From Aestuariivirga litoralis (GTDB lineage: Bacteria > Pseudomonadota > Alphaproteobacteria > Rhizobiales > Aestuariivirgaceae): a DNA stretch of 64,000 nt. The notes beneath the pieces were generated by a model, which saw only the letters and a program-made list of their open reading frames with translations, was not told where the DNA came from and did no database searches. Every line of letters begins with the position of its first letter. The stretch's first letter is position 1. The stretch is from contig NZ_QKVK01000007.1 in the NCBI RefSeq assembly GCF_003234965.1, positions 186,001-250,000 of the forward strand. Reading direction: 5' to 3'. The translations under genes and the position numbers were made by a program. Positions 1 to 64,000 of the stretch are shown here, piece after piece.

Positions 1-1422
1 GCTCCCGTCCACGACCACGGCCTGCTCGCCGAAGCGAGGGGCCTGCTGCTCCTCACCTCCGCCGAGCGGCTGCCGCTCGACAGGGCGGCGCTGATCGCTG
101 CCGCCATGGACCATGGCGCGCCCTTCACCGTCATCGCCCATGACGAAGGCATCGACGACGAGCATGCACCGATGATCCTCATCGAGCGCGTCGCCTTCCT
201 GCTCGACGTCAGCACCTATGAACCCCTCGACATCGACATCGGCGCGGCGCGGGCGCTCCTCCCCTCCGTCGTCATTCCGGACCGCATCACCGAAGGCCTG
301 TGCCAGACGGCGCTCGCGCTGGGCCTGTCGTCGATCCGCCCCGCCGTCATGGCGCTGCGCGCCGCCCGCGCCGCCGCCGCGCTCGATGGCCGCCTGGCAG
401 TCGATGACGATGACGCGGGCCTCGCCGCCCGCCTCGTCCTCGCGCCGCGTGCGGTCACCTATCCCGCCGTTGAGGACGAACCCGAACAGCCCGCCCCGCA
501 GGATCAGCCCGACCCGGGCGATACCGAGGATGGCGCCCCGACGCCGCAGGACCTCGCCGACCGCCTGCTCGATGCGGTGAAGGCGTCGCTGCCGGAAGGC
601 CTGCTCGCCGCGCTCGAAAGGAACCTTCGCCAGCCCGCATCCAGATCCGGCGCGGGGGCCGTTTCGCAGAAGGCGGGCCTCAGGCGCGGCCGCCCCGCCG
701 GCACGCGCCAGGGCGAGCCGAAGAACGGGGCGCGCCTCAGCCTCATCGACACGCTGCGCGCCGCAGCCCCGTGGCAGCCGCTCCGCCGCCGCTCGAACCC
801 TGTCCGCAAAGGACTCCAGGTCGAGAAGCCGGACTTCCGCATCCGCCGCTTCAAGGAGAAGCGCGAGACCACCGCGATCTTCGCGGTGGATGCCTCGGGC
901 TCTGCCGCACTGCACCGCATGGCGGAGGCCAAGGGTGCGGTCGAGCTGCTGCTGGCGGATTGCTACGTGCGGCGCGACCGCACGGCCCTGATCGCCTTCC
1001 GTGGCAAGCAGGCGGAACTCCTCCTGCCGCCCACCCGCTCGCTGCAGCGTGCCAAGAAGTCGCTGGCCGACCTTCCCGGCGGCGGCGGCACGCCGCTGGC
1101 AGCCGGAATCGAACAGTCGATGCTGGTGGCCGATCAGGTGCGCCGCGCCGGCGGCGTGCCGCTCATTGTCTTCCTCACCGACGGCAAGGCCAACATCGCG
1201 CGGGATGGAACCGCTGACCGCGCGGCGGCATTGCGCGATGCCGAGGCCGCGGCCAGGGCGCTCCGCATCGCCGGGGTGAGGACACTGATGATCGATCTTT
1301 CCGACACGCGCACGGGCCCCGCCCGCAGGCTGGCCGAGGCGATGGGGGCCGACTACCTGCCGCTTCCGCATGCCGATGCCACGAAGATCTCGGCGCGCGT
1401 CAACGCCGCCATGCAGGCCTGA
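1..1422 (+). CDS. bchD: Magnesium chelatase subunit D, 5' truncated by the window edge
   Basis: The frame is open from base 1, so the N-terminal AAA+-like part lies outside the window; the ATG at 106 is internal. BchD is the ATPase-partner subunit that, with BchI and BchH, inserts Mg2+ into protoporphyrin IX. The visible part has an acidic, Pro-rich linker (about 460-540) and then a C-terminal von Willebrand A domain. That domain shows a MIDAS motif (DASGS near 888-902), a GGGTPL threonine near 1080-1100 and a TDG aspartate near 1177. bchO follows after 2 bases, so the two genes are likely co-transcribed. bchI is expected upstream. Confidence 0.95.
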   Translation, partial: APVHDHGLLAEARGLLLLTSAERLPLDRAALIAAAMDHGAPFTVIAHDEGIDDEHAPMILIERVAFLLDVSTYEPLDIDIGAARALLPSVVIPDRITEGLCQTALALGLSSIRPAVMALRAARAAAALDGRLAVDDDDAGLAARLVLAPRAVTYPAVEDEPEQPAPQDQPDPGDTEDGAPTPQDLADRLLDAVKASLPEGLLAALERNLRQPASRSGAGAVSQKAGLRRGRPAGTRQGEPKNGARLSLIDTLRAAAPWQPLRRRSNPVRKGLQVEKPDFRIRRFKEKRETTAIFAVDASGSAALHRMAEAKGAVELLLADCYVRRDRTALIAFRGKQAELLLPPTRSLQRAKKSLADLPGGGGTPLAAGIEQSMLVADQVRRAGGVPLIVFLTDGKANIARDGTADRAAALRDAEAAARALRIAGVRTLMIDLSDTRTGPARRLAEAMGADYLPLPHADATKISARVNAAMQA

Positions 1423-1424
1423 GC

Positions 1425-2300
1425 ATGGGTTACTACCTCGACTGGGCAAAGGACGGCCGCGACTGGCCGAACCATGCCGCCAGTCGTTTCGTCGATGCCG
1501 CCGGAATGCCGTGGCACGTCCAGATCATGGGCGAAGGCCCGGCGCTGCTGCTCCTCCACGGCACCGGATCCGCCACCCACACCTGGCGCGACGTGATGCC
1601 GAAGCTCGCCGCGCACTACACCGTCGTCGCCATGGACCTTCCCGGCCATGCCTTCACCCAGCCGCCGTCGAAGCACAGCCTGTCACTTCCCGGCATGGCC
1701 GCCGCCGTCGCGTCTTTGCTCCGCACACTGAAGGTCGAGCCGGTCCGCGCCGTCGGCCACTCGGCCGGGGCGGCGGTGCTGGTGCGCATGGCGGTGGAGC
1801 GGCTCTTCGCGCCCGCTGACATCATCAGCTTCAACGGCGCCTTCTTCCCGGTCTCGGGCGTCGCGGGCCAGTTCTTTTCGCCCCTCGCCAAGACCTTTGC
1901 CAACGCCACCATCGTGCAGAAGCTCTTCGCCCGCATGGCGGACCGCAAGGCGGTGGAGCGCCTGCTGCGCGACACGGGCTCCCACATCGATGCCGAAGGC
2001 ATCACCCTCTACCAGAAGCTCTTCTCCAACGAGGGCCACATTGCGGGAACGCTGGGCATGATGGCCGCCTGGGACCTGCACTGGGTGCCGCAGGACCTGA
2101 AGAACCTGCCCCTTCCCATCACGCTGGTCTATGCCACAGGCGACCGCACCATTCCGCCCGCCCGCGCCGCGGAAGCCGCCAGGCTCGCGCAGCATGCCGG
2201 CCTGATCGAAATCAAGGGTCTCGGCCACCTCGCCCATGAGGAAGACCCGACGGGTGCGGCCGCCATCATCGCGGACCCCGCCGCTCACGCCCTCCGGTAG
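1425..2300 (+). CDS. bchO: Magnesium chelatase-associated alpha/beta hydrolase BchO
   Basis: This 291-aa protein is an alpha/beta-hydrolase-fold member found next to bchID in purple bacteria and thought to help the magnesium-chelatase step; its chemistry is unproven. Visible features are an oxyanion-loop HGTGSATHTW, the nucleophile elbow GHSAGA (residues 111-116, Ser113), an acidic residue in ATGDRTIP and a late histidine in GLGHLAHEE. The start ATG lies 2 bases after the bchD stop, which implies translational coupling. Length is usual for the family. Confidence 0.93.
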   Translation: MGYYLDWAKDGRDWPNHAASRFVDAAGMPWHVQIMGEGPALLLLHGTGSATHTWRDVMPKLAAHYTVVAMDLPGHAFTQPPSKHSLSLPGMAAAVASLLRTLKVEPVRAVGHSAGAAVLVRMAVERLFAPADIISFNGAFFPVSGVAGQFFSPLAKTFANATIVQKLFARMADRKAVERLLRDTGSHIDAEGITLYQKLFSNEGHIAGTLGMMAAWDLHWVPQDLKNLPLPITLVYATGDRTIPPARAAEAARLAQHAGLIEIKGLGHLAHEEDPTGAAAIIADPAAHALR

Positions 2301-2328
2301 GACGATCTGACCCCTTGCCAAATCTGAA

Positions 2329-2360
2329 TTGACAGTTTTTATTGTCAACTGATGTTTACA
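2329..2360 (+). promoter_or_regulatory. Composite PpsR/CrtJ-type operator at the crtI promoter and start
   Basis: TGT-N12-ACA occurs at 2343-2360, the known PpsR/CrtJ operator form. A second palindrome, TGACA-N8-TGTCA at 2330-2347, shares its right half-site, giving three half-sites 13 bases apart. TTGACA at 2329-2334 could also be a -35 element. The 3' operator overlaps the annotated crtI ATG at 2352, so either transcription is nearly leaderless or crtI starts later. Repression of crtIB under oxygen is inferred from family knowledge. Confidence 0.75.
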
Positions 2361-3884
2361 GACATCGACCATCCCCCGCCCAGGGCCGCCGTGGCCGACC
2401 GGCGCCCCCACGCCGCCGTCATCGGCAGCGGCCTCGGGGGGCTTGCGGCTGCCATCCGGCTGGGTGCACGCGGATACCGCGTCACCGTCTACGAGAAGCT
2501 GGAACAGCCGGGCGGCCGCGCCTCCGTCTTCCGCCAGGACGGCTTCACCTTCGATGCCGGCCCCACTATCATCACTGCGCCCTTCATCCTCGATGAGCTC
2601 TGGTCGCTGGCGGGAGAAACCTTCTCCGACGACGTCACACTCAAGGCGCTCGACCCCTTCTACGACATCCGCTTCGACGACGGCACTGTCATGTCCTGCT
2701 GCGCGGACCCCGCCCGCATGGCCGAGGAAATCCGCCGCATCTCGCCCTCCGACGTCGCGGGCTACGAGCGCTTCATGACCGAGAGCGAGGCGATCTACCG
2801 CATCGGCTTCGAGCAGCTGGGCCATGTGCCCTTCGGTTCCCCCCTCGACATGCTGAAGATCGCACCCGACCTCCTGCGCCTTGGCGCCTGGCGCACCGTG
2901 CACCAGCACGTGGCAGCACGCGTGAAGGACCCGAAGATCCGGATGGCGCTCAGCTTCCATCCGCTGTTCATTGGCGGCAACCCGTTCAAGGTCACGGCGA
3001 TCTACAGCATGATCGCCTATCTCGAGCGGGCGTTCGGCGTGCACTTCGCCATGGGCGGCACGGGTGCCCTCGTGCAGGCCATGGCCAGGCTCGTCCAGCG
3101 CCAGGGCAACCGCATTGTCCTCAACACTGCCGTGGACGAAATCACCTGCGAGGGCTCACGCGTCACCGGTCTGCGCCTCGCCGACGGCACGGAGGTTCCC
3201 GCCGCCATCGTCGTCTCCAATGCGGAAACCGCCCACACCTATACGAAGCTGCTGCGCAATGCGCCCCGCAGGCGCTGGTCGGATGCAAAGCTCGCGAAGG
3301 CGCGCTATTCGATGAGCCTCTTCGTCTGGTACTTCGGCACCAACCGAAAATACGAGGATGTGAAGCACCATACCATCATGATGGGCCCGCGCTACCGCGA
3401 GCTGCTGCAGGACATTTTCGAAAGGAAGATCCTGGCGAAGGACTTCAGCCTCTATCTCCACCGCCCCACCGCCACCGATCCCTCGCTCGCGCCGGAAGGC
3501 TGCGACTCCTTCTATGTCCTCTCACCCGTGCCGCATCAGGACTCAGGCATCGACTGGGCAACGCAGGCGCAGACTTACAAGGCAGCCATCGCCGAACATC
3601 TCGACCACACGCTTCTCCCCGGCTTCCGCGACCACATCGTGACCGAGAAGCTCATGACCCCCATCGATTTTGCAACCCGCCTCTCCTCCGCCAAGGGCGC
3701 CGCATTCGGGCTGGAGCCGGTGCTGCTGCAAAGCGCGTGGTTCCGTCCCAACAACAAGGCGGAAGACATCGAGAACCTCTTCCTCGTCGGCGCAGGAACG
3801 CACCCCGGTGCGGGCGTTCCCGGCGTCGTCTCCTCCGCCCGCATCCTCGACACGGTGGTTCCCGATGCTGCGGCCTTCGCCTGA
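2352..3884 (+). CDS. crtI: Phytoene desaturase CrtI
   Basis: This 510-aa FAD-dependent desaturase converts phytoene stepwise to neurosporene or lycopene. It has the dinucleotide-binding motif GSGLGG (residues 25-30) followed by the acidic end of the beta-strand (VYEK), a PGGRA motif, and the C-terminal carotene-oxidoreductase signature around FLVGAGTHPGAGVPGV. The ATG at 2352 lies inside a PpsR-type operator, and no Shine-Dalgarno is obvious. A GTG at 2391 is an alternative start that keeps the whole FAD domain. The 3' end overlaps crtB by 20 bases. Confidence 0.95.
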   Translation: MFTDIDHPPPRAAVADRRPHAAVIGSGLGGLAAAIRLGARGYRVTVYEKLEQPGGRASVFRQDGFTFDAGPTIITAPFILDELWSLAGETFSDDVTLKALDPFYDIRFDDGTVMSCCADPARMAEEIRRISPSDVAGYERFMTESEAIYRIGFEQLGHVPFGSPLDMLKIAPDLLRLGAWRTVHQHVAARVKDPKIRMALSFHPLFIGGNPFKVTAIYSMIAYLERAFGVHFAMGGTGALVQAMARLVQRQGNRIVLNTAVDEITCEGSRVTGLRLADGTEVPAAIVVSNAETAHTYTKLLRNAPRRRWSDAKLAKARYSMSLFVWYFGTNRKYEDVKHHTIMMGPRYRELLQDIFERKILAKDFSLYLHRPTATDPSLAPEGCDSFYVLSPVPHQDSGIDWATQAQTYKAAIAEHLDHTLLPGFRDHIVTEKLMTPIDFATRLSSAKGAAFGLEPVLLQSAWFRPNNKAEDIENLFLVGAGTHPGAGVPGVVSSARILDTVVPDAAAFA

Positions 3885-4893
3885 GCGCCCGCTCGTCTCG
3901 CCCGCCGATCTCGCCCAGTGCCGGCAGATGATCCGCGATGGCTCGAAGACCTTCTACACGGCCTCGCTGCTTCTCCCGCAGCGTGTCTGCGATGCCTCGC
4001 GCGCGCTCTATGGCTTCTGCCGCGTGGCGGATGACCTCGTTGACCAGTCCACCGACAGCCGTGCCGCCGTCGATACGTTGCTGGCCCGCCTCGACCGCAT
4101 CTATCGCGGCGCCCCCGACAATCAGCCGGCCGACCGTGCCTTCGCCGACGTGGCGCTGCGCTTCGCCATCCCGCGCGAGATACCGGAGGCCCTCATCGAA
4201 GGCTTCGCCTGGGATGCGAGCGGGCGGCGCTACCACACGCTCGATGACCTCCACGCCTATGCCGTGCGCGTCGCCGGAACGGTGGGCGCCATGATGTCGC
4301 TTGTCATGCAGGTGCGAGACCCGTCCGCCATCGCCCGGGCCTGCGACCTCGGCGTTGCCATGCAGCTTACCAACATCGCGCGGGACGTAGGCGAGGATGC
4401 CCGCAGCGCGCGGCTCTACCTGCCGCTCGGCTGGCTTGCCCAGGAAGGCCTCGATGCCGAAGGCTTCCTCGCTGCTCCCCACACCTCCGTCCCGCTCTCC
4501 AACGTGCTGAGACGGCTGCTCGCCGAGGCTGATCGCCTCTATGCCCGCAGCCTGTCCGGCATCGCCATGTTGCCATCGGGCTGCCGCCCCTCGATCCACG
4601 CCGCCCGCCTGCTCTATGCCGAGATCGGCCGGGCGGTGGAAAGGAACGGCCATGACAGCGTCACACGCCGCGCCGTCGTGCCCACCCCGCGCAAGCTTGC
4701 CCTCCTGGCACAGGCCGTCATGGCCTCGCTGCAGTCCGCACCGCGCTCCACCGCGCCCGCCATCCCCGCCGCACAGTTCCTCATCGATGCGGTGGCCAGT
4801 GCCGGCCAGCCCATCCACCCCCCGCGCACGCTGGACGAACGCGCACAGTGGCTCACCGATCTCTTCACCAGGCTGGAGAAGCAGGGCCAATGA
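3865..4893 (+). CDS. crtB: Phytoene synthase CrtB
   Basis: CrtB condenses two geranylgeranyl diphosphates into phytoene, the first committed carotenoid step. The 342-aa protein has both Asp-rich Mg-diphosphate motifs, DDLVD at residues 56-60 and DVGED at 174-178, and the FCRVADD context typical of squalene/phytoene synthases. The open frame runs upstream to 3670, but the ATG at 3865 is chosen because it gives the family's usual N-terminus and a short overlap with crtI. The stop codon overlaps the next small gene as ATGA. Confidence 0.95.
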   Translation: MLRPSPERPLVSPADLAQCRQMIRDGSKTFYTASLLLPQRVCDASRALYGFCRVADDLVDQSTDSRAAVDTLLARLDRIYRGAPDNQPADRAFADVALRFAIPREIPEALIEGFAWDASGRRYHTLDDLHAYAVRVAGTVGAMMSLVMQVRDPSAIARACDLGVAMQLTNIARDVGEDARSARLYLPLGWLAQEGLDAEGFLAAPHTSVPLSNVLRRLLAEADRLYARSLSGIAMLPSGCRPSIHAARLLYAEIGRAVERNGHDSVTRRAVVPTPRKLALLAQAVMASLQSAPRSTAPAIPAAQFLIDAVASAGQPIHPPRTLDERAQWLTDLFTRLEKQGQ

Positions 4894-4997
4894 GCGGCAG
4901 CAGCCTCGCACTCGCCGAGGGCATCCTCGTCGCCGGCGTCGTCCTCGGCTGGGCCTTCTGGGAATTGTGGAAGCTGAAGCGAGACAAGCGGAAGTGA
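4890..4997 (+). CDS. Small single-span membrane protein coupled to crtB
   Basis: A 35-codon frame begins with an ATG whose last bases form the crtB stop (ATGA overlap), the same coupling used at many junctions in this cluster. The product has a short polar N-terminus, one hydrophobic segment (about residues 8-26, Leu/Val/Gly/Trp rich) and a strongly basic tail ending KLKRDKRK, so an N-out, C-in orientation is predicted by the positive-inside rule. I do not recognise a named family. Its position suggests a role in membrane placement or assembly of carotenoid enzymes, but this is inference. Confidence 0.6.
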   Translation: MSGSSLALAEGILVAGVVLGWAFWELWKLKRDKRK

Positions 4998-5024
4998 CCG
5001 TGCGGCCACAAGCCTCCACACACC

Positions 5025-5100
5025 CATCATGCCGGGCTCGTCCCGGGCATCCTTTTGCTCAGGCCTTGAAGGATCGCCAGGACGAGCCCGGCGATGATGA
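5025..5100. repeat. Single REP-like palindromic element between crtB and crtC
   Basis: The segment begins with CATCATGCCGGGCTCGTCC and ends with GACGAGCCCGGCGATGATGA, an inverted-repeat pair related to the eight copies near 21,691-23,010. It sits between the convergent ends of the crtIB and crtDC units, where it may act as a bidirectional transcription barrier. Confidence 0.75.
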
Positions 5101-5142
5101 AGTTTGGAATGGATGATGAAGTTGGGGGTGACTGTTGCGCCC

Positions 5143-6201
5143 TCACCCTCTCCGCGGCATCCGGAACGGCAGCATCAGCTGCACGACGGGGTTCCGGAAG
5201 CGCGCCAGCGACAAGCTCTCGTGGAAGGCATCCGCCGGCCCCTCCTCCGTGTCCAGCTTCAGCAGCGTGCGCGCATAGAAGGGCGAATCCTCCAGCAGCG
5301 AGGCAACTGAAAACCTGCGCGCCGCCCGCATGTGTCGCGCCATGCGCCAGAAGGTCGTCGGCATCTCGCGCCGCGGCGGTACGGCCATGTCCTCCACGTG
5401 TCCGTCGGCCCCGATGTGCAGCGCGAAGGCGGAGGTGCCGCCATCCTTCAGCACCGTGTCATAAACGATGGCCGCGCCATCCTTCATCGCCGCGCGAGAC
5501 CACACCCAGCTCTCGAAACTGTCCTCCAGCGGCACGGCTCCCCAGTTCGAATCGTGATAGCCGATGCCGGACCAGCGCAGCGCAGGCTTCTCGAACACCG
5601 CGTCGATGCGGGAGAAGGGCGCGACGGGCCGCCACACATGCAGGCCCTCGTGGTCGAGCCTCACCTCATGCGCGCAGATCGCCGAGGGCGTGAGCCGCAC
5701 CTGGCCGCGCAGGCGCGACGGGATCGGCACCGTCACCTCGTCGATGTCGACCACCAGCACGCCGTCCTCCCAGCGCATGGCGCTGGGTCCGATGGTGAAC
5801 CGCGTCGCATCGCGGCTGATCCAGCGCCGTCCACGCTCGGTCATCGCCCAGCGGTGGCCGCCCGCGCCATAGAGCGCCACGTTCAGGGCGCAGAAATTCT
5901 CCGGGTCGGCAGCGCCCCTCCGGCGGGCGCGCGCATAATAGGGCGAGAACACGCTGCCCACGAAGCCGATGATGGTGAGGCCGTGGCGGCCATCATCGCT
6001 CAGGCCGTCGAGATACCACCAACGGTAGCCCCCCGCCGGGACCGCCGCGTCGAAACCCGTGACGCCAGAAGGCTTTGCGCTGCGAGCCTCCCCGAGAGCA
6101 TGGCCATCGGCACGCCCGGCCCCGGATGCACGCTGCCCCCCGCGAGGTAGAGCCCCGGAATTTTCGTGCGCGCCGCGGGTCGCTGAAATGATGCCATCCA
6201 T
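5143..6201 (-). CDS. crtC: Hydroxyneurosporene synthase (carotenoid 1,2-hydratase) CrtC
   Basis: CrtC adds water to the 1,2 double bond of acyclic carotenoids in the spheroidene/spirilloxanthin branch. The core starts with the family-typical stretch GGYRWWYLDGLSDDG and continues with FVGSVFSPYY and DPENFCALNVALYG. The start is uncertain. The conserved N-terminal stretch lies inside the 3' end of crtD and has no ATG, GTG or TTG near it in frame. The nearest upstream ATG (6201) gives 352 aa and a 202-base overlap with crtD; the open frame continues to 6315. A GTG at 5961 would remove conserved sequence, and a CTG at 6003 sits in a CTGA overlap with the crtD stop. Confidence 0.88.
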   Translation of the reverse strand: MDGIISATRGAHENSGALPRGGQRASGAGRADGHALGEARSAKPSGVTGFDAAVPAGGYRWWYLDGLSDDGRHGLTIIGFVGSVFSPYYARARRRGAADPENFCALNVALYGAGGHRWAMTERGRRWISRDATRFTIGPSAMRWEDGVLVVDIDEVTVPIPSRLRGQVRLTPSAICAHEVRLDHEGLHVWRPVAPFSRIDAVFEKPALRWSGIGYHDSNWGAVPLEDSFESWVWSRAAMKDGAAIVYDTVLKDGGTSAFALHIGADGHVEDMAVPPRREMPTTFWRMARHMRAARRFSVASLLEDSPFYARTLLKLDTEEGPADAFHESLSLARFRNPVVQLMLPFRMPRRG

Positions 6202-7511
6202 CCGTGCGAGGCCCTCCCGTAAAGCGCGCCGCCCGTCGCTGGAAACAGCGCATCGAAGCGGGCGGGGTCGGTGATGATTGTGGTGTCGGCGTTGAAGTCG
6301 ACGCTGAGCCCGCACTGCGCGAGCTTCGCCCGCATGGCAACTTCCACTCGGGCCAAGGGCTGCGGCGCATGATCGCCATTGGCGGGAGAGTTGACGAGCA
6401 GCAGCAGCCGTTCCGGTCCGCCCCCGTGTCCCTCGCGGTCCTGCGCGCAGACATAGACGGTGGGCTCGCCAGGGTAACCGGTGCTCAGTGTACGGAACTC
6501 TTCTTCATAGTCGCGCGAAAAGAACACGTTGTGCCGCGCCAGCGGAAAGCCCGAGGTCTCCGCTACCGCCGCCCAGGTGATGGCGGAGAGAGAGCGCTGC
6601 TCGGCCTGGATCGGCGTCACGGCGGGCTTCACGTCACCGCCCAGCAGCCCCGTGGCCACCGCCTGCGCATCGGCATTGACGATCACGCTGGTGCAATCGA
6701 ACCGCTCCGTCGCGGTGCTGACCCAGGCCACGCGCCCGCCCTCCGTGCCGATCCCCGTCACCGCCTCGCCATAGCGGAAGCTGACGCCCTTGTGCCGCGC
6801 CAGTGCGTCGAGCGCCAGCGCCAGCTCATGCATGCCGCCCCTGACGCTCCATACGCCCGCCTGTTCCACATGGGCGACGAGCATCAGCGTGGCGGGCGCG
6901 AGGAAGGGCGAGGAGCCGCAATAGGTGGCATAGCGCCCGAAGAGCTGCTGCAGGCGCGGGTCGCGGAAGTGCCGTGCCAGCCCCTTCCACATTGTCTCGA
7001 AGGGGTTGATGCGCGCCACGTCCATCATGCCGGACAAGCCATTCGACATGGCCAGCGACACCGGGTTCGGCCGTTGCGAGCGGAGGAAGGGCTTCTCAAG
7101 CGTCTGGTAGATGCGCTTCGCCTCGGCGCTGAAGTCGATGAAGCGCCTTGCCTCGCCTGCCCCGGCGAAGGTGCCGATGGCATCGGCGGAGGCCGCAAGG
7201 TCGGCATGGAGGTCCAGTCGCTCCGAAGGGCTCCAGGCATGCCGCGCCAGGACGGCGAGGGGTTCGAGCGTCACATGGTCGGACACGTCGGCCCCGGCTT
7301 CGGCGAAAACCTGCTCCAGCACCCAGCGCATGGTGAAAACGGTCGGGCCGCCATCGATTCCCTGTCCGCCGACCGCGAGTCGCCGCATCTTGCCACCGGG
7401 CGAGGCCTGGCGCTCGATCACCAGCACCTCCTCGCCCTGGCTTGCAAGGCTCAGCGCAGCGGCCAAACCGCCCATTCCGGCGCCGATGATGATGATGCGA
7501 TCCCGTGGCAT
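6000..7511 (-). CDS. crtD: Methoxy/hydroxyneurosporene desaturase CrtD
   Basis: CrtD is the 3,4-desaturase acting on hydroxylated or methoxylated neurosporene or lycopene derivatives. The 503-aa protein is a CrtI-family flavoprotein: GAGMGG at residues 10-15, a PGGK motif, and the C-terminal signature LYLAGGSVHPGPGVPMAM. It reads divergently from crtE and shares a 101-base promoter region with a PpsR-type operator. crtC follows in the same direction, with the reading frames overlapping. Confidence 0.95.
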   Translation of the reverse strand: MPRDRIIIIGAGMGGLAAALSLASQGEEVLVIERQASPGGKMRRLAVGGQGIDGGPTVFTMRWVLEQVFAEAGADVSDHVTLEPLAVLARHAWSPSERLDLHADLAASADAIGTFAGAGEARRFIDFSAEAKRIYQTLEKPFLRSQRPNPVSLAMSNGLSGMMDVARINPFETMWKGLARHFRDPRLQQLFGRYATYCGSSPFLAPATLMLVAHVEQAGVWSVRGGMHELALALDALARHKGVSFRYGEAVTGIGTEGGRVAWVSTATERFDCTSVIVNADAQAVATGLLGGDVKPAVTPIQAEQRSLSAITWAAVAETSGFPLARHNVFFSRDYEEEFRTLSTGYPGEPTVYVCAQDREGHGGGPERLLLLVNSPANGDHAPQPLARVEVAMRAKLAQCGLSVDFNADTTIITDPARFDALFPATGGALYGRASHGWMASFQRPAARTKIPGLYLAGGSVHPGPGVPMAMLSGRLAAQSLLASRVSTRRSRRGATVGGISTA

Positions 7512-7552
7512 CCCCGTGTCGCGGCTTCCCTGTTGCGGAGCTGCGATTACTA

Positions 7553-7570
7553 TGTCAATGTTCCTTTACA
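7553..7570. promoter_or_regulatory. PpsR/CrtJ-type operator between crtD and crtE
   Basis: TGTCAATGTTCCTTTACA matches TGT-N12-ACA and lies in the divergent crtD/crtE spacer. A further TGACG half-site lies 13 bases further right (7579-7583). One bound tetramer could repress both transcription units. Confidence 0.75.
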
Positions 7571-7612
7571 GTCGCAAGTGACGTTTCTTTCTGACGGCCT
7601 CGGGAGACACCC

Positions 7613-8617
7613 ATGGATATCGGACTCCGCCTCGAACAGGAACTCGAACAGGCCGTGGGCCATGCCGCCGGCGGCGATTGCCCGCCTCTTCTGAGCCAGG
7701 CTCTCCGCCACGCCGTCTTCCCCGGAGGCGCCCGGATCCGTCCCCGCCTGGTGCTCGCGGTGAGCAACGCCTGTGCAACCGGAAACGCGACGGCGACAAC
7801 GCAAAACGCATCCAGAATCGCGACCGCGACAACCACGCGGGATGCACGCCTGAACGCATCTGATGCACAACCAAATGCAACACAAAATGCAACGGCGACA
7901 ACGCAAAATGCAACGTTTGCAACGCAAAATGCATCCGCTGCAATCGCGTTTGCGTCCGCCGTGGAGATCCTCCATTGCGCCTCGCTGGTGCATGACGACC
8001 TGCCGTGTTTTGACAACTCTGAGTTGCGACGCGGGAAGCCTTCGGTGCATGCGGCGTTTGGGGAGCGGATTGCGGTTCTGACCGGTGATGCGCTGATCGT
8101 GCTGGGGTTCGAATGGCTGGCGCTCCGGACGGAGCGGGTGGCGCAGCTTTCGGGGATTCTCGCCCGCTGCGTGGGCGGGCCGACGGGGATTTGCGCGGGC
8201 CAGGCCTGGGAATGTGAGCAAGCTATTGATATCGTGAGGTATCAGCGCGCCAAGACGGGGGCGCTGTTTGCGGCCTGCACGATGGGCGGCGCGGCCTCGC
8301 AGGGCTATGAGCCCTTTGCCTGGCAGAAACTGGGCTTTGCGATCGGCGAGGCCTTCCAGGTGGCGGATGACCTGCGCGACGTGGCCGGTTCGGCCGAGGC
8401 GCTGGGCAAGCCCGTGCACCAGGACGAGGCCAACCACGCGCCGAATTTCGTTGCAGAACTTGGGTTTGACGGCGCCATGGCGCATTTCGAGGAGCTGCTC
8501 GCGGCGGCCCGCGCGGCGATCCCCGACTGCCCGGGGCGCGAGGCGCTGGCCAAGCAGATCGAGGGTGTCTCCCGCAGCCTCGTCACCGGCCTCTCGGCGC
8601 GCACCGTCGCCGCGTGA
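7613..8617 (+). CDS. crtE: Geranylgeranyl diphosphate synthase CrtE with an internal low-complexity insert
   Basis: CrtE makes geranylgeranyl diphosphate for carotenoids and for the bacteriochlorophyll tail. Both Asp-rich prenyltransferase motifs are intact: DDLPCFD at residues 128-134 and DDLRD at 252-256. FPGGARIRPRL near residues 36-46 is the usual start of the fold. Residues 56-108 are an extra Asn/Thr/Ala/Gln-rich repeat between two core helices, so the protein is 334 aa against about 290 for typical CrtE. The insert keeps the frame, and the catalytic part looks undamaged. crtF begins 1 base after the stop. Confidence 0.92.
   Translation: MDIGLRLEQELEQAVGHAAGGDCPPLLSQALRHAVFPGGARIRPRLVLAVSNACATGNATATTQNASRIATATTTRDARLNASDAQPNATQNATATTQNATFATQNASAAIAFASAVEILHCASLVHDDLPCFDNSELRRGKPSVHAAFGERIAVLTGDALIVLGFEWLALRTERVAQLSGILARCVGGPTGICAGQAWECEQAIDIVRYQRAKTGALFAACTMGGAASQGYEPFAWQKLGFAIGEAFQVADDLRDVAGSAEALGKPVHQDEANHAPNFVAELGFDGAMAHFEELLAAARAAIPDCPGREALAKQIEGVSRSLVTGLSARTVAA
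7778..7936 (+). repeat. In-frame tandem low-complexity repeat inside crtE
   Basis: The core CGGCGACAACGCAAAA recurs at 7791 and 7893, each copy followed by GCATCC or TGCAACG, and a third related unit GCAACGCAAAATGCATCC lies at 7919-7936. The encoded residues are almost only A, T, N, Q, S and R. Base composition is clearly A-richer than the flanking crtE sequence. It appears to be a repeat expansion or a captured intergenic repeat. Confidence 0.85.
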
Positions 8618-8618
8618 C

Positions 8619-9704
8619 ATGAGCCTGCTGGGACGTGCCGCGGACCAGTGGCGGAGCTTTCGCAACGGGTTGCTGTCATCCCCCCGCTTCCAGAAATTTG
8701 CCGTGGATTTTCCGCCGTTTAGGCCGGTGAGCCGGGCGCGCTCGCGGCAGCTTTTCGACCTCCTCGCCGGCTTCACCTATACCCAGGTGCTCTATTGTAC
8801 CGTGAAGCTCGGCCTCATCGAGATGCTGCAGGGCCAGCCGCTCTCCTCACAAGCCATCGCGGCGCGCATCGGCTGGCCCACCGACCGCACGGAGCGCCTG
8901 CTCAAGGCGGCGATATCGCTCGACATTCTGGAACGCACCAGCACCGGCGAGGTGACGCTGGGCATCCATGGCGCGGCGCTGGCCGGCAACCCCTGGATCG
9001 CCCGCTTCATCACCCACCACAGCCTGCTCTATGCCGACCTGACGGACCCGCTGGGCGTCCTGTCCGGCACGAAAAAGCAGAACCAGCTCAAGGATTTCTG
9101 GAGCTATTCCGACCAGCGCAACGCGGCCGACTACACCGCCCTCATGGCCGCCTCGCAACAGGCGGTGGCGGCCGAGATCCTCGCCGCCTACGACTTCAGC
9201 CGCCACCAGCACGTGATCGACATCGGCGGCTCCAACGGTACCTTTCTCAAGGCCGCGGCGGAGCGCTACCCGCGGCTGAAGCTTAGCCTCTTCGATCTTC
9301 CCAAAGTGACCGAGCTTGCCCGCGCAAACCTCGGGAATCGTTTCGAGATCCATGGCGGCAGCTTCCTCGACGGCGAGCTGCCCAAAGGCCCCGACTGCGC
9401 CACGCTCATCCGCATCGCCCATGACCATGACGACGCGGCAGTCGCCACGCTGCTCGCCGCCGTCGCCCGCATGCTGCCGCCCGGCGGCACGCTGATCCTG
9501 GCCGAGCCCCTCTCCGGCCTCAGGGCCACGGCCCCCGTGGCGGATGCCTATTTCGGCCTCTACTTCGCCGCCATGGGCCAGGGCAGGACCCGCACCCCGG
9601 ACGAGATCGGCCGCATGGCGAAGGAGGCCGGATTCGCCCGCTGCGAGCTGGTGGCAACTCGCAATCCGGTTGTATCCGGGCTGCTGCGGATGACCATGCC
9701 CTAG
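8619..9704 (+). CDS. crtF: Hydroxyneurosporene O-methyltransferase CrtF
   Basis: CrtF methylates the tertiary hydroxyl made by CrtC, using S-adenosylmethionine. The 361-aa protein has an N-terminal winged-helix dimerisation region (about 40-130) and a class I methyltransferase fold with the SAM-binding loop DIGGSNGTF (from residue 201). An RIAHDHDD stretch lies near the catalytic region of family 2 O-methyltransferases. The start at 8619 is preferred over the longer open frame because it follows the crtE stop by 1 base. CrtC, CrtD and CrtF together support the spirilloxanthin-type route. Confidence 0.94.
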   Translation: MSLLGRAADQWRSFRNGLLSSPRFQKFAVDFPPFRPVSRARSRQLFDLLAGFTYTQVLYCTVKLGLIEMLQGQPLSSQAIAARIGWPTDRTERLLKAAISLDILERTSTGEVTLGIHGAALAGNPWIARFITHHSLLYADLTDPLGVLSGTKKQNQLKDFWSYSDQRNAADYTALMAASQQAVAAEILAAYDFSRHQHVIDIGGSNGTFLKAAAERYPRLKLSLFDLPKVTELARANLGNRFEIHGGSFLDGELPKGPDCATLIRIAHDHDDAAVATLLAAVARMLPPGGTLILAEPLSGLRATAPVADAYFGLYFAAMGQGRTRTPDEIGRMAKEAGFARCELVATRNPVVSGLLRMTMP

Positions 9705-10080
9705 CCTGCCGGACGGTGTTGCCGGTGGATGCTTTTGCGATGCCTTTCGGTTGCATTTTGCATGCTGTTTGGTTGTTTTTCGGATGCATTTCGGTTGTCG
9801 CGGGAGACAACCGGATGTCACCGGTTTTGGTTGCTGCCGGACGCGCCGGACGGGTTGAGCATGGCCGACCTGGGGCGGTTAAGAGGCGGTCTGGGGGCGG
9901 TCGCGGGGTGCCCGGGTCATGATGATTGCCTGAGGCGCCACGACCCGCGGCCCCCCACCCACCCCTGCCCCTCACCACGAGGGGGAGGGGATGAGGTTCG
10001 GGCGTGCCGGGCCTCCCTTTGCAAGGGTCAGCGAAGACAGCGGGAGAGGTCCGGTAACAGGCGGTTTCCCGGCACCGGAA
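9705..10080. other. Gene-free stretch upstream of bchC with repeat-like sequence
   Basis: No convincing gene is seen. Bases 9716-9840 are T/G-rich; their reverse complement holds CAAAATGCAACC, AAATGCATCC and CAACCAAA words like those in the crtE insert. Bases 9950-10060 are C-rich with short inverted repeats (CCCCTC with GAGGGG) that could act as a weak terminator for crtEF. Confidence 0.5.
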
Positions 10081-10106
10081 GTGTCAATTCACCACGGCGG
10101 ACAGAC

Positions 10107-10150
10107 TGTATCTGTCTATTGACACAATAGAGTGTAAGAGTAAGCTGACA
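10107..10150 (+). promoter_or_regulatory. Tandem PpsR/CrtJ-type operators at the bchC promoter
   Basis: Two TGT-N12-ACA palindromes lie at 10107-10124 and 10133-10150, separated by 8 bases, the arrangement described for the bchC promoter of Rhodobacter. TTGACA at 10119-10124 is a good -35 element, and the second palindrome covers the expected -10 region. This promoter probably drives the bchCXYZ-puf-puc superoperon. Confidence 0.85.
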
Positions 10151-10206
10151 GTCAGGGAGTCTATGGGCTGGCTGCGGGGCTGGCCGGGCTTCCGGGGAGA
10201 CCGAAG

Positions 10207-11133
10207 ATGGAAACGGTCGCAGTCGTCCTCGAACGCCCAAGCAAACTGGCGCTCAGGACGGTGGCATTGCAGGAGCCGAAGGCGGACGACCTCGTCGTCG
10301 ATGCCGTGTGGAGCGGAATCTCCTCGGGCACCGAGCGTCTCCTCTGGGCCGGCCGCATGCCGAGCTTCCCCGGCATGGGCTATCCGCTGGTGCCCGGCTA
10401 CGAAACCGTGGCGCGCGTTTCCCAGGCCGCTGACGGATTTGCCGAGGGCGATCTCGTCTTCGTGCCCGGCGCCAATTGCTACAAGGACGTGAGAGGCCTG
10501 TTCGGCGGCGCCGCAAAGCGCATCGTGCTGCCGGCCGCGCGCGCCGTGAAGCTTGACGGTATCGCCGACGAGGAAGGCATTCTCATCGCACTGGCCGCCA
10601 CCGCTCATCACGCGGTGGCACACGCCCTGCCCCAGCTCATCATCGGCCACGGCCTGCTCGGCCGCCTCATCGCGCGCATCACGCTGGCGCTGGGTGGTGA
10701 AGCGCCGACCGTCCTCGAAACGCAAGCCGCGCGCCGCGATGGCGCCGTGGGCTACACCGTCACCTCGCCCGACCAGGACACGCGCCGCGACTATGCGACG
10801 ATCTGCGATGCCTCGGGTGCCGCGGGCCTGCTCGACCAGATCATCCCCAAGCTCAGGAAGCAGGGCGAGATCACGCTCGCGGGCTTCTACGAGGAGCCGC
10901 TCTCCTTCACCTTCCCGCCCGCCTTCATGCGCGAGGCCCGCATCCGCATCGCCGCCGAATTCACGATGGCCGACATGCAGGCCGTGAAGTCGCTCGTTTC
11001 CGATGGCCGGCTGAGCCTCAAGGGACTCATCAGCCACCACGCCTCGGCTGCCAGGGCGGCCGAGGCCTATGAACAGGCCTTCACCGACCCTTCCTGCATC
11101 AAGATGGCCCTCGACTGGAGCGCGCTCGCATGA
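10207..11133 (+). CDS. bchC: Bacteriochlorophyllide a dehydrogenase BchC
   Basis: BchC oxidises the 3-hydroxyethyl group of 3-hydroxyethyl bacteriochlorophyllide a to the acetyl group. The 308-aa protein is a medium-chain dehydrogenase/reductase-like member with the nucleotide-binding loop GHGLLG (from residue 147) and an early SGISSGTE stretch typical of BchC. The catalytic-zinc cysteine pattern of alcohol dehydrogenases is not obvious, as is usual here. It is the first gene of the superoperon, behind two operators, and overlaps bchX as ATGA. Confidence 0.95.
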   Translation: METVAVVLERPSKLALRTVALQEPKADDLVVDAVWSGISSGTERLLWAGRMPSFPGMGYPLVPGYETVARVSQAADGFAEGDLVFVPGANCYKDVRGLFGGAAKRIVLPAARAVKLDGIADEEGILIALAATAHHAVAHALPQLIIGHGLLGRLIARITLALGGEAPTVLETQAARRDGAVGYTVTSPDQDTRRDYATICDASGAAGLLDQIIPKLRKQGEITLAGFYEEPLSFTFPPAFMREARIRIAAEFTMADMQAVKSLVSDGRLSLKGLISHHASAARAAEAYEQAFTDPSCIKMALDWSALA

Positions 11134-12080
11134 ACAGCATCGACCTGAACATGGACGTCGAAGCCACTCCGAAGAAGGAGACGCAGATCATCGCGATCTA
11201 CGGCAAGGGCGGCATCGGCAAGAGCTTCACGCTCGCCAACCTCTCCTACATGATGGCCCAGCAGGGAAAGCGCGTGCTGCTGATCGGCTGCGACCCCAAG
11301 AGCGACACGACCTCGCTCCTCTTCGGCGGCAAGGCCTGCCCCACCATCATCGAGACCTCGGCCAAGAAGAAGCTGGCGGGCGAAGAGGTGAAGATCGGCG
11401 ACGTGTGCTTCAAGCGCGACGGCGTCTTCGCCATGGAACTGGGCGGGCCTGAAGTGGGCCGTGGCTGCGGTGGGCGCGGCATCATCCACGGCTTCGAGCT
11501 GCTCGAGAAGCTGGGCTTCCATGAATGGGGCTTCGACTATGTGCTGCTCGACTTCCTGGGCGACGTGGTCTGCGGCGGCTTCGGCCTGCCGATCGCGCGT
11601 GACATGTGCCAGAAGGTGATCATCGTCGGCTCGAACGACCTCCAGTCGCTCTATGTCGCCAACAATGTCTGCTCGGCGGTCGAATATTTCCGCAAGCTCG
11701 GCGGCAATGTGGGTGTGGCCGGCATTGTCATCAACAAGGATGACGGCACGGGCGAGGCCGCGGCCTTCGCCGAGAAGGTGGGCATCCCCGTGCTCTCCGC
11801 CATTCCGGCCAACGAGGACATCCGCCGCAAGAGCGCCAATTACGAGATCATCGGCCGCCCCGGCGGCGAGTGGGCCTCGGTCTTCGAGAACCTCGCCACC
11901 AATGTTGCCGAAGCCCCGCCGCAGCGCCCGACGCCGCTGGACCAGGACGGCCTGCTGGGCCTGTTTTCCGGCGACACGGTGGGCCGCAACGTGGTGCTGG
12001 AGCCTGCCTCCTTCGAGGACATGTGCGGCGGCACCGTCATCACCAGGCCCTCGCTCGAAGTCATCTACGACGCGGTGTAA
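11130..12080 (+). CDS. bchX: Chlorophyllide reductase iron protein BchX
   Basis: BchX is the nitrogenase NifH-like ATPase of chlorophyllide a reductase, which reduces ring B with BchY and BchZ. The 316-aa protein has the P-loop GKGGIGKS (residues 25-32), a switch segment CDPKSDTTSLL, and cysteine-containing GCGGRG and VVCGGFG segments where the bridging 4Fe-4S cluster is ligated. The ATGA overlap with bchC and the 6-base gap to bchY show tight coupling. Confidence 0.96.
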   Translation: MNSIDLNMDVEATPKKETQIIAIYGKGGIGKSFTLANLSYMMAQQGKRVLLIGCDPKSDTTSLLFGGKACPTIIETSAKKKLAGEEVKIGDVCFKRDGVFAMELGGPEVGRGCGGRGIIHGFELLEKLGFHEWGFDYVLLDFLGDVVCGGFGLPIARDMCQKVIIVGSNDLQSLYVANNVCSAVEYFRKLGGNVGVAGIVINKDDGTGEAAAFAEKVGIPVLSAIPANEDIRRKSANYEIIGRPGGEWASVFENLATNVAEAPPQRPTPLDQDGLLGLFSGDTVGRNVVLEPASFEDMCGGTVITRPSLEVIYDAV

Positions 12081-12086
12081 CGGATC

Positions 12087-13613
12087 ATGGCCACCCTCAT
12101 CGACAGGACGAACCGACCGGAGGCTGCCAAGGCAGACGTCTCCGGCATGTCCTGCCATGCCGGCAAGGACGAGTTGGCCAAGGCCGCCGCAGCCGCCGGC
12201 AAGTCGGAGGTGCTGGAGCAATATGCGCGCGACTATGCGCTGGGCCCGCATGACCAGCCGCAGAGCATGTGCCCGGCCTTCGGCTCGCTGCGCGTAGGTC
12301 TTCGCATGCGGCGCACGGCGACGATCCTTTCTGGCTCCGCCTGCTGCGTCTATGGCCTGACCTTCACCTCGCACTTCTATGGCGCGCGGCGCAGCGTGGG
12401 CTATGTGCCGTTCAATTCCGAGACGCTGGTGACGGGCAAGCTGTTCGAGGACATCCGCGAGGCGGTGTTCAACCTCGCCAAGCCCGAAGACTACGACACC
12501 ATCGTCATCACCAATCTCTGCGTTCCCACCGCCTCGGGCGTGCCGCTGCAGCTCCTCCCGAAGGAGATCAACGGCGTGCGCATCATCGGCATCGACGTGC
12601 CGGGCTTCGGCGTGCCGACGCACGCGGAAGCGAAGGACGTGCTGTCCGGCGCGATGCTGAAATATGCCGCGGAGGAAATCCGCCAGGGGCCCGTTGCAGC
12701 ACCCCGCACGGCGCGAGGTGCGCTTCCGTCCGTCACGCTGCTCGGCGAAATGTTCCCGGTCGATCCGGTGAGCATCGGCCGCATGCTGGAGCCGATGGGC
12801 CTTTCGGCTGGCCCGGTGGTTCCGGTGCGCGAATGGCGCGAGCTGTTCTCGGCCTTCGACTGTGCCGCCGTCGCCGCAATCCATCCTTTCTACACGGCCT
12901 CGGTCCGCGAGTTCGAGCAGGCCGGACGCACGGTTGTGGGCTCCGCCCCCGTCGGCCACGACGGCACCGCCGCCTGGCTGCAGGCGATCGGCGATGCCTG
13001 CAATGTCTCGCCCGCCAGGATCGCGGCGGCGCAGAACGCCATCCTGCCCGCCATCAAGGCAGCGCTGGCGGCGAAGCCCATCAAGGGCCGCATCACGGTG
13101 TCGGGCTACGAAGGCTCGGAACTGCTGGTGGCGCGGCTCCTCATCGAGAGTGGTGCGGAAGTGCCTTACGTCGGCACCGCCTGCCCGCGCACCCGCTGGT
13201 CGGATGCCGACCGCGAGTGGCTGGAGGCGCGCGGTGTTGCCATCCAGTACCGCGCCTCGCTGGAGCAGGACATCGCGGCGATGATGGACGCGAGGCCCGA
13301 CCTCGCCATCGGCACCACGCCGGTGGTGCAGAAGGCGAAGTCGCTGTCGATCCCGGCCCTCTATTTCACCAACCTGATCTCGGCGCGGCCCCTGATGGGG
13401 CCTGCCGGTGCGGGCTCGCTCGCCCAGGTGATCAACGCCGCACTCGGCAACAAGAGCCGCTTCGACGAGATGCGGGACTTCTTCGAGGGTGTGGGCGAAG
13501 GCCATGCCGCGGGCGTGTGGGAGGAGACTCCGGTCGACCGCCCGGAGTTCCGCAAGAAATATGCCGGCATGCTGGCGGCCAAGGCCAAGGCGGAAGAGGC
13601 GGTGGGGACATGA
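12087..13613 (+). CDS. bchY: Chlorophyllide reductase subunit BchY
   Basis: BchY is one of the two NifDK-like subunits forming the substrate and 4Fe-4S cluster-binding core of chlorophyllide a reductase. The 508-aa protein has N-terminal cysteines (MSCHAG, MCPAFGSL, ACCVYG) in the region that holds the cluster and a Rossmann-like nitrogenase-component fold after that. It follows bchX by 6 bases. A long antisense open frame over it (11067-13682) is only a GC-rich shadow. Confidence 0.96.
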   Translation: MATLIDRTNRPEAAKADVSGMSCHAGKDELAKAAAAAGKSEVLEQYARDYALGPHDQPQSMCPAFGSLRVGLRMRRTATILSGSACCVYGLTFTSHFYGARRSVGYVPFNSETLVTGKLFEDIREAVFNLAKPEDYDTIVITNLCVPTASGVPLQLLPKEINGVRIIGIDVPGFGVPTHAEAKDVLSGAMLKYAAEEIRQGPVAAPRTARGALPSVTLLGEMFPVDPVSIGRMLEPMGLSAGPVVPVREWRELFSAFDCAAVAAIHPFYTASVREFEQAGRTVVGSAPVGHDGTAAWLQAIGDACNVSPARIAAAQNAILPAIKAALAAKPIKGRITVSGYEGSELLVARLLIESGAEVPYVGTACPRTRWSDADREWLEARGVAIQYRASLEQDIAAMMDARPDLAIGTTPVVQKAKSLSIPALYFTNLISARPLMGPAGAGSLAQVINAALGNKSRFDEMRDFFEGVGEGHAAGVWEETPVDRPEFRKKYAGMLAAKAKAEEAVGT

Positions 13614-13638
13614 TGATGCGCCGCGCCCTCCCCCACGT

Positions 13639-13716
13639 CCGTCATCCCGGCGAAAGCCGGAACCCCGCTTTGCCGGCCCCAAGGAAGCTGGGCCCCGGCT
13701 TCCGCCGGGGTGACGG
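13639..13716. repeat. Palindromic REP-like element between bchY and bchZ
   Basis: The element begins CCGTCATCCCGGCGAAAGCC and ends with CCGGCTTCCGCCGGGGTGACGG as its inverted partner, with a smaller inner palindrome. It differs from the family at 21,691-23,010. It interrupts an otherwise tightly packed operon and could form a strong mRNA hairpin that tunes or protects the transcript. Confidence 0.8.
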
Positions 13717-13743
13717 CCTTATTAAGGTGATGGAGGCGCCCTC

Positions 13744-15186
13744 ATGTTCGTGATCGATCATGACCGCGCCGGCGGCTATTGGGGCTCCGTCTATGCCTTC
13801 ACGGCCATCAAGGGCCTGCAGGTGATCATCGACGGGCCGGTGGGCTGCGAGAACCTGCCGGTCACCTCCGTGCTGCATTACACCGACGCGCTGCCGCCGC
13901 ATGAGCTGCCGATCGTCGTCACCGGCCTGTCGGAAGAGGAACTCGGCCAGCACGGCACCGAAGGCGCCATGCGGCGCGCCCACAGGACGCTCGATCCCTC
14001 GATGCCCAGCGTGGTCGTCACCGGCTCCATCGCAGAGATGATCGGCGGCGGCGTCACCCCGCAGGGCACAGGCATCCAGCGCTTCCTGCCGCGCACCATC
14101 GACGAGGACCAGTGGCAGTCGGCCGACCGCGCGCTCTACTGGCTGTGGACGGAATTCGGCTCGAAGAAACGCCAAGTTCCGACGCAGAAGCCGCGCAAGG
14201 AGGGTGAGAAACCCCGCGTCAACATCATCGGCACCATTTACGGCACCTTCAACTCGGCCTCGGACCTGGCCGAGATCCGCCGCCTCGTCGAGGGGATCGG
14301 CGCCGAAGTGAACATGTGCTTCCCGCTCGGCAGCCACCTGGCCGACGTGCCGAAGCTGGTGAATGCCGAAGCCAATATCTGCATGTACCGCGAATTCGGC
14401 CGCAAGCTGTGCGAGGCGCTGGACCGGCCCTACCTGCAGGCGCCCATCGGGCTGCATTCGACGACGAAGTTCCTGAGGAAGCTCGGCGAGATCCTCGGCC
14501 TCGACCCCGAACCCTTCATCGAGCGCGAGAAGCACACCACCATCAAGCCGCTGTGGGACCTGTGGCGCTCGGTGACGCAGGACTTCTTCGGCACGGCGAG
14601 CTTCGGCGTGGTGGCATCGGAAACCTATGCCCGCGGGCTCGAGCATTTCCTGGGCGAGGAGATGGGGCTTCCCTGCAACTTCGCCGTCTCGCGCAAGTCG
14701 GGCGAGAAGACGGACAACGAGGCGATCCGCCGGCTGGTGAAGGAAAAGACGCCGCTGATCCTGTTCGGCAGCTACAACGAGCGCATGTATGCGGCGGAAG
14801 CAGGCGGCCGCGCCATGTATATCCCCGCCTCCTTCCCCGGCGCCATCATCCGCCGCCACACCGGGACACCCTTCATGGGCTATGCGGGTGCCACCTACCT
14901 GATCCAGGAAGTGTGCAACGCGCTGTTCGATGCGCTGTTCAACATCCTGCCGCTGGCCCCCGACATGGACAAGGTCGAGGCCACCCCGGCGCGGCGCGAG
15001 CAGGAGATCGCCTGGGACGCCGAGGCCAAGTCCTTCCTCGACGAATGGCTGGAGCGCCAGCCGGTGCTCGTCAGGATTTCCGCTGCCAAGCGGCTGCGCG
15101 ACGGCGCGGAAGCACAGGCGCGCAAACATGGTTCCGCGTGCGTCGGCGAGGCCGACGTGCGCAATGCAACACGGGAGCTCGCATGA
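13744..15186 (+). CDS. bchZ: Chlorophyllide reductase subunit BchZ
   Basis: BchZ is the second NifDK-like subunit of chlorophyllide a reductase. The 480-aa protein has the early GCENLPVTS segment with a likely cluster cysteine, a [11 protein letters not shown] segment, and a C-terminal region (after about 415) specific to BchZ/BchB-type subunits. It is separated from bchY by 130 bases holding a REP-like palindrome. pufQ follows after 45 bases, continuing the superoperon. Confidence 0.96.
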
Positions 15187-15231
15187 TGGCCGGCCCCCGC
15201 CTCATTCCATCTGACATCAGGAGATAGCAGC

Positions 15232-15447
15232 ATGTCGATGATCAATGCCCAGCGCCACGATGAAGGCAAGCTCGAGTTCAGCCTCCTGATGTGGCTGGCC
15301 TTCGCGGTGTTCCTGGTGGCGATTGCCGCCACCCGCCTCATGCCGCGCTCCATGCGCCCGCGCGTCGGCGGCCATGACGACGGCAAGTCGATCTTCGCCG
15401 CGGCCAAGGCCGCCACCTACAACTCCATTCCCTTCGCCTTCATGTGA
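15232..15447 (+). CDS. pufQ: PufQ, small membrane protein of bacteriochlorophyll synthesis
   Basis: This 71-aa protein has one membrane span (about residues 17-37) and the usual position between bchZ and pufB. PufQ of Rhodobacter influences bacteriochlorophyll formation and the flux of tetrapyrroles; its exact mechanism is debated. The start is supported by AGGAG about 8 bases upstream of the ATG. Confidence 0.9.
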   Translation: MSMINAQRHDEGKLEFSLLMWLAFAVFLVAIAATRLMPRSMRPRVGGHDDGKSIFAAAKAATYNSIPFAFM

Positions 15448-15460
15448 AGGGTTTGCCATT

Positions 15461-15536
15461 CGCCTTGCCCCTCGGGGCAAGGCGGGTAACCGGGCCGCGC
15501 GGTCATTCAGCGGTGACGGTCCCCTTCGCGGGGGAC
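15461..15536 (+). promoter_or_regulatory. Two RNA hairpins between pufQ and pufB
   Basis: CGCCTTGCCCC at 15461-15471 pairs with GGGGCAAGGCG at 15474-15484, and GTCCCC at 15519-15524 pairs with GGGGAC at 15531-15536 around a TTCGCG loop. Such 5' structures upstream of pufB are expected to protect processed pufBA mRNA from decay. No U-run follows, so they are unlikely to be full terminators. Confidence 0.7.
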
Positions 15537-15555
15537 TTCATGACGGAGGTCAGAA

Positions 15556-15771
15556 ATGGCCGATAACAACGGGTCCACCTCGGGCCTGACCGAAGCCGAA
15601 GCCAAGGAATTCCATGGGATGTTCCTCACGAGCTTCATTGCCTTCACGTTGGTGGCGATCGTCGCCCACTTCCTGGCCTGGCAATGGCGCCCGTGGATCC
15701 CCGGACCCAATGGCTACGAAACCACCGACCTGAGCCCGGTGCTGCACCAGCTCACGTCGATGTTCACGTAA
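15556..15771 (+). CDS. pufB: Light-harvesting 1 (B875) beta polypeptide PufB
   Basis: This 71-aa protein is the LH1 beta subunit, which binds bacteriochlorophyll in the ring around the reaction centre. It has the family pattern with an N-terminal amphipathic head containing His20, one membrane span, and the chlorophyll-ligating His38 in AHFLAW followed by WRPW. The C-terminus after WRPW is about 24 residues longer than in many LH1 beta chains. A GGAGG ribosome site precedes the ATG. pufA follows after 12 bases. Confidence 0.95.
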
Positions 15772-15783
15772 GGAGGATTGGAT

Positions 15784-15969
15784 ATGTGGCGCATCTGGCT
15801 GTTGTTCGATCCCCGCAGGACGCTCGTCGCGATGGCGACCTTCCTGTTCGTTCTCGCTCTCGTCATCCACTTCATCCTGCTGTCCACCGACCGGTTCAAC
15901 TGGCTCGAGGGCGGCGTGGCGAAGAAGGCCGCGAGCCTGGACGTGACGATCAGCGAGATGGTCGGCTGA
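15784..15969 (+). CDS. pufA: Light-harvesting 1 (B875) alpha polypeptide PufA
   Basis: This 61-aa LH1 alpha subunit begins [14 protein letters not shown], the typical cytoplasmic start, with the bacteriochlorophyll ligand His29 in VIHFILLST followed by RFNWLEG. The ATG at 15784 has AGGAGG at 15771-15776; an in-frame TTG at 15778 is less likely. Together with PufB it forms the core antenna. Confidence 0.95.
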
Positions 15970-15992
15970 GGCCGTCCATCACCGCAACTCTT

Positions 15993-16030
15993 GTGGACGG
16001 AACGTGCCTTCATCGTCGCGTTCCGTCCAC
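15993..16030 (+). promoter_or_regulatory. Strong mRNA hairpin between pufA and pufL
   Basis: GTGGACGGAACG at 15993-16004 is perfectly complementary to CGTTCCGTCCAC at 16019-16030, with a 14-base loop. A stable intercistronic hairpin at this place is known in Rhodobacter to block 3' decay, so that pufBA mRNA outlasts pufLM and LH1 exceeds reaction centres. No U-run follows, which fits a stabiliser rather than a terminator. Confidence 0.85.
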
Positions 16031-16079
16031 ACACCACAGCTGAACGAAAGGCCGGCAACCGCCGGCAGGAGTGTCCATC

Positions 16080-16904
16080 ATGGCCATGCTGAGCTTCGAG
16101 AAGAAATATCGCGTCCGCGGCGGAACGCTGATCGGCGGCGACCTGTTCGATTTCTGGGTCGGGCCCTTCTATGTCGGCTTCTTCGGCGTGCTCACGGCCT
16201 TCTTCGCCTCGATCGGAACCGCGCTCATCGTCTATGGCGCGGCGATCGGCGGAACCTGGAACCTCTGGCAGATCAACATCGCCCCGCCGGATCTTTCCTA
16301 TGGCCTGGCGCTTGCCCCGCTGAAGCAGGGCGGCCTGTGGCAGATCATCACCATCTGCGCCACCGGCGCCTTCGTCTCCTGGGCGCTGCGCGAGGTCGAG
16401 ATCTGCCGCAAGCTCGGCATCGGGCTTCACGTGCCGGTTGCCTTCTCCTTCGCCATCTTCGCCTATGTGACGCTGGAGGTCATCCGCCCCTTCCTGCTCG
16501 GCGCCTGGGGCCATGGCTTCCCCTATGGCATCATCAGCCACCTCGATTGGGTGTCGAACGTCGGCTACCAGTACCTCCACTTCCACTACAATCCGGCGCA
16601 CATGATCGCCATCACCCTGTTCTTCACCTGCACGCTGGCGCTGGCGATGCATGGCGGCCTGGTGCTCTCGGCCACCAACCCGGCGAAGGGCGAGGCGGTG
16701 AAGACCGCGGAACACGAGAACAGCTTCTTCCGCGATCACATCGGCTACTCGATCGGAACCCTCGGCATCCATCGCCTAGGGCTTTTCCTGGCGCTCGGAG
16801 CGGTGTTCTTCAGCGCCGTGTGCATCGTGATCTCGGGCCCCTTCTGGACCCGCGGCTGGCCCGAATGGTGGAACTGGTGGCTCGACCTGCCGATCTGGTC
16901 TTGA
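16080..16904 (+). CDS. pufL: Photosynthetic reaction centre L subunit PufL
   Basis: This 274-aa protein is the L subunit of the type II reaction centre, with five membrane helices. It begins [37 protein letters not shown]-like sequence shared by PufL proteins (split here: start [10 protein letters not shown], then [15 protein letters not shown]). Conserved histidines appear in [20 protein letters not shown] and AMHGG, the bacteriochlorophyll and iron ligands. The start at 16080 is chosen over the upstream GTG (16071) because AGGAG lies 8 bases before it. Confidence 0.97.
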
Positions 16905-16923
16905 GCGCTGAGGAGAGAGAATC

Positions 16924-17895
16924 ATGATGATCGAATACCAGAACATCTTCACCCGCGTTCAGGTCCATGGCCCGGATGACCTCGGCGTTCCCCTGAAGCC
17001 CGGCAACTGGCCGCGCGAGAAGGGCATCACCACCAACTGGCTGCTCGGCATCATCGGCGATGCGCAGCTCGGCCCCATCTATCTCGGCGGCATCGGCATC
17101 ATGTCGCTGCTCTGCGGCTTCATCGCCATCGAGATCATCGGCCTCAACATGCTGGCCTCGGTGAACTGGAACCCCATCCAGTTCGTGCGCCAGCTGTTCT
17201 GGCTCGGGCTTGAGCCGCCGCCGGCGAAATACGGCCTCGGCCTCGCACCCTTGCGCGAGGGCGGCTGGTGGCAGATGGCGGGCTTCTTCCTCACCGCGTC
17301 CATCCTGCTGTGGTGGCTCAGGACCTACCGGCGCGCCCGCGCGCTGGGCATGGGCACCCACATCGCCTGGGCCTTCGCCGCGGCGATCTGGCTCTACCTG
17401 GTGCTGGGCTTCATCCGCCCGCTGCTGCTCGGCAACTTCTCGGAAGCCGTGCCCTTCGGCATCTTCCCGCACCTCGACTGGACGGCGGCCTTCTCGATCC
17501 GCTACGGCAACCTCTTCTACAACCCCTTCCACATGCTCTCGATCGCCTTCCTCTATGGCTCGGCACTTCTTTTCGCGATGCATGGCGCGACCATCCTGGC
17601 GGTGTCGCGGCTGGGCGGCGAGCGCGAGATCGAGCAGATCATCGACCGCGGCACGGCCTCGGAGCGCGCGGCCCTGTTCTGGCGCTGGACCATGGGCTTC
17701 AACGCCACCATGGAGTCGATCCACCGCTGGGCCTGGTGGATGGCGGTGCTCTGCCCGCTGGTCGGCGGCATCGGCATCCTGCTCACGGGAACGGTCGTGG
17801 ACAACTGGTACCTGTGGGCGGTGAAGCACCATGTGGCACCCATGTATCCCTTCGACTTGACGGCCCCCATCACCGACCCGGCGACGGCGCAATAG
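16924..17895 (+). CDS. pufM: Photosynthetic reaction centre M subunit PufM
   Basis: This 323-aa M subunit pairs with PufL to hold the special pair, bacteriopheophytins, quinones and iron. It starts with two ATG codons (16924 or 16927) and carries the family segments [13 protein letters not shown] and [20 protein letters not shown], with histidine ligands at FHMLSIAF and AMHGATILA. The C-terminus is slightly extended, as in species whose reaction centre binds a PufC cytochrome. pufC follows after 13 bases. Confidence 0.97.
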
Positions 17896-17908
17896 GAGTG
17901 CGGGACCC

Positions 17909-18970
17909 ATGAAGAATATCTCGGCAACCACCCTCACCGCCTCGCTGCTCGTCACCGTCATCGGCATCCTGCTGGTCATTCCCATGATGCTGCAGTGGGA
18001 ACGCCCGCCGATGGACTCGACCCAGCTCGGCTTCCGCGGCCTCGGCATGGAGCAGATCACCAATCCGCGCCTTGCCGAGAAGGTCAAGGCCGCCAACCCG
18101 CTGCCCACGCCCGACGATGCCGTTCCCAATGACGGCGTGCTCGTCAAGGACGACAAGGAGAACTACAAGAACGTCCAGGTGCTGGGCGACCTCGACACCG
18201 CGCAGTTCGTGCGGCTGATGAACGCCATCTCCACCTGGGTGGCGCCGCAGGAAGGCGACAATGCCGGCTGCGCCTATTGCCACAACCTCGAGAACATGGC
18301 TTCCGACGAGCTCTACACCAAGGTCGTCGCCCGCCGCATGATCCAGATGACGCGGGCCATCAACACCCAGCACAAGAGCCACGTCGCGCAGACCGGCGTC
18401 ACCTGCTACACCTGCCACCGCGGCCAGCCGGTGCCGGCCAATATCTGGGCCACCAACCCGGGCCCCAAGCAGGCGGGCGGCTTTGCCGCCAGCCGCGACG
18501 GCCAGAACCTGGCACACCAGTCGGTGCCGGCCTATGCCTCGCTGCCCTATGACCCCTTCACCACGCTGCTGAACACGCCGGCAGAGAGCATCCGCGTGGT
18601 GGCAACGACGGCGCTGCCCGGCGGCACAGGTGCTGGCGTGAAGGCAACGGAAAAGACCTATGCGCTGATGATGCACATGTCGACCGGCCTCGGCGTCAAC
18701 TGCACCTTCTGCCACAACTCGCGCCAGTTCGCGAACTGGGAGCAGAGCCGGCCGCAGCGCGTCACCGCCTGGCACGGCATCCAGATGGTGCGCGACGTCA
18801 ACGCCACCTACATCGGCTCGCTCACCGACGTCTTCCCCGCCAACCGCAAGGGCCCCGAGGGCGACGTCTACAAGGCCAACTGCGCCACCTGCCACAACGG
18901 CGTGAACAAGCCGCTCTACGGCTTCTCGATGGCGAAGGACTATCCCGAACTCTCGGTCCCCAATCCATGA
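17909..18970 (+). CDS. pufC: Tetraheme reaction centre cytochrome c subunit PufC
   Basis: PufC re-reduces the photo-oxidised special pair from the periplasmic side. The 353-aa protein has one N-terminal hydrophobic segment (about 9-28) and four heme c motifs: CAYCH (121-125), CYTCH (166-170), CTFCH (265-269) and CATCH (325-329). No lipobox cysteine is seen at the N-terminus, so it is probably anchored by an uncleaved helix. pufX is absent; this gene occupies the 3' end of the puf block. Confidence 0.96.
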   Translation: MKNISATTLTASLLVTVIGILLVIPMMLQWERPPMDSTQLGFRGLGMEQITNPRLAEKVKAANPLPTPDDAVPNDGVLVKDDKENYKNVQVLGDLDTAQFVRLMNAISTWVAPQEGDNAGCAYCHNLENMASDELYTKVVARRMIQMTRAINTQHKSHVAQTGVTCYTCHRGQPVPANIWATNPGPKQAGGFAASRDGQNLAHQSVPAYASLPYDPFTTLLNTPAESIRVVATTALPGGTGAGVKATEKTYALMMHMSTGLGVNCTFCHNSRQFANWEQSRPQRVTAWHGIQMVRDVNATYIGSLTDVFPANRKGPEGDVYKANCATCHNGVNKPLYGFSMAKDYPELSVPNP

Positions 18971-19066
18971 GGACCGCGAGCAACCCGAATCTTGTCGTTG
19001 TTGAAATGACGGGAAACCTGCGTGCAGGTCCAGCACGAAACCAACCTCAGTCTGGAGGATAGCAGT

Positions 19067-19219
19067 ATGGACGATCCCAACAGGGTGTGGCCCACCGGCC
19101 TCACCATCAAGGAATCAGAGGAGCTGCATAAGCACGTCATCGATGGCGCGCGGGTGTTCTTTGTGATCGCCCTCTTCGCTCATCTCTTGGCGTACATCTA
19201 CTCGCCGTGGCTGCACTAG
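19067..19219 (+). CDS. pucB: Light-harvesting 2 beta polypeptide PucB
   Basis: This 50-aa protein is the LH2 beta chain. It shows the characteristic VWPTGLT start, His21 (region of the B800 pigment) and the B850 ligand His39 in [17 protein letters not shown] at 19054-19059, 7 bases before the ATG, decides the start; the frame is open further upstream. It lies only 96 bases after pufC with no clear operator or terminator between, so it appears to be read with the puf genes. Confidence 0.94.
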
Positions 19220-19231
19220 GAGGGACATGAC

Positions 19232-19513
19232 ATGAACCAAGGTAGAATCTGGTGCGTCGTGAACCCGACGGTCGGCCTGCCGCTGTTCATCGGCGGCGTG
19301 GCGGTGACGTCTCTCGTGGTGCATGCGTCAGTGATGTCGCACACCACCTGGATGTCGAACTACTGGCAGGGCGCTGCGGCCAAGACCGCCGCGGTCGACA
19401 CCACCATCGCTCCGGTGGCGTCGAATGTCACGAAGACCGGCGATGGCTATGTCATCACCGTGAAGGTGACGCCCGATGCCGCACTCGACGGCTCGAAGCT
19501 GGCCGCCAAGTAG
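19232..19513 (+). CDS. pucA: Light-harvesting 2 alpha polypeptide PucA with a long C-terminal tail
   Basis: This LH2 alpha chain begins MNQGRIWCVVNP and has the B850 ligand His31 and the SHTTW motif. Tyr44 and Trp45, the same pair as in high-light B800-850 chains of Rhodoblastus acidophilus, suggest an ordinary 850-nm form. At 93 aa it carries about 40 residues more than typical 50-55-aa alpha chains. The extra part is Ala/Thr/Val rich and ends after DGSKLAAK on the periplasmic side. AGGAGGG precedes the start. Confidence 0.93.
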   Translation: MNQGRIWCVVNPTVGLPLFIGGVAVTSLVVHASVMSHTTWMSNYWQGAAAKTAAVDTTIAPVASNVTKTGDGYVITVKVTPDAALDGSKLAAK

Positions 19514-19548
19514 CATGGCTCGGCCGTTCCGCAACGGACGGCAACGAC

Positions 19549-19592
19549 AGCGCGGGAGGTGCGCGGGGCGCAAAGGCACCGCTCTCCTCCCG
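19549..19592 (+). promoter_or_regulatory. Hairpin between pucA and pucC
   Basis: GCGGGAGG pairs with CCTCCCGC across a roughly 26-base interval that itself contains GGTGC and GCACC. It lies in the 114-base pucA-pucC spacer. It could stabilise pucBA mRNA and lower pucC expression, as proposed for other puc operons; that role is inference. Confidence 0.55.
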
Positions 19593-19627
19593 CACGACAC
19601 TCTTCTTCCCCTCAGCGTCAAGACGCC

Positions 19628-21031
19628 ATGAACCGCTTCAGCCAACGCATGATGAGAGCCTGGGCCGGGCTCGGCGCCAAGTATCTGCCCTTCGCGGATG
19701 CGGCGTCGGATGACGTGCCCCTCGAGCGGCTGCTGCGGCTTTCCCTGTTCCAGGTCTCGGCCGGCATGACGCTGGTGCTGCTGGTCGGCACGCTGAACCG
19801 CGTGATGATCGTGGAACTCGGCGTGCCCGCCTCGCTGGTCGCCGTCATGCTCGCCATGCCGCTGGTGGCTGCGCCCTTCCGCGCCCTGATCGGCTTCAAG
19901 TCCGACACCCACCGCTCCGCGCTCGGCTGGAAGCGCGTGCCCTATTTCTACAAGGGCACCATGGTGCAGTTCGGCGGCCTCGCCATCATGCCCTTTGCCC
20001 TGCTCGTGCTGGCACGGCAGGGCCACGCAGCCGACATTCCGCCCATCGTCGGCCAGATCGCGGCGGCACTGGCCTTCCTGCTGGTGGGTGCCGGCCTCAA
20101 TACCACCCAGACGGTCGGGCTGGCGCTCGCCACCGACCTCACGCCGCCGGAAAAGCAGCCCAATGTCGTCGGCCTCATGTATGTGGCGCTGCTTGCCGGC
20201 TCGATCGTCAGTGCGCTGATCTTCGGGGCCCTGCTCTATCACTTCACGCCCGGCCGCCTCGTTCAGGTGATCCAGGGTGCCGGTGTGGCCACCATCCTGC
20301 TCAACGGCATTGCCGTGTGGAAGCAGGAGGCGCGCGGCACCGCGCGCCCCCGCCACAACGCGACGCCGGACCCGACCTTCCAGCAGTCATGGGCCTCCTT
20401 CATGGCGGGCGACAAGGCGCTGGCCCGTCTCGTCGCCGTCGGCGTCGGCACCCTCGCCTTCTCCATGCAGGACGTGATGCTGGAGCCCTATGGCGGCCAG
20501 GTGCTGGGCCTCGCCGTGTCACGCACCACGCTGCTGACCGCCGCCATGGCCGCGGGCGGCCTCATCGGCTTCAGCCTCGCATCCTATGTGCTGAGCCGCG
20601 GCTTCGATGCCTTCCGCATGGCCTCGTTCGGGGCCATGGTCGGCGTTCCGGCCTTCCTGATGATCATTCTGGCCGCACCGCTGATGTCGCCCCTGCTCTT
20701 CGGGCTGGGCACCTTCCTCATCGGCTTCGGCGCCGGGCTGTTCGGCCATGGCACGCTCACCGCAACCATGAACAGCGCGCCGCCGGCGCAGCGCGGCCTG
20801 GCGCTGGGGGCCTGGGGCGCGGTTCAGGCCACGGCTGCCGGCCTCGGCGTGGCGCTGGGCGGCGTCATCCGCGACACGCTCTCGGCGCTGGACAGCGGAA
20901 GCCTGCTGACACCCTACCTCGCGGTCTATATCCTCGAGGTGATCCTGCTGATTGCCGCCATCGTTACCATGACTGCCCTCATCAAGAGCCCGCGCGGGGC
21001 TGCCTCCTCCCACCCGGCCCAGTTGCGATGA
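19628..21031 (+). CDS. pucC: PucC, LH2 assembly protein of the BCD/PucC transporter-like family
   Basis: This 467-aa polytopic protein (about 12 membrane spans) belongs to the PucC/LhaA family of major-facilitator-like proteins required for antenna assembly or pigment delivery. It has the family stretches LGTLNRVMIVELGVP-like (here VGTLNRVMIVELGVP), ALIGFKSDTHRS and LEPYGGQVLGL. It is clearly paralogous to the gene at 42739 and more distantly to that at 26473. The start at 19628 gives the family's usual N-terminus; the open frame upstream is non-coding spacer. Confidence 0.93.
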   Translation: MNRFSQRMMRAWAGLGAKYLPFADAASDDVPLERLLRLSLFQVSAGMTLVLLVGTLNRVMIVELGVPASLVAVMLAMPLVAAPFRALIGFKSDTHRSALGWKRVPYFYKGTMVQFGGLAIMPFALLVLARQGHAADIPPIVGQIAAALAFLLVGAGLNTTQTVGLALATDLTPPEKQPNVVGLMYVALLAGSIVSALIFGALLYHFTPGRLVQVIQGAGVATILLNGIAVWKQEARGTARPRHNATPDPTFQQSWASFMAGDKALARLVAVGVGTLAFSMQDVMLEPYGGQVLGLAVSRTTLLTAAMAAGGLIGFSLASYVLSRGFDAFRMASFGAMVGVPAFLMIILAAPLMSPLLFGLGTFLIGFGAGLFGHGTLTATMNSAPPAQRGLALGAWGAVQATAAGLGVALGGVIRDTLSALDSGSLLTPYLAVYILEVILLIAAIVTMTALIKSPRGAASSHPAQLR

Positions 21032-21089
21032 GCCGCCCGCCAACCCGAACCGAGACGCGAACCGACACGCGAACCAAGAAGGAGCCGAC

Positions 21090-21668
21090 ATGAGCCACGA
21101 AATCACCCGCATGTATGCCAATGCCGCCACCGCCGCCAAGGCCGCGGAGGAGCTGCGCGAGGAAGGCTTCGCCGATATCTTCGTGGTCAACCCGCCGGGC
21201 TCCGCCGATGTGCCGGTCTCCGCCATCGCCGCGCAGATCGCGCTGGGCCACGTCCACCTGCCGGAGGCGAGGATCTATGCCAAGGGTGTTGCCGCCGGAC
21301 ATGCGCTGGTGACGGTGCATGCGCCCTTCGGCTCCGGCCGGCTGGCGGAAACCATTCTCGCCTCCCACGGCCCCGTCGAGTCCGGCCTGCCCCAGGCGGA
21401 GCCGGACCGGATCTGGGATGATGCAGCGCCCCTCTCCAGCGCCATGATGATGCCGCTGCTGATCAATGATCCCGATCCGATGTCGAAGGTCCTCGGCATC
21501 CCGGCGGTCACCTCGGGTGAGTGCAGCTTCTCCGAGAAGCTCGGCATGCCGCTGCTGACCAATGGCGAACTGGGCGACAGGGGCCGCCTGGGCCTCCCCT
21601 TCCTGTCGAACAACCCCACCCCCCTCTCCTCCGCCCTCGGCCTGCCGGTGCTGAGCAAGCGGCAATAA
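21090..21668 (+). CDS. Puc-operon protein of unknown function with five 16-residue C-terminal repeats
   Basis: This 192-aa soluble-looking protein follows pucC by 58 bases. Residues 1-100 form an alpha/beta-type domain starting MSHEITRMYANAATAAKAAE; it resembles stress-protein-like ferredoxin folds only in general pattern. Residues 114-192 are five repeats of 16 residues with consensus xxSxxLGxPxLxxxxx (examples: PMSKVLGIPAVTSGEC, SFSEKLGMPLLTNGEL). No signal peptide, metal motif or membrane span is seen. Position suggests a role in LH2 assembly or regulation, but this is inference. A REP element directly downstream probably ends the operon. Confidence 0.8.
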   Translation: MSHEITRMYANAATAAKAAEELREEGFADIFVVNPPGSADVPVSAIAAQIALGHVHLPEARIYAKGVAAGHALVTVHAPFGSGRLAETILASHGPVESGLPQAEPDRIWDDAAPLSSAMMMPLLINDPDPMSKVLGIPAVTSGECSFSEKLGMPLLTNGELGDRGRLGLPFLSNNPTPLSSALGLPVLSKRQ

Positions 21669-21690
21669 GGCTGCGCGATCTGGCCAGTCA

Positions 21691-22027
21691 ATGACCGCCG
21701 GGCCCTGGGCCCGGCGACCCTTTTTGGCACGAGCCAAAGGGTGCCCGGGACGAGCCCGGGCATGATGAACGGGGGTGGTGTCGCCGGGCATGCACTCCAA
21801 TAGCTCATCATCGCCGGGCTTGTCCCGGCGACCCTTTTTGGCACCAGCCAAAGGGTGCCCGGGACGAGCCCGGGCATGATGAAAGGGGTAGTGTCGCCGG
21901 GCTTGTCTTCCAATAGCTCATCATCGCCGGGCTCATCCTCAAGGTAATGCTCATCATCGCCGGGCTTGTCCCCGCGACCCTTTTCAGCACCAGCCAAAGG
22001 TGTCCGGGACGAGCCCGGGCATGATGA
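21691..22027. repeat. REP array, left block (three copies)
   Basis: Copies of about 78 bases lie at 21691-21768, 21805-21882 and 21951-22027. Each reads CATCATCGCCGGGCTTGTCC, then a CCCTTTTTGGC centre, then GACGAGCCCGGGCATGATGA, forming a long imperfect palindrome. Spacer pieces such as CCAATAGC and GTCGCCGGG recur. The block starts 22 bases after the last puc-operon stop and may act as a terminator or mRNA stabiliser. Confidence 0.9.
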
Positions 22028-22136
22028 AAGGGGGGAAGCGTTGCCGCGTTTGTTCCGGCGAACCTTTTCCCTGCTGCGTAGCCAATGCAAAGTCTTTCAT
22101 GTTGACGGTTCTGCCGTTGCGACCCCCAAATGCCTC

Positions 22137-22424
22137 ATGGCCAGCGGGTTCTGCTACATCCTCGCACATCGGCGGAATGGCGTGCTCTACGTCGGCGTGA
22201 CGCGGAATCTGCCGCGGCGGATATACGAGCATCGCATGGGCTTGCTGGGCGGGTTCACCAGCCGGTACGGGGTGACACGGCTCGTGCTCTACGAGGAATA
22301 CCCTCGCTTCATGGATGCCGTTCAGCGGGAGAAGAACATCAAGCATTGGCCACGGGCGTGGAAGATAAACCTCATCGAAGCCGGCAATCCGGAATGGATC
22401 GATCTCTACGATCAGCTGATGTGA
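22137..22424 (+). CDS. GIY-YIG domain single-domain nuclease-like protein
   Basis: This 95-aa protein is a stand-alone GIY-YIG domain of the UPF0213/YhbQ-like type. Visible family features are FCYILAHRRNGVLYVGVT (the GIY and YIG strands), an arginine-rich LPRRIYEH helix and a later acidic QREKNIKHW segment. The ATG at 22137 gives the compact family length; the frame is open further upstream through REP sequence. It lies between two REP blocks. Such genes are common in alphaproteobacterial repeat clusters, and their cellular role is not settled. Confidence 0.85.
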   Translation: MASGFCYILAHRRNGVLYVGVTRNLPRRIYEHRMGLLGGFTSRYGVTRLVLYEEYPRFMDAVQREKNIKHWPRAWKINLIEAGNPEWIDLYDQLM

Positions 22425-22469
22425 TGAAGTCTCACGAAGTCATCATCAAGGGGCTCAACTCTCTCAAAC

Positions 22470-23010
22470 TCATCATCGCCGGGCTTGTCCCGGCGACCCT
22501 TTTGGCACCAGCCAAAGGGTGCCCGGGACGAGCCCGGGCATGATGAACGGGGGTGGTGTCGCCGCGCTTGCCCTCCAATGCTCATCATCGCCGGGCTTGT
22601 CCCGGCGACCCTTTTTGGCACCAGCCAAAGGGTGCCCGGGACGAGCCCGGGCATGATGAACAGGGGTGGTGTCGCGGGGCTCATCCTCAAGGTAATGCTC
22701 ATCATCGCCGGGCTTGTCCCGGCGACCCTTTTCAGCACCGGCCAAAGGGTGCCCGGGACGAGCCCGGGCATGATGAATGGGGGGTTGGTGTCGCCGGGCT
22801 CATCCTCAAGGTAATTCTCATCATCGCCGGGCTTGTCCCGGCGACCCTTTTCAGCACCGGCCAAAGGGTGCCCGGGACGAGCCCGGGCATGATGAATGGG
22901 GGGTTGTGTCGCAGGGCTTGCCCTCCAATAGCTCATCATCGCCGGGCTTGTCCCGGCGACCCTTTTTGGCACCAGCCAAAGGGTGCCCGGGACGAGCCCG
23001 GGCATGATGA
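22470..23010. repeat. REP array, right block (five copies)
   Basis: Copies lie at 22470-22546, 22582-22659, 22699-22776, 22818-22894 and 22933-23010, all in the same orientation as the left block and nearly identical. Spacers of 35-41 bases also repeat in part (CTCATCCTCAAGGTAAT; GCTTGCCCTCCAAT). The last copy ends 12 bases before the stop of the convergent fni gene. The whole array therefore fills the space between two convergent operons, where it could act as a bidirectional terminator. Confidence 0.92.
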
Positions 23011-23022
23011 AACATCAGGGCA

Positions 23023-24042
23023 TCAGGGCAGCAGGTCCGCCCCGCGCAGCGTGGCGAGGTCTTTCGAACCCGTGGCGAGGCAGGTGATCCTCAGGGCGTC
23101 GGCGAAAGCCTGCACGTGGGCGACCACGGCTTCCGTGCCCTGCATCGCGGCGGGCAGCAGGGAGGCGGCCTGGGCCGCGAGGTTTGCCCCCAGCCGGATG
23201 GCCTTGGCGGCATCGAGGCCATGGCGGATGCCGCCCGAGGCGATGAGCGGCACGTCCGGCAGGGCCGCGCGCACCTCGGCGAGGCACTGGGGGGTGGGAA
23301 TGCCCCAGTCGCGGAAGATCTCGCCCAGGTTCCCGCCATCCGGCGCCCCGAGCCTGGCGCCCTCGACGGCGGCCCAGCTGGTGCCGCCGGCGCCGGCGAC
23401 GTCGATCGCCGCCACGCCGCAGGACACGAGGCGGCGCGCCACCTCGCCGCTGATGCCGCTGCCAACTTCCTTGGCGATCACCGGAACGGGCAGCTTGCCG
23501 GTGAGCTGTTCGATCGCCCTCTGGACGCCAGACCAGTTGCGGTCACCCCCCGGCTGCACCGCCTCCTGCACCGGGTTCAGGTGCAGGATCAGCGCATCGG
23601 CCTGAAGCTGGTCGACGGCGCGCCGCGCCTCGTCGATCCCCATGCCGTTGACCAGCTGGATGGCGCCAAGATTGCCGTAGATCGGGATCGAGGGGGCGAT
23701 GCGGCGCAGTTCCGGCCCGAGGCCGGAGTTGTCACGCGTGGTGAGCGAGATCCGCTGCGAGCCCACGCCCATGGCGAAACCCATTTGCTCCGCCGCTTCG
23801 GCAATGGCGCGGTTGATGCGGTCGGAGACATCCGGCCCGCCGGTCATGGAGGAGGCGAGGAAGGGCAGCCGAAGCGGCCGCCCGAGGAAGGAGGTGGAAA
23901 GGTTTATCTTGTCATAATCCACTTCCGGCAAGGCATCGTGGCGGAAGCGGACATGGTCGAAGCCGGCGGGCACGCTGTGGCGTGCCCCGCCGGCCAGGAC
24001 GATGTCGATGTGGTCGCGCTTGCGGCGCTCGATCTCGCTCAT
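23023..24042 (-). CDS. fni: Type 2 isopentenyl-diphosphate delta-isomerase
   Basis: This 339-aa FMN enzyme interconverts isopentenyl and dimethylallyl diphosphate, feeding carotenoid and phytol-tail synthesis. It has the family segments RKRDHIDI at the N-terminus, MTGG, HLNPVQEAVQPGGDRNW with the conserved Gln/Glu, and a C-terminal phosphate-binding loop SGGIRHGLDAAKAIRLGA. It is the last gene of the bchG-to-fni minus-strand series, starting 36 bases after cycA. Confidence 0.94.
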   Translation of the reverse strand: MSEIERRKRDHIDIVLAGGARHSVPAGFDHVRFRHDALPEVDYDKINLSTSFLGRPLRLPFLASSMTGGPDVSDRINRAIAEAAEQMGFAMGVGSQRISLTTRDNSGLGPELRRIAPSIPIYGNLGAIQLVNGMGIDEARRAVDQLQADALILHLNPVQEAVQPGGDRNWSGVQRAIEQLTGKLPVPVIAKEVGSGISGEVARRLVSCGVAAIDVAGAGGTSWAAVEGARLGAPDGGNLGEIFRDWGIPTPQCLAEVRAALPDVPLIASGGIRHGLDAAKAIRLGANLAAQAASLLPAAMQGTEAVVAHVQAFADALRITCLATGSKDLATLRGADLLP

Positions 24043-24078
24043 CGGGCTAGCCCGCCGAGCCGATCAGGCTTGACGCGA

Positions 24079-24459
24079 TCAGGGATTGGCCTTGAGGAAG
24101 GCGATGACGTTGGCCACGTCCTCGGGCTTCTTCAGGCCGCCGAAGGCCATCTTGGTGCCGGGCACGAAGGCCTTGGGGTTGGGCAGGTATTCGGTAAGGG
24201 TCGCCTCGTCCCAGACCACACCTTCCTCGCCCTTCTTGATCATGCCGGCGGAATACTTGTAGTCCGGCACCGAGGCGGCCTTGCGGCCGACCACGCCCTT
24301 CAGCGTCGGGCCGACCTTGTTCACGCCCTTTTCGTTCTCGTGGCAGGCCTTGCACTGGTTGAACACCTTCTGGCCGGCGGCGGCATCGCCATCGGCGTGG
24401 GCCGGCACGGTGAACAGCACGGCGGAAGCGAGCGCGGCGAAGACGGCTTTCTTGATCAT
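24079..24459 (-). CDS. cycA: Cytochrome c2
   Basis: This 126-aa protein is a small class I cytochrome c with an N-terminal signal peptide ending near AHADG, heme motif CKACH (36-40) and an axial methionine in GTKMAFGG near residue 102. Cytochrome c2 shuttles electrons from the bc1 complex to PufC or the reaction centre in the periplasm. The ATG at 24459 is chosen because it begins the signal peptide and is preceded by AAGGAAC. The frame is open further upstream, overlapping the neighbouring membrane-protein gene. Confidence 0.92.
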   Translation of the reverse strand: MIKKAVFAALASAVLFTVPAHADGDAAAGQKVFNQCKACHENEKGVNKVGPTLKGVVGRKAASVPDYKYSAGMIKKGEEGVVWDEATLTEYLPNPKAFVPGTKMAFGGLKKPEDVANVIAFLKANP

Positions 24460-24488
24460 CACTTGTTCCTTCACGGTTTGACGAATTC

Positions 24489-24788
24489 TCAGTCGGTGGA
24501 AGGCACGCCCTCGGCATGTCTTGTGGCGGCCAGTCTTAGAACCACATCGGCCAGATGCGCAAGAAGCCCCCCCAGCAGATAGATTGCGACAAAGAGCCAT
24601 CCCGCCTGCTGCAGCGCGGCGCGCAGCGCCAGCACCAGCGCCGCGCCCGCAAGCCCGTTGGCCACGAAGGACAGGAGCAGGAAAGTCCTCTGTCTCCGCC
24701 AAAAGTAGTAGGAGGCGGCGGCGATCTCGATGGCGAGCACGACGAGGATCACCCCCGCGATCTGCCCTGAACTGACGAACTGCTCCAT
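24489..24788 (-). CDS. Small membrane protein of unknown function between tspO and cycA
   Basis: This 99-aa protein has three predicted membrane spans (about 10-27, 36-56 and 62-85). It has a YYFWRRQR positive loop after the first span and a charged C-terminus. It starts 7 bases after the tspO stop, so it is likely co-translated with it. I do not recognise a named family. Its place in the operon between tspO and cytochrome c2 suggests a membrane function related to pigment or electron transfer, without further support. Confidence 0.7.
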   Translation of the reverse strand: MEQFVSSGQIAGVILVVLAIEIAAASYYFWRRQRTFLLLSFVANGLAGAALVLALRAALQQAGWLFVAIYLLGGLLAHLADVVLRLAATRHAEGVPSTD

Positions 24789-24795
24789 CCCCGGG

Positions 24796-25284
24796 TCACC
24801 GGAAGGGAGCGTTCATCTGCACAATGCGCAGGTTGAGGAATGAGGCGGTGGAGACCCAGGCGAGATAGGGCAGCAGCAGGATCCCCGCCCAGCCGGAAAC
24901 CGAGCCCAGCGCCACGATCAGCCCGAGGATCGAGAACCACAGCAGCACCACTTCCGCCAGCGCCCAGTCGGGCCGGCGCAGCTTGAAGAAGATGCCGCTC
25001 CACGCGATGTTGAGGACGGCGTTGATGGTGAGTGCCCAGAAGATCAGCGGGCGCGCCTCGGTGCCTTCCGCCGCCACCCAGGCCAGCGCTGCGGCGATCA
25101 CCGTCAGCACGAAGATCGTCGTCCACACCGGGCCGAAGGCCCAGTCCGGGGGCTTCCAGGAGGGCTTCTTCAGGGCGTCGTACCACGCGCCGGTCTCGGT
25201 CAGCACCGCGCCGGCAACGGCGACGACGATGGCCACCGCCGAGGCGATGCCGAGCGGCCAGAGGAATTCGGGCGTCCATGTCAT
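24796..25284 (-). CDS. tspO: TspO/MBR family outer-membrane tryptophan-rich sensory protein
   Basis: This 162-aa protein has five membrane spans and the family's Trp-rich pattern: WYDALKKPSWKPPDWAFGPVW and the LNIAWSGIFF stretch. In Rhodobacter, TspO modulates photosynthesis gene expression and porphyrin intermediates in response to oxygen. The ATG at 25284 overlaps the bchP stop as ATGA, which decides it over the longer open frame. In many relatives tspO lies near crtB; here it is in the bchP operon. Confidence 0.93.
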   Translation of the reverse strand: MTWTPEFLWPLGIASAVAIVVAVAGAVLTETGAWYDALKKPSWKPPDWAFGPVWTTIFVLTVIAAALAWVAAEGTEARPLIFWALTINAVLNIAWSGIFFKLRRPDWALAEVVLLWFSILGLIVALGSVSGWAGILLLPYLAWVSTASFLNLRIVQMNAPFR

Positions 25285-26468
25285 GTCGGGCGGACGATAC
25301 CAAGAAGATGCGCCATGTCCTTGAGGAAAATCCGCAGGTGAGCCATCGGCCCTTTGCGGACCAGCTTCTTCTCGGTGTAGGACTCCCAGGTCAGGCGCTG
25401 CACGTCCTTGTCCTCGCACATCTTGACGAAGCTCTCGCGCCGCTTGTCGCTCGAATACCAGAAATACTGCATGATGCCGAGAATGAAGAACACGCGCCCA
25501 TGTTCCTTCATGAAGCGCTTGCGCGCCGTTGCCAGCTGGCGCGCGTCGCCGGTGCGCAGGAAGGCAATGGCGGCATCGGCCGCCAGCCGGCCGCCCAGCA
25601 TGGCATAATAGATGCCCTCGCCCGAGGCCGGCGCCACGACGCCCGCGGCATCGCCCGCCAGCACCACGTCACGGCCATTGTCCCAGCGCTTGAGCGGCTT
25701 CAGCGGGATGGGGGCGCCCTCGCGGCGCAGCGTCTGGCCGTCGAAGCCCATCTGCTGCCGGAGGTCCGCCACGGCACCTTTGAGCGAGAAGCCCTTGTGG
25801 GCGCTGCCGGTGCCGACGCTCATCGTCCGGCCGTGCGGGAACACCCAGGCATAGAAATCCGGCGACAGGCTGCCGCGGTAATAGACGTCGCAGCGGTCTG
25901 CCTCATATTGCTCGGAACGGCCCGCGGGGGCCTCGATGATCTCGTGGTAGGCGAAGACGTAAGGCACCTTGTGGGCACCGCGCACCGTGTCCTTGCCGAC
26001 CTTCGAGAGCGCCCCGTCGGCGCCGATCACGCAGCGCGCGCGCAGCGTGCCGGGGGTGCCGTCCCTGTCCTTGTAGTGCACGGTGGCGGTGCCATAGCCA
26101 TCGCGCGAGAAGCCCTCGTAGGTGCCGGTGCGGCGCTCGGCCCCGGCCTCGGCGGCACGGTTGCGCAGCCATTCGTCGAAGGGGCCGCGGTCGACCATGC
26201 CGACGTAGGAATTGGTCACCGGCATGTCGACCTTGCGGTCCGACGGCGAAATGATGCGGGCGGAGAAGATGCGCGCCACCAGCATGTCGGCCGGGATCTC
26301 GAAATCGCGGATGCAGCGCGGCGGAATGGCGCCGCCGCAGGGCTTGATGCGCCCGGCGCGGTCGAGCAGCACCACGGCGAGGCCGGCGCGGGCCGCGTCA
26401 TGCGCCGCGGTGGCGCCGCTCGGGCCGCCGCCCACCACCACGAGATCGAAGATCGTTTCTGCCAGCAT
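25281..26468 (-). CDS. bchP: Geranylgeranyl reductase BchP
   Basis: BchP reduces the geranylgeranyl tail of bacteriochlorophyll (or its diphosphate) to phytyl in three steps. The 395-aa flavoprotein has the N-terminal dinucleotide motif VVGGGPSGATAAHDAARAG, a PCGGAIP segment, and GDAAGVVAPASGEGIYYAM, the second FAD contact. The ATG at 26468 starts 4 bases after the preceding MFS gene's stop; the upstream open frame is a shadow of that gene. Confidence 0.95.
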   Translation of the reverse strand: MLAETIFDLVVVGGGPSGATAAHDAARAGLAVVLLDRAGRIKPCGGAIPPRCIRDFEIPADMLVARIFSARIISPSDRKVDMPVTNSYVGMVDRGPFDEWLRNRAAEAGAERRTGTYEGFSRDGYGTATVHYKDRDGTPGTLRARCVIGADGALSKVGKDTVRGAHKVPYVFAYHEIIEAPAGRSEQYEADRCDVYYRGSLSPDFYAWVFPHGRTMSVGTGSAHKGFSLKGAVADLRQQMGFDGQTLRREGAPIPLKPLKRWDNGRDVVLAGDAAGVVAPASGEGIYYAMLGGRLAADAAIAFLRTGDARQLATARKRFMKEHGRVFFILGIMQYFWYSSDKRRESFVKMCEDKDVQRLTWESYTEKKLVRKGPMAHLRIFLKDMAHLLGIVRPT

Positions 26469-26472
26469 GGTG

Positions 26473-27786
26473 CTAACTCCCGCTTGCCTGGTGGCGCGCC
26501 GCCAGCACCAGCGGGTTCGCCGCCGCGCCGAAGCCGTCCCGGTTGCCGATGGCGGCAGCGAGCAGCGCCGCCGCGATGAAGAAGCAGGCCTCGACCGCGA
26601 AGACCGTGGCATAGGCCATGACCGGCGAGCCGAAGGCCAGCCGCGAGACATCCGCCAGCACCGTTCCGGCAAAGCCGCCGATGCCGAAGGCAATGGCCTG
26701 CGCGGCGCCGAACAGCCCCATGCGCACGCCCTCGCGCGAGGTGCCGTTGCTGGCCATGTTGAACATCGAGCCGATGGCGGCCACCGCGAAGACGCCGTTG
26801 CAGAAGCCGAGCGCGAAGACCGATGGCTTCAGCGGCCAGCCCGGCCCCACCCTGGCCGCCATGACGAGGAGCGCCAGCGCCAGCGCCGAGCCGATGCAGC
26901 CCGCCACCGTCCAGCTCCTGAGGCTCATGAGCCGCGGCAGCAGCGTCGAGGCCGCCCCCACCAGCACCATGCCGAGCAGCACCCCGGAATTCTGCACGCC
27001 CGACAGCGCCGTGGACTGGCCCGGCGTCAGCCCGAAGACGAGGCCTGCGAAGGGCTCGAGGATCAGGTCCTGCGCCGAATAGGCCAGCATCGAGACGAAG
27101 ATGAAGATGGCGAAGCGGCGCGCCGTGCGGTCGGCCCAGACCTCGGACAGGGCGGCGCGGAACGGCACCTTCGCCTCGTCCCTGCGCGGCGCGGGGCGCG
27201 CCGTCTCCAGCCCCCGCACGGCGAGCAGCGTCAGCGCGAAGGCGCCGGCACAGATGCAGGCCGCCACCGCAAGGAGCCTCCTGGTCGAGAACGGGTCGAG
27301 GAAGTGCCCGGCCAGCGCGGCGGTGACGATGAAGCCGGCGATCATCATGATCCACACGATGGTGGCCGCCGCGGGGCGCCGCGCCTCCGCCACCTGGCTG
27401 GCCAGCAGCACGAGCAGCGAGGTGCCCGCGGCCCCGACCCCTGCCCCGATCAGCGTGAAGGCGGCAACCGCCACCGCCATGCCCGCCAGCATGTTCAGCG
27501 CCATGACATGCACCGACAGCGCCGCGCCGAAGCCGCCGAGCGCCAGCGCCGCCATGCCGGCGATGATCCACGGCGTGCGCCGCCCGCCCTTGTCGGAGCC
27601 ATGGCCCCAGGAGGGCCTCAGCACCTGCAGCGCGTAATGCCAGGTCACCAGGAGCCCCGGCACCATGGCCGGCAGCGCCAGTTCCACGATCATCACGCGG
27701 TTGATGGTCGAGGTGGTCAGCACCACGATGGCGCCCAGCGCCGCCTGCACCAGCCCGAAGCGCGCGATGCCCAGCCACGAGGTCAT
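26473..27786 (-). CDS. PucC-family (BCD) membrane protein between bchG and bchP
   Basis: This 437-aa polytopic protein belongs to the PucC/LhaA family, matching by position the ORF428-type gene lying between bchG and bchP in Rhodobacter. Family stretches include TSTINRVMIVELALPA, SAQDLILEPFAGLVFGLTPG and a late FAGTVLADVSRLAFGSP. Its role is thought to be bacteriochlorophyll handling next to BchG and BchP. The start overlaps the bchG stop as ATGA. Confidence 0.9.
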   Translation of the reverse strand: MTSWLGIARFGLVQAALGAIVVLTTSTINRVMIVELALPAMVPGLLVTWHYALQVLRPSWGHGSDKGGRRTPWIIAGMAALALGGFGAALSVHVMALNMLAGMAVAVAAFTLIGAGVGAAGTSLLVLLASQVAEARRPAAATIVWIMMIAGFIVTAALAGHFLDPFSTRRLLAVAACICAGAFALTLLAVRGLETARPAPRRDEAKVPFRAALSEVWADRTARRFAIFIFVSMLAYSAQDLILEPFAGLVFGLTPGQSTALSGVQNSGVLLGMVLVGAASTLLPRLMSLRSWTVAGCIGSALALALLVMAARVGPGWPLKPSVFALGFCNGVFAVAAIGSMFNMASNGTSREGVRMGLFGAAQAIAFGIGGFAGTVLADVSRLAFGSPVMAYATVFAVEACFFIAAALLAAAIGNRDGFGAAANPLVLAARHQASGS

Positions 27787-28685
27787 GCAAGCCCCCTGAG
27801 CGCGAAGGCGCTCACCATCATGCCGGAAACATAGAGCGGCACGCCGAAGCCCGAATACCACAGCGCCCGCTGCACCGGCTCGGCCAGGAAGCGCCGCATC
27901 ATCACCAGCTGCACGAGCAGCAGCACCGACACCGCCGCGGCATGGAGCGGCCTGCCCCAGACGACGAGAAGCCCGATCACCGCCACCTGCGGCAGCGCCA
28001 TCACCGCGCAGGCCACGCGCGCCGCACCCGCGACGCCGAGCTGCACCGGCAGCGAGCGCACGCCCATCCGCGTATCCCCGGCGATGGCCTTGAAGTCGTT
28101 GAGCGTCATGATGCCATGCGCGCCGGCCGAATAGAGCAGCGCCAGCACGAGGATCGCCCAGCCCGGCACCGCGGAGAGCAGCACGGCGGCCCCCGTGAAC
28201 CACGGCAGCCCCTCGTAGCACAGGCCCACGGCGGCATTGCCCCACCAGCCATTGCCCTTGAGGCGGAACGGCGGCGCCGAATAGGCCCAGGCCATGGCCA
28301 TGCCGAAACCGGCCGCCCAGAACACCACCGGCCCCAGCGCCAGCGCCACGGCGAGCGACAGCACGGTCCAGATGACGGCGATGAAGAGCCCCCAGCGCCC
28401 GGGAATCCGCCCCGAGGGAATCGGCCGCCCCGGCTCGTTGATGGCATCGACATGCCGGTCGAACCAGTCATTCACCGCCTGGCTGGTGCCGCACACCAGG
28501 GGCCCCGACAGCGCCATGCCCGCCAGCACCAAGCCCCAGTGATCACTCAGGGAAACCCCGGACGACACTGCCCCGCAGGCAAACGCCCACATGGGCGGAA
28601 ACCACGTCACCGGCTTCAGCAACTGCACCACCGCCGCAGGCTGCGGCAGCGACGGTGCAGGCCGGGTGGAGGCGAGATTTGCCAT
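27783..28685 (-). CDS. bchG: Bacteriochlorophyll synthase BchG
   Basis: BchG attaches the geranylgeranyl or phytyl diphosphate tail to bacteriochlorophyllide a. The 300-aa UbiA-family membrane prenyltransferase has the first Asp-rich motif NDWFDRHVDAINEP and a second in LNDFKAIAGD, plus KPVTWFPPMWAF at the N-terminus. It is the first gene of its operon, with a perfect PpsR-type operator just upstream (28717-28734). Confidence 0.95.
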   Translation of the reverse strand: MANLASTRPAPSLPQPAAVVQLLKPVTWFPPMWAFACGAVSSGVSLSDHWGLVLAGMALSGPLVCGTSQAVNDWFDRHVDAINEPGRPIPSGRIPGRWGLFIAVIWTVLSLAVALALGPVVFWAAGFGMAMAWAYSAPPFRLKGNGWWGNAAVGLCYEGLPWFTGAAVLLSAVPGWAILVLALLYSAGAHGIMTLNDFKAIAGDTRMGVRSLPVQLGVAGAARVACAVMALPQVAVIGLLVVWGRPLHAAAVSVLLLVQLVMMRRFLAEPVQRALWYSGFGVPLYVSGMMVSAFALRGLA

Positions 28686-28703
28686 GACCCGAAACGCTAT
28701 AAC

Positions 28704-28734
28704 TGACAGAACTGGTTGTCAATCTATGTTGACA
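28704..28734 (-). promoter_or_regulatory. Composite PpsR/CrtJ-type operator upstream of bchG
   Basis: TGTCA-N8-TGACA at 28717-28734 is a perfect PpsR/CrtJ palindrome. An overlapping inverted form TGACA-N8-TGTCA lies at 28704-28721. This is the same three-half-site layout as at crtI, with 13-base spacing. It lies 19-49 bases from the bchG start codon. Confidence 0.85.
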
Positions 28735-28739
28735 GCCTG

Positions 28740-29093
28740 TTTCGTCTGTAACACTTTGAAGAATGTGGGCGGCGACATGGAAAGCGCTGAATGACTAGCA
28801 TTCCGCGGACCGTCCGCAGCCCTCTCCCATCTCGCCTAATGCGTGGACTACTGGATCCGTATCACCTCCGGATCGTAAATTGCAGTCTACACATCCGCAC
28901 TTTGCCGCGGTTTTCGAACGCCCCTCAACGCCGCTACCATGACCACCACCCTGCCGCGTCTCCGTCGACAGGAATGTCGCACACATTACTTTAGCGTGTT
29001 TTTTCCGCCATTATTGTAAAATCACGCTTAACGTGTGCACTTAGAGATGTTAAATTGAAGTGATATGGTACATTTTTGGTTGCGTCAAAACGC
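28740..29093. other. Gene-free left edge of an AT-richer island
   Basis: Composition changes here from GC-rich third positions to AT-rich text (for example around 28985-29090). No gene, RNA or clear insertion-sequence end is seen. This is probably the junction of the inserted segment carrying the next two genes. Confidence 0.5.
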
Positions 29094-30356
29094 ATGGAAA
29101 TCGAATTTGATCTCAAGGACAAGATGTCGGCGGTAGAGTCTTGTCGCGTTTGTCGCTCAACAAACAGTTCACTGTATTTAATAGTCAGGCGCGCCGAAGG
29201 CGACCTCAATCTATTCTCGTGTCACGCTTGCGGATCGCTTTACTTTGATGGCCAATCACCCGCATCCGCATATGCCGATATAGCACCCAACAGCGCCTTT
29301 TGGCTGGATTACGTTCAGGCCGGGGCTGGCATCAGCAGCATGCTGGAACCTTTGCTGGCCGTAGCACCACATCTCCGTGGATCCCTGATCGACGTGGGAT
29401 CAGGCTTCGGTTTCGTTGTCGACTTCTGGAGACGGTTAGGAAACACCGCGATCGGCCTCGAACCTTCGAGTTACGGCGAATTGGGTCGTCAGTTGCTGGG
29501 AGTAGACAATAGATCCATCGACCTCGAGACCTTCCGCACCGAAAACCCCAAAGAGACATTTGATGTGGTCTTCAGCAGCGAGGTTATCGAGCATACCGCT
29601 TCCCCCAAAAACTTTCTGGATGGCCTCGTCTCCCTGGTGGGTGAAAGCGGTACTCTGATCCTCACCACGCCCTCACCATCGGTGGTCTCTTCAACGGCGA
29701 ACCCGTCGGAGTTGCTGAGCGCTCTCTCTCCCGGCTTTCACTACTGCATCATTTCGCCAACAGCTCTCAAGTCGATGCTTGAGGAACATGGTCTTGAAGT
29801 GACGGTTGCGACCCACGGTGTTCAAACATACGTGTGGGCGACTCGAACAAGGGGCCTCACCTTCTCTACCGATCGATTTGATTGGCCCATGTATCTTGCT
29901 TATCTCGAGCAGATATCGGACACCCCCGACAGGCATCTTTCCTCCGGCGTCCTCTGCCGACTTTTCAAGGATTCGCTGAATACCCGAGACTTCGAGAGGG
30001 CGACTTCGTCATACGCCAAGCTGTCGAAACTGGCCCGCTCTGCATACGGCATTTCACTTGAGAGCCCCGAAATCTCAAGCCTGTTAGAAAACAAGCAACC
30101 AATGACGCTGCTGGACCAGTACCCTTCATGGCTCGGCAACGCCCTGCTCTTCGGAGCTCTGCATGTAGGCTTCACCAGAGGCGATTATCGAACGAAAGTC
30201 CGAATGCTCGACGCTGCAATAAGGGTGCTGGAGAGACGTGTAGAAGTCGAAAGGCAGTTTGGCCAGGAAGCTGCTCACTTCCTTCCGTTTGCGAGAGAAC
30301 AGTACATCATCTCACTTCGTGAAAGCTTGGAATCAGACGCCTCTCGACACCAGTAA
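29094..30356 (+). CDS. Class I SAM-dependent methyltransferase with N-terminal zinc-binding segment
   Basis: The product (about 420 aa) has an N-terminal CRVC...CHAC four-cysteine segment, then a methyltransferase fold with the SAM loop LIDVGSGFGFVVDFWRRLG and a post-core FSSEVIEHTASP motif. This layout is common in sugar or lipid methyltransferases of polysaccharide clusters. The C-terminal 170 residues are helical and unassigned. A TTG at 29076 could extend it by 6 residues; no strong ribosome site decides. Codon usage is AT-richer than the flanking cluster, which suggests horizontal acquisition. Confidence 0.75.
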   Translation: MEIEFDLKDKMSAVESCRVCRSTNSSLYLIVRRAEGDLNLFSCHACGSLYFDGQSPASAYADIAPNSAFWLDYVQAGAGISSMLEPLLAVAPHLRGSLIDVGSGFGFVVDFWRRLGNTAIGLEPSSYGELGRQLLGVDNRSIDLETFRTENPKETFDVVFSSEVIEHTASPKNFLDGLVSLVGESGTLILTTPSPSVVSSTANPSELLSALSPGFHYCIISPTALKSMLEEHGLEVTVATHGVQTYVWATRTRGLTFSTDRFDWPMYLAYLEQISDTPDRHLSSGVLCRLFKDSLNTRDFERATSSYAKLSKLARSAYGISLESPEISSLLENKQPMTLLDQYPSWLGNALLFGALHVGFTRGDYRTKVRMLDAAIRVLERRVEVERQFGQEAAHFLPFAREQYIISLRESLESDASRHQ

Positions 30357-30440
30357 GGAGCATCTAGCCTGTGGAAGACACATTCGTGCAGGTCAGTCTC
30401 TTCTGCGATCTGAACGAATTAGAAAGAATGGTCAATTGCC

Positions 30441-31409
30441 ATGCCACGATCTGAGATCGCACAGCGAACACATTTCTTCATCACCGACCTAAGAAAGCGA
30501 GCAGTCTCGACGATTTCCGGAGAGGTACGCAAAAGTGTGGAGGGCATGGATCCCAACAAGGATTCAAACTCATTCTGCATCTACGTGCACTTTGACTCTC
30601 GCAACTCAATCCACAGATATGTCAGAGAGCAGTTGGCAACACTCAGCGCCCGTGGATACCGCATCATTTTTGTCTCTCATGCGGTAGGCTCTCCGCCACT
30701 GGAAACATTGTCACCGTTCTGTACGATTCAGTTCCATAGACAGAATATCGGGCATGACTTCGGTGCTTATCACTTTGGGCTTCGCTACTTGCAGTCCCGG
30801 GGCGCTCATCCAGCCGAAGTTATACTAACCAACGACTCATGTTACGGCTACTTCGGTGACTTGACCAATATCATTGAAGCTTCGAGAAGTTCAGATGCAT
30901 TGATCTGGTGGCTGACTGATAGTTATGAAATTGCATACCACGTCCAGAGTTATTTTCTGAGACTTAGTGGGGAACTTCTTTCCTCATTACAGTTCTGGCG
31001 GTTCTGGGAGCATCTGCCCAACACAACCGACAGGTCTCGGATCATCCGAAAGGGCGAGGTCGGCTTCACCCAGCATATGATCAAGCGAGGCATTACGGTA
31101 GATTGCTTCGCGCCCTATGAGCAGCTTGCGCTTGGGTGGCTCAAACTGCACGCAGGCAGGGTGAATGCTAGACCAGGGGAAAAGGCGTTCTTGGACTATG
31201 TAGAAAGTCAACTCGTGACGAATGCTCCTGTGAATCCGAGTCACTGCTTTGTTGAGGCTCTGCTCGAACGTGGAGTACCTTTGGTGAAGAGAGATCTTCT
31301 GCGCCACAATCCGCTGAAAGTGCCCAATTTGTTGAATATTGCACAAATCATAACGGCCAAGGGAAGCGACTTTTCCGCAACATCTGAGCACCTTAAGATC
31401 GCAGTCTGA
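30441..31409 (+). CDS. Rhamnan synthesis F (RgpF)-like protein
   Basis: This 322-aa protein resembles the RgpF family of glycosyltransferase-linked polysaccharide proteins. It shows IYVHFDSRNSIHRYVREQL near residue 48, the family-like HDFGAYHFGLRYL, and TNDSCYGYFGDL with the acidic residues expected for nucleotide-sugar binding. It lies 84 bases after the methyltransferase and shares its AT-rich composition, so the two probably arrived together and modify a cell-surface glycan. Nothing links them to photosynthesis. Confidence 0.75.
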   Translation: MPRSEIAQRTHFFITDLRKRAVSTISGEVRKSVEGMDPNKDSNSFCIYVHFDSRNSIHRYVREQLATLSARGYRIIFVSHAVGSPPLETLSPFCTIQFHRQNIGHDFGAYHFGLRYLQSRGAHPAEVILTNDSCYGYFGDLTNIIEASRSSDALIWWLTDSYEIAYHVQSYFLRLSGELLSSLQFWRFWEHLPNTTDRSRIIRKGEVGFTQHMIKRGITVDCFAPYEQLALGWLKLHAGRVNARPGEKAFLDYVESQLVTNAPVNPSHCFVEALLERGVPLVKRDLLRHNPLKVPNLLNIAQIITAKGSDFSATSEHLKIAV

Positions 31410-31824
31410 AGGTTCCACGGCGCGCTGACTACCGATCAGACAATGCGGGCATCGCAATCCCGAACTTCTGACACTCGCTCAGGTCAACGCATTGGCAGTG
31501 CACAATTGCTGGCATTTGCAAAGATCTGCGGAGTGGTACAGCGTGCCACAGGCACAGGGTGTTTTGTTTGCACCTCTACGTGCATTAGCATGCCAAAGGC
31601 GGCAACCTTTTTGCATCGAAAATGCATCCGCAGAGCAAGTTGGCAGAGCACGGATACATCACCGCGCCTCGCGTCGTCACGTCCAACCCAATAGTGGCCG
31701 GGCGTGAGCCGGCCATCCTCTGGGCTGGCGGGGAAAGGATGCGCGGGTCAAGCCCGCGCCTCAGGGAATAGAGAAGCAGGGGAAGTGCGAGTGCTGCGCG
31801 GTTCGGCGCCGGACTTGCGCTGGC
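31410..31824. other. Gene-free right edge of the island
   Basis: No convincing gene is seen. Around 31600-31631 there is GGCAACCTTTTTGCATCG followed by AAAATGCATCCGC, words also present in the crtE insert. Near 31720-31760 a partial palindrome (GATGCGCGGGTCAAGCCCGC) resembles a decayed REP element. It lies after the RgpF-like gene and before the 3' end of ppsR, so it may contain the terminators. Confidence 0.45.
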
Positions 31825-33273
31825 CTACTCTTCCTCGGGGCCCGACTTGTCCTCGATGCCGTAGCGGTGGAGCTTCACGTAAAGGCTCTGGCGGGAGAGG
31901 CCGAGCATGTCGGCGGCGCTGGCGCGGTTGTTGTCGGAGAGCTGCAGGGCGGCCTCGATGCACAAGCGTTCGATGATGTCGGTGGTTTCGCGCACCAGGT
32001 CCTTCAGCGGCACCTTGCCGACGAGCTTGGTCATCTCGTCGACCGAGCGCAGCAGGGTGCGGCGGTTCGATTCGGGCTCGGCGGCGCGGCGGCTGGCGCG
32101 GCGGATGGAGAAGCCGTAGCAGGTGGGGGCAGCGGGCGGCGAGGCGACGGCCGAGACCTCCACGTCCTCCGTCGTGCCGAACTGGCCGCGCAGCACGGTC
32201 TGGAACTGGCGCACCGCGCCGTTCTCCGCGAGGCTGTTGAACAGCACCGAAACATCGACACCGGCACGGCCCATCCAGCGGTCGATCGGCTCGCCGCGCG
32301 CCTGCTCCTCGGAGCCCAGCTGGGCGGCGTCGAGGAAGGCGGCATTGGCCGAGATGATGCGGCGCTCGAGGTCGGTCACCACGAAGGCCTCGGGCAGGTC
32401 GCGCAGCGCGTTGACCACGGCGGCCTGGCCGCGCGACACCACGATGCCGCTGGCGCCCGCCGCCATGGGCTGCAGGCGCATGAGGTAGAAGCTGGCGTTT
32501 TCCTGCCGGAAGATGGTGGCGCCCAGCACCGCCTGCTGCTGGCGGCCCTCCAGCGTGAGGGCCACGTCATCGGCCCGGCCGGTGGCGCGCAGCGCCGTCA
32601 TCAGCTCTTCCACCTTGGGCGCGTCGGGGCCGTCGAACATCGCGGCGAATTGCGATCCGGCCAGCCGCTTCAGAGGCTTGTTCATCAGGTTGGCGGCGGC
32701 GGAATTGGCCTCGACGATGCGGCCGGTGCGCGAATCGACCACCACGATCGCCTCGGAGGACACCTGCATCAGCAGGCGGTAGCGGGTTTCGGCGTGGCGG
32801 AGCCTGGCATATTCCTGCTCGATCGACTGCTCGGCGGCGAGCAGCTTCTGCTGCACGGCGGCGACCTGGCGAAGGTCACGCCCGATGGCCACGAACTGGC
32901 CGCCGTTGCCCGCCTTCATCACGCAGTAGCGCACCGGAATGTCGGCGCCGTCCGCCTGCTGGTGGTTGATCTGGCGCCAGCGCGGCGGCAGGCCCATGGC
33001 GGCCTCCTGCAGCATCTGCTCGATCTTGGGGCGGCTCTCGATGGTCGACACCTCGGCCCAGGCCTTGCCAGGCCAGGTGGCGAAGATCTCCGCCGGGAGC
33101 TCGGCGCCGGCGAAGATCCGCTCGCCCAGCGTGCCGTCGGGGTTGATGACCAGCGCAATGTCGGCGGCGGCCGAGAGGAGAAGGGCAGACTCCCCCGCCT
33201 CGAGCTGCTGCAGCAACCCGGCGAGGCTGGCCTCCCGATCACGCGGATGAGAGGGCACGCTCTTGAGCGTCAC
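31825..33273 (-). CDS. ppsR: Transcriptional repressor of photosynthesis genes PpsR/CrtJ
   Basis: PpsR represses bch, crt and puc genes under oxygen by binding TGT-N12-ACA. The 482-aa protein has an N-terminal PAS-like region, a Q-linker helix (about 135-165), two PAS domains (about 165-280 and 285-395) and a C-terminal Fis-type helix-turn-helix (about 435-475, AADMLGLSRQSLYVKLHRYG). Cys438 in the helix-turn-helix matches the known redox cysteine; other cysteines are at 117 and 385. The GTG at 33273 is chosen, preceded by AAGGACAAGG, because the open frame further upstream overlaps ppaA. Confidence 0.92.
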   Translation of the reverse strand: MTLKSVPSHPRDREASLAGLLQQLEAGESALLLSAAADIALVINPDGTLGERIFAGAELPAEIFATWPGKAWAEVSTIESRPKIEQMLQEAAMGLPPRWRQINHQQADGADIPVRYCVMKAGNGGQFVAIGRDLRQVAAVQQKLLAAEQSIEQEYARLRHAETRYRLLMQVSSEAIVVVDSRTGRIVEANSAAANLMNKPLKRLAGSQFAAMFDGPDAPKVEELMTALRATGRADDVALTLEGRQQQAVLGATIFRQENASFYLMRLQPMAAGASGIVVSRGQAAVVNALRDLPEAFVVTDLERRIISANAAFLDAAQLGSEEQARGEPIDRWMGRAGVDVSVLFNSLAENGAVRQFQTVLRGQFGTTEDVEVSAVASPPAAPTCYGFSIRRASRRAAEPESNRRTLLRSVDEMTKLVGKVPLKDLVRETTDIIERLCIEAALQLSDNNRASAADMLGLSRQSLYVKLHRYGIEDKSGPEEE

Positions 33274-33313
33274 GTCCTTGTCCTTCCATGAGCTGCGGCG
33301 GTTTCCACCATAC

Positions 33314-36039
<2,726 letters not shown>

Positions 36040-36041
36040 AC

Positions 36042-37539
36042 ATGCAGCTCACCCTCTGGACCTATGAAGGCCCGCCGCACATCGGCGCCATGCGCATCGC
36101 AACGGCGATGGACGGACTGCATTATGTGCTGCACGCGCCGCAGGGCGACACCTATGCCGACCTGCTCTTCACCATGATCGAGCGCCGCAATGCCCGCCCG
36201 CCCGTGACCTACACCACCTTCCAGGCCCGTGACCTTGGCGGGGATACGGCCGAACTGTTCAAGACCGCCGCTGCCGATGCCTATGAGCGCTTCAAGCCGC
36301 AGGCCATGATCGTGGGCGCCTCCTGCACGGCGGAACTGATCCAGGACGATCCGGGCGGGCTTGCCAAGGCGCTGGCGCTGCCGGTGCCGGTGATCCCGCT
36401 GGAGCTTCCCTCCTACCAGAAGAAGGAGAACTGGGGCGCTTCCGAGACCTTCTACCAGATCGTGCGCGCGCTGTGCGTGCCGCGCCGTGACGCCGCAGCG
36501 AACCCGCGCTCGTGCAACATACTCGGGCCGACGGCACTCGGTTTCCGCCACCGTGACGACCTCGCGGAGATTTCCCGGCTGCTTGAAAGGATGGGTGTGA
36601 CCATCAATGTCGTGGCTCCGCTGGACGCGACACCCGACGACATCCGCCGCATTCCGGAGGCTTCGTTCAATGTCGTGCTCTATCCGGAAACGGCCGAGAC
36701 GGCAGGCCGCTGGCTGGAACGCAACTGCAAGCAGCCGATGACCAGCATCGTCCCCATCGGGGTTTCCGCCACGCGTGACTTCATCGCCCAGGTGGCATCG
36801 CTGGCAGGCCTCGATGCCGATGCCGCGGACAAGGCCGGAGCCTCGCGCCTGCCGTGGTATTCGCGCTCGGTTGACTCGACCTACCTGACGGGCAAGCGCG
36901 TCTTCATCTTCGGCGACGCCACGCATGCGCTGGCGGCAGCACGAATCGCCCGGGAGGAACTGGGTTTCGAGGTGGTGGGGCTTGGCACCTACTCGCGCGA
37001 GTTCGCGCGCCCGGTTCGCGAGGCGGCCGCCAGGCTGGGCCTCGAGGCGCTGATCACCGACGACTATCTCGAGGTCGAGGCGAAGGTTGCGGAACTCCAG
37101 CCGGAACTGGTGCTCGGCACCCAGATGGAACGCCACATCGCCAAGAAGCTGGGCTTCCCCTGTGCCGTGATCTCCGCCCCCGTCCATGTGCAGGATTTCC
37201 CCGCCCGCTATTCGCCGCAGATGGGCTTCGAGGGGGCCAATGTCATTTTCGATAGCTGGGTCCATCCGCTGATGATGGGGCTGGAGGAGCATCTTCTCCA
37301 CATGTTCCGCGGTGACTTCGAATTCAACGACAAGGCGGCCGCCTCGCACCTCGGCGCAGGCGCCACCAAGCCCGCAGAGCCTGCACCGCCCCCGCCCGGC
37401 CCGACGCAGGGCGGCTGGGCTGCGGAGGCCGAGAAGGAACTTCAGAAGATCCCGTTCTTCGTGCGTGGCAAGGCGCGCCGCAACACCGAGCGCTTCGCAG
37501 CCGAACGCGGGATTGCCCTCATCACCATCGAGACGCTGT

Positions 37540-37568
<29 letters not shown>
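36042..37568 (+). CDS. bchB: Light-independent protochlorophyllide reductase subunit B
   Basis: BchB is the NifK-like subunit that completes the N2B2 catalytic core and supplies an aspartate ligand in known structures. The 508-aa protein begins [20 protein letters not shown], with [16 protein letters not shown] and [21 protein letters not shown] typical of BchB. A Pro/Ala linker (about 440-460) leads to the C-terminal domain conserved in BchB. It overlaps bchH by 29 bases. Confidence 0.96.
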
Positions 37569-42043
<4,475 letters not shown>

Positions 42044-42044
<1 letters not shown>

Positions 42045-42742
42045 TGAGCGACAGCTACCTCGAGCGGCGCGGCGAGATCGAGACCTACTTCGACCGGACG
42101 GCCGCGCATGCCTGGCAGAAACTGACCTCGGATGCGCCGGTGTCAGGCATCCGCGCCACCGTGCGCGCGGGCCGCGACCGGATGCGCAGCACCCTCCTCT
42201 CCTTCCTGCCCGAAGACCTGCGTGGCGCCCGCATCCTCGATGCCGGCTGCGGCACGGGCGCGCTGGCGGTCGAGGCCGCGAAGCGGGGTGCCGACGTCAC
42301 GGCCGTCGACATCTCGCCCACATTGATCGGCATCGCCAAGGAGCGCCTGCCGGAGAGGCTGGGGCACGGCCGGATTCACTTCATCGCCGGTGACATGCTG
42401 GACAAGAAGCATGGAACATTCGACCACGTGGTGGCGATGGACTCGCTCATTCACTACAGCCTGCCGGACATGGTGGGAATGCTTGCAAGGCTTGCCGAGA
42501 TGAGCCGCAGCGGCGTGCACTTCACTTACGCACCGAGGACACCGGCACTGGCAGCCATGCACTTCGTCGGCAAGGCCTTCCCGCGCAGCGATCGGTCGCC
42601 GCGCATTGTTCCGCATGCGACGTCGTCGCTGTACCGTGGCATCAGCCGCTCGGAACATCTCGGCGACTGGCGGCCCGGCCGCAACGCACGGGTTTCCAGC
42701 GGCTTCTATATCTCCCATGCGCAGGAGCTGAAGCGCACATGA
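42044..42742 (+). CDS. bchM: Magnesium protoporphyrin IX methyltransferase BchM
   Basis: BchM methylates the ring C propionate of Mg-protoporphyrin IX with SAM. The 232-aa protein has the class I SAM loop ILDAGCGTGALAVEAAKRGA and the following acidic VDIS. It begins with the common YFDRTAAHAWQKLTSD segment. The start overlaps the bchL stop by one base (TGATG). The stop overlaps lhaA as ATGA. Confidence 0.95.
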
Positions 42743-44175
42743 GGAGCATCAACCGCAAGATGATATCGGCGCTGCAGCAGATCGGTCCGCGATTCCTGCC
42801 CTTCGCCGATGCCGCGACCAGGGAGCTCCCCCTGTCCCGGCTCTTGCGGCTGTCGCTGTTCCAGGTCTCCGTCGGCATGGCCCTGGTGCTGCTGACCGGA
42901 ACGCTGAACCGCGTGATGATCGTCGAACTCGGCGTGCCGGCCTGGCTCGTCGGGCTGATGGTGTCGATCCCCGTGCTGATCGCGCCCTTCCGCGCATTGA
43001 TCGGCTTCAAGTCGGACACCCACAAGTCGGTGCTGGGCTGGCGGCGCGTGCCCTATATCTGGTTCGGCACGATGATGCAGTTCGGCGGCTTCGCCATCCT
43101 GCCTTTTGCGCTTCTGGTGCTGACGGGCAACGGCCACGGCCCGGCCGTGTGGGGCGAGATCGGCGCCGCACTGGCCTTCCTGCTGATCGGTGCGGGAATC
43201 AACACCACGCAGACGGCGGGGCTGGCGCTCGCAAACGACCTCGCCTCGGAGGAAACCCGGCCACGCGTCGTTGCCCTGCTCTATGTCATGCTGCTCGCCG
43301 GCATGGTGGTGAGCGCACTCGTGTTCGGCAGCCTGCTGCATGACTTCACCGCGAAGCAGCTGATCCAGATCATCCAGGGTGTTGCCGTGCTGACGGTGGT
43401 GCTGAACGGCGTTGCCATGTGGAAGCAGGAGGCACGCAACCCCGCCCTGACATCACGCGACGCAGCGCGCATCAGCTTCAGCGAGGCCTGGCGGCAATTC
43501 AGTGGCGCAGGACGTGCAAAGCGCCTGCTGATCGGGGTGGGTCTCGGTTCAGCCGCCTTTTCGATGCAGGATATCCTGCTCGAGCCGTTTGGCGGCCAGG
43601 TATTCGGCCTCAATGTCGGGCAGACCACGTGGCTCACGGCCACCATGGCGCTGGGAACCCTGGCAGGCTTCGCCATCTCGGCCCGCCGCCTCGGACATGG
43701 CGGCGACCCCTATCGCCTTGCCTCCCTCGGCATCCTGGCGGGGATCTTCGCCTTCGCCGCCGTCATCTTCTCTCCGGTGCTGTCGGTCGTCTCGTTGTTC
43801 CAGACGGGCGTCTTCTTCATCGGGCTGGGCGGCGGACTGTTTTCGGTCGGCATGCTGACGGCTGCGATGGATCTTGCCTCCAGTGGATCAGGCACGATGA
43901 GCGGCTTCGCACTCGGAGCCTGGGGCGGCGTGCAGGCAACGGCGGCAGGCCTCGGCGTCGGGCTCAGCGGCCTGCTGCGCGACGCCGTGTCAGGCATGGC
44001 CATGAACGGCGACCTCGGTTCCGCGACCACCGGCCCGGCCGCGGGCTATGTGGCGGTGTACCAGATCGAAATCGTGCTTTTGTTCGCAACCCTCGCCGTC
44101 ATCGGACCTCTGGTGCGCGGCTCAAAGCTTTCAACAAGACAGCCGGGTTTCGGCCTGGCGCAATATCCGGGCTGA
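42739..44175 (+). CDS. lhaA: LhaA, light-harvesting 1 assembly protein of the PucC family
   Basis: This 478-aa, roughly 12-span protein is the LH1-assembly member of the PucC family, placed as usual between bchM and puhA. It shares with PucC the stretches GTLNRVMIVELGVPAW and ALIGFKSDTHKS and is the closest paralogue of the gene at 19628. It is thought to help deliver bacteriochlorophyll to LH1 or assemble the core complex. Confidence 0.93.
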   Translation: MRSINRKMISALQQIGPRFLPFADAATRELPLSRLLRLSLFQVSVGMALVLLTGTLNRVMIVELGVPAWLVGLMVSIPVLIAPFRALIGFKSDTHKSVLGWRRVPYIWFGTMMQFGGFAILPFALLVLTGNGHGPAVWGEIGAALAFLLIGAGINTTQTAGLALANDLASEETRPRVVALLYVMLLAGMVVSALVFGSLLHDFTAKQLIQIIQGVAVLTVVLNGVAMWKQEARNPALTSRDAARISFSEAWRQFSGAGRAKRLLIGVGLGSAAFSMQDILLEPFGGQVFGLNVGQTTWLTATMALGTLAGFAISARRLGHGGDPYRLASLGILAGIFAFAAVIFSPVLSVVSLFQTGVFFIGLGGGLFSVGMLTAAMDLASSGSGTMSGFALGAWGGVQATAAGLGVGLSGLLRDAVSGMAMNGDLGSATTGPAAGYVAVYQIEIVLLFATLAVIGPLVRGSKLSTRQPGFGLAQYPG

Positions 44176-44191
44176 CCGAAGGAGAACAACC

Positions 44192-44971
44192 ATGTCTGCA
44201 GCCTTGACCCAGTATGTCGATGTCGCCCAGGTCGTGCTCTACGCCTTCTGGGCGTTCCTCGCCGGGATCATCATCTACCTCCACCGCGAGGACAAGCGCG
44301 AGGGCTATCCGCTGGAGTCGGAGCGCTCGGCCAACATCACGGTGCAGGGCTGGCCAGCGGTTCCCGCCCCCAAGACCTATCTTCTCGCCGATGGCACCAC
44401 GGTGCAGGCGCCGCGCGCCGAGCCCCATGACAGCCGCCCCATCAAGGCGACGCCGATCGGGCCCTGGCCGGGTGCACCGCTGGAGCCGGACGGCGACGCG
44501 ATGGTGGATGGCGTCGGTCCGGCTGCCTATGCCGAGCGGCAGGACATTCCGGATGCGCTGTTCACCGGCGAGCCGAAGCTGTCGCCCTTGCGCAACAATC
44601 CCGCCTGGCACGTCGAGGAGCGCGACCCCGATCCGCGCGGCATGCCGGTGATCGGCTGCGACGGCAAGCAGGGCGGCACGGTGAAGGACGTGTGGGTCGA
44701 CCGCTCGGAATACATCATGCGCTACCTCGAAGTCGAAGTGAGCGACAAGGAAGGCCATACCCGCAACGTGCTGCTGCCCACGACGCTGGCCCGCATCTGG
44801 GGCGGCAAGCGGCGGATCGAGGTGAAGTCCATCACCTCGAAGCAGTTCATCAAGGTGCCGGGACTGCGGAACCCGGATGTCGTCACCCGCCTGGAGGAGG
44901 ACAAGATCTGCGCCTTCTACGCCGGCGGACACCTTTATGCCATTCCCGATCGCGCCGAGCCGCTGGTATGA
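44192..44971 (+). CDS. puhA: Photosynthetic reaction centre H subunit PuhA
   Basis: PuhA caps the cytoplasmic side of the reaction centre and affects proton delivery to QB. The 259-aa protein has one N-terminal membrane helix (about 12-30) followed by YLHREDKREGYPLE, then the PRC-barrel-like cytoplasmic domain with GTVKDVWVDRSE. The start is set by AAGGAG at 44179-44184. The stop overlaps puhB as ATGA. Confidence 0.96.
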   Translation: MSAALTQYVDVAQVVLYAFWAFLAGIIIYLHREDKREGYPLESERSANITVQGWPAVPAPKTYLLADGTTVQAPRAEPHDSRPIKATPIGPWPGAPLEPDGDAMVDGVGPAAYAERQDIPDALFTGEPKLSPLRNNPAWHVEERDPDPRGMPVIGCDGKQGGTVKDVWVDRSEYIMRYLEVEVSDKEGHTRNVLLPTTLARIWGGKRRIEVKSITSKQFIKVPGLRNPDVVTRLEEDKICAFYAGGHLYAIPDRAEPLV

Positions 44972-45624
44972 CCGAGCATCACGACGATTTCGACTTCGAG
45001 CCGGTCCGCGGCCTGCCGCAGAACCTGCCAAAGGGCGAGCGCATGCTGTGGCAGGGCGCGCCCCGCTGGCAGGACCTGGCAGTGCATGCCTTTCATGTGC
45101 GCAAGGTGATCTGGTATTTTGCCGGTCTCACCCTGCTCGCGGGCGCGTTGAGATATGCCGAGGGCGAAGGCCTTGCCTATGCCGCCCGGCCCTTCCAGTG
45201 GCTGATGCCGATGGGGCTGGTGGCGGCAGCATTGCTCTCCGGCCTCGCATACCTGAGCGCCCGGACCACCGTCTACACCATCACGACACGGCGCGTGGTG
45301 ATGCGGATCGGCATGGCGCTGCCCGTGACGCTGAACCTGCCGTTCAGCCAGGTCGATGGCGCGTCGCTCAGGATCCACGGCAACGGCTCCGGAGATATTC
45401 CGCTGAAGGTGACGAAGAAGGAGCGCATCGCCTACCTGCTGCTGTGGCCCCATGCGCGGCCCTTCAAGTTCGCGCATCCGGAGCCCTGCCTGCGCTGCGT
45501 GCCGGGCGCCGATGACGTAGCAAGCCTGCTCGCCGCAGCCTTGACGGGAACCGCCACCACGCCCCTTGCAAGGCAGGCGCGCGACCATCGCCCATCCAAG
45601 GCCAGCCAGCCGGTGGCCGCATGA
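44968..45624 (+). CDS. puhB: Photosynthetic complex assembly protein PuhB
   Basis: PuhB is a membrane protein with a PH-like (bPH2) domain needed for efficient reaction centre assembly. The 218-aa protein has the typical N-terminal GERMLWQGAPRW, two or three membrane spans (about 45-90) and TTRRVVMRIGMALPVTLNLP, the start of the PH-like fold. The start overlaps the puhA stop; the longer upstream frame is a shadow. Confidence 0.93.
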   Translation: MTEHHDDFDFEPVRGLPQNLPKGERMLWQGAPRWQDLAVHAFHVRKVIWYFAGLTLLAGALRYAEGEGLAYAARPFQWLMPMGLVAAALLSGLAYLSARTTVYTITTRRVVMRIGMALPVTLNLPFSQVDGASLRIHGNGSGDIPLKVTKKERIAYLLLWPHARPFKFAHPEPCLRCVPGADDVASLLAAALTGTATTPLARQARDHRPSKASQPVAA

Positions 45625-46079
45625 GAAGCGTCATGGCCCAGCATCCTGCCCGCAGGCCGCACCCCGCCGCACTGGCGGCGGCCGGCATGGTGGTGGCGGC
45701 GCTGCTGGCCGCCTCGGTGGCCCGCGTCGGGGGCTATTCGCCGGTCCAAAGCCTCGGAACGGCGGAGGTCGCCCAGAGCCGCCTGCTGCGGTTTGAAAGC
45801 GATGCGCAGGGCGTCGCCGTGATCGATGCCACGACGGGCACCATCATCACGCATACCAGTGGCGAGGGCTTCATTCCCGGCGTGCTGCGCGGGCTCAACC
45901 GCATGCGGCAGACCGAGCAGGCCAGCACCGCCGATGCCTATCGTCTCGAGCATTTGAGCAATGGGCGGCTGCTGCTGGTCGATACGGCGTCCGGCGTATC
46001 GCTCGACCTCGCTGCCTATGGCCGCGACAACGCGGCCTCCTTCCTCCGCTTCCTTTCACCTTCAGGAGACCAGGGCTGA
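45621..46079 (+). CDS. puhC: Photosynthetic complex assembly protein PuhC
   Basis: This 152-aa protein has one N-terminal membrane span (about 17-35) and a periplasmic domain, the layout of PuhC, which supports reaction centre and LH1 assembly. The segment LLRFESDAQGVAVIDATTG is typical of the family. It overlaps puhB by 4 bases, and its stop overlaps the next ATG by one base (TGATG). Confidence 0.88.
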   Translation: MRSVMAQHPARRPHPAALAAAGMVVAALLAASVARVGGYSPVQSLGTAEVAQSRLLRFESDAQGVAVIDATTGTIITHTSGEGFIPGVLRGLNRMRQTEQASTADAYRLEHLSNGRLLLVDTASGVSLDLAAYGRDNAASFLRFLSPSGDQG

Positions 46080-46375
46080 TGCTGAACATCTTCACACCGG
46101 ACCGGCAGGACGTGATGTGCACCGTGCGCGTGGTGAACACCTTCGAGAGCCTGGGCGCGCATGTGGAACTCGATGATGGCGTGACGGTGGAACCGGGCGA
46201 CGAGGTGCTCGTCCACGGCAAGCCGATCATCGTGCCCTATGGCGAGAGCGCGACGGAGCGCCGCAAGGCGACGATCACGCGGGCCACCTGGCTGGAGCGC
46301 AAGTGGGTGAGGCTCACGGGCGATCTGGAATTCATGGAACTTCTGGAATTCAGCTTTTCGGGGGAGGAGCTTTAA
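46079..46375 (+). CDS. Conserved-position small protein between puhC and acsF
   Basis: This 98-aa protein is soluble, acidic and predicted to be beta-rich, with DVMCTVRVVNTFESLGAHVE and ELDDGVTVEPGDEVLVHG-like strands (written here in parts). No signal peptide or membrane span is seen. It overlaps puhC by one base and is followed immediately by acsF, so it is made with them. A small ORF at this place is seen in other acsF-bearing clusters as far as I recall, but no function is known to me. A role next to the cyclase is a guess from position. Confidence 0.75.
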   Translation: MLNIFTPDRQDVMCTVRVVNTFESLGAHVELDDGVTVEPGDEVLVHGKPIIVPYGESATERRKATITRATWLERKWVRLTGDLEFMELLEFSFSGEEL

Positions 46376-47443
46376 ATGACCATCGAGACACTGGGCATCA
46401 GGCCCGCCGACACGCTCGCCAAGGCACAGGAATCGACCGTGCTGAGCCCGCGCTTCTACACCACCGACTTCGCCGCCCTCGACAGGCTGGACGTGAGCCC
46501 CGTGCGCGAGGAGTGGGACAAGCTCATCGCCGAGATGCAGTCCGACCCCAACAAGGGCCACTTCAAGCGCAACGAGGAATGGGACCACGTCGACCTTGCC
46601 GCCCTGCCCGAAGGCCTGCGGCGCGAGCTGGTGGATTTCCTTGTCAGCTCGCTCACCGCGGAATTCTCAGGCTGCGTGCTCTATTCGGAGATGCGCAAGC
46701 GCGGCACCAACCCCGACCTCTGCGAGCTCTTCCGCCTGATGGCCCGCGACGAGGGCCGGCACGCGGGCTTCATCAACGACACGCTGAAGGATTTCGGCCT
46801 CGGCGTTGACTTAGGGTTCCTGACCAAGACGAAGAAATACACCTTCTTCCGGCCCAAGTTCATCTTCTATGCGACCTATCTCTCCGAGAAGATCGGCTAT
46901 GCGCGTTACATCACCATCTTCCGTCACCTGCAGGCGCATCCCGGCAAGCGCATCCACCCGATCTTCAAGTGGTTCGAGCAGTGGTGCAATGACGAGTTCC
47001 GCCACGGGGAAGCCTTCGCACTGCTGATGCGGGCACATCCGGAGCTGCTCTCCGGCCTCAACAAGCTGTGGGTGAAGTTCTTCCTGATGGCGGTCTTCGC
47101 CACCATGTATGTGCGCGACCACCAGCGGCCTCACTTCCATGAGGCGATGGGCATCGACCCCACCGAATATGGCTACAAGGTCTTCAAGGTGACCTCGGAG
47201 ATCTCCCGCCAGGTCTTCCCGCTGGAGCTCGACATCGACAATCCGGCTTTCTTCGCCGGCCTCGAGAAATTGAGGAAGATCAATGACCGTGCCGCCGTAT
47301 GGCAGAAGAAAGGTGGCATGACAGCGAAGCTGGGGAAGGCCTGGACGGCAGTGGCGGCGGGCGCGACCCTGATGCGCCTCTACCTGATCCCGGCGAAGTC
47401 CAACGACCTGCCCGCCGACATCCGCCTCGCGCCAACCTGGTGA
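46376..47443 (+). CDS. acsF: Aerobic Mg-protoporphyrin IX monomethyl ester oxidative cyclase AcsF
   Basis: AcsF is the di-iron, O2-dependent enzyme that forms the isocyclic ring. The 355-aa protein has the ferritin-like metal motifs: [20 protein letters not shown] (Glu126, His129) and NDEFRH (Glu207, His210). It begins at the first base after the preceding stop. No bchE (the oxygen-independent cyclase) is in the window, so in this cluster ring formation depends on oxygen. Confidence 0.96.
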
Positions 47444-47447
47444 CCGG

Positions 47448-48290
47448 ATGGATTACGCGCTGCCCATCGCCTATGCCCTGCTCCTCTGGTGGTTCGCCAC
47501 CGGCGTGATCTTCTATCTCGATCAGCTGCCGGTCCGGACCTTCAAGTGGAGCATGGCGGGCGGCACGGCGGTGCTCGCGGCCGCACTCTGGGTGATCTGG
47601 GCCGAGCGGGACGATCCCTCGCTCCTCTCGGTCTATGCCTCCTTCACCGCCGGCGTGCTGGCCTGGGGCTGGCAGGAGTTGAGCCTTTACACGGGCTACG
47701 TGACCGGCCCCCGCAAGCAGTCCTGCCCGGCGGGATGTGCCGGCTGGCGGCATTTCGGCCACGCGCTGGGGGTGAACCTGTGGCACGAGATCGCCATCGT
47801 GGCGGTGGCGCTGGCCATCTGGGGGCTCTGTGGAGAAGCTGTGAACAACTGGGGCCTCTGGGCCTATCTCCTGCTGTGGGCCATGCACCTCTCCGCCCGG
47901 CTCAACGTGTTCCTGGGCGTGCGCAACGTCTCGGAGGAGTTCGTGCCGGCCCACATGGCGGTGCTGAAGAGCTTCCTCACCCGCAAGTCCATGAATTTGC
48001 TGTTCCCTTTTTCGATCACCGCGGCCACCGTCGGGGCCGTGCTGCTGTTCCAGAAGGCCTATGCGGCCGATCTGGCGGCCGAGCGCGCCGGCTGGTCGCT
48101 GCTCGCCGCGCTGGCGGCGCTCGCCCTGTTCGAGCACTGGATGCTGATGCTGCCGGTGCCTGTGGAAAAGCTGTGGAAATGGAGCCTGCCCCGCCGCCAG
48201 GACGCGGCGAAATCGCGCAATTCCATATCGCCCAGGTTTGACTATACACCCCTCAAAGCCGCCCTCCGGAGTGCCCCCGATGGATTATGA
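47448..48290 (+). CDS. puhE: Photosynthetic complex assembly protein PuhE (DUF3623)
   Basis: This 280-aa membrane protein has about eight spans and lies directly after acsF, the usual place of puhE. Family-like stretches include [17 protein letters not shown] and [19 protein letters not shown]. PuhE influences the amount of bacteriochlorophyll and assembly of the photosystem in Rhodobacter. The 3' end overlaps the hemA start by 11 bases. Confidence 0.9.
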
Positions 48291-49491
48291 AAGCTTCTTC
48301 CAGACCGAACTCGACGCGCTGAAGACCGAAGGCCGTTACCGCGTTTTTGCCGATCTCGAGCGCAAGGCGGGCAATTTTCCCAAGGCCACGCATCATGGGC
48401 CCGAGCAGAAGGAGATCACCGTTTGGTGCTCCAACGACTATCTCGGCATGGGCCAGAACCCCTCCGTCATCGCGGCGATGCATGAGGCGCTGGACCGCTG
48501 CGGCGCGGGTGCTGGCGGCACGCGCAACATCTCGGGCACCAATCACTACCACGTCGAACTGGAGCGCGAGCTCGCCGACCTTCATGGCAAGGAAGGCGCA
48601 CTTCTTTTCACGTCGGGCTACGTCTCCAACTGGGCGGCGCTGGGCACGCTGGCCAGCTGCATCCCGGGTTGCATCGTGTTCTCGGATGCGGGCAACCATG
48701 CCTCGATGATCGAGGGCATCCGCCACAGCCGGGCCGAGCGCCACGTCTTCAGGCACAATGACCTCCACGACCTCGAGCGCCTGCTGAAGGCCGCCGATCC
48801 GTCGCGGCCGAAGCTGATCGCCTTCGAGTCCGTCTATTCGATGGATGGCGACATCGGCCCGATCAAGGAGATCTGCGATCTCGCCGACAAGTATGGCGCC
48901 ATGACCTATCTCGACGAGGTCCACGCCGTGGGCATGTATGGCCCGCGCGGCGGCGGCATTGCCGAGCGCGAGGGGCTGATGGACCGGATCACCGTCATCG
49001 AGGGCACGCTGGGCAAGGCCTTCGGCGTGGTGGGCGGCTATATCACCGGCTCGGCCGCCCTGTGCGACTTCGTGCGCAGCTTCGCCTCGGGCTTCATCTT
49101 CACCACCGCCCTGCCGCCCCATTGCGCAGCGGGCGCCGCGGCCTCGATCCGCCACCTCAAGACCTCCCAGTTCGAGCGCATGCGCCACAAGGACCGGGTG
49201 GCGAAGCTGCGGAAGAAGCTGGACCAGGCCGGCGTTCCCTACATGGCCAACACCAGCCACATCGTGCCGGTGATGGTGGGCGATGCCAAGAAGTGCAAGT
49301 GGATCAGCGACATCCTGCTGGCACAGCACGGCATCTACATCCAGCCGATCAACTATCCCACCGTGCCGCGCGGCACGGAGCGGCTGCGCATCACCCCCAC
49401 GCCCCTTCACAGCGATGCCGACATCGACCACCTGGTGACGGCACTTTCCGAGCTGTGGTCGCAGTGCGCCCTCGCAAGGGCGGTCGCCTGA
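48280..49491 (+). CDS. hemA: 5-aminolevulinate synthase
   Basis: This 403-aa PLP enzyme makes 5-aminolevulinate from glycine and succinyl-CoA (the Shemin route of alphaproteobacteria). It has the PLP lysine in GTLGKAFG (Lys246), [12 protein letters not shown] with the cofactor aspartate, and [10 protein letters not shown] near the N-terminus. Placing it at the end of the puh operon links supply of tetrapyrrole precursor to photosystem expression. A second ALAS or other supply gene may exist elsewhere. Confidence 0.95.
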
Positions 49492-49545
49492 GGTGATCTT
49501 CCTGACCTGCTGTCCGTAGTAAGCACAAATGGACAGGAGAGCGAC

Positions 49546-49953
49546 TTGACACAGTGGATCATTCTCTGGATCGCCGCGGCGGTCTTGTTCCTCGTGATCG
49601 ACATGGTCTGGCTCCTGTGGCTGGGCCGCAGCTTCTACGTGACCGAAATCGGCGAGCTGCTGCGCCAGCCGCCCAATTTCGCAGCGGCCGGGGCCTTCTA
49701 CATCCTGTATGTGACCGGCCTGATGGTGATGGTGGTGTGGCCCGCCGTTCAGGGCGGTTCGGTCAGCCAGGCCGTGCTCTACGGCGCGATCCTCGGGCTG
49801 GTGGCCTACGGGACCTATGACCTGACCAATCTGGCGGTGATGAAGGGTTTCACGACGAAGATCGCGGTCATCGACATGATCTGGGGCACGGTGCTGACCG
49901 GGGCGGTGTCCGGCCTGACCGCGGCGATCGGGGTGCGGCTTCTGGGCAGGTAA
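49546..49953 (+). CDS. DUF2177-type membrane protein
   Basis: This 135-aa protein has four predicted spans and the DUF2177 pattern: DMVWLLWLGRSFY near the N-terminus, then a GLVAYGTYDLTNLAVMKG stretch and a late DMIWGTVLTG. Function is unknown. The start is a TTG preceded by AGGAG; no in-frame ATG gives the conserved N-terminus. It lies 54 bases after hemA and may be its downstream neighbour in transcription. Confidence 0.8.
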   Translation: MTQWIILWIAAAVLFLVIDMVWLLWLGRSFYVTEIGELLRQPPNFAAAGAFYILYVTGLMVMVVWPAVQGGSVSQAVLYGAILGLVAYGTYDLTNLAVMKGFTTKIAVIDMIWGTVLTGAVSGLTAAIGVRLLGR

Positions 49954-50024
49954 GCTCCCTGCGAATGCAGCTGGGACTCGATGCGAACCGACGTCAACTG
50001 GGCTGCGGCCACAGATGCGACGCT

Positions 50025-50408
50025 TCACTTCTCTTCGAGATACTCGATCAGCAGCGAAATGCTCTCGTCATCCTTCAGGCCCCGGTAGACCTGTGTCGTG
50101 CCGATCACCATGGATTTCGGATCCTTGACGAAGCTTCGGAAGTTTTCCGGAGTCCAGACGATACCCGATTGCCGAAGGGCATCAGAGTAGTTGTCGTAGC
50201 CGGGGACGGTGCCCGCCTGGCGGCCGATGATGCCGGTCAGCGCAGGGCCAATCCGGTTGCGTGCGCCAGCGCCCGCCTGGTGGCACTTGGCGCATTCCCG
50301 AATGAACACCGCCGCGCCCGGCGACACGCCTTGCCCACCCGCTGCAGCGCCTTGCGGACCGGCGAGGATCAGGGCCACCGCGGCAGCGGCAAATGGACCC
50401 TTCGTCAC
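50025..50408 (-). CDS. Small class I cytochrome c, last gene of a glycosyltransferase operon
   Basis: This 127-aa protein has a signal peptide (ends near AAAGG), heme motif CAKCH (39-43), an NRIGPALTGIIGRQ stretch and a late KSMVIGT methionine, the pattern of cytochrome c2-like proteins. The start is given as GTG at 50408 because it forms a GTGA overlap with the preceding zinc-ribbon gene's stop; the frame continues to an ATG at 50456. It could pass electrons in the periplasm, but no partner is clear. Confidence 0.85.
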   Translation of the reverse strand: MTKGPFAAAAVALILAGPQGAAAGGQGVSPGAAVFIRECAKCHQAGAGARNRIGPALTGIIGRQAGTVPGYDNYSDALRQSGIVWTPENFRSFVKDPKSMVIGTTQVYRGLKDDESISLLIEYLEEK

Positions 50409-50638
50409 GAGAGTGTCTCCTCCAGCCATTCGGCCCCACAACTGGGGCAGCGCCAAGCATATCCCAGAATCTCGTTGTCGCGATCAGAAGCTGTGAACAC
50501 GATGTCGCACTTTGGGCAGACACTGCCCTGTGGGGATGACTTGAAGTCATACGCCGGCCCAACATAGGCGCAGGGCATGTGATGAAGCACCGGCCACCGT
50601 TCGGCATCATGCGCGCCGCATCTGCACGGGGAACTCAT
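50405..50638 (-). CDS. Zinc-ribbon protein, possibly TackOD1-like
   Basis: This 77-aa protein has two CPxC-type knuckles (CPKC and CPSC) about 23 residues apart, preceded by HHMPCAYVGPAYDF. The order resembles the TackOD1 metal-binding output domain, but I cannot confirm that without a profile search. It overlaps the HlyD-like gene by ATGA and the cytochrome gene by GTGA, so all are translated together. It has no signal peptide and should be cytoplasmic. Confidence 0.7.
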   Translation of the reverse strand: MSSPCRCGAHDAERWPVLHHMPCAYVGPAYDFKSSPQGSVCPKCDIVFTASDRDNEILGYAWRCPSCGAEWLEETLS

Positions 50639-51669
50639 TTGCCGGGCCCGAACAACCGACTGGCCATCGCCTCAAGGAGGTCGCTGTAGTTCATGCGCAC
50701 CGTCACCTGGGCATTGATCGGCAGCTGTCTCTGGCCCGGCATGGGGCGCACGAGCACCACCTGCTGCTGTGGCTTCTCCCGCAGCAAGGACTGGTTGATG
50801 CCCGGGGCCTGCTGGGCGATCTGCTGTATTTCATAGACATAGGCGGGAAGGACCTCGGATCCATAATGCACATAGACCTCTTCAGCCACCTGCGGCTCAC
50901 GCAGGCTGAAGGGCGGAAGGTGCCACAGAATGTAAGCTTCCGAGACATCGTAGATTTCGGCGATGCGGTCTCCCGGCTTGATGACTTCGCCGACATGCAC
51001 CACGTCCGTTCCGATGATGCCATCGACCTGGGCCTTGACGTGCCCCTCATCGAAGGCAGCCAGCAGCTCATGCTTCCGGATCCTGATGTCGCGGCGGTTG
51101 GCTGCGAACAGGTCGAGTTGCTTGCGTACCTCGGCAGCCTCCGCCTCCGCCTGAGCCAGCTGCAGGCCGGCAGCGGAGCGCTCGCGATAGACGTCCATGC
51201 GATAGCTGAGGCTGGTTACGCCGGAATTGCCGGGGTCGAGCCGGCTGAAGGCCTCATCTGCAAGCTCGACGTTCTTGCGCAAGAGGTCGACGGTTGCTGC
51301 CGACACGCGGAGCCTGATCTTGAGATCGGCCTCCTTCTGGCTCTGCTCCACGAGCAGGCGATCGAGATCATCGACCTCGCGCTCGATCTGCGGAGACTTG
51401 AGGGTGGCAATGAGGTCGCCCTTCTCCACGGCCACGCCTGAAGCCACATTCATGTGCACGACCTGTGAAAGATAGGCCGTTGAAACGTCGTAAACGGGCG
51501 CCGTGACGGTGCCGGCGCCCTCGAGGAAGAGGAACTCGCGCCCGAAATACCACGCGAAGTAGGACGCGACCGCAAGAACGCCGGCTCCATAGACCAGTCG
51601 CACCAGCAAGCCGCTGCGCGCGCGCCGTGCCCGCACGGGATGAGGTGCAAGCGGCAGCGACCTATCCAT
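50635..51669 (-). CDS. HlyD-like membrane fusion protein
   Basis: This 344-aa protein has one N-terminal membrane span (about 24-45), a biotinyl-lipoyl-like beta segment, a coiled-coil hairpin (about 95-200, rich in E, A, L and R) and a C-terminal beta-barrel region, as in HlyD/EmrA adaptors. The ATG at 51669 overlaps the glycosyltransferase stop by 8 bases; ATGs at 51675 and 51681 are alternatives. A synthase followed by a fusion-type protein recalls the BgsA-BgsB mixed-linkage glucan pair of Sinorhizobium. Confidence 0.85.
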   Translation of the reverse strand: MDRSLPLAPHPVRARRARSGLLVRLVYGAGVLAVASYFAWYFGREFLFLEGAGTVTAPVYDVSTAYLSQVVHMNVASGVAVEKGDLIATLKSPQIEREVDDLDRLLVEQSQKEADLKIRLRVSAATVDLLRKNVELADEAFSRLDPGNSGVTSLSYRMDVYRERSAAGLQLAQAEAEAAEVRKQLDLFAANRRDIRIRKHELLAAFDEGHVKAQVDGIIGTDVVHVGEVIKPGDRIAEIYDVSEAYILWHLPPFSLREPQVAEEVYVHYGSEVLPAYVYEIQQIAQQAPGINQSLLREKPQQQVVLVRPMPGQRQLPINAQVTVRMNYSDLLEAMASRLFGPGK

Positions 51670-52930
51670 CGGCATGCGCATAAAGCGCCTCCCGCACCCG
51701 CTTCGGCACGAAGTCATCACGCTGCGAAGACGCCAGGAACACTTCCGTCACGAAGGCGTAGAAGCGCACGACCCGCAGGATGATGCCCTGATACACGGGC
51801 AGGCCGAACAGGGCCAACCCGTCGAAGGCCGTGAGCCGCACACCGCTGGCAATGACGATGATGGCGATGTTCAGTGCATAGAACCCGAACAGATAGATAT
51901 AGAGACCAGCCAGGAAATAGAGGGTGTCGCCGCCGAACAGCGACAGCACGTAAACAATATAGAACGGCAGGAGAACCGACGGATAGAATTCGAAGATCAT
52001 GAAATCCAGCCGCTGCAGCGTGTCACCAAGGCGTTCCGCGGAAAGGCGGCGAGCGCCCTGCCCGTACATGAAGAGACGGATCGACACGGCATCCCTGTCC
52101 CACCGCAAACGCTGACGCACCAGTCGGGCCAGGGTGGCCGGCACCCGGGTGGTCGCATTCGCGGCGGGAACGAAGCGAACATCATGGCCGAGGCGGCGCA
52201 GCCGCAGGGTTATCTCGAGATCCTCTCCCGGCCCCACGCTCATTCCGCCAGCAGCGAGAAACATGTTCCGGCGAAACAGCGAAAACGCCCCGGAGCAACA
52301 GGCGACGGAGTCAAAGATATCGAGAAACGAGCGGCCGACCGTAATGGAGGCGAGGTATTCCAGACCCTGGAAGGCCGTCCAGAGGCTTTCGTCCGCATTG
52401 CGGACACGGATGTTTCCGCTCGCTGCGGCGACCCGGGACTCAGAAAACGCAGAAGCGAGCATGGCCAGCGCGTCTGGCCCTTCGAGCACCGTATCGCTGT
52501 CGATCACCGCGAGAAGTTCACCAGATGAAAACCGCGCCGCATGATTGATCGCCGCACTCTTTCCAGTTCGCTGCCGGTGATGAATCACCTGGCTCACGAG
52601 GCCCCGGTCCATCAGCACGCGCGCCATGCCCAGAGTGCCGTCGGTCGAGCCATCGTCGACCACGATGACTTCCTGCACGCGTGCCGACTGCGTGCGAAGT
52701 GACAACACGGTGCTTGCGAGACCACCTTCCCCGTTGAAGACGGGGATCACGACACTGATGGAGACCGTGGTATCCAGCCTGCGCTCGCGTCTCCATCCGA
52801 ACATTGCGATGGCAAGCGTCGACATCAGATAGCGGGGAACCTCGAAGACGAGAACCGACAGCAGCGCCAGGATCGGCCCACCAAAGTGCACGACGGCGAT
52901 GCTCTCTTCTATTGCGTTAAAGAGTTCCAT
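51662..52930 (-). CDS. Processive family 2 glycosyltransferase (polysaccharide synthase)
   Basis: This 422-aa inner-membrane enzyme has the full processive GT2 set: Asp92-Asp93 in VVDDGSTDGT, the DSD metal motif (144-146), GED (235-237) and QRLRW (273-277). It has one or two spans at the N-terminus and about four after residue 290. No PilZ domain is attached. It should polymerise a beta-linked glycan and push it across the membrane, with the following HlyD-like protein as the likely periplasmic partner. Confidence 0.88.
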   Translation of the reverse strand: MELFNAIEESIAVVHFGGPILALLSVLVFEVPRYLMSTLAIAMFGWRRERRLDTTVSISVVIPVFNGEGGLASTVLSLRTQSARVQEVIVVDDGSTDGTLGMARVLMDRGLVSQVIHHRQRTGKSAAINHAARFSSGELLAVIDSDTVLEGPDALAMLASAFSESRVAAASGNIRVRNADESLWTAFQGLEYLASITVGRSFLDIFDSVACCSGAFSLFRRNMFLAAGGMSVGPGEDLEITLRLRRLGHDVRFVPAANATTRVPATLARLVRQRLRWDRDAVSIRLFMYGQGARRLSAERLGDTLQRLDFMIFEFYPSVLLPFYIVYVLSLFGGDTLYFLAGLYIYLFGFYALNIAIIVIASGVRLTAFDGLALFGLPVYQGIILRVVRFYAFVTEVFLASSQRDDFVPKRVREALYAHADG

Positions 52931-53138
52931 GACCCTAGCCGAGACATGCTGGAGTTGTAGCCGATTTCACACAGATAACTATACAAATCCACACTGTAAG
53001 TTGCTTTCGCCTGAACCTGCGACCTGTGCGGAGGTTGCTGCTGGCGCTGCAACTATTGGTTGGCGCGCCACATCGGGCAGATTGACGGCGCCCTCACCAA
53101 GGGTGTTCTACTCCGGCTTTCAAGGAAGGGCCTCTCGC

Positions 53139-53486
53139 ATGGCTTTGAAGCGGATGATCGTCGAACTCGGCATGGGAACGGACCTGCGCGGTTCCGACTA
53201 CACCAAGGCCGCGGTACGGGCGCTGAAGGACGCGCTGTGGCACAACTCGCTGACCATCGCCCCGGCGCTCGGCAAGGCGCCGGAAGACATGCATGTGAGG
53301 GTTCTGGTCGGCGTGCCGAAGCCGACCCTCGTCGACAGGGCGGCCGTCGCCGCGGTGCTGCCCTATGGCACGCGCGAGGTTGACGTGGTGGAGGGCGGGC
53401 TGGAAATCATGAACGATGACGGCACCAACCTCACCGTCATCGCCAACGTGGCAGCGGTGGTCTACCTGAACGTGGAGAATGCCTGA
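53139..53486 (+). CDS. Lin0512 family protein, copy 1
   Basis: This 115-aa protein begins MALKRMIVELGMGTDLRGSD and matches the Lin0512 family pattern: GxD-YTKAAVRA near residues 18-30, then two beta strands with VRVLVGVPKP. The family is small and its function is unknown. AAGGAAGGG precedes the ATG. It overlaps the next paralogue by one base (TGATG). Copies 1 and 2 share a clear common origin. Confidence 0.8.
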   Translation: MALKRMIVELGMGTDLRGSDYTKAAVRALKDALWHNSLTIAPALGKAPEDMHVRVLVGVPKPTLVDRAAVAAVLPYGTREVDVVEGGLEIMNDDGTNLTVIANVAAVVYLNVENA

Positions 53487-53839
53487 TGGCGTTGAAGCGC
53501 ATCATCCTGGAGATGGGCCATGGCAATGACATGCATGGGGGTGACTATACCAAGGCGGCGCTGCGCGCAGTGGAGGACTGCATCCATCATTCCTCGCTGA
53601 GCTTCCTGCAGACCCTGAGGATCGACCCCGCTGCCCTTGAGATCGAGGTCACCATCGGCGTGCAGAAACCGGAGATGGTGGACGCCGCCAGGGTGGCGGC
53701 CAGCCTGCCGGCAGGGACGGCACGCGTGCGGGTGGTGAAGGGAGGCCTGGATGTGCCGGATGAGGAGCGCGGCGGCGCGTCCGTCATCGCCGCCGCGGCG
53801 GTTGCCGTCCGGCTTGACGAACGCCACTTAAGGGCTTGA
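53486..53839 (+). CDS. Lin0512 family protein, copy 2
   Basis: This 117-aa paralogue of the preceding gene begins MALKRIILEMGHGNDMHGGD and keeps the DYTKAALRAVEDC and VTIGVQKPEMV segments. A tandem pair suggests a two-subunit or heteromeric complex. It is followed after 33 bases by the racemase-like gene, so it may take part in the same amino-acid-related process. Function remains unknown. Confidence 0.8.
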   Translation: MALKRIILEMGHGNDMHGGDYTKAALRAVEDCIHHSSLSFLQTLRIDPAALEIEVTIGVQKPEMVDAARVAASLPAGTARVRVVKGGLDVPDEERGGASVIAAAAVAVRLDERHLRA

Positions 53840-53872
53840 AACAATCCGGCAGTCTCCATAAGCCCTTGGGGC

Positions 53873-55003
53873 ATGGAGACTGCCATGACCGCTTCGCCCC
53901 TGACGATCGACAGCGCCGAGCTTCGCCTGGTGCGGCTGCCGCTGCTCTCGCCATTCACCATCGCCACCGGCACCATGTACGAGAAGCTGTTTCCGCTGCT
54001 CACGCTGCGGGCAAACGGTGTGGAGGGTTACGCGGAGGGGGTGATGGACCCCCTGCCCGACTATCTCGACGAAACCATCGCGGGCTCGATGATGCTGCTG
54101 CGCGACGTCCTGATCCCGCAGCTGGTGGGCAGGAGCTTCGAGAACCCTGCGGCGGTGGAAAGCCTGCTCACCCCCTGGCGCGGGCACTACATGGCCCGGG
54201 CCATGGTGGAAATGGCATTCTGGGACCTCTTTGCCAAGTCGCTGCGGCTTCCGCTGAAGACGCTGCTGGGTGGCGAGCGCAACGCCATCGACGTGGGCGT
54301 GTCACTGGGCATCGGGCCGGTCGGCAACACCATCGAACGCGCGCAGAAGCATCTCGAGCTCGGATACAAGCGGATCAAGCTGAAAATCATGCCCGGGCAC
54401 GACGTCAAGCTCGTCGAGGCCGTGCGAAAGGCGATGCCGGACGCGCATCTCACCGTCGACGCCAACAGCGCCTATACCCTTGCCGACATGGACATCATGA
54501 TGGCGCTCGACGACTTCAATCTGGACTATATCGAGCAGCCACTGGCCTGGGACGACATCCATGATCATGCGGCCCTCCAGCCGCGCCTGAAGACGGCGAT
54601 CTGCCTCGACGAATGCATCCGTTCGGCACAGGACGCCCGCAAGGCCCTGGCCAGCGGCGCGGCGCGGGTCATCAACATCAAGGTCGGGCGTGTGGGCGGT
54701 TATCTCGAGTCCCGCCGCATCCATGACATCTGCGCGGCCTGGACCTTGCCCGTGTGGTGCGGCGGCATGCTGGAATCCGGCATCGGCCGCGCCCACAACA
54801 TTCACCTGTCCACCCTGGCGAATTTCCGCAAGCCCGGCGATACGTCGAGTTCCAGCCGTTACTTCGCCAAGGACATCGTCAACGAGGCGCTGGAAGCCGT
54901 GGACGGCCGGATGCCCGTGCCGCAGGGACCCGGCATCGGCGTCACCCTCGACCGGCCATTCCTTGACTCCGTCACGGTGTCCACGGAGCACTTCCCGGCA
55001 TGA
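53873..55003 (+). CDS. Enolase-superfamily N-acylamino acid racemase / o-succinylbenzoate synthase-like
   Basis: This 376-aa protein belongs to the MLE/OSBS subgroup: catalytic lysines in KRIKLKI and INIKVGRVGG, and metal acids in DANSAY, YIEQPL and LDEC. No menaquinone genes are nearby, while a GNAT acetyltransferase overlaps its 3' end. This pairing is known from the N-succinylamino-acid racemase pathway for converting D- to L-amino acids, so racemase function is favoured over MenC. An in-frame ATG at 53885 is another possible start. Confidence 0.85.
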   Translation: METAMTASPLTIDSAELRLVRLPLLSPFTIATGTMYEKLFPLLTLRANGVEGYAEGVMDPLPDYLDETIAGSMMLLRDVLIPQLVGRSFENPAAVESLLTPWRGHYMARAMVEMAFWDLFAKSLRLPLKTLLGGERNAIDVGVSLGIGPVGNTIERAQKHLELGYKRIKLKIMPGHDVKLVEAVRKAMPDAHLTVDANSAYTLADMDIMMALDDFNLDYIEQPLAWDDIHDHAALQPRLKTAICLDECIRSAQDARKALASGAARVINIKVGRVGGYLESRRIHDICAAWTLPVWCGGMLESGIGRAHNIHLSTLANFRKPGDTSSSSRYFAKDIVNEALEAVDGRMPVPQGPGIGVTLDRPFLDSVTVSTEHFPA

Positions 55004-55731
55004 TCATTCGCGATCTTTCAGGCATGGCGGAATTCTTCAAGGCCGAGCAGCTGCAGCGCGACGTGTGGGGCGCTGACGACACGGAGGACCCTGCCGACCT
55101 GATGATGGTGCTGCAGCACGAGGGCGGCCTCGTCGCGGGCGCCTTCGATGAGGACAGGCTGGTGGGTTACGTCTTCGGCTTTCCGACGCGCGACCCCCAT
55201 GTGCAGCATTCGCACCGGCTTGCAGTGCACCCGGATGCCCGCGGCCGAAGCCTGGCGCTCCGCCTCAAGCGCTACCAGCGCGAGTGGTGCCTGGCGCGGG
55301 GAATCTCCATCGTGAGATGGACCTACGACCCCCTGCGTCACACCAACGCGCACCTCAACATCGCACGGCTGGGCGCGGAGGTCTGCACCTACCATCCCGA
55401 CTATTATGGGGTGATGAAGGGCATCAATGCCGGCCTCCCCTCGGACCGGCTGCGCGCCGACTGGCACCTCGCATCCGAACGCGCTGCCGCGTGCGCCGCG
55501 TGGGAACCCGGCATGCCGAGACTGCCCCTGCCGGCCGGCGCGGAACGTGTCGAGATCCTGCCGGACCTCGATCGCATGCTGGCTGAGGACTATGAAGCCG
55601 CCCTCGCCGCGCGCCTGCGCGTGCGCGCGCAACTGACCCGGCTGTTTGGCGAAGGATATGTCATCCGCCACTATGACGCCGCCGCGGCGGCCTATCTGCT
55701 CACTCGGCAGGCGGCACCAGCGGAACATTGA
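55000..55731 (+). CDS. GNAT-family acyltransferase (COG3375-like)
   Basis: This 243-aa protein starts MIIRDLSGMAEFFKAEQLQR. It has the GNAT acyl-CoA loop near HRLAVHPDARGRSLALRLK and the WTYDPLRHTNAHLNIARLGA stretch typical of the COG3375 group that accompanies N-acylamino-acid racemases. It would supply or remove the N-acyl group for the enzyme encoded just upstream (ATGA overlap). Its 3' end overlaps the convergent cytochrome gene by 32 bases. Confidence 0.82.
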   Translation: MIIRDLSGMAEFFKAEQLQRDVWGADDTEDPADLMMVLQHEGGLVAGAFDEDRLVGYVFGFPTRDPHVQHSHRLAVHPDARGRSLALRLKRYQREWCLARGISIVRWTYDPLRHTNAHLNIARLGAEVCTYHPDYYGVMKGINAGLPSDRLRADWHLASERAAACAAWEPGMPRLPLPAGAERVEILPDLDRMLAEDYEAALAARLRVRAQLTRLFGEGYVIRHYDAAAAAYLLTRQAAPAEH

Positions 55732-56500
55732 CGAGATAGTCGTAGATCGCCTGCGCCGCCTCCAGGCGGCGAGCCTCCGGCCACTCTGGCGGCAGGCCCG
55801 GCATGGTGGTATCCGGCTTGACGCTGCGGGGTGACAGGACCCATCTCAGGAAGTCCTGCGGCGGCTTCTGTCTCACCACCACGGGCAGGTCGATGGCAAG
55901 CTTGTCTCCGCCATAGCCGTTCACCTTGTGGCAGGTGATGCAGTTGACCTGAACGAGCTTGCCGCCTGCGGCGTATCTCCCGTCAAGGCCGCCGGGAAAC
56001 AGTTGCTCCTCGCCCGCCTCGGCAATTTCCACCTCGCTCACCTGATAGGGCCATATGACCGCTCCATTGTCCCGCAACGAGGGATTCCGGATATTGTCCC
56101 ACACGAGATACCAGGGCCCGAGCGGAATGTCGGTCTCGTTCTGCAGAGCATTGTCGACTTCGAACGGGCCACCATCGGCCATGGCGAAGGCAAGATAGGC
56201 ATCCGGCCCCGCGAGCACGGCGGCAGGTATCACCGAGGCATAGCCGTCCAGAGCCTTGAAGCGGATGCTCGTGCCGGGCTGGTTCCAGCCCTCGCCCAGA
56301 ACCTGTTCCAGCACCAACCGCGCAGGATAGGCGAGGTAGCCGCGTCTGGCGGAGCCGAAGTGCGGTTCGAGCACCGTGACGGTGACGGGTTCGGCAAGCT
56401 GCCGCGCCTGCAACTCGGCCGGGGATGGCACCTTGGCAGCAAGTGCCGGCGCAACGAGCAGGAAAAACGACACGAGGGATGCGGCAATCGATATCTTCAT
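55700..56500 (-). CDS. Periplasmic c-type cytochrome with an N-terminal beta domain
   Basis: This 266-aa protein has a signal peptide (about 1-21), an N-terminal domain of about 150 residues with KALDGYASVIPAAVL, resembling the non-cofactor part of sulfite-oxidase-like folds, then a monoheme domain with CITCH (187-191) and a possible axial Met in TTMPGLPPEW. It may be an electron-transfer subunit of an unlinked oxidoreductase. The ATG at 56500 begins the signal peptide; the open frame runs further upstream. Confidence 0.75.
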   Translation of the reverse strand: MKISIAASLVSFFLLVAPALAAKVPSPAELQARQLAEPVTVTVLEPHFGSARRGYLAYPARLVLEQVLGEGWNQPGTSIRFKALDGYASVIPAAVLAGPDAYLAFAMADGGPFEVDNALQNETDIPLGPWYLVWDNIRNPSLRDNGAVIWPYQVSEVEIAEAGEEQLFPGGLDGRYAAGGKLVQVNCITCHKVNGYGGDKLAIDLPVVVRQKPPQDFLRWVLSPRSVKPDTTMPGLPPEWPEARRLEAAQAIYDYLVNVPLVPPAE

Positions 56501-56615
56501 GCTGGACTTCCGGGCTGAGGTTTCTCGCCAACATACATCGCAGCACCTCCTCGCCAAAGCCGGTTGCCCGGGCCACTGCGCGCTTCTATGTTGCCGCCAT
56601 CAACAGCAGGCACTG

Positions 56616-57092
56616 ATGCCACGGCCAGAACGCAGACATGACCGGTTGCCACGGTGGACGATGTTCGCCTCGCTGTTGGCCATGTCGGTTGGACTGGCTC
56701 ATCCCGCCTCCGCCGAGGTCACGATCTCGCCAGCCGCTTCCGGCTACGACATCGACATCATCGGCCCGGTTTCCTCGACCGAACTCATCGACGTCATTTC
56801 CGCCGCCACGGGAGTCGCCGTCAAGAACCGGCCCGAAGACACGACGATCAATACCAACCACCTGCGCAGTACCAGCCTCGACCGTGCCCTGCGCAAGTTG
56901 CTGCCCGGAACAGCCTTCACGATTCGCTCTGGCGACGATGGTGCTCCGGCAATGATCATCTTCCTGTCCCCCTCCGCGGCGGCACCCCAGGACGATCCAC
57001 AAGGTGCGGGAACCGAAGTGCCACCCGACGCCATCTCGCCGGAGCAGGGCGACGTGCCCGACATGGGACAGGAGCCCATCCTCCAGCCGTGA
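56616..57092 (+). CDS. Small secreted protein with an STN-like (secretin/TonB short N-terminal) domain
   Basis: This 158-aa protein has an N-terminal signal peptide (hydrophobic 16-33, cleavage near PASA) and a domain about residues 34-105 with STELIDVISAATGVAVKNRP and SLDRALRKLLPGTAFTIRS, the pattern of STN domains. The C-terminus is Pro/Asp rich. No TonB-dependent receptor or secretin follows, so it is a stand-alone domain of unknown role. The start could instead be an internal ATG (56661) at the hydrophobic segment. Confidence 0.6.
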   Translation: MPRPERRHDRLPRWTMFASLLAMSVGLAHPASAEVTISPAASGYDIDIIGPVSSTELIDVISAATGVAVKNRPEDTTINTNHLRSTSLDRALRKLLPGTAFTIRSGDDGAPAMIIFLSPSAAAPQDDPQGAGTEVPPDAISPEQGDVPDMGQEPILQP

Positions 57093-57194
57093 GCATCCGC
57101 CGGTGTATGGGGCTTCACCAGCCTCTCAGCGCAAGAATGCGTGTTCGGGCATGGCGAATGTGCCTAGACTGATGCCCAGCCAAGCAGTTCATCC

Positions 57195-58643
57195 ATGGCA
57201 GGAGCAACCTCCGGCATGACGGCCGCATCCAGATCCAGCGAACTCCATCTCACCGTCAGCACCAGCCACGGCGAGCTGCTGCGAAGCTTCATTCGTGAGG
57301 CGGCGCTCGCGGATGACGTGCCGCCCCCTGCTGCCGGACTGCTTGCCAATGACGGCCTGGAAGTGTGGAACGCCCTCTGTGCCACTGCCACGGGGCACGA
57401 GCATGCCCGGGTGAGCCTCTCACTGTCGCTGAGGGAGGCGCGGCTGCGACTGGCTCTTCCCGGCCATGCCCGCTTCGCTGGTTTGGTGTCGTCTCTCGGC
57501 AAACGTTTACCAGAGGGATCCGGACTGTCATGCCGCGAGATTGGCATCGATGGCTGGGAGATCTCACTGCATCGAACGCTCGCTGCAACCGGCCCGGCAC
57601 AAGCAAGTGCTCCGCTTCAGGCTGATGAATCGCCCGGCGTGCCAATGGCGGATGCTCCTGTGATCGACCTCGCCCAGCGCGCCGATGCGCCGGGCATCGC
57701 CCGTTGCTTTCTGTCTGTCTACGGTCATCATTACGTGCATTCCGATGTCTTTTCGCCCAAGCGATACTGGGCGCGCGTCGAAGATGGCGAGTTGATCTCC
57801 GTGGTCGCACGCGACCGGCAGGGTGAGATCGTCGGCCACCTGGCGCTTGAGCGCCAACCCGGCGGCGTGGTCGCGGAACGTGGCGAGGCGGTCGTCCTTG
57901 CCAGCCATCGCGGCCATCACCTGCTCGAACGGATGACCGACCGCCTGTCAGAGGAGGCGCCAAAGCATGGCCTGGTCGGGGTCTATGCGGAACCCCTCAC
58001 CATTCACACCTTCTCCCAGCGCAATGATGTGCGGTCCGGCATGCCGATCTGCGCAGTGTTGCTGGGAGCCAATCCGGAGGACTTCCGGCCGAAGGACCTC
58101 GCCTGCCCCACCGCAGGCCAGCGACAAACCTATCTTCGCACGTTCCAATTCGTGCAGCCACCGGAAACGCGCAGCCTTCAGGATGCAGGGCCCTACCGTG
58201 AGGTGTTGCAGAACATTTACAGGAGTCTGGGCGTCACAGCGATACCTGCTGCTTCGGACGCCGCAGTCGCACCGGACTCGCTCACCGGATTGAGCGTCAA
58301 CGATCGGGGCTACGGGCTGATCAAGTTCGAGCGCGCCGGACGCCGCTGCGCCATCGAACTGGCCCAGTCGCTGCGGGACGTGCTCTCCCTCGGCGCACGT
58401 TCCGTGCAACTTCAGATGCTGGCATCTGACCCCGGCGTGCCCCTTCTGATCGCAGCAGCCAGGCGCCTCGGCTTCTTCTTTTGCGGCCTGGGGCCGGCAT
58501 TTGCGCAGGGCCAGGACCTCTTGCTGCTGCAATATCTGACGGAGCCGCTCGACACATCGAAACTGCAATTGCTCACCGATGAAACGAAGCAACTCGTGGC
58601 CTTCATCGAAGCAGATCGCAAGGCGGTTGCCACGGGCGTCTAG
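57195..58643 (+). CDS. Fusion of a degenerate GHKL-ATPase-like domain and a GNAT domain
   Basis: This 482-aa protein has an N-terminal region (about 15-110) patterned like anti-sigma-factor HATPase domains but lacking the expected Asn and Asp-Gly motifs. The rest is GNAT-like: IDLAQRADAPGIARCFLSVY, then a VLASHRGHHLLERM acyl-CoA loop. The C-terminal 140 residues form a further helical/beta part. Similar proteins are annotated only as GNAT N-acetyltransferases. Substrate is unknown. Confidence 0.7.
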   Translation: MAGATSGMTAASRSSELHLTVSTSHGELLRSFIREAALADDVPPPAAGLLANDGLEVWNALCATATGHEHARVSLSLSLREARLRLALPGHARFAGLVSSLGKRLPEGSGLSCREIGIDGWEISLHRTLAATGPAQASAPLQADESPGVPMADAPVIDLAQRADAPGIARCFLSVYGHHYVHSDVFSPKRYWARVEDGELISVVARDRQGEIVGHLALERQPGGVVAERGEAVVLASHRGHHLLERMTDRLSEEAPKHGLVGVYAEPLTIHTFSQRNDVRSGMPICAVLLGANPEDFRPKDLACPTAGQRQTYLRTFQFVQPPETRSLQDAGPYREVLQNIYRSLGVTAIPAASDAAVAPDSLTGLSVNDRGYGLIKFERAGRRCAIELAQSLRDVLSLGARSVQLQMLASDPGVPLLIAAARRLGFFFCGLGPAFAQGQDLLLLQYLTEPLDTSKLQLLTDETKQLVAFIEADRKAVATGV

Positions 58644-58650
58644 AGCGGGA

Positions 58651-59568
58651 CTAGGGGCCGTCGAGACACTTGAGGATGTAACATCTGTTGTCGAGGAACG
58701 GACGGCCCGGCACCAGCGTAAACCATTGCGGGTGCTTCAGATAGACGGCCGTCATGATGGCCTGGTCGTCATCCAGGAGATTATTCTCGAAGGACCAGCC
58801 GAGTTCCCGCCGAAACGCCTCGCAGAACTTGAGCACGGTTTCGCCGTCACCACCCCAGAGCCCCCCTGCCAGCATGGCATCATGCATCAGGAATATGTTG
58901 GCAATATCGCGTCGTTCCGTCACGGACCGGGTCGCGAGAACCATCATCGTCTCGTTCAGCAGATGGTTCTTCTCGGGGTTGGGCCAGGGCCGGTTCATCA
59001 GCCCGCGATACAGCAGGCGCCGGTTCATGCCATGTCCGAGCCCGGCATCGATCCAGAAGAAATAGCGCGACTTAAAACGATTGCTGCGTATCGCGCGCGC
59101 GACGAACTCGGGCTTGCTGAACATGATCGTGTTGTACAAGGGTTCGCGCAGCTCGATGCGGTCGCTGCGGCGCGCCTTCTCCATGTAGCGCCCTGCGATG
59201 ATGCGCTGGATGTTGCGGTAATTGGCCGATCGGGAAAGCTCATCCTTCGAGACAGTGATGATCTCCGTCATGTCGCCGAAGCTCTTCCTTGTCTCGCGCA
59301 CGAAGTCGGCGTTTTCATCTTCGATGAAAACCGTCATGTATTGACGGATGGACAGGATGGACCTCATCCAGTCCCTGTAGCGGTGCGCCGTCCTGCCATC
59401 GCCAAAGGCTCCATCGGGCAGCGAAATGAATGCCGTGACGAGAGTGGCCTCGGGATTGACGGGATATCGCCGGGCGTAACCCACCTTGATCGGCCGGAGC
59501 GTTTCATGGAGATCCCGGATGCGCATCTTCAAGGTCTCAATGGATCCCGGCATCCGGTCCTGTCCCAA
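58651..59568 (-). CDS. HtrL/WlaTC-type glycosyltransferase-like protein
   Basis: This 305-aa protein shows the pattern of the HtrL/YibB/WlaTC family of putative glycosyltransferases: VTAFISLPDG near residue 44, FFWIDAGLGHGMNRR at the expected donor-binding region and LLDDDQAIMTAVYLKHP near the C-terminus. No signal peptide is seen. It lies next to a second sugar-related gene in the same direction and probably acts on a surface glycan. Confidence 0.75.
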   Translation of the reverse strand: MGQDRMPGSIETLKMRIRDLHETLRPIKVGYARRYPVNPEATLVTAFISLPDGAFGDGRTAHRYRDWMRSILSIRQYMTVFIEDENADFVRETRKSFGDMTEIITVSKDELSRSANYRNIQRIIAGRYMEKARRSDRIELREPLYNTIMFSKPEFVARAIRSNRFKSRYFFWIDAGLGHGMNRRLLYRGLMNRPWPNPEKNHLLNETMMVLATRSVTERRDIANIFLMHDAMLAGGLWGGDGETVLKFCEAFRRELGWSFENNLLDDDQAIMTAVYLKHPQWFTLVPGRPFLDNRCYILKCLDGP

Positions 59569-59591
59569 ATGGTGGCGCGACGGTCACGACG

Positions 59592-61211
59592 TCAGCTCCG
59601 CGTGTCGAATGCCAGCACGTCGCCCGCACGGGTGACGTGGTGTGAGGGGAAGCCTGCAACGATGCCCGGCAACATGTCGATCGACGTCACGGGTTCCTCA
59701 TGAAATTCAGTGGGACTCAGGACCGTGATGCGCATCGGCCTGATGCCCTGGCCATAGTGCTTCGGGCTGTCCTGCATCAGGCGTATCAGCGAGCCGTCCG
59801 CCTGCCGCCCGATGTAGCCGGCGTTGCGCCCCGTGCCATTCGCCGCATTGCCATACAGCGCCTTCGCATTGACGGGATGCGGCGTGAAACGGCCGGAGAA
59901 CAGATCATCGGTGAAATGAATCTGCAGATGACGGTTGGGTGAGCCATGGACGGAGGTTATCAGATACCATAGTCCGGCCTCCTGGATGAGCATGCTGTCC
60001 ACCGCATCAAGTCCGAACAGCAGCCGCCGACGCAGCCGCCAGCGTGCCGGCCAGCTTTCGCAGACAAAGAGGTCGACCGCAAAGCGCTTGTGCGTCTCGG
60101 GGATCATGTGGGCCTCGCCCTCGAGATCAAAGACGCATGGAAACGAGGCATGGCTGTCGAGAGCGGCATAGCCCGGGCCCAGCTGCACGGGAGCCTGCGA
60201 CACCAGCTTCATGCCGTCATCGATTTCAGCGACGGTCAGAAAGCCGCGGTCCTCGCGATAGGTGAACTCCTCCATGAAGAGCCAGAAACGCCCGTGGCGG
60301 CGCGTGATGAAGGGGTCCGCAAGGAATCCTCCGCGCGGTCCTGGAACAGGTACCTCGGTGCCATCGCAGACGTTCCGGAGTTTCACGGTGTAATGATCGC
60401 CGAACACCGCCCCCTTCCAGCCGTCGATGCGGGTGTCATTGAACAGCCTGGCCTGGTGCCGGAACCGGTGCATGCTTTTCCGCGTGGCAGCGACAAGCCG
60501 CTCGGACGGGTCCGTCCATAGCGGACGCCAGTTGGGCACCATGGATCGCGTGTGAAGCATCGGGCTGGGGCGTGCCGATCCGATGTCGACATCCTCTCCC
60601 GCCGGTTCAAGTGATCCCGTGAAGACGGCCCTTGCGAGAAGGCCGTTCAGCAGGGCTTCGCAATGTGCCGGGGTGGAGGAGGCCGCTCCGGCGCCAGCCT
60701 CGCTCGCCCAGTCCGCCACCAGTTGCCGCCCCACGGGTGAGGCCATGTCGAAGCCCACGGCGTCAGCGGACCAGGCACGCAGGTGGCGGGTCTCGAGCGG
60801 CACGTCGAGGCCATCCAGCAGGCCGGCGCTGCAGGTCCGCGCGATCGGCGCCTGTCTGCGCAACCCCCAGAAGCCTTGCTGCGCGGCCGCTTGCACAGCC
60901 GGGTCAATGCCGGTCCGGAACAGTGTTCCGCAGTCAAACCAGAACAGCACGTCCGAATGCCCGGCAGCGGCATCCTGCAGCAAGGCAGGCGGCGATGTGC
61001 CGTCCCGCGGTGGCGTGCGCAGCACCGCCCAGCCGAAGCGCCGCGAAAGCAGGGCCCTGTCATCCGCTGAAAGACCCAGATCATAAACCGCCCAGTTGGC
61101 ACGCTTGTCGATCCCGTGGCGGGCCGCAGACAGCAGGAACTGCATGAGCGTCCGGGCCTGAAGATGGTTCGCCGCAGTGACGACGAGCGGGTGAGGGAGC
61201 CGCGCCGTCAT
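59592..61211 (-). CDS. Two-part protein: glycosyltransferase-like N-half and GINT1-type beta-propeller C-half
   Basis: In this 539-aa protein, residues about 10-200 hold a WFDCGTLF-type DxD-like segment. Residues about 255-530 resemble the beta-propeller domain first named in plant GINT1: GGFLADPFITRRHGRFWLFM, SFPCVFDLEGEAHMIPETHK and a late KALYGNAANGTGRNAGY. The ATG at 61211 begins the natural N-terminus; the frame is open further. It likely modifies sugars together with the HtrL-like gene. Confidence in the fold is moderate, in the function low. Confidence 0.65.
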   Translation of the reverse strand: MTARLPHPLVVTAANHLQARTLMQFLLSAARHGIDKRANWAVYDLGLSADDRALLSRRFGWAVLRTPPRDGTSPPALLQDAAAGHSDVLFWFDCGTLFRTGIDPAVQAAAQQGFWGLRRQAPIARTCSAGLLDGLDVPLETRHLRAWSADAVGFDMASPVGRQLVADWASEAGAGAASSTPAHCEALLNGLLARAVFTGSLEPAGEDVDIGSARPSPMLHTRSMVPNWRPLWTDPSERLVAATRKSMHRFRHQARLFNDTRIDGWKGAVFGDHYTVKLRNVCDGTEVPVPGPRGGFLADPFITRRHGRFWLFMEEFTYREDRGFLTVAEIDDGMKLVSQAPVQLGPGYAALDSHASFPCVFDLEGEAHMIPETHKRFAVDLFVCESWPARWRLRRRLLFGLDAVDSMLIQEAGLWYLITSVHGSPNRHLQIHFTDDLFSGRFTPHPVNAKALYGNAANGTGRNAGYIGRQADGSLIRLMQDSPKHYGQGIRPMRITVLSPTEFHEEPVTSIDMLPGIVAGFPSHHVTRAGDVLAFDTRS

Positions 61212-61342
61212 TCTATCGTCACCGGGCTGGTGAGGGATCTGATCACGCGGTGAACTGCTGGTCCTGAGGGCGCATCGGCTGGGTCTAACAAGGGCCGCCC
61301 GAGCTGACAAGCACGGGCCACGGCCCTCGCCCGGCGGCAGGG

Positions 61343-61418
61343 TGGTGGGCCCACCAGGACTCGAACCTGGAACCAGACGGTTATGAGCCGTCAGCTCTAA
61401 CCATTGAGCTATGGGCCC
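61343..61418 (-). tRNA. tRNA with CAU anticodon, probably tRNA-Ile2 (lysidine type)
   Basis: On the minus strand the 76-base gene starts GGGCCCATAGCTCAATGG and ends with an encoded CCA. The acceptor GGGCCCA/TGGGCCC, anticodon stem GACGG/CCGTC with loop CTCATAA and T arm CCAGG/CCTGG all pair. The anticodon is CAU. The body resembles bacterial tRNA-Ile2 (GGTTAGAGC in the D arm and CTCATAA loop) more than elongator Met, so reading of AUA after TilS modification is inferred. Confidence 0.93.
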
Positions 61419-61472
61419 CCACGCGAGGGGATGGCTACAGCAATTCGCGCCGCCATGCTATAGGCTGCGGCG

Positions 61473-62927
61473 ATGGAACATGACCTCACGCCGGAAGCCG
61501 CTGTCGAGCAGCTCATTCACCTCTACCGCCAGTCGACCACCCGCCTCAAGGACTGCCTTGAGCGCTATTTCGACACCCGCGAGCCCCCCACACTCGAGGA
61601 GCGCCGGAGCTTCACCTACCCCGAGCTTCGGGTCGAATACCGCTCCGGCGGGGTCCAGCCGCGAATCGCCCGCGCCTATGCCAAGTTCCAGGGGCCGGGC
61701 ACCTACGCGACGACCGTCACCCATCCGGAGCATTTCAGCCGCTACCTCATTGAACAGCTGCGCTACCTGGTGAAGGATTACGGCGCCGCGATCTCCGTCC
61801 ACCCCTCCGATCAGGAGATCCCCTACCCCTATGTGCTGGACCAGGGCGACGACCTTGGACGCAATGGCGTGACCGCCGCCGAGCTGACGCTCCACTTCCC
61901 TGCGCCGAAGCTCGCCCAGGTGGGCGACGAGGTGCCGGACGGCGACTGGGCACACAAGCCGGGCCACCCGCTGCCGCTCGCACTGTTCGATGCCGTGCGC
62001 GTCGACTATTCCCTGAAGCGGCTGCAGCACTACACCGGCACCAACTGGCGCGCCGTGCAGCCATGGATCCTGCTCACCAACTACCACCGCTATGTCGACC
62101 AGTTCGTGAAGTGGGGGTTGGAGCAACTGTCGCGTGACAGCCCGTGGTCGGTGCTCTACCTGCCGGGCGGGGGAAAGATCACCCGCGGCATGGCGCCGGC
62201 GGAGGCGGAGGCGATCATTGCCGGCTCGCAGTGGCACCGTTTCCAGATGCCGGCCTATCACCTGTCACGCGGCGACGGGCATGGTGGCGTGACGCTGGTC
62301 AACATCGGCGTTGGCCCGTCGAACGCCAAGAACATCACCGATCATCTCGCGGTGCTGAGGCCCCATTGCTGGCTGATGGTCGGCCACTGCGGCGGCCTGC
62401 GCCAGAGCCAGCGCATCGGCGACTATGTTCTGGCCCATGGCTATCTCCGCCAGGACCATATTCTGGATGAGCTGGTGCCGCCGGAAATCCCCATTCCGGC
62501 CCTGGCCGAAGTCCAGGTGGCGCTGCAGGAGGCAGCCGCACGCGTCACCGGAGAACGTGGCGACGCGCTGAAGGAGCGGCTCCGCACCGGCACGGTCGTC
62601 ACCAATGACGACCGCAACTGGGAGCTCCGCTGGACCCAGGAGCTCCGCCGCATCAACCTGTCCCGTGCCATCGCGGTCGACATGGAATCCGGCACGCTTG
62701 CGGCACAGGGCTATCGCTTCCGGGTTCCCTACGGCACGCTGCTCTGCGTTTCGGACAAGCCGCTGCATGGTGAAATCAAGCTGCCGGGAGCCGCCAATGC
62801 CTTCTATGACCGGGCGGTGGGCGAGCACCTGCTCATCGGGCTGGAGACCATCGAGCAGCTGCGTGGCAATGTCGGCCAGCTCCACTCCCGCAAGCTCCGC
62901 AGCTTCGACGAACCGCCCTTCCGGTGA
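61473..62927 (+). CDS. amn: AMP nucleosidase
   Basis: This 484-aa enzyme cleaves AMP to adenine and ribose 5-phosphate. Family features are the N-terminal AMP nucleosidase domain with VEYRSGGVQPRIARAYAKFQ, and a C-terminal nucleoside-phosphorylase-like domain with VNIGVGPSNAKNITDHLAVL, MVGHCGGLRQSQRIGDYVLA and the MESG motif in VDMESGTLAAQGY. It lies 55 bases after the divergent tRNA and is unrelated to the photosynthesis genes. Confidence 0.93.
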   Translation: MEHDLTPEAAVEQLIHLYRQSTTRLKDCLERYFDTREPPTLEERRSFTYPELRVEYRSGGVQPRIARAYAKFQGPGTYATTVTHPEHFSRYLIEQLRYLVKDYGAAISVHPSDQEIPYPYVLDQGDDLGRNGVTAAELTLHFPAPKLAQVGDEVPDGDWAHKPGHPLPLALFDAVRVDYSLKRLQHYTGTNWRAVQPWILLTNYHRYVDQFVKWGLEQLSRDSPWSVLYLPGGGKITRGMAPAEAEAIIAGSQWHRFQMPAYHLSRGDGHGGVTLVNIGVGPSNAKNITDHLAVLRPHCWLMVGHCGGLRQSQRIGDYVLAHGYLRQDHILDELVPPEIPIPALAEVQVALQEAAARVTGERGDALKERLRTGTVVTNDDRNWELRWTQELRRINLSRAIAVDMESGTLAAQGYRFRVPYGTLLCVSDKPLHGEIKLPGAANAFYDRAVGEHLLIGLETIEQLRGNVGQLHSRKLRSFDEPPFR

Positions 62928-62983
62928 TGCCCCACTGGCGCCGCAATCTGTGCCCATCCAGTTGCCACCTGAAGGAGAGCATC

Positions 62984-63697
62984 ATGAAGCGCATGAGTTT
63001 CGCCACCGCCGCCATCCTGGGCATGCTTGCCGCCGCATCCCCCGCCCTTGCCGAAGGAGGTAAATTGCCCCGCATCATCTCGCTCACCGGCCATGGGGAG
63101 GTGCGCAGCGCGCCGGATCTCGCCTATGTCACCTCCGGCGTCGTCAGCCAGGGGGCGACCGCAGCCGAGGCACTGGCCGCCAACACGCAGGCGATGAATG
63201 ACCTCTTCGCTGCGCTCAAGTCCTCAGGCATCGAGGACAGGGACATCCAGACCTCCAATTTCTCGGTCCAGCCGCGCTACGACTTCCAGAATGGCCAGGC
63301 GCCGAAGCTGATGGGATATGACGTCACCAACAACGTCACCGTGACGCTCCGCAAGATTGAGGGCCTTGGCCCCCTGCTCGACAAGCTGGTGCAGAATGGC
63401 TCCAACCAGATCAGCGGCATCAGCTTCGATGTCGCCAAGCCCCAGGATGCCATGGACGAAGCCCGCAAGCTTGCCACGGCGGATGCGACCCGCAAGGCCA
63501 AGGTCTATGCCGCGGCCATGGGCATCGAACTCGGCCCCGTCATGCAGGTGAGCGAAGGAAGTGCCGCCCAGCCGCCCATGCCAATGGTACGAGGCGCCAT
63601 GATGAAAGCCGACATGGCTGCGGCGGCTCCCGTGCCGGTAGCAGCCGGCGAGCAGACGATTGCAGTCGACGTCAACGTGATCTGGGAAATCAAGTAA
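62984..63697 (+). CDS. SIMPL-domain periplasmic protein
   Basis: This 237-aa protein has a signal peptide (cut near ALAEG) and a SIMPL (DUF541) domain: ISLTGHGEVRSAPDLAYVTS, the IEDRDIQTSNFSVQPRYDF stretch and a QTIAVDVNVIWEIK C-terminus. Such proteins are small periplasmic oligomers, some linked to oxidative stress. GAAGGAGA precedes the ATG by 7 bases; the upstream open frame is not used. Confidence 0.88.
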   Translation: MKRMSFATAAILGMLAAASPALAEGGKLPRIISLTGHGEVRSAPDLAYVTSGVVSQGATAAEALAANTQAMNDLFAALKSSGIEDRDIQTSNFSVQPRYDFQNGQAPKLMGYDVTNNVTVTLRKIEGLGPLLDKLVQNGSNQISGISFDVAKPQDAMDEARKLATADATRKAKVYAAAMGIELGPVMQVSEGSAAQPPMPMVRGAMMKADMAAAAPVPVAAGEQTIAVDVNVIWEIK

Positions 63698-63737
63698 CCG
63701 ACATTGCGGGCCGGCATGGGCATGATAATCTCGGTTC

Positions 63738-64000
63738 ATGCCGGTTCTCGAACGTGACCCGTGGCGCTTGCAGTATTTCGAGCATGTTCCGTGTCCGGAG
63801 CATGTCGTCATTCCCACGGATGATCCGGATTGCTGGCTGCTTTCTCCCGCGCATCGCTGGATCTACGACAAGCTGAAGGTGGCGGAAACCCAGGCCCTCT
63901 CCGCCGGTCCGCATGGCGTGATGCCGGCATCATTTCCCGTGTTCTCGAAGCCCGTCACCAACCTCAAGGGCATGGGGATCGGCAGCCGCGTGATCCGCTC
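63738..64000 (+). CDS. Unrecognised gene, 3' truncated by the window edge
   Basis: The frame from ATG 63738 is open to the window end (87 codons and part of one more). It begins MPVLERDPWRLQYFEHVPCP and contains SPAHRWIYDKLKVAETQ and PVFSKPVTNLKGMGIGS. It has no signal peptide. The pattern looks like a conserved soluble enzyme, but I do not recognise the family. It follows the SIMPL gene by 40 bases. Confidence 0.7.
   Translation, partial: MPVLERDPWRLQYFEHVPCPEHVVIPTDDPDCWLLSPAHRWIYDKLKVAETQALSAGPHGVMPASFPVFSKPVTNLKGMGIGSRVIR

Follow-up and report, generated by a model that had tools for sequence, protein, structure and literature searches.

The window, by which we mean the whole stretch of 64,000 nucleotides of Aestuariivirga litoralis DNA analysed here, carries a run of light-harvesting genes on the forward strand (Table 1). 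Among the upstream genes, pufL, pufM, pufC and pufA are named by NCBIfam and pufB by the Pfam LHC family; the assignment of pufQ is presumptive. They are followed by a second beta/alpha pair (PF00556), a PUCC-family gene and, 58 bp after the latter, the start of orf192. An earlier note had put this gene at the end of a puc operon, and the order pucB, pucA, pucC (PF03209, E=1.8e-143), orf192 agrees with that placement.

Table 1. Genes and features around orf192 in the window
Feature	Position	Strand	Basis or remark
pufQ, pufB, pufA, pufL, pufM, pufC (upstream, same direction)	15232..18970	+	NCBIfam, Pfam
pucB, LH2 beta	19067..19219	+	best PDB matches are beta chains of gamma-bearing Rps. palustris LH2
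pucA, LH2 alpha, 93 aa	19232..19513	+	PF00556, E=7e-11
pucC, LH2 assembly protein	19628..21031	+	PF03209 PUCC, E=1.8e-143
orf192, 192-aa LH2-linked putative ribbon protein	21090..21668	+	192 codons and stop; homologues beside LH2 genes
N-domain, predicted alpha/beta fold, residues 1-108	21090..21413	+	AlphaFold2; common to the bridge protein
Repeat unit 1, PLSSAMMMPLLINDPD, residues 114-129	21429..21476	+	periodicity and unit model
Repeat unit 2, PMSKVLGIPAVTSGEC, residues 130-145	21477..21524	+	periodicity and unit model
Repeat unit 3, SFSEKLGMPLLTNGEL, residues 146-161	21525..21572	+	periodicity and unit model
Repeat unit 4, GDRGRLGLPFLSNNPT, residues 162-177	21573..21620	+	periodicity and unit model
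Repeat unit 5, PLSSALGLPVLSKRQ, residues 178-192	21621..21665	+	well conserved in alignments A2 and A3
Terminator-like stem-loop with T run	21696..21716	+	27 bp after the orf192 stop codon

The second beta/alpha pair is assigned to LH2 because pucB matches best the beta chain of 7ZE3 (E=5.1e-26), an LH2 that bears the gamma subunit discussed below; 7ZDI/7ZE8, 8z81_b and 7ZCU follow in that order. The best PDB matches of the upstream beta, pufB, are mostly named LH1. NCBIfam labels the second beta as LH1 beta, but it does so for the pucB of two gamma-bearing loci as well; therefore, the label cannot separate LH1 from LH2. The model NF040862 (LH1 beta, window 19067-19216) passes its cutoff on LH2-type betas and seems too broad.

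Residues 114-192 of orf192 divide into units of 16, 16, 16, 16 and 15 residues. The title of the earlier note announced five perfect-length 16-residue repeats, which is right for four units and not for the last, as its own text had it. Proline at position 9 is present in 5/5 units, and Ser3 and Gly7 in 4/5 each; unit 4 has Arg at position 3. At a lag of 16 the tail scores 1.49 per residue (BLOSUM62) with 33% identity, and 0/20,000 residue shuffles match either value. The score is matched at any lag from 8 to 32 by 0/4,000 shuffles. Chance periodicity is thereby ruled out, and the division into four units of 16 and one of 15 stands. Alignment A1 comprises the own protein and ten relatives; five units were scored in 10 of its 11 rows, the own one included, and four in the remaining row (L019), these rows having also trained the unit model. 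Against seven of the ten A1 relatives, dN/dS is 0.20-0.39 for the N-domain and 0.25-0.59 for the tail; therefore, orf192 is a gene under constraint. With orf192 as the query, its own genome gives a single match at E<=10, and no second repeat protein was found there at that threshold.

AlphaFold2 gives block means of 85-94 for residues 1-100 and pLDDT below 50 for the tail. The self-folding solenoid that the LGxP repeats had suggested to the earlier note was rejected on the latter value. Such low confidence fits a ribbon that takes shape only when bound to its partner, and it also fits plain disorder. A Foldseek search with the model returned 590 matches at E<=10, with none at E<=0.001 among the best 50 of the 590, and the fold of the N-domain is therefore left unnamed. 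The single protein had no match in Pfam, NCBIfam or the PDB, and a plasmid tblastn search gave none at E<=1. The A1 profile found two unrelated weak matches in the PDB and did not reach gamma. A distant origin of the N-domain from the YflT domain (PF11181, general stress protein 17M-like) is possible. At the gathering threshold of that family orf192 has no match and its relatives fall below the cutoff, as does one weak match to the family profile (L043, PF11181 E=0.0005). In the literature searched, which was covered in part and without supplements, no paper was recognised as describing the orf192 protein or its family, and no description was found of the head domain to which the gamma-homologous repeats are joined. 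The statement that no function has been described thus holds for orf192 itself within that literature; it overlooked the published LH2-gamma ribbon, whose repeats are homologous.

The distribution of the gene was compared with that of LH2, for which similarity to the window pucB at 61 bits or more served as the gate. The solved LH2 betas of 7pbw (51.8 bits) and 1kzu (49.3 bits) would fail this gate; therefore, the counts of co-occurrence cover window-type pucB and not other LH2 types. In the order sample of 397 genomes, 23 carry such a pucB (at least 61 bits; next match 36). A full-length homologue was found in 17 by the first profile, A1 (E<=1e-11), all among the 23, and reading of the neighbourhoods added two more (G132 and G096), so that 19 of the 23 have it beside pucBA. 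Two members escaped A1, so the absences counted are a maximum. None of the 23 is among the 15 remaining genomes with a match (E 5e-7 or weaker, N-domain region only). The four genomes with LH2-type pucB and no homologue all belong to one genus (family f30, genus g35), in which the family profile gives N-domain-type matches only. Loci of this genus (L177-L181) hold several pucBA pairs, and no ribbon homologue was found in them. In the class sample of 385, a window-type pucB (at least 65 bits; next 34) is present in 12 genomes, 11 of which have the homologue beside pucBA; G547 lacks it. The own genome is in both samples, and thus 29 of 34 distinct genomes with window-type pucB carry the family beside LH2 genes. 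The phylum sample of 180 gave full-length matches in the own genome and G448 and N-domain-only matches in nine others. Within its own genus the orf192 protein is present in 10/37 genomes, the own one included.

We read 36 neighbourhoods. A family match, mostly a strong one, was the reason for choosing 34 of them, and the presence of LH2 genes that for choosing L145 and L146; weak matches of the order sample that cover the N-domain only were left out of this set. L011 and L022 are one and the same contig by length and coordinates, as are L013 and L023, and each pair was counted once. By the earlier note, its reading would fall if most homologues lay outside puc operons. The opposite came out: pucB and pucA stand beside the homologue in 29 of the 34 family-match loci (19/20 in the first set, 10/14 in the second), and both loci fetched for LH2 genes contain it. 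The five exceptions are a short paralogue (L065), three head-only stress-type loci (L141-L143) and L144, which has a 76-aa frame. Locus L131 lies on a short contig with no pucC detected. The order of the genes varies among pucBAC-orf, pucBA-orf-pucC and divergent arrangements, which argues for retained linkage and against one frozen operon. It is pufQBALMC-pucBAC-orf192 in the own genus; in the fetched loci outside the genus, the homologue is found with pucBA and no puf gene was detected in the stretch read. The short paralogue (L021/L065, G001:C13:1183-1623) has 147 residues, a shortened N-domain and two window-type units by eye; the 9 kb read at this locus showed no puc gene. In G702 the match is tail-only, in a 76-aa frame.

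A repeat ribbon on LH2 has been described in Rps. palustris. LH2-gamma (RPA1495; chain S of PDB 7ZCU, 7ZDI, 7ZE3 and 7ZE8) is an extended chain of six approximate repeats without regular secondary structure; the serine of each repeat ligates one extra bacteriochlorophyll, and six of the nine LH2 alpha-beta pairs are enclosed, according to the part of PMC9618040 available. The same part, dated 2022, reports gamma as restricted to Rhodopseudomonas. Residues 4-94 of the PDB chain (7ZCU chain S) have a 16-residue period. We found gamma in 10/159 genomes of family f35, in three genera, and in 0/5 of the family of G122. Gamma (91 aa) searched against 23 LH2-bearing genomes gave three weak matches at E<=10; the one in G352 (E=0.76) falls on the orf192 homologue, and those in G222 and G166 do not.

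Adjoining gamma is a protein, here called the bridge (link) protein, in which the N-domain of the window protein is joined to gamma-type repeats. It occurs in nine of the ten gamma-bearing genomes. In the tenth (G931) no bridge frame was seen, the loci being at contig ends or with short frames. Eight loci from seven of these ten genomes were read: the order pucB-pucA-pucC-bridge-gamma is found in L170-L174, L176 and L182, and at L175 the bridge query hit two frames, that of the bridge and the 84-aa gamma frame after it. Since RPA1491 and RPA1492 are pucBe and pucAe (PMC5069747, available part), the bridge is probably RPA1494, a number taken from gene order; the literature search for that tag found no paper. 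Ten bridge, ten gamma and three nine-unit proteins, the last being gamma paralogues, were scored. A second bridge and a second, shorter (68-aa) gamma of G900 were left out, as were duplicate loci of the same genes.

The head and the tail of orf192 can each be compared with these proteins. A full-length hhalign comparison of A1 with one bridge gave 99.7% and E=2.5e-25, the alignment ending in NNPTPLSSALGLPVLSK against NNPTPLSSWLGLPVLSR. The N-domain HMM matches 10/10 scored bridge proteins at E 7e-11 to 4e-25 (Z=1000). In the N-domain tree, from which L138 was dropped, the ten bridge proteins form one clade among puc-linked rows (99/99); two stress-type rows also lie inside, and several long branches make the deep order unsure. 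The tail HMM, built without any f35 sequence and likewise used at Z=1000, matches bridge tails at E 3e-12 to 1e-20 (10/10), gamma at E 1.5e-8 to 0.044 (10/10 tested) and the nine-unit proteins at E below 4e-12 (3/3). Reversed copies of gamma and of the nine-unit proteins reach at most 2.2 bits. The nine-unit proteins score at least 42 bits against 8.3 for the best of 600 shuffles, whereas one of 2,000 gamma shuffles (10.2 bits) exceeds the weakest real gamma (9.8 bits). When the 16 positions were permuted identically in every block, a control that keeps the period, between 0 and 7 of the 300 trials run for each protein reached the real score. Profile A3, whose 25 rows include six bridges, has 7zcu_S as its sole PDB match at E<=1 (E=1.9e-17, in register). 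The profile comparisons establish that the five-unit tail of orf192 is homologous to the six-unit LH2-gamma of Rps. palustris in the same register. Low-complexity drift as the source of the tail is ruled out by the constraint on it (dN/dS) and by the period-keeping controls.

Two types of unit are distinguished, window-type (W) and gamma-type (G). The unit string is W-GGGGG-W in 10/10 scored bridge proteins, GGGGGG in 10/10 gamma, and eight G with one W in 3/3 nine-unit proteins; the spacing among these proteins is 16, with some 13s. In members outside f35 the spacing of 16 is the commonest, and 25, 17, 31 and others also occur. The mixed strings at shared spacing indicate that the two unit types are exchangeable modules. 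Between 1 and 7 units were detected in non-f35 members, the divergent ones being probably undercounted. Ser3 is present in 45/54 A1 units (training rows), 82/106 other non-f35 window-type units and 20/20 bridge window-type units. Ser6 is found in 0/5 orf192 units, 0/54 units of the A1 rows and 4/106 window-type units of other non-f35 members. Its presence in 60/60 gamma units follows by construction from a picking pattern that contains SG; for 50/50 bridge and 24/24 nine-unit gamma-type units it comes from a model that had been trained on these very units.

In tandem 16-residue units, in significant homology with shared register and in being encoded with LH2 genes, orf192 belongs to a broad LH2-gamma repeat family. 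Like LH2-gamma, it has units with G7-x-P9-L-[LI] and a homologous tail; close relatives are encoded in pucBAC clusters. It differs from LH2-gamma proper, a repeat-only form of about 97 residues (97 aa in RPA1495) with no N-domain and with Ser6 in each of its six units, by a predicted folded head, five units, and Ser3 instead of Ser6. The bridge protein shares with orf192 the N-domain, the place after pucC and window-type units at both ends of the tail, but gamma-type units with Ser6 make up five of the seven in that tail. The LH1 gamma of Blastochloris viridis is also an extra antenna polypeptide around a light-harvesting ring; by the description in the available part of PMC10214105, it differs in being 16 separate polypeptides round LH1 with no repeat ribbon. 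The available parts of PMC12817894 and PMC10214105 name no LH2-gamma relative. PucC and LhaA are covered in PMC4949548, as far as that source was available.

Taken together, orf192 is probably an LH2-gamma-like ribbon that binds the LH2 ring and carries a folded head. The tail would be disordered alone and would stretch out as a ribbon along the outside of the LH2 ring on its cytoplasmic side, with one repeat unit per alpha-beta pair and thus about five pairs, and the N-domain would sit in the cytoplasm at one end of the ribbon. With less certainty, each unit might hold an extra monomeric bacteriochlorophyll via Ser3 (or Ser4) in place of the Ser6 of gamma; or, without pigment, the ribbon might hold neighbouring alpha-beta pairs together during PucC-assisted assembly. 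For the ribbon reading speak homology, shared register, linkage and co-occurrence with LH2-type pucB, all established at the level of sequence, and the best PDB match of PucB, which is the beta of a gamma-bearing LH2. The earlier note had thought of binding turns, for example for PucA/PucB heads or PucC; that the repeats of this puc-operon protein are LH2-binding turns is probable.

Several observations weigh against the ribbon reading. The Mg ligand of gamma, Ser6, is absent from the orf192 units. For purified Rps. palustris LH2, the part of PMC9618040 available names one additional band, near 10 kDa, and makes no mention of the larger bridge protein, so that the form with a head may be no stable subunit; the same source has Rps. 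palustris LH2 made in Rba. sphaeroides without gamma. Five genomes have LH2-type genes without the family (four of f30/g35, and G547). PDB entry 8z81 contains, beside LH1-like chains, nine chains of a beta that closely resembles the window PucB, yet profile A3 matches none of its chains at E<=1. A1 alone missed gamma in the PDB, and one gamma shuffle scored higher than the weakest real gamma. Two points, the missing Ser6 and the lack of mention of the head-bearing protein in the available account of purified LH2, weigh toward a changed or accessory role; the conserved serine of the units points to a ligand.

The ribbon reading has two forms. In one, orf192 would be an assembly factor and not a subunit, its repeats transiently gripping several PucB/PucA (or PucC), guiding ring closure and leaving; gamma would be a copy that arose later, has no head and remained on the ring. 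This form, which is possible and short of probable, fits the clustering with pucC, the want of Ser6 in window-type units, and the head-bearing protein and gamma being encoded side by side with only gamma described in the purified complex (PMC9618040, available part). Against it stand the homology to, and the register shared with, a subunit that is stably bound and ligates pigment, and the conserved serine of the units, suggestive of a ligand-like role. In the other form, orf192 would be a full equivalent of LH2-gamma, a stoichiometric subunit adding about five extra 800-nm bacteriochlorophylls with Ser3 as the Mg ligand. The Ser3 counts given above favour it, as does the finding of no second repeat protein in the own genome with orf192 as query; but the putative ligand position differs by three residues and unit 4 has Arg at position 3. 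This form, like the first, is possible and short of probable.

Readings outside the ribbon are much less likely. Because orf192 follows the puf operon in its own genus and NCBIfam names the adjacent beta LH1, the protein might be a partner of LH1 or the reaction centre and not of LH2. In the fetched loci outside the genus the gene keeps company with pucBA, with no puf gene detected in the stretch read, the same NCBIfam label lies on the pucB of gamma-bearing loci, and the best PDB matches of PucB are LH2, so that we consider this very unlikely. Scarcely credible is a YflT-like general stress protein that drifted next to puc and acquired an unrelated low-complexity tail: its N-domain does resemble the stress-protein domain (the L043 match, below cutoff), but the tail is constrained and homologous to LH2-gamma, and in the fetched loci the full-length members stand beside LH2 genes except for one short paralogue.

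Textbooks present the LH2 antenna as alpha-beta pairs arranged in a symmetric ring. Rba. capsulatus PucD and PucE are other LH2 operon proteins. The LH2-gamma ribbon was already known, published as Rhodopseudomonas-only in the available part of PMC9618040; new here are gamma-homologous repeats with a head domain beside LH2 genes in 29/34 sampled genomes with window-type pucB, which suggests that LH2-wrapping ribbon proteins are commoner among purple bacteria than reported. A wider extension, which we regard as doubtful, is that window-type-PucB LH2 across much of Alphaproteobacteria is no bare symmetric alpha-beta ring but carries, or is built on, an asymmetric ribbon that counts pairs and can add pigments via alternative Ser positions. 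One 16-residue unit per pair would then give five in the own genus, six in gamma, up to seven detected elsewhere and nine in the paralogue. The outcome is a set of candidates for knock-out, a template for the structure of the tail and a starting point for asking why part of the ring is left uncovered.

The nine-unit paralogue of gamma has 145 residues, with units at 16-residue spacing, and occurs in G805, G900 and G931 (L160:686-1123 (-), L161:990-1427 (-) and L157:225-662 (+), '-' denoting reverse-complement coordinates) near gamma-type genes. Nine units could in principle be enough to circle the whole nonameric LH2 ring.

Downstream of orf192, positions 21696-23015 of the window hold an array of REP-like repeat copies of 85-119 bp, whose element recurs at dozens of sites in the genome on both strands. 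The stem-loop after orf192 overlaps this array and is one of two terminator-like stem-loops found in the window versus 1.3 expected by chance. Between repeat copies lies an ORF with a GIY-YIG domain (21966-22424, +; PF01541, E=1.3e-15).
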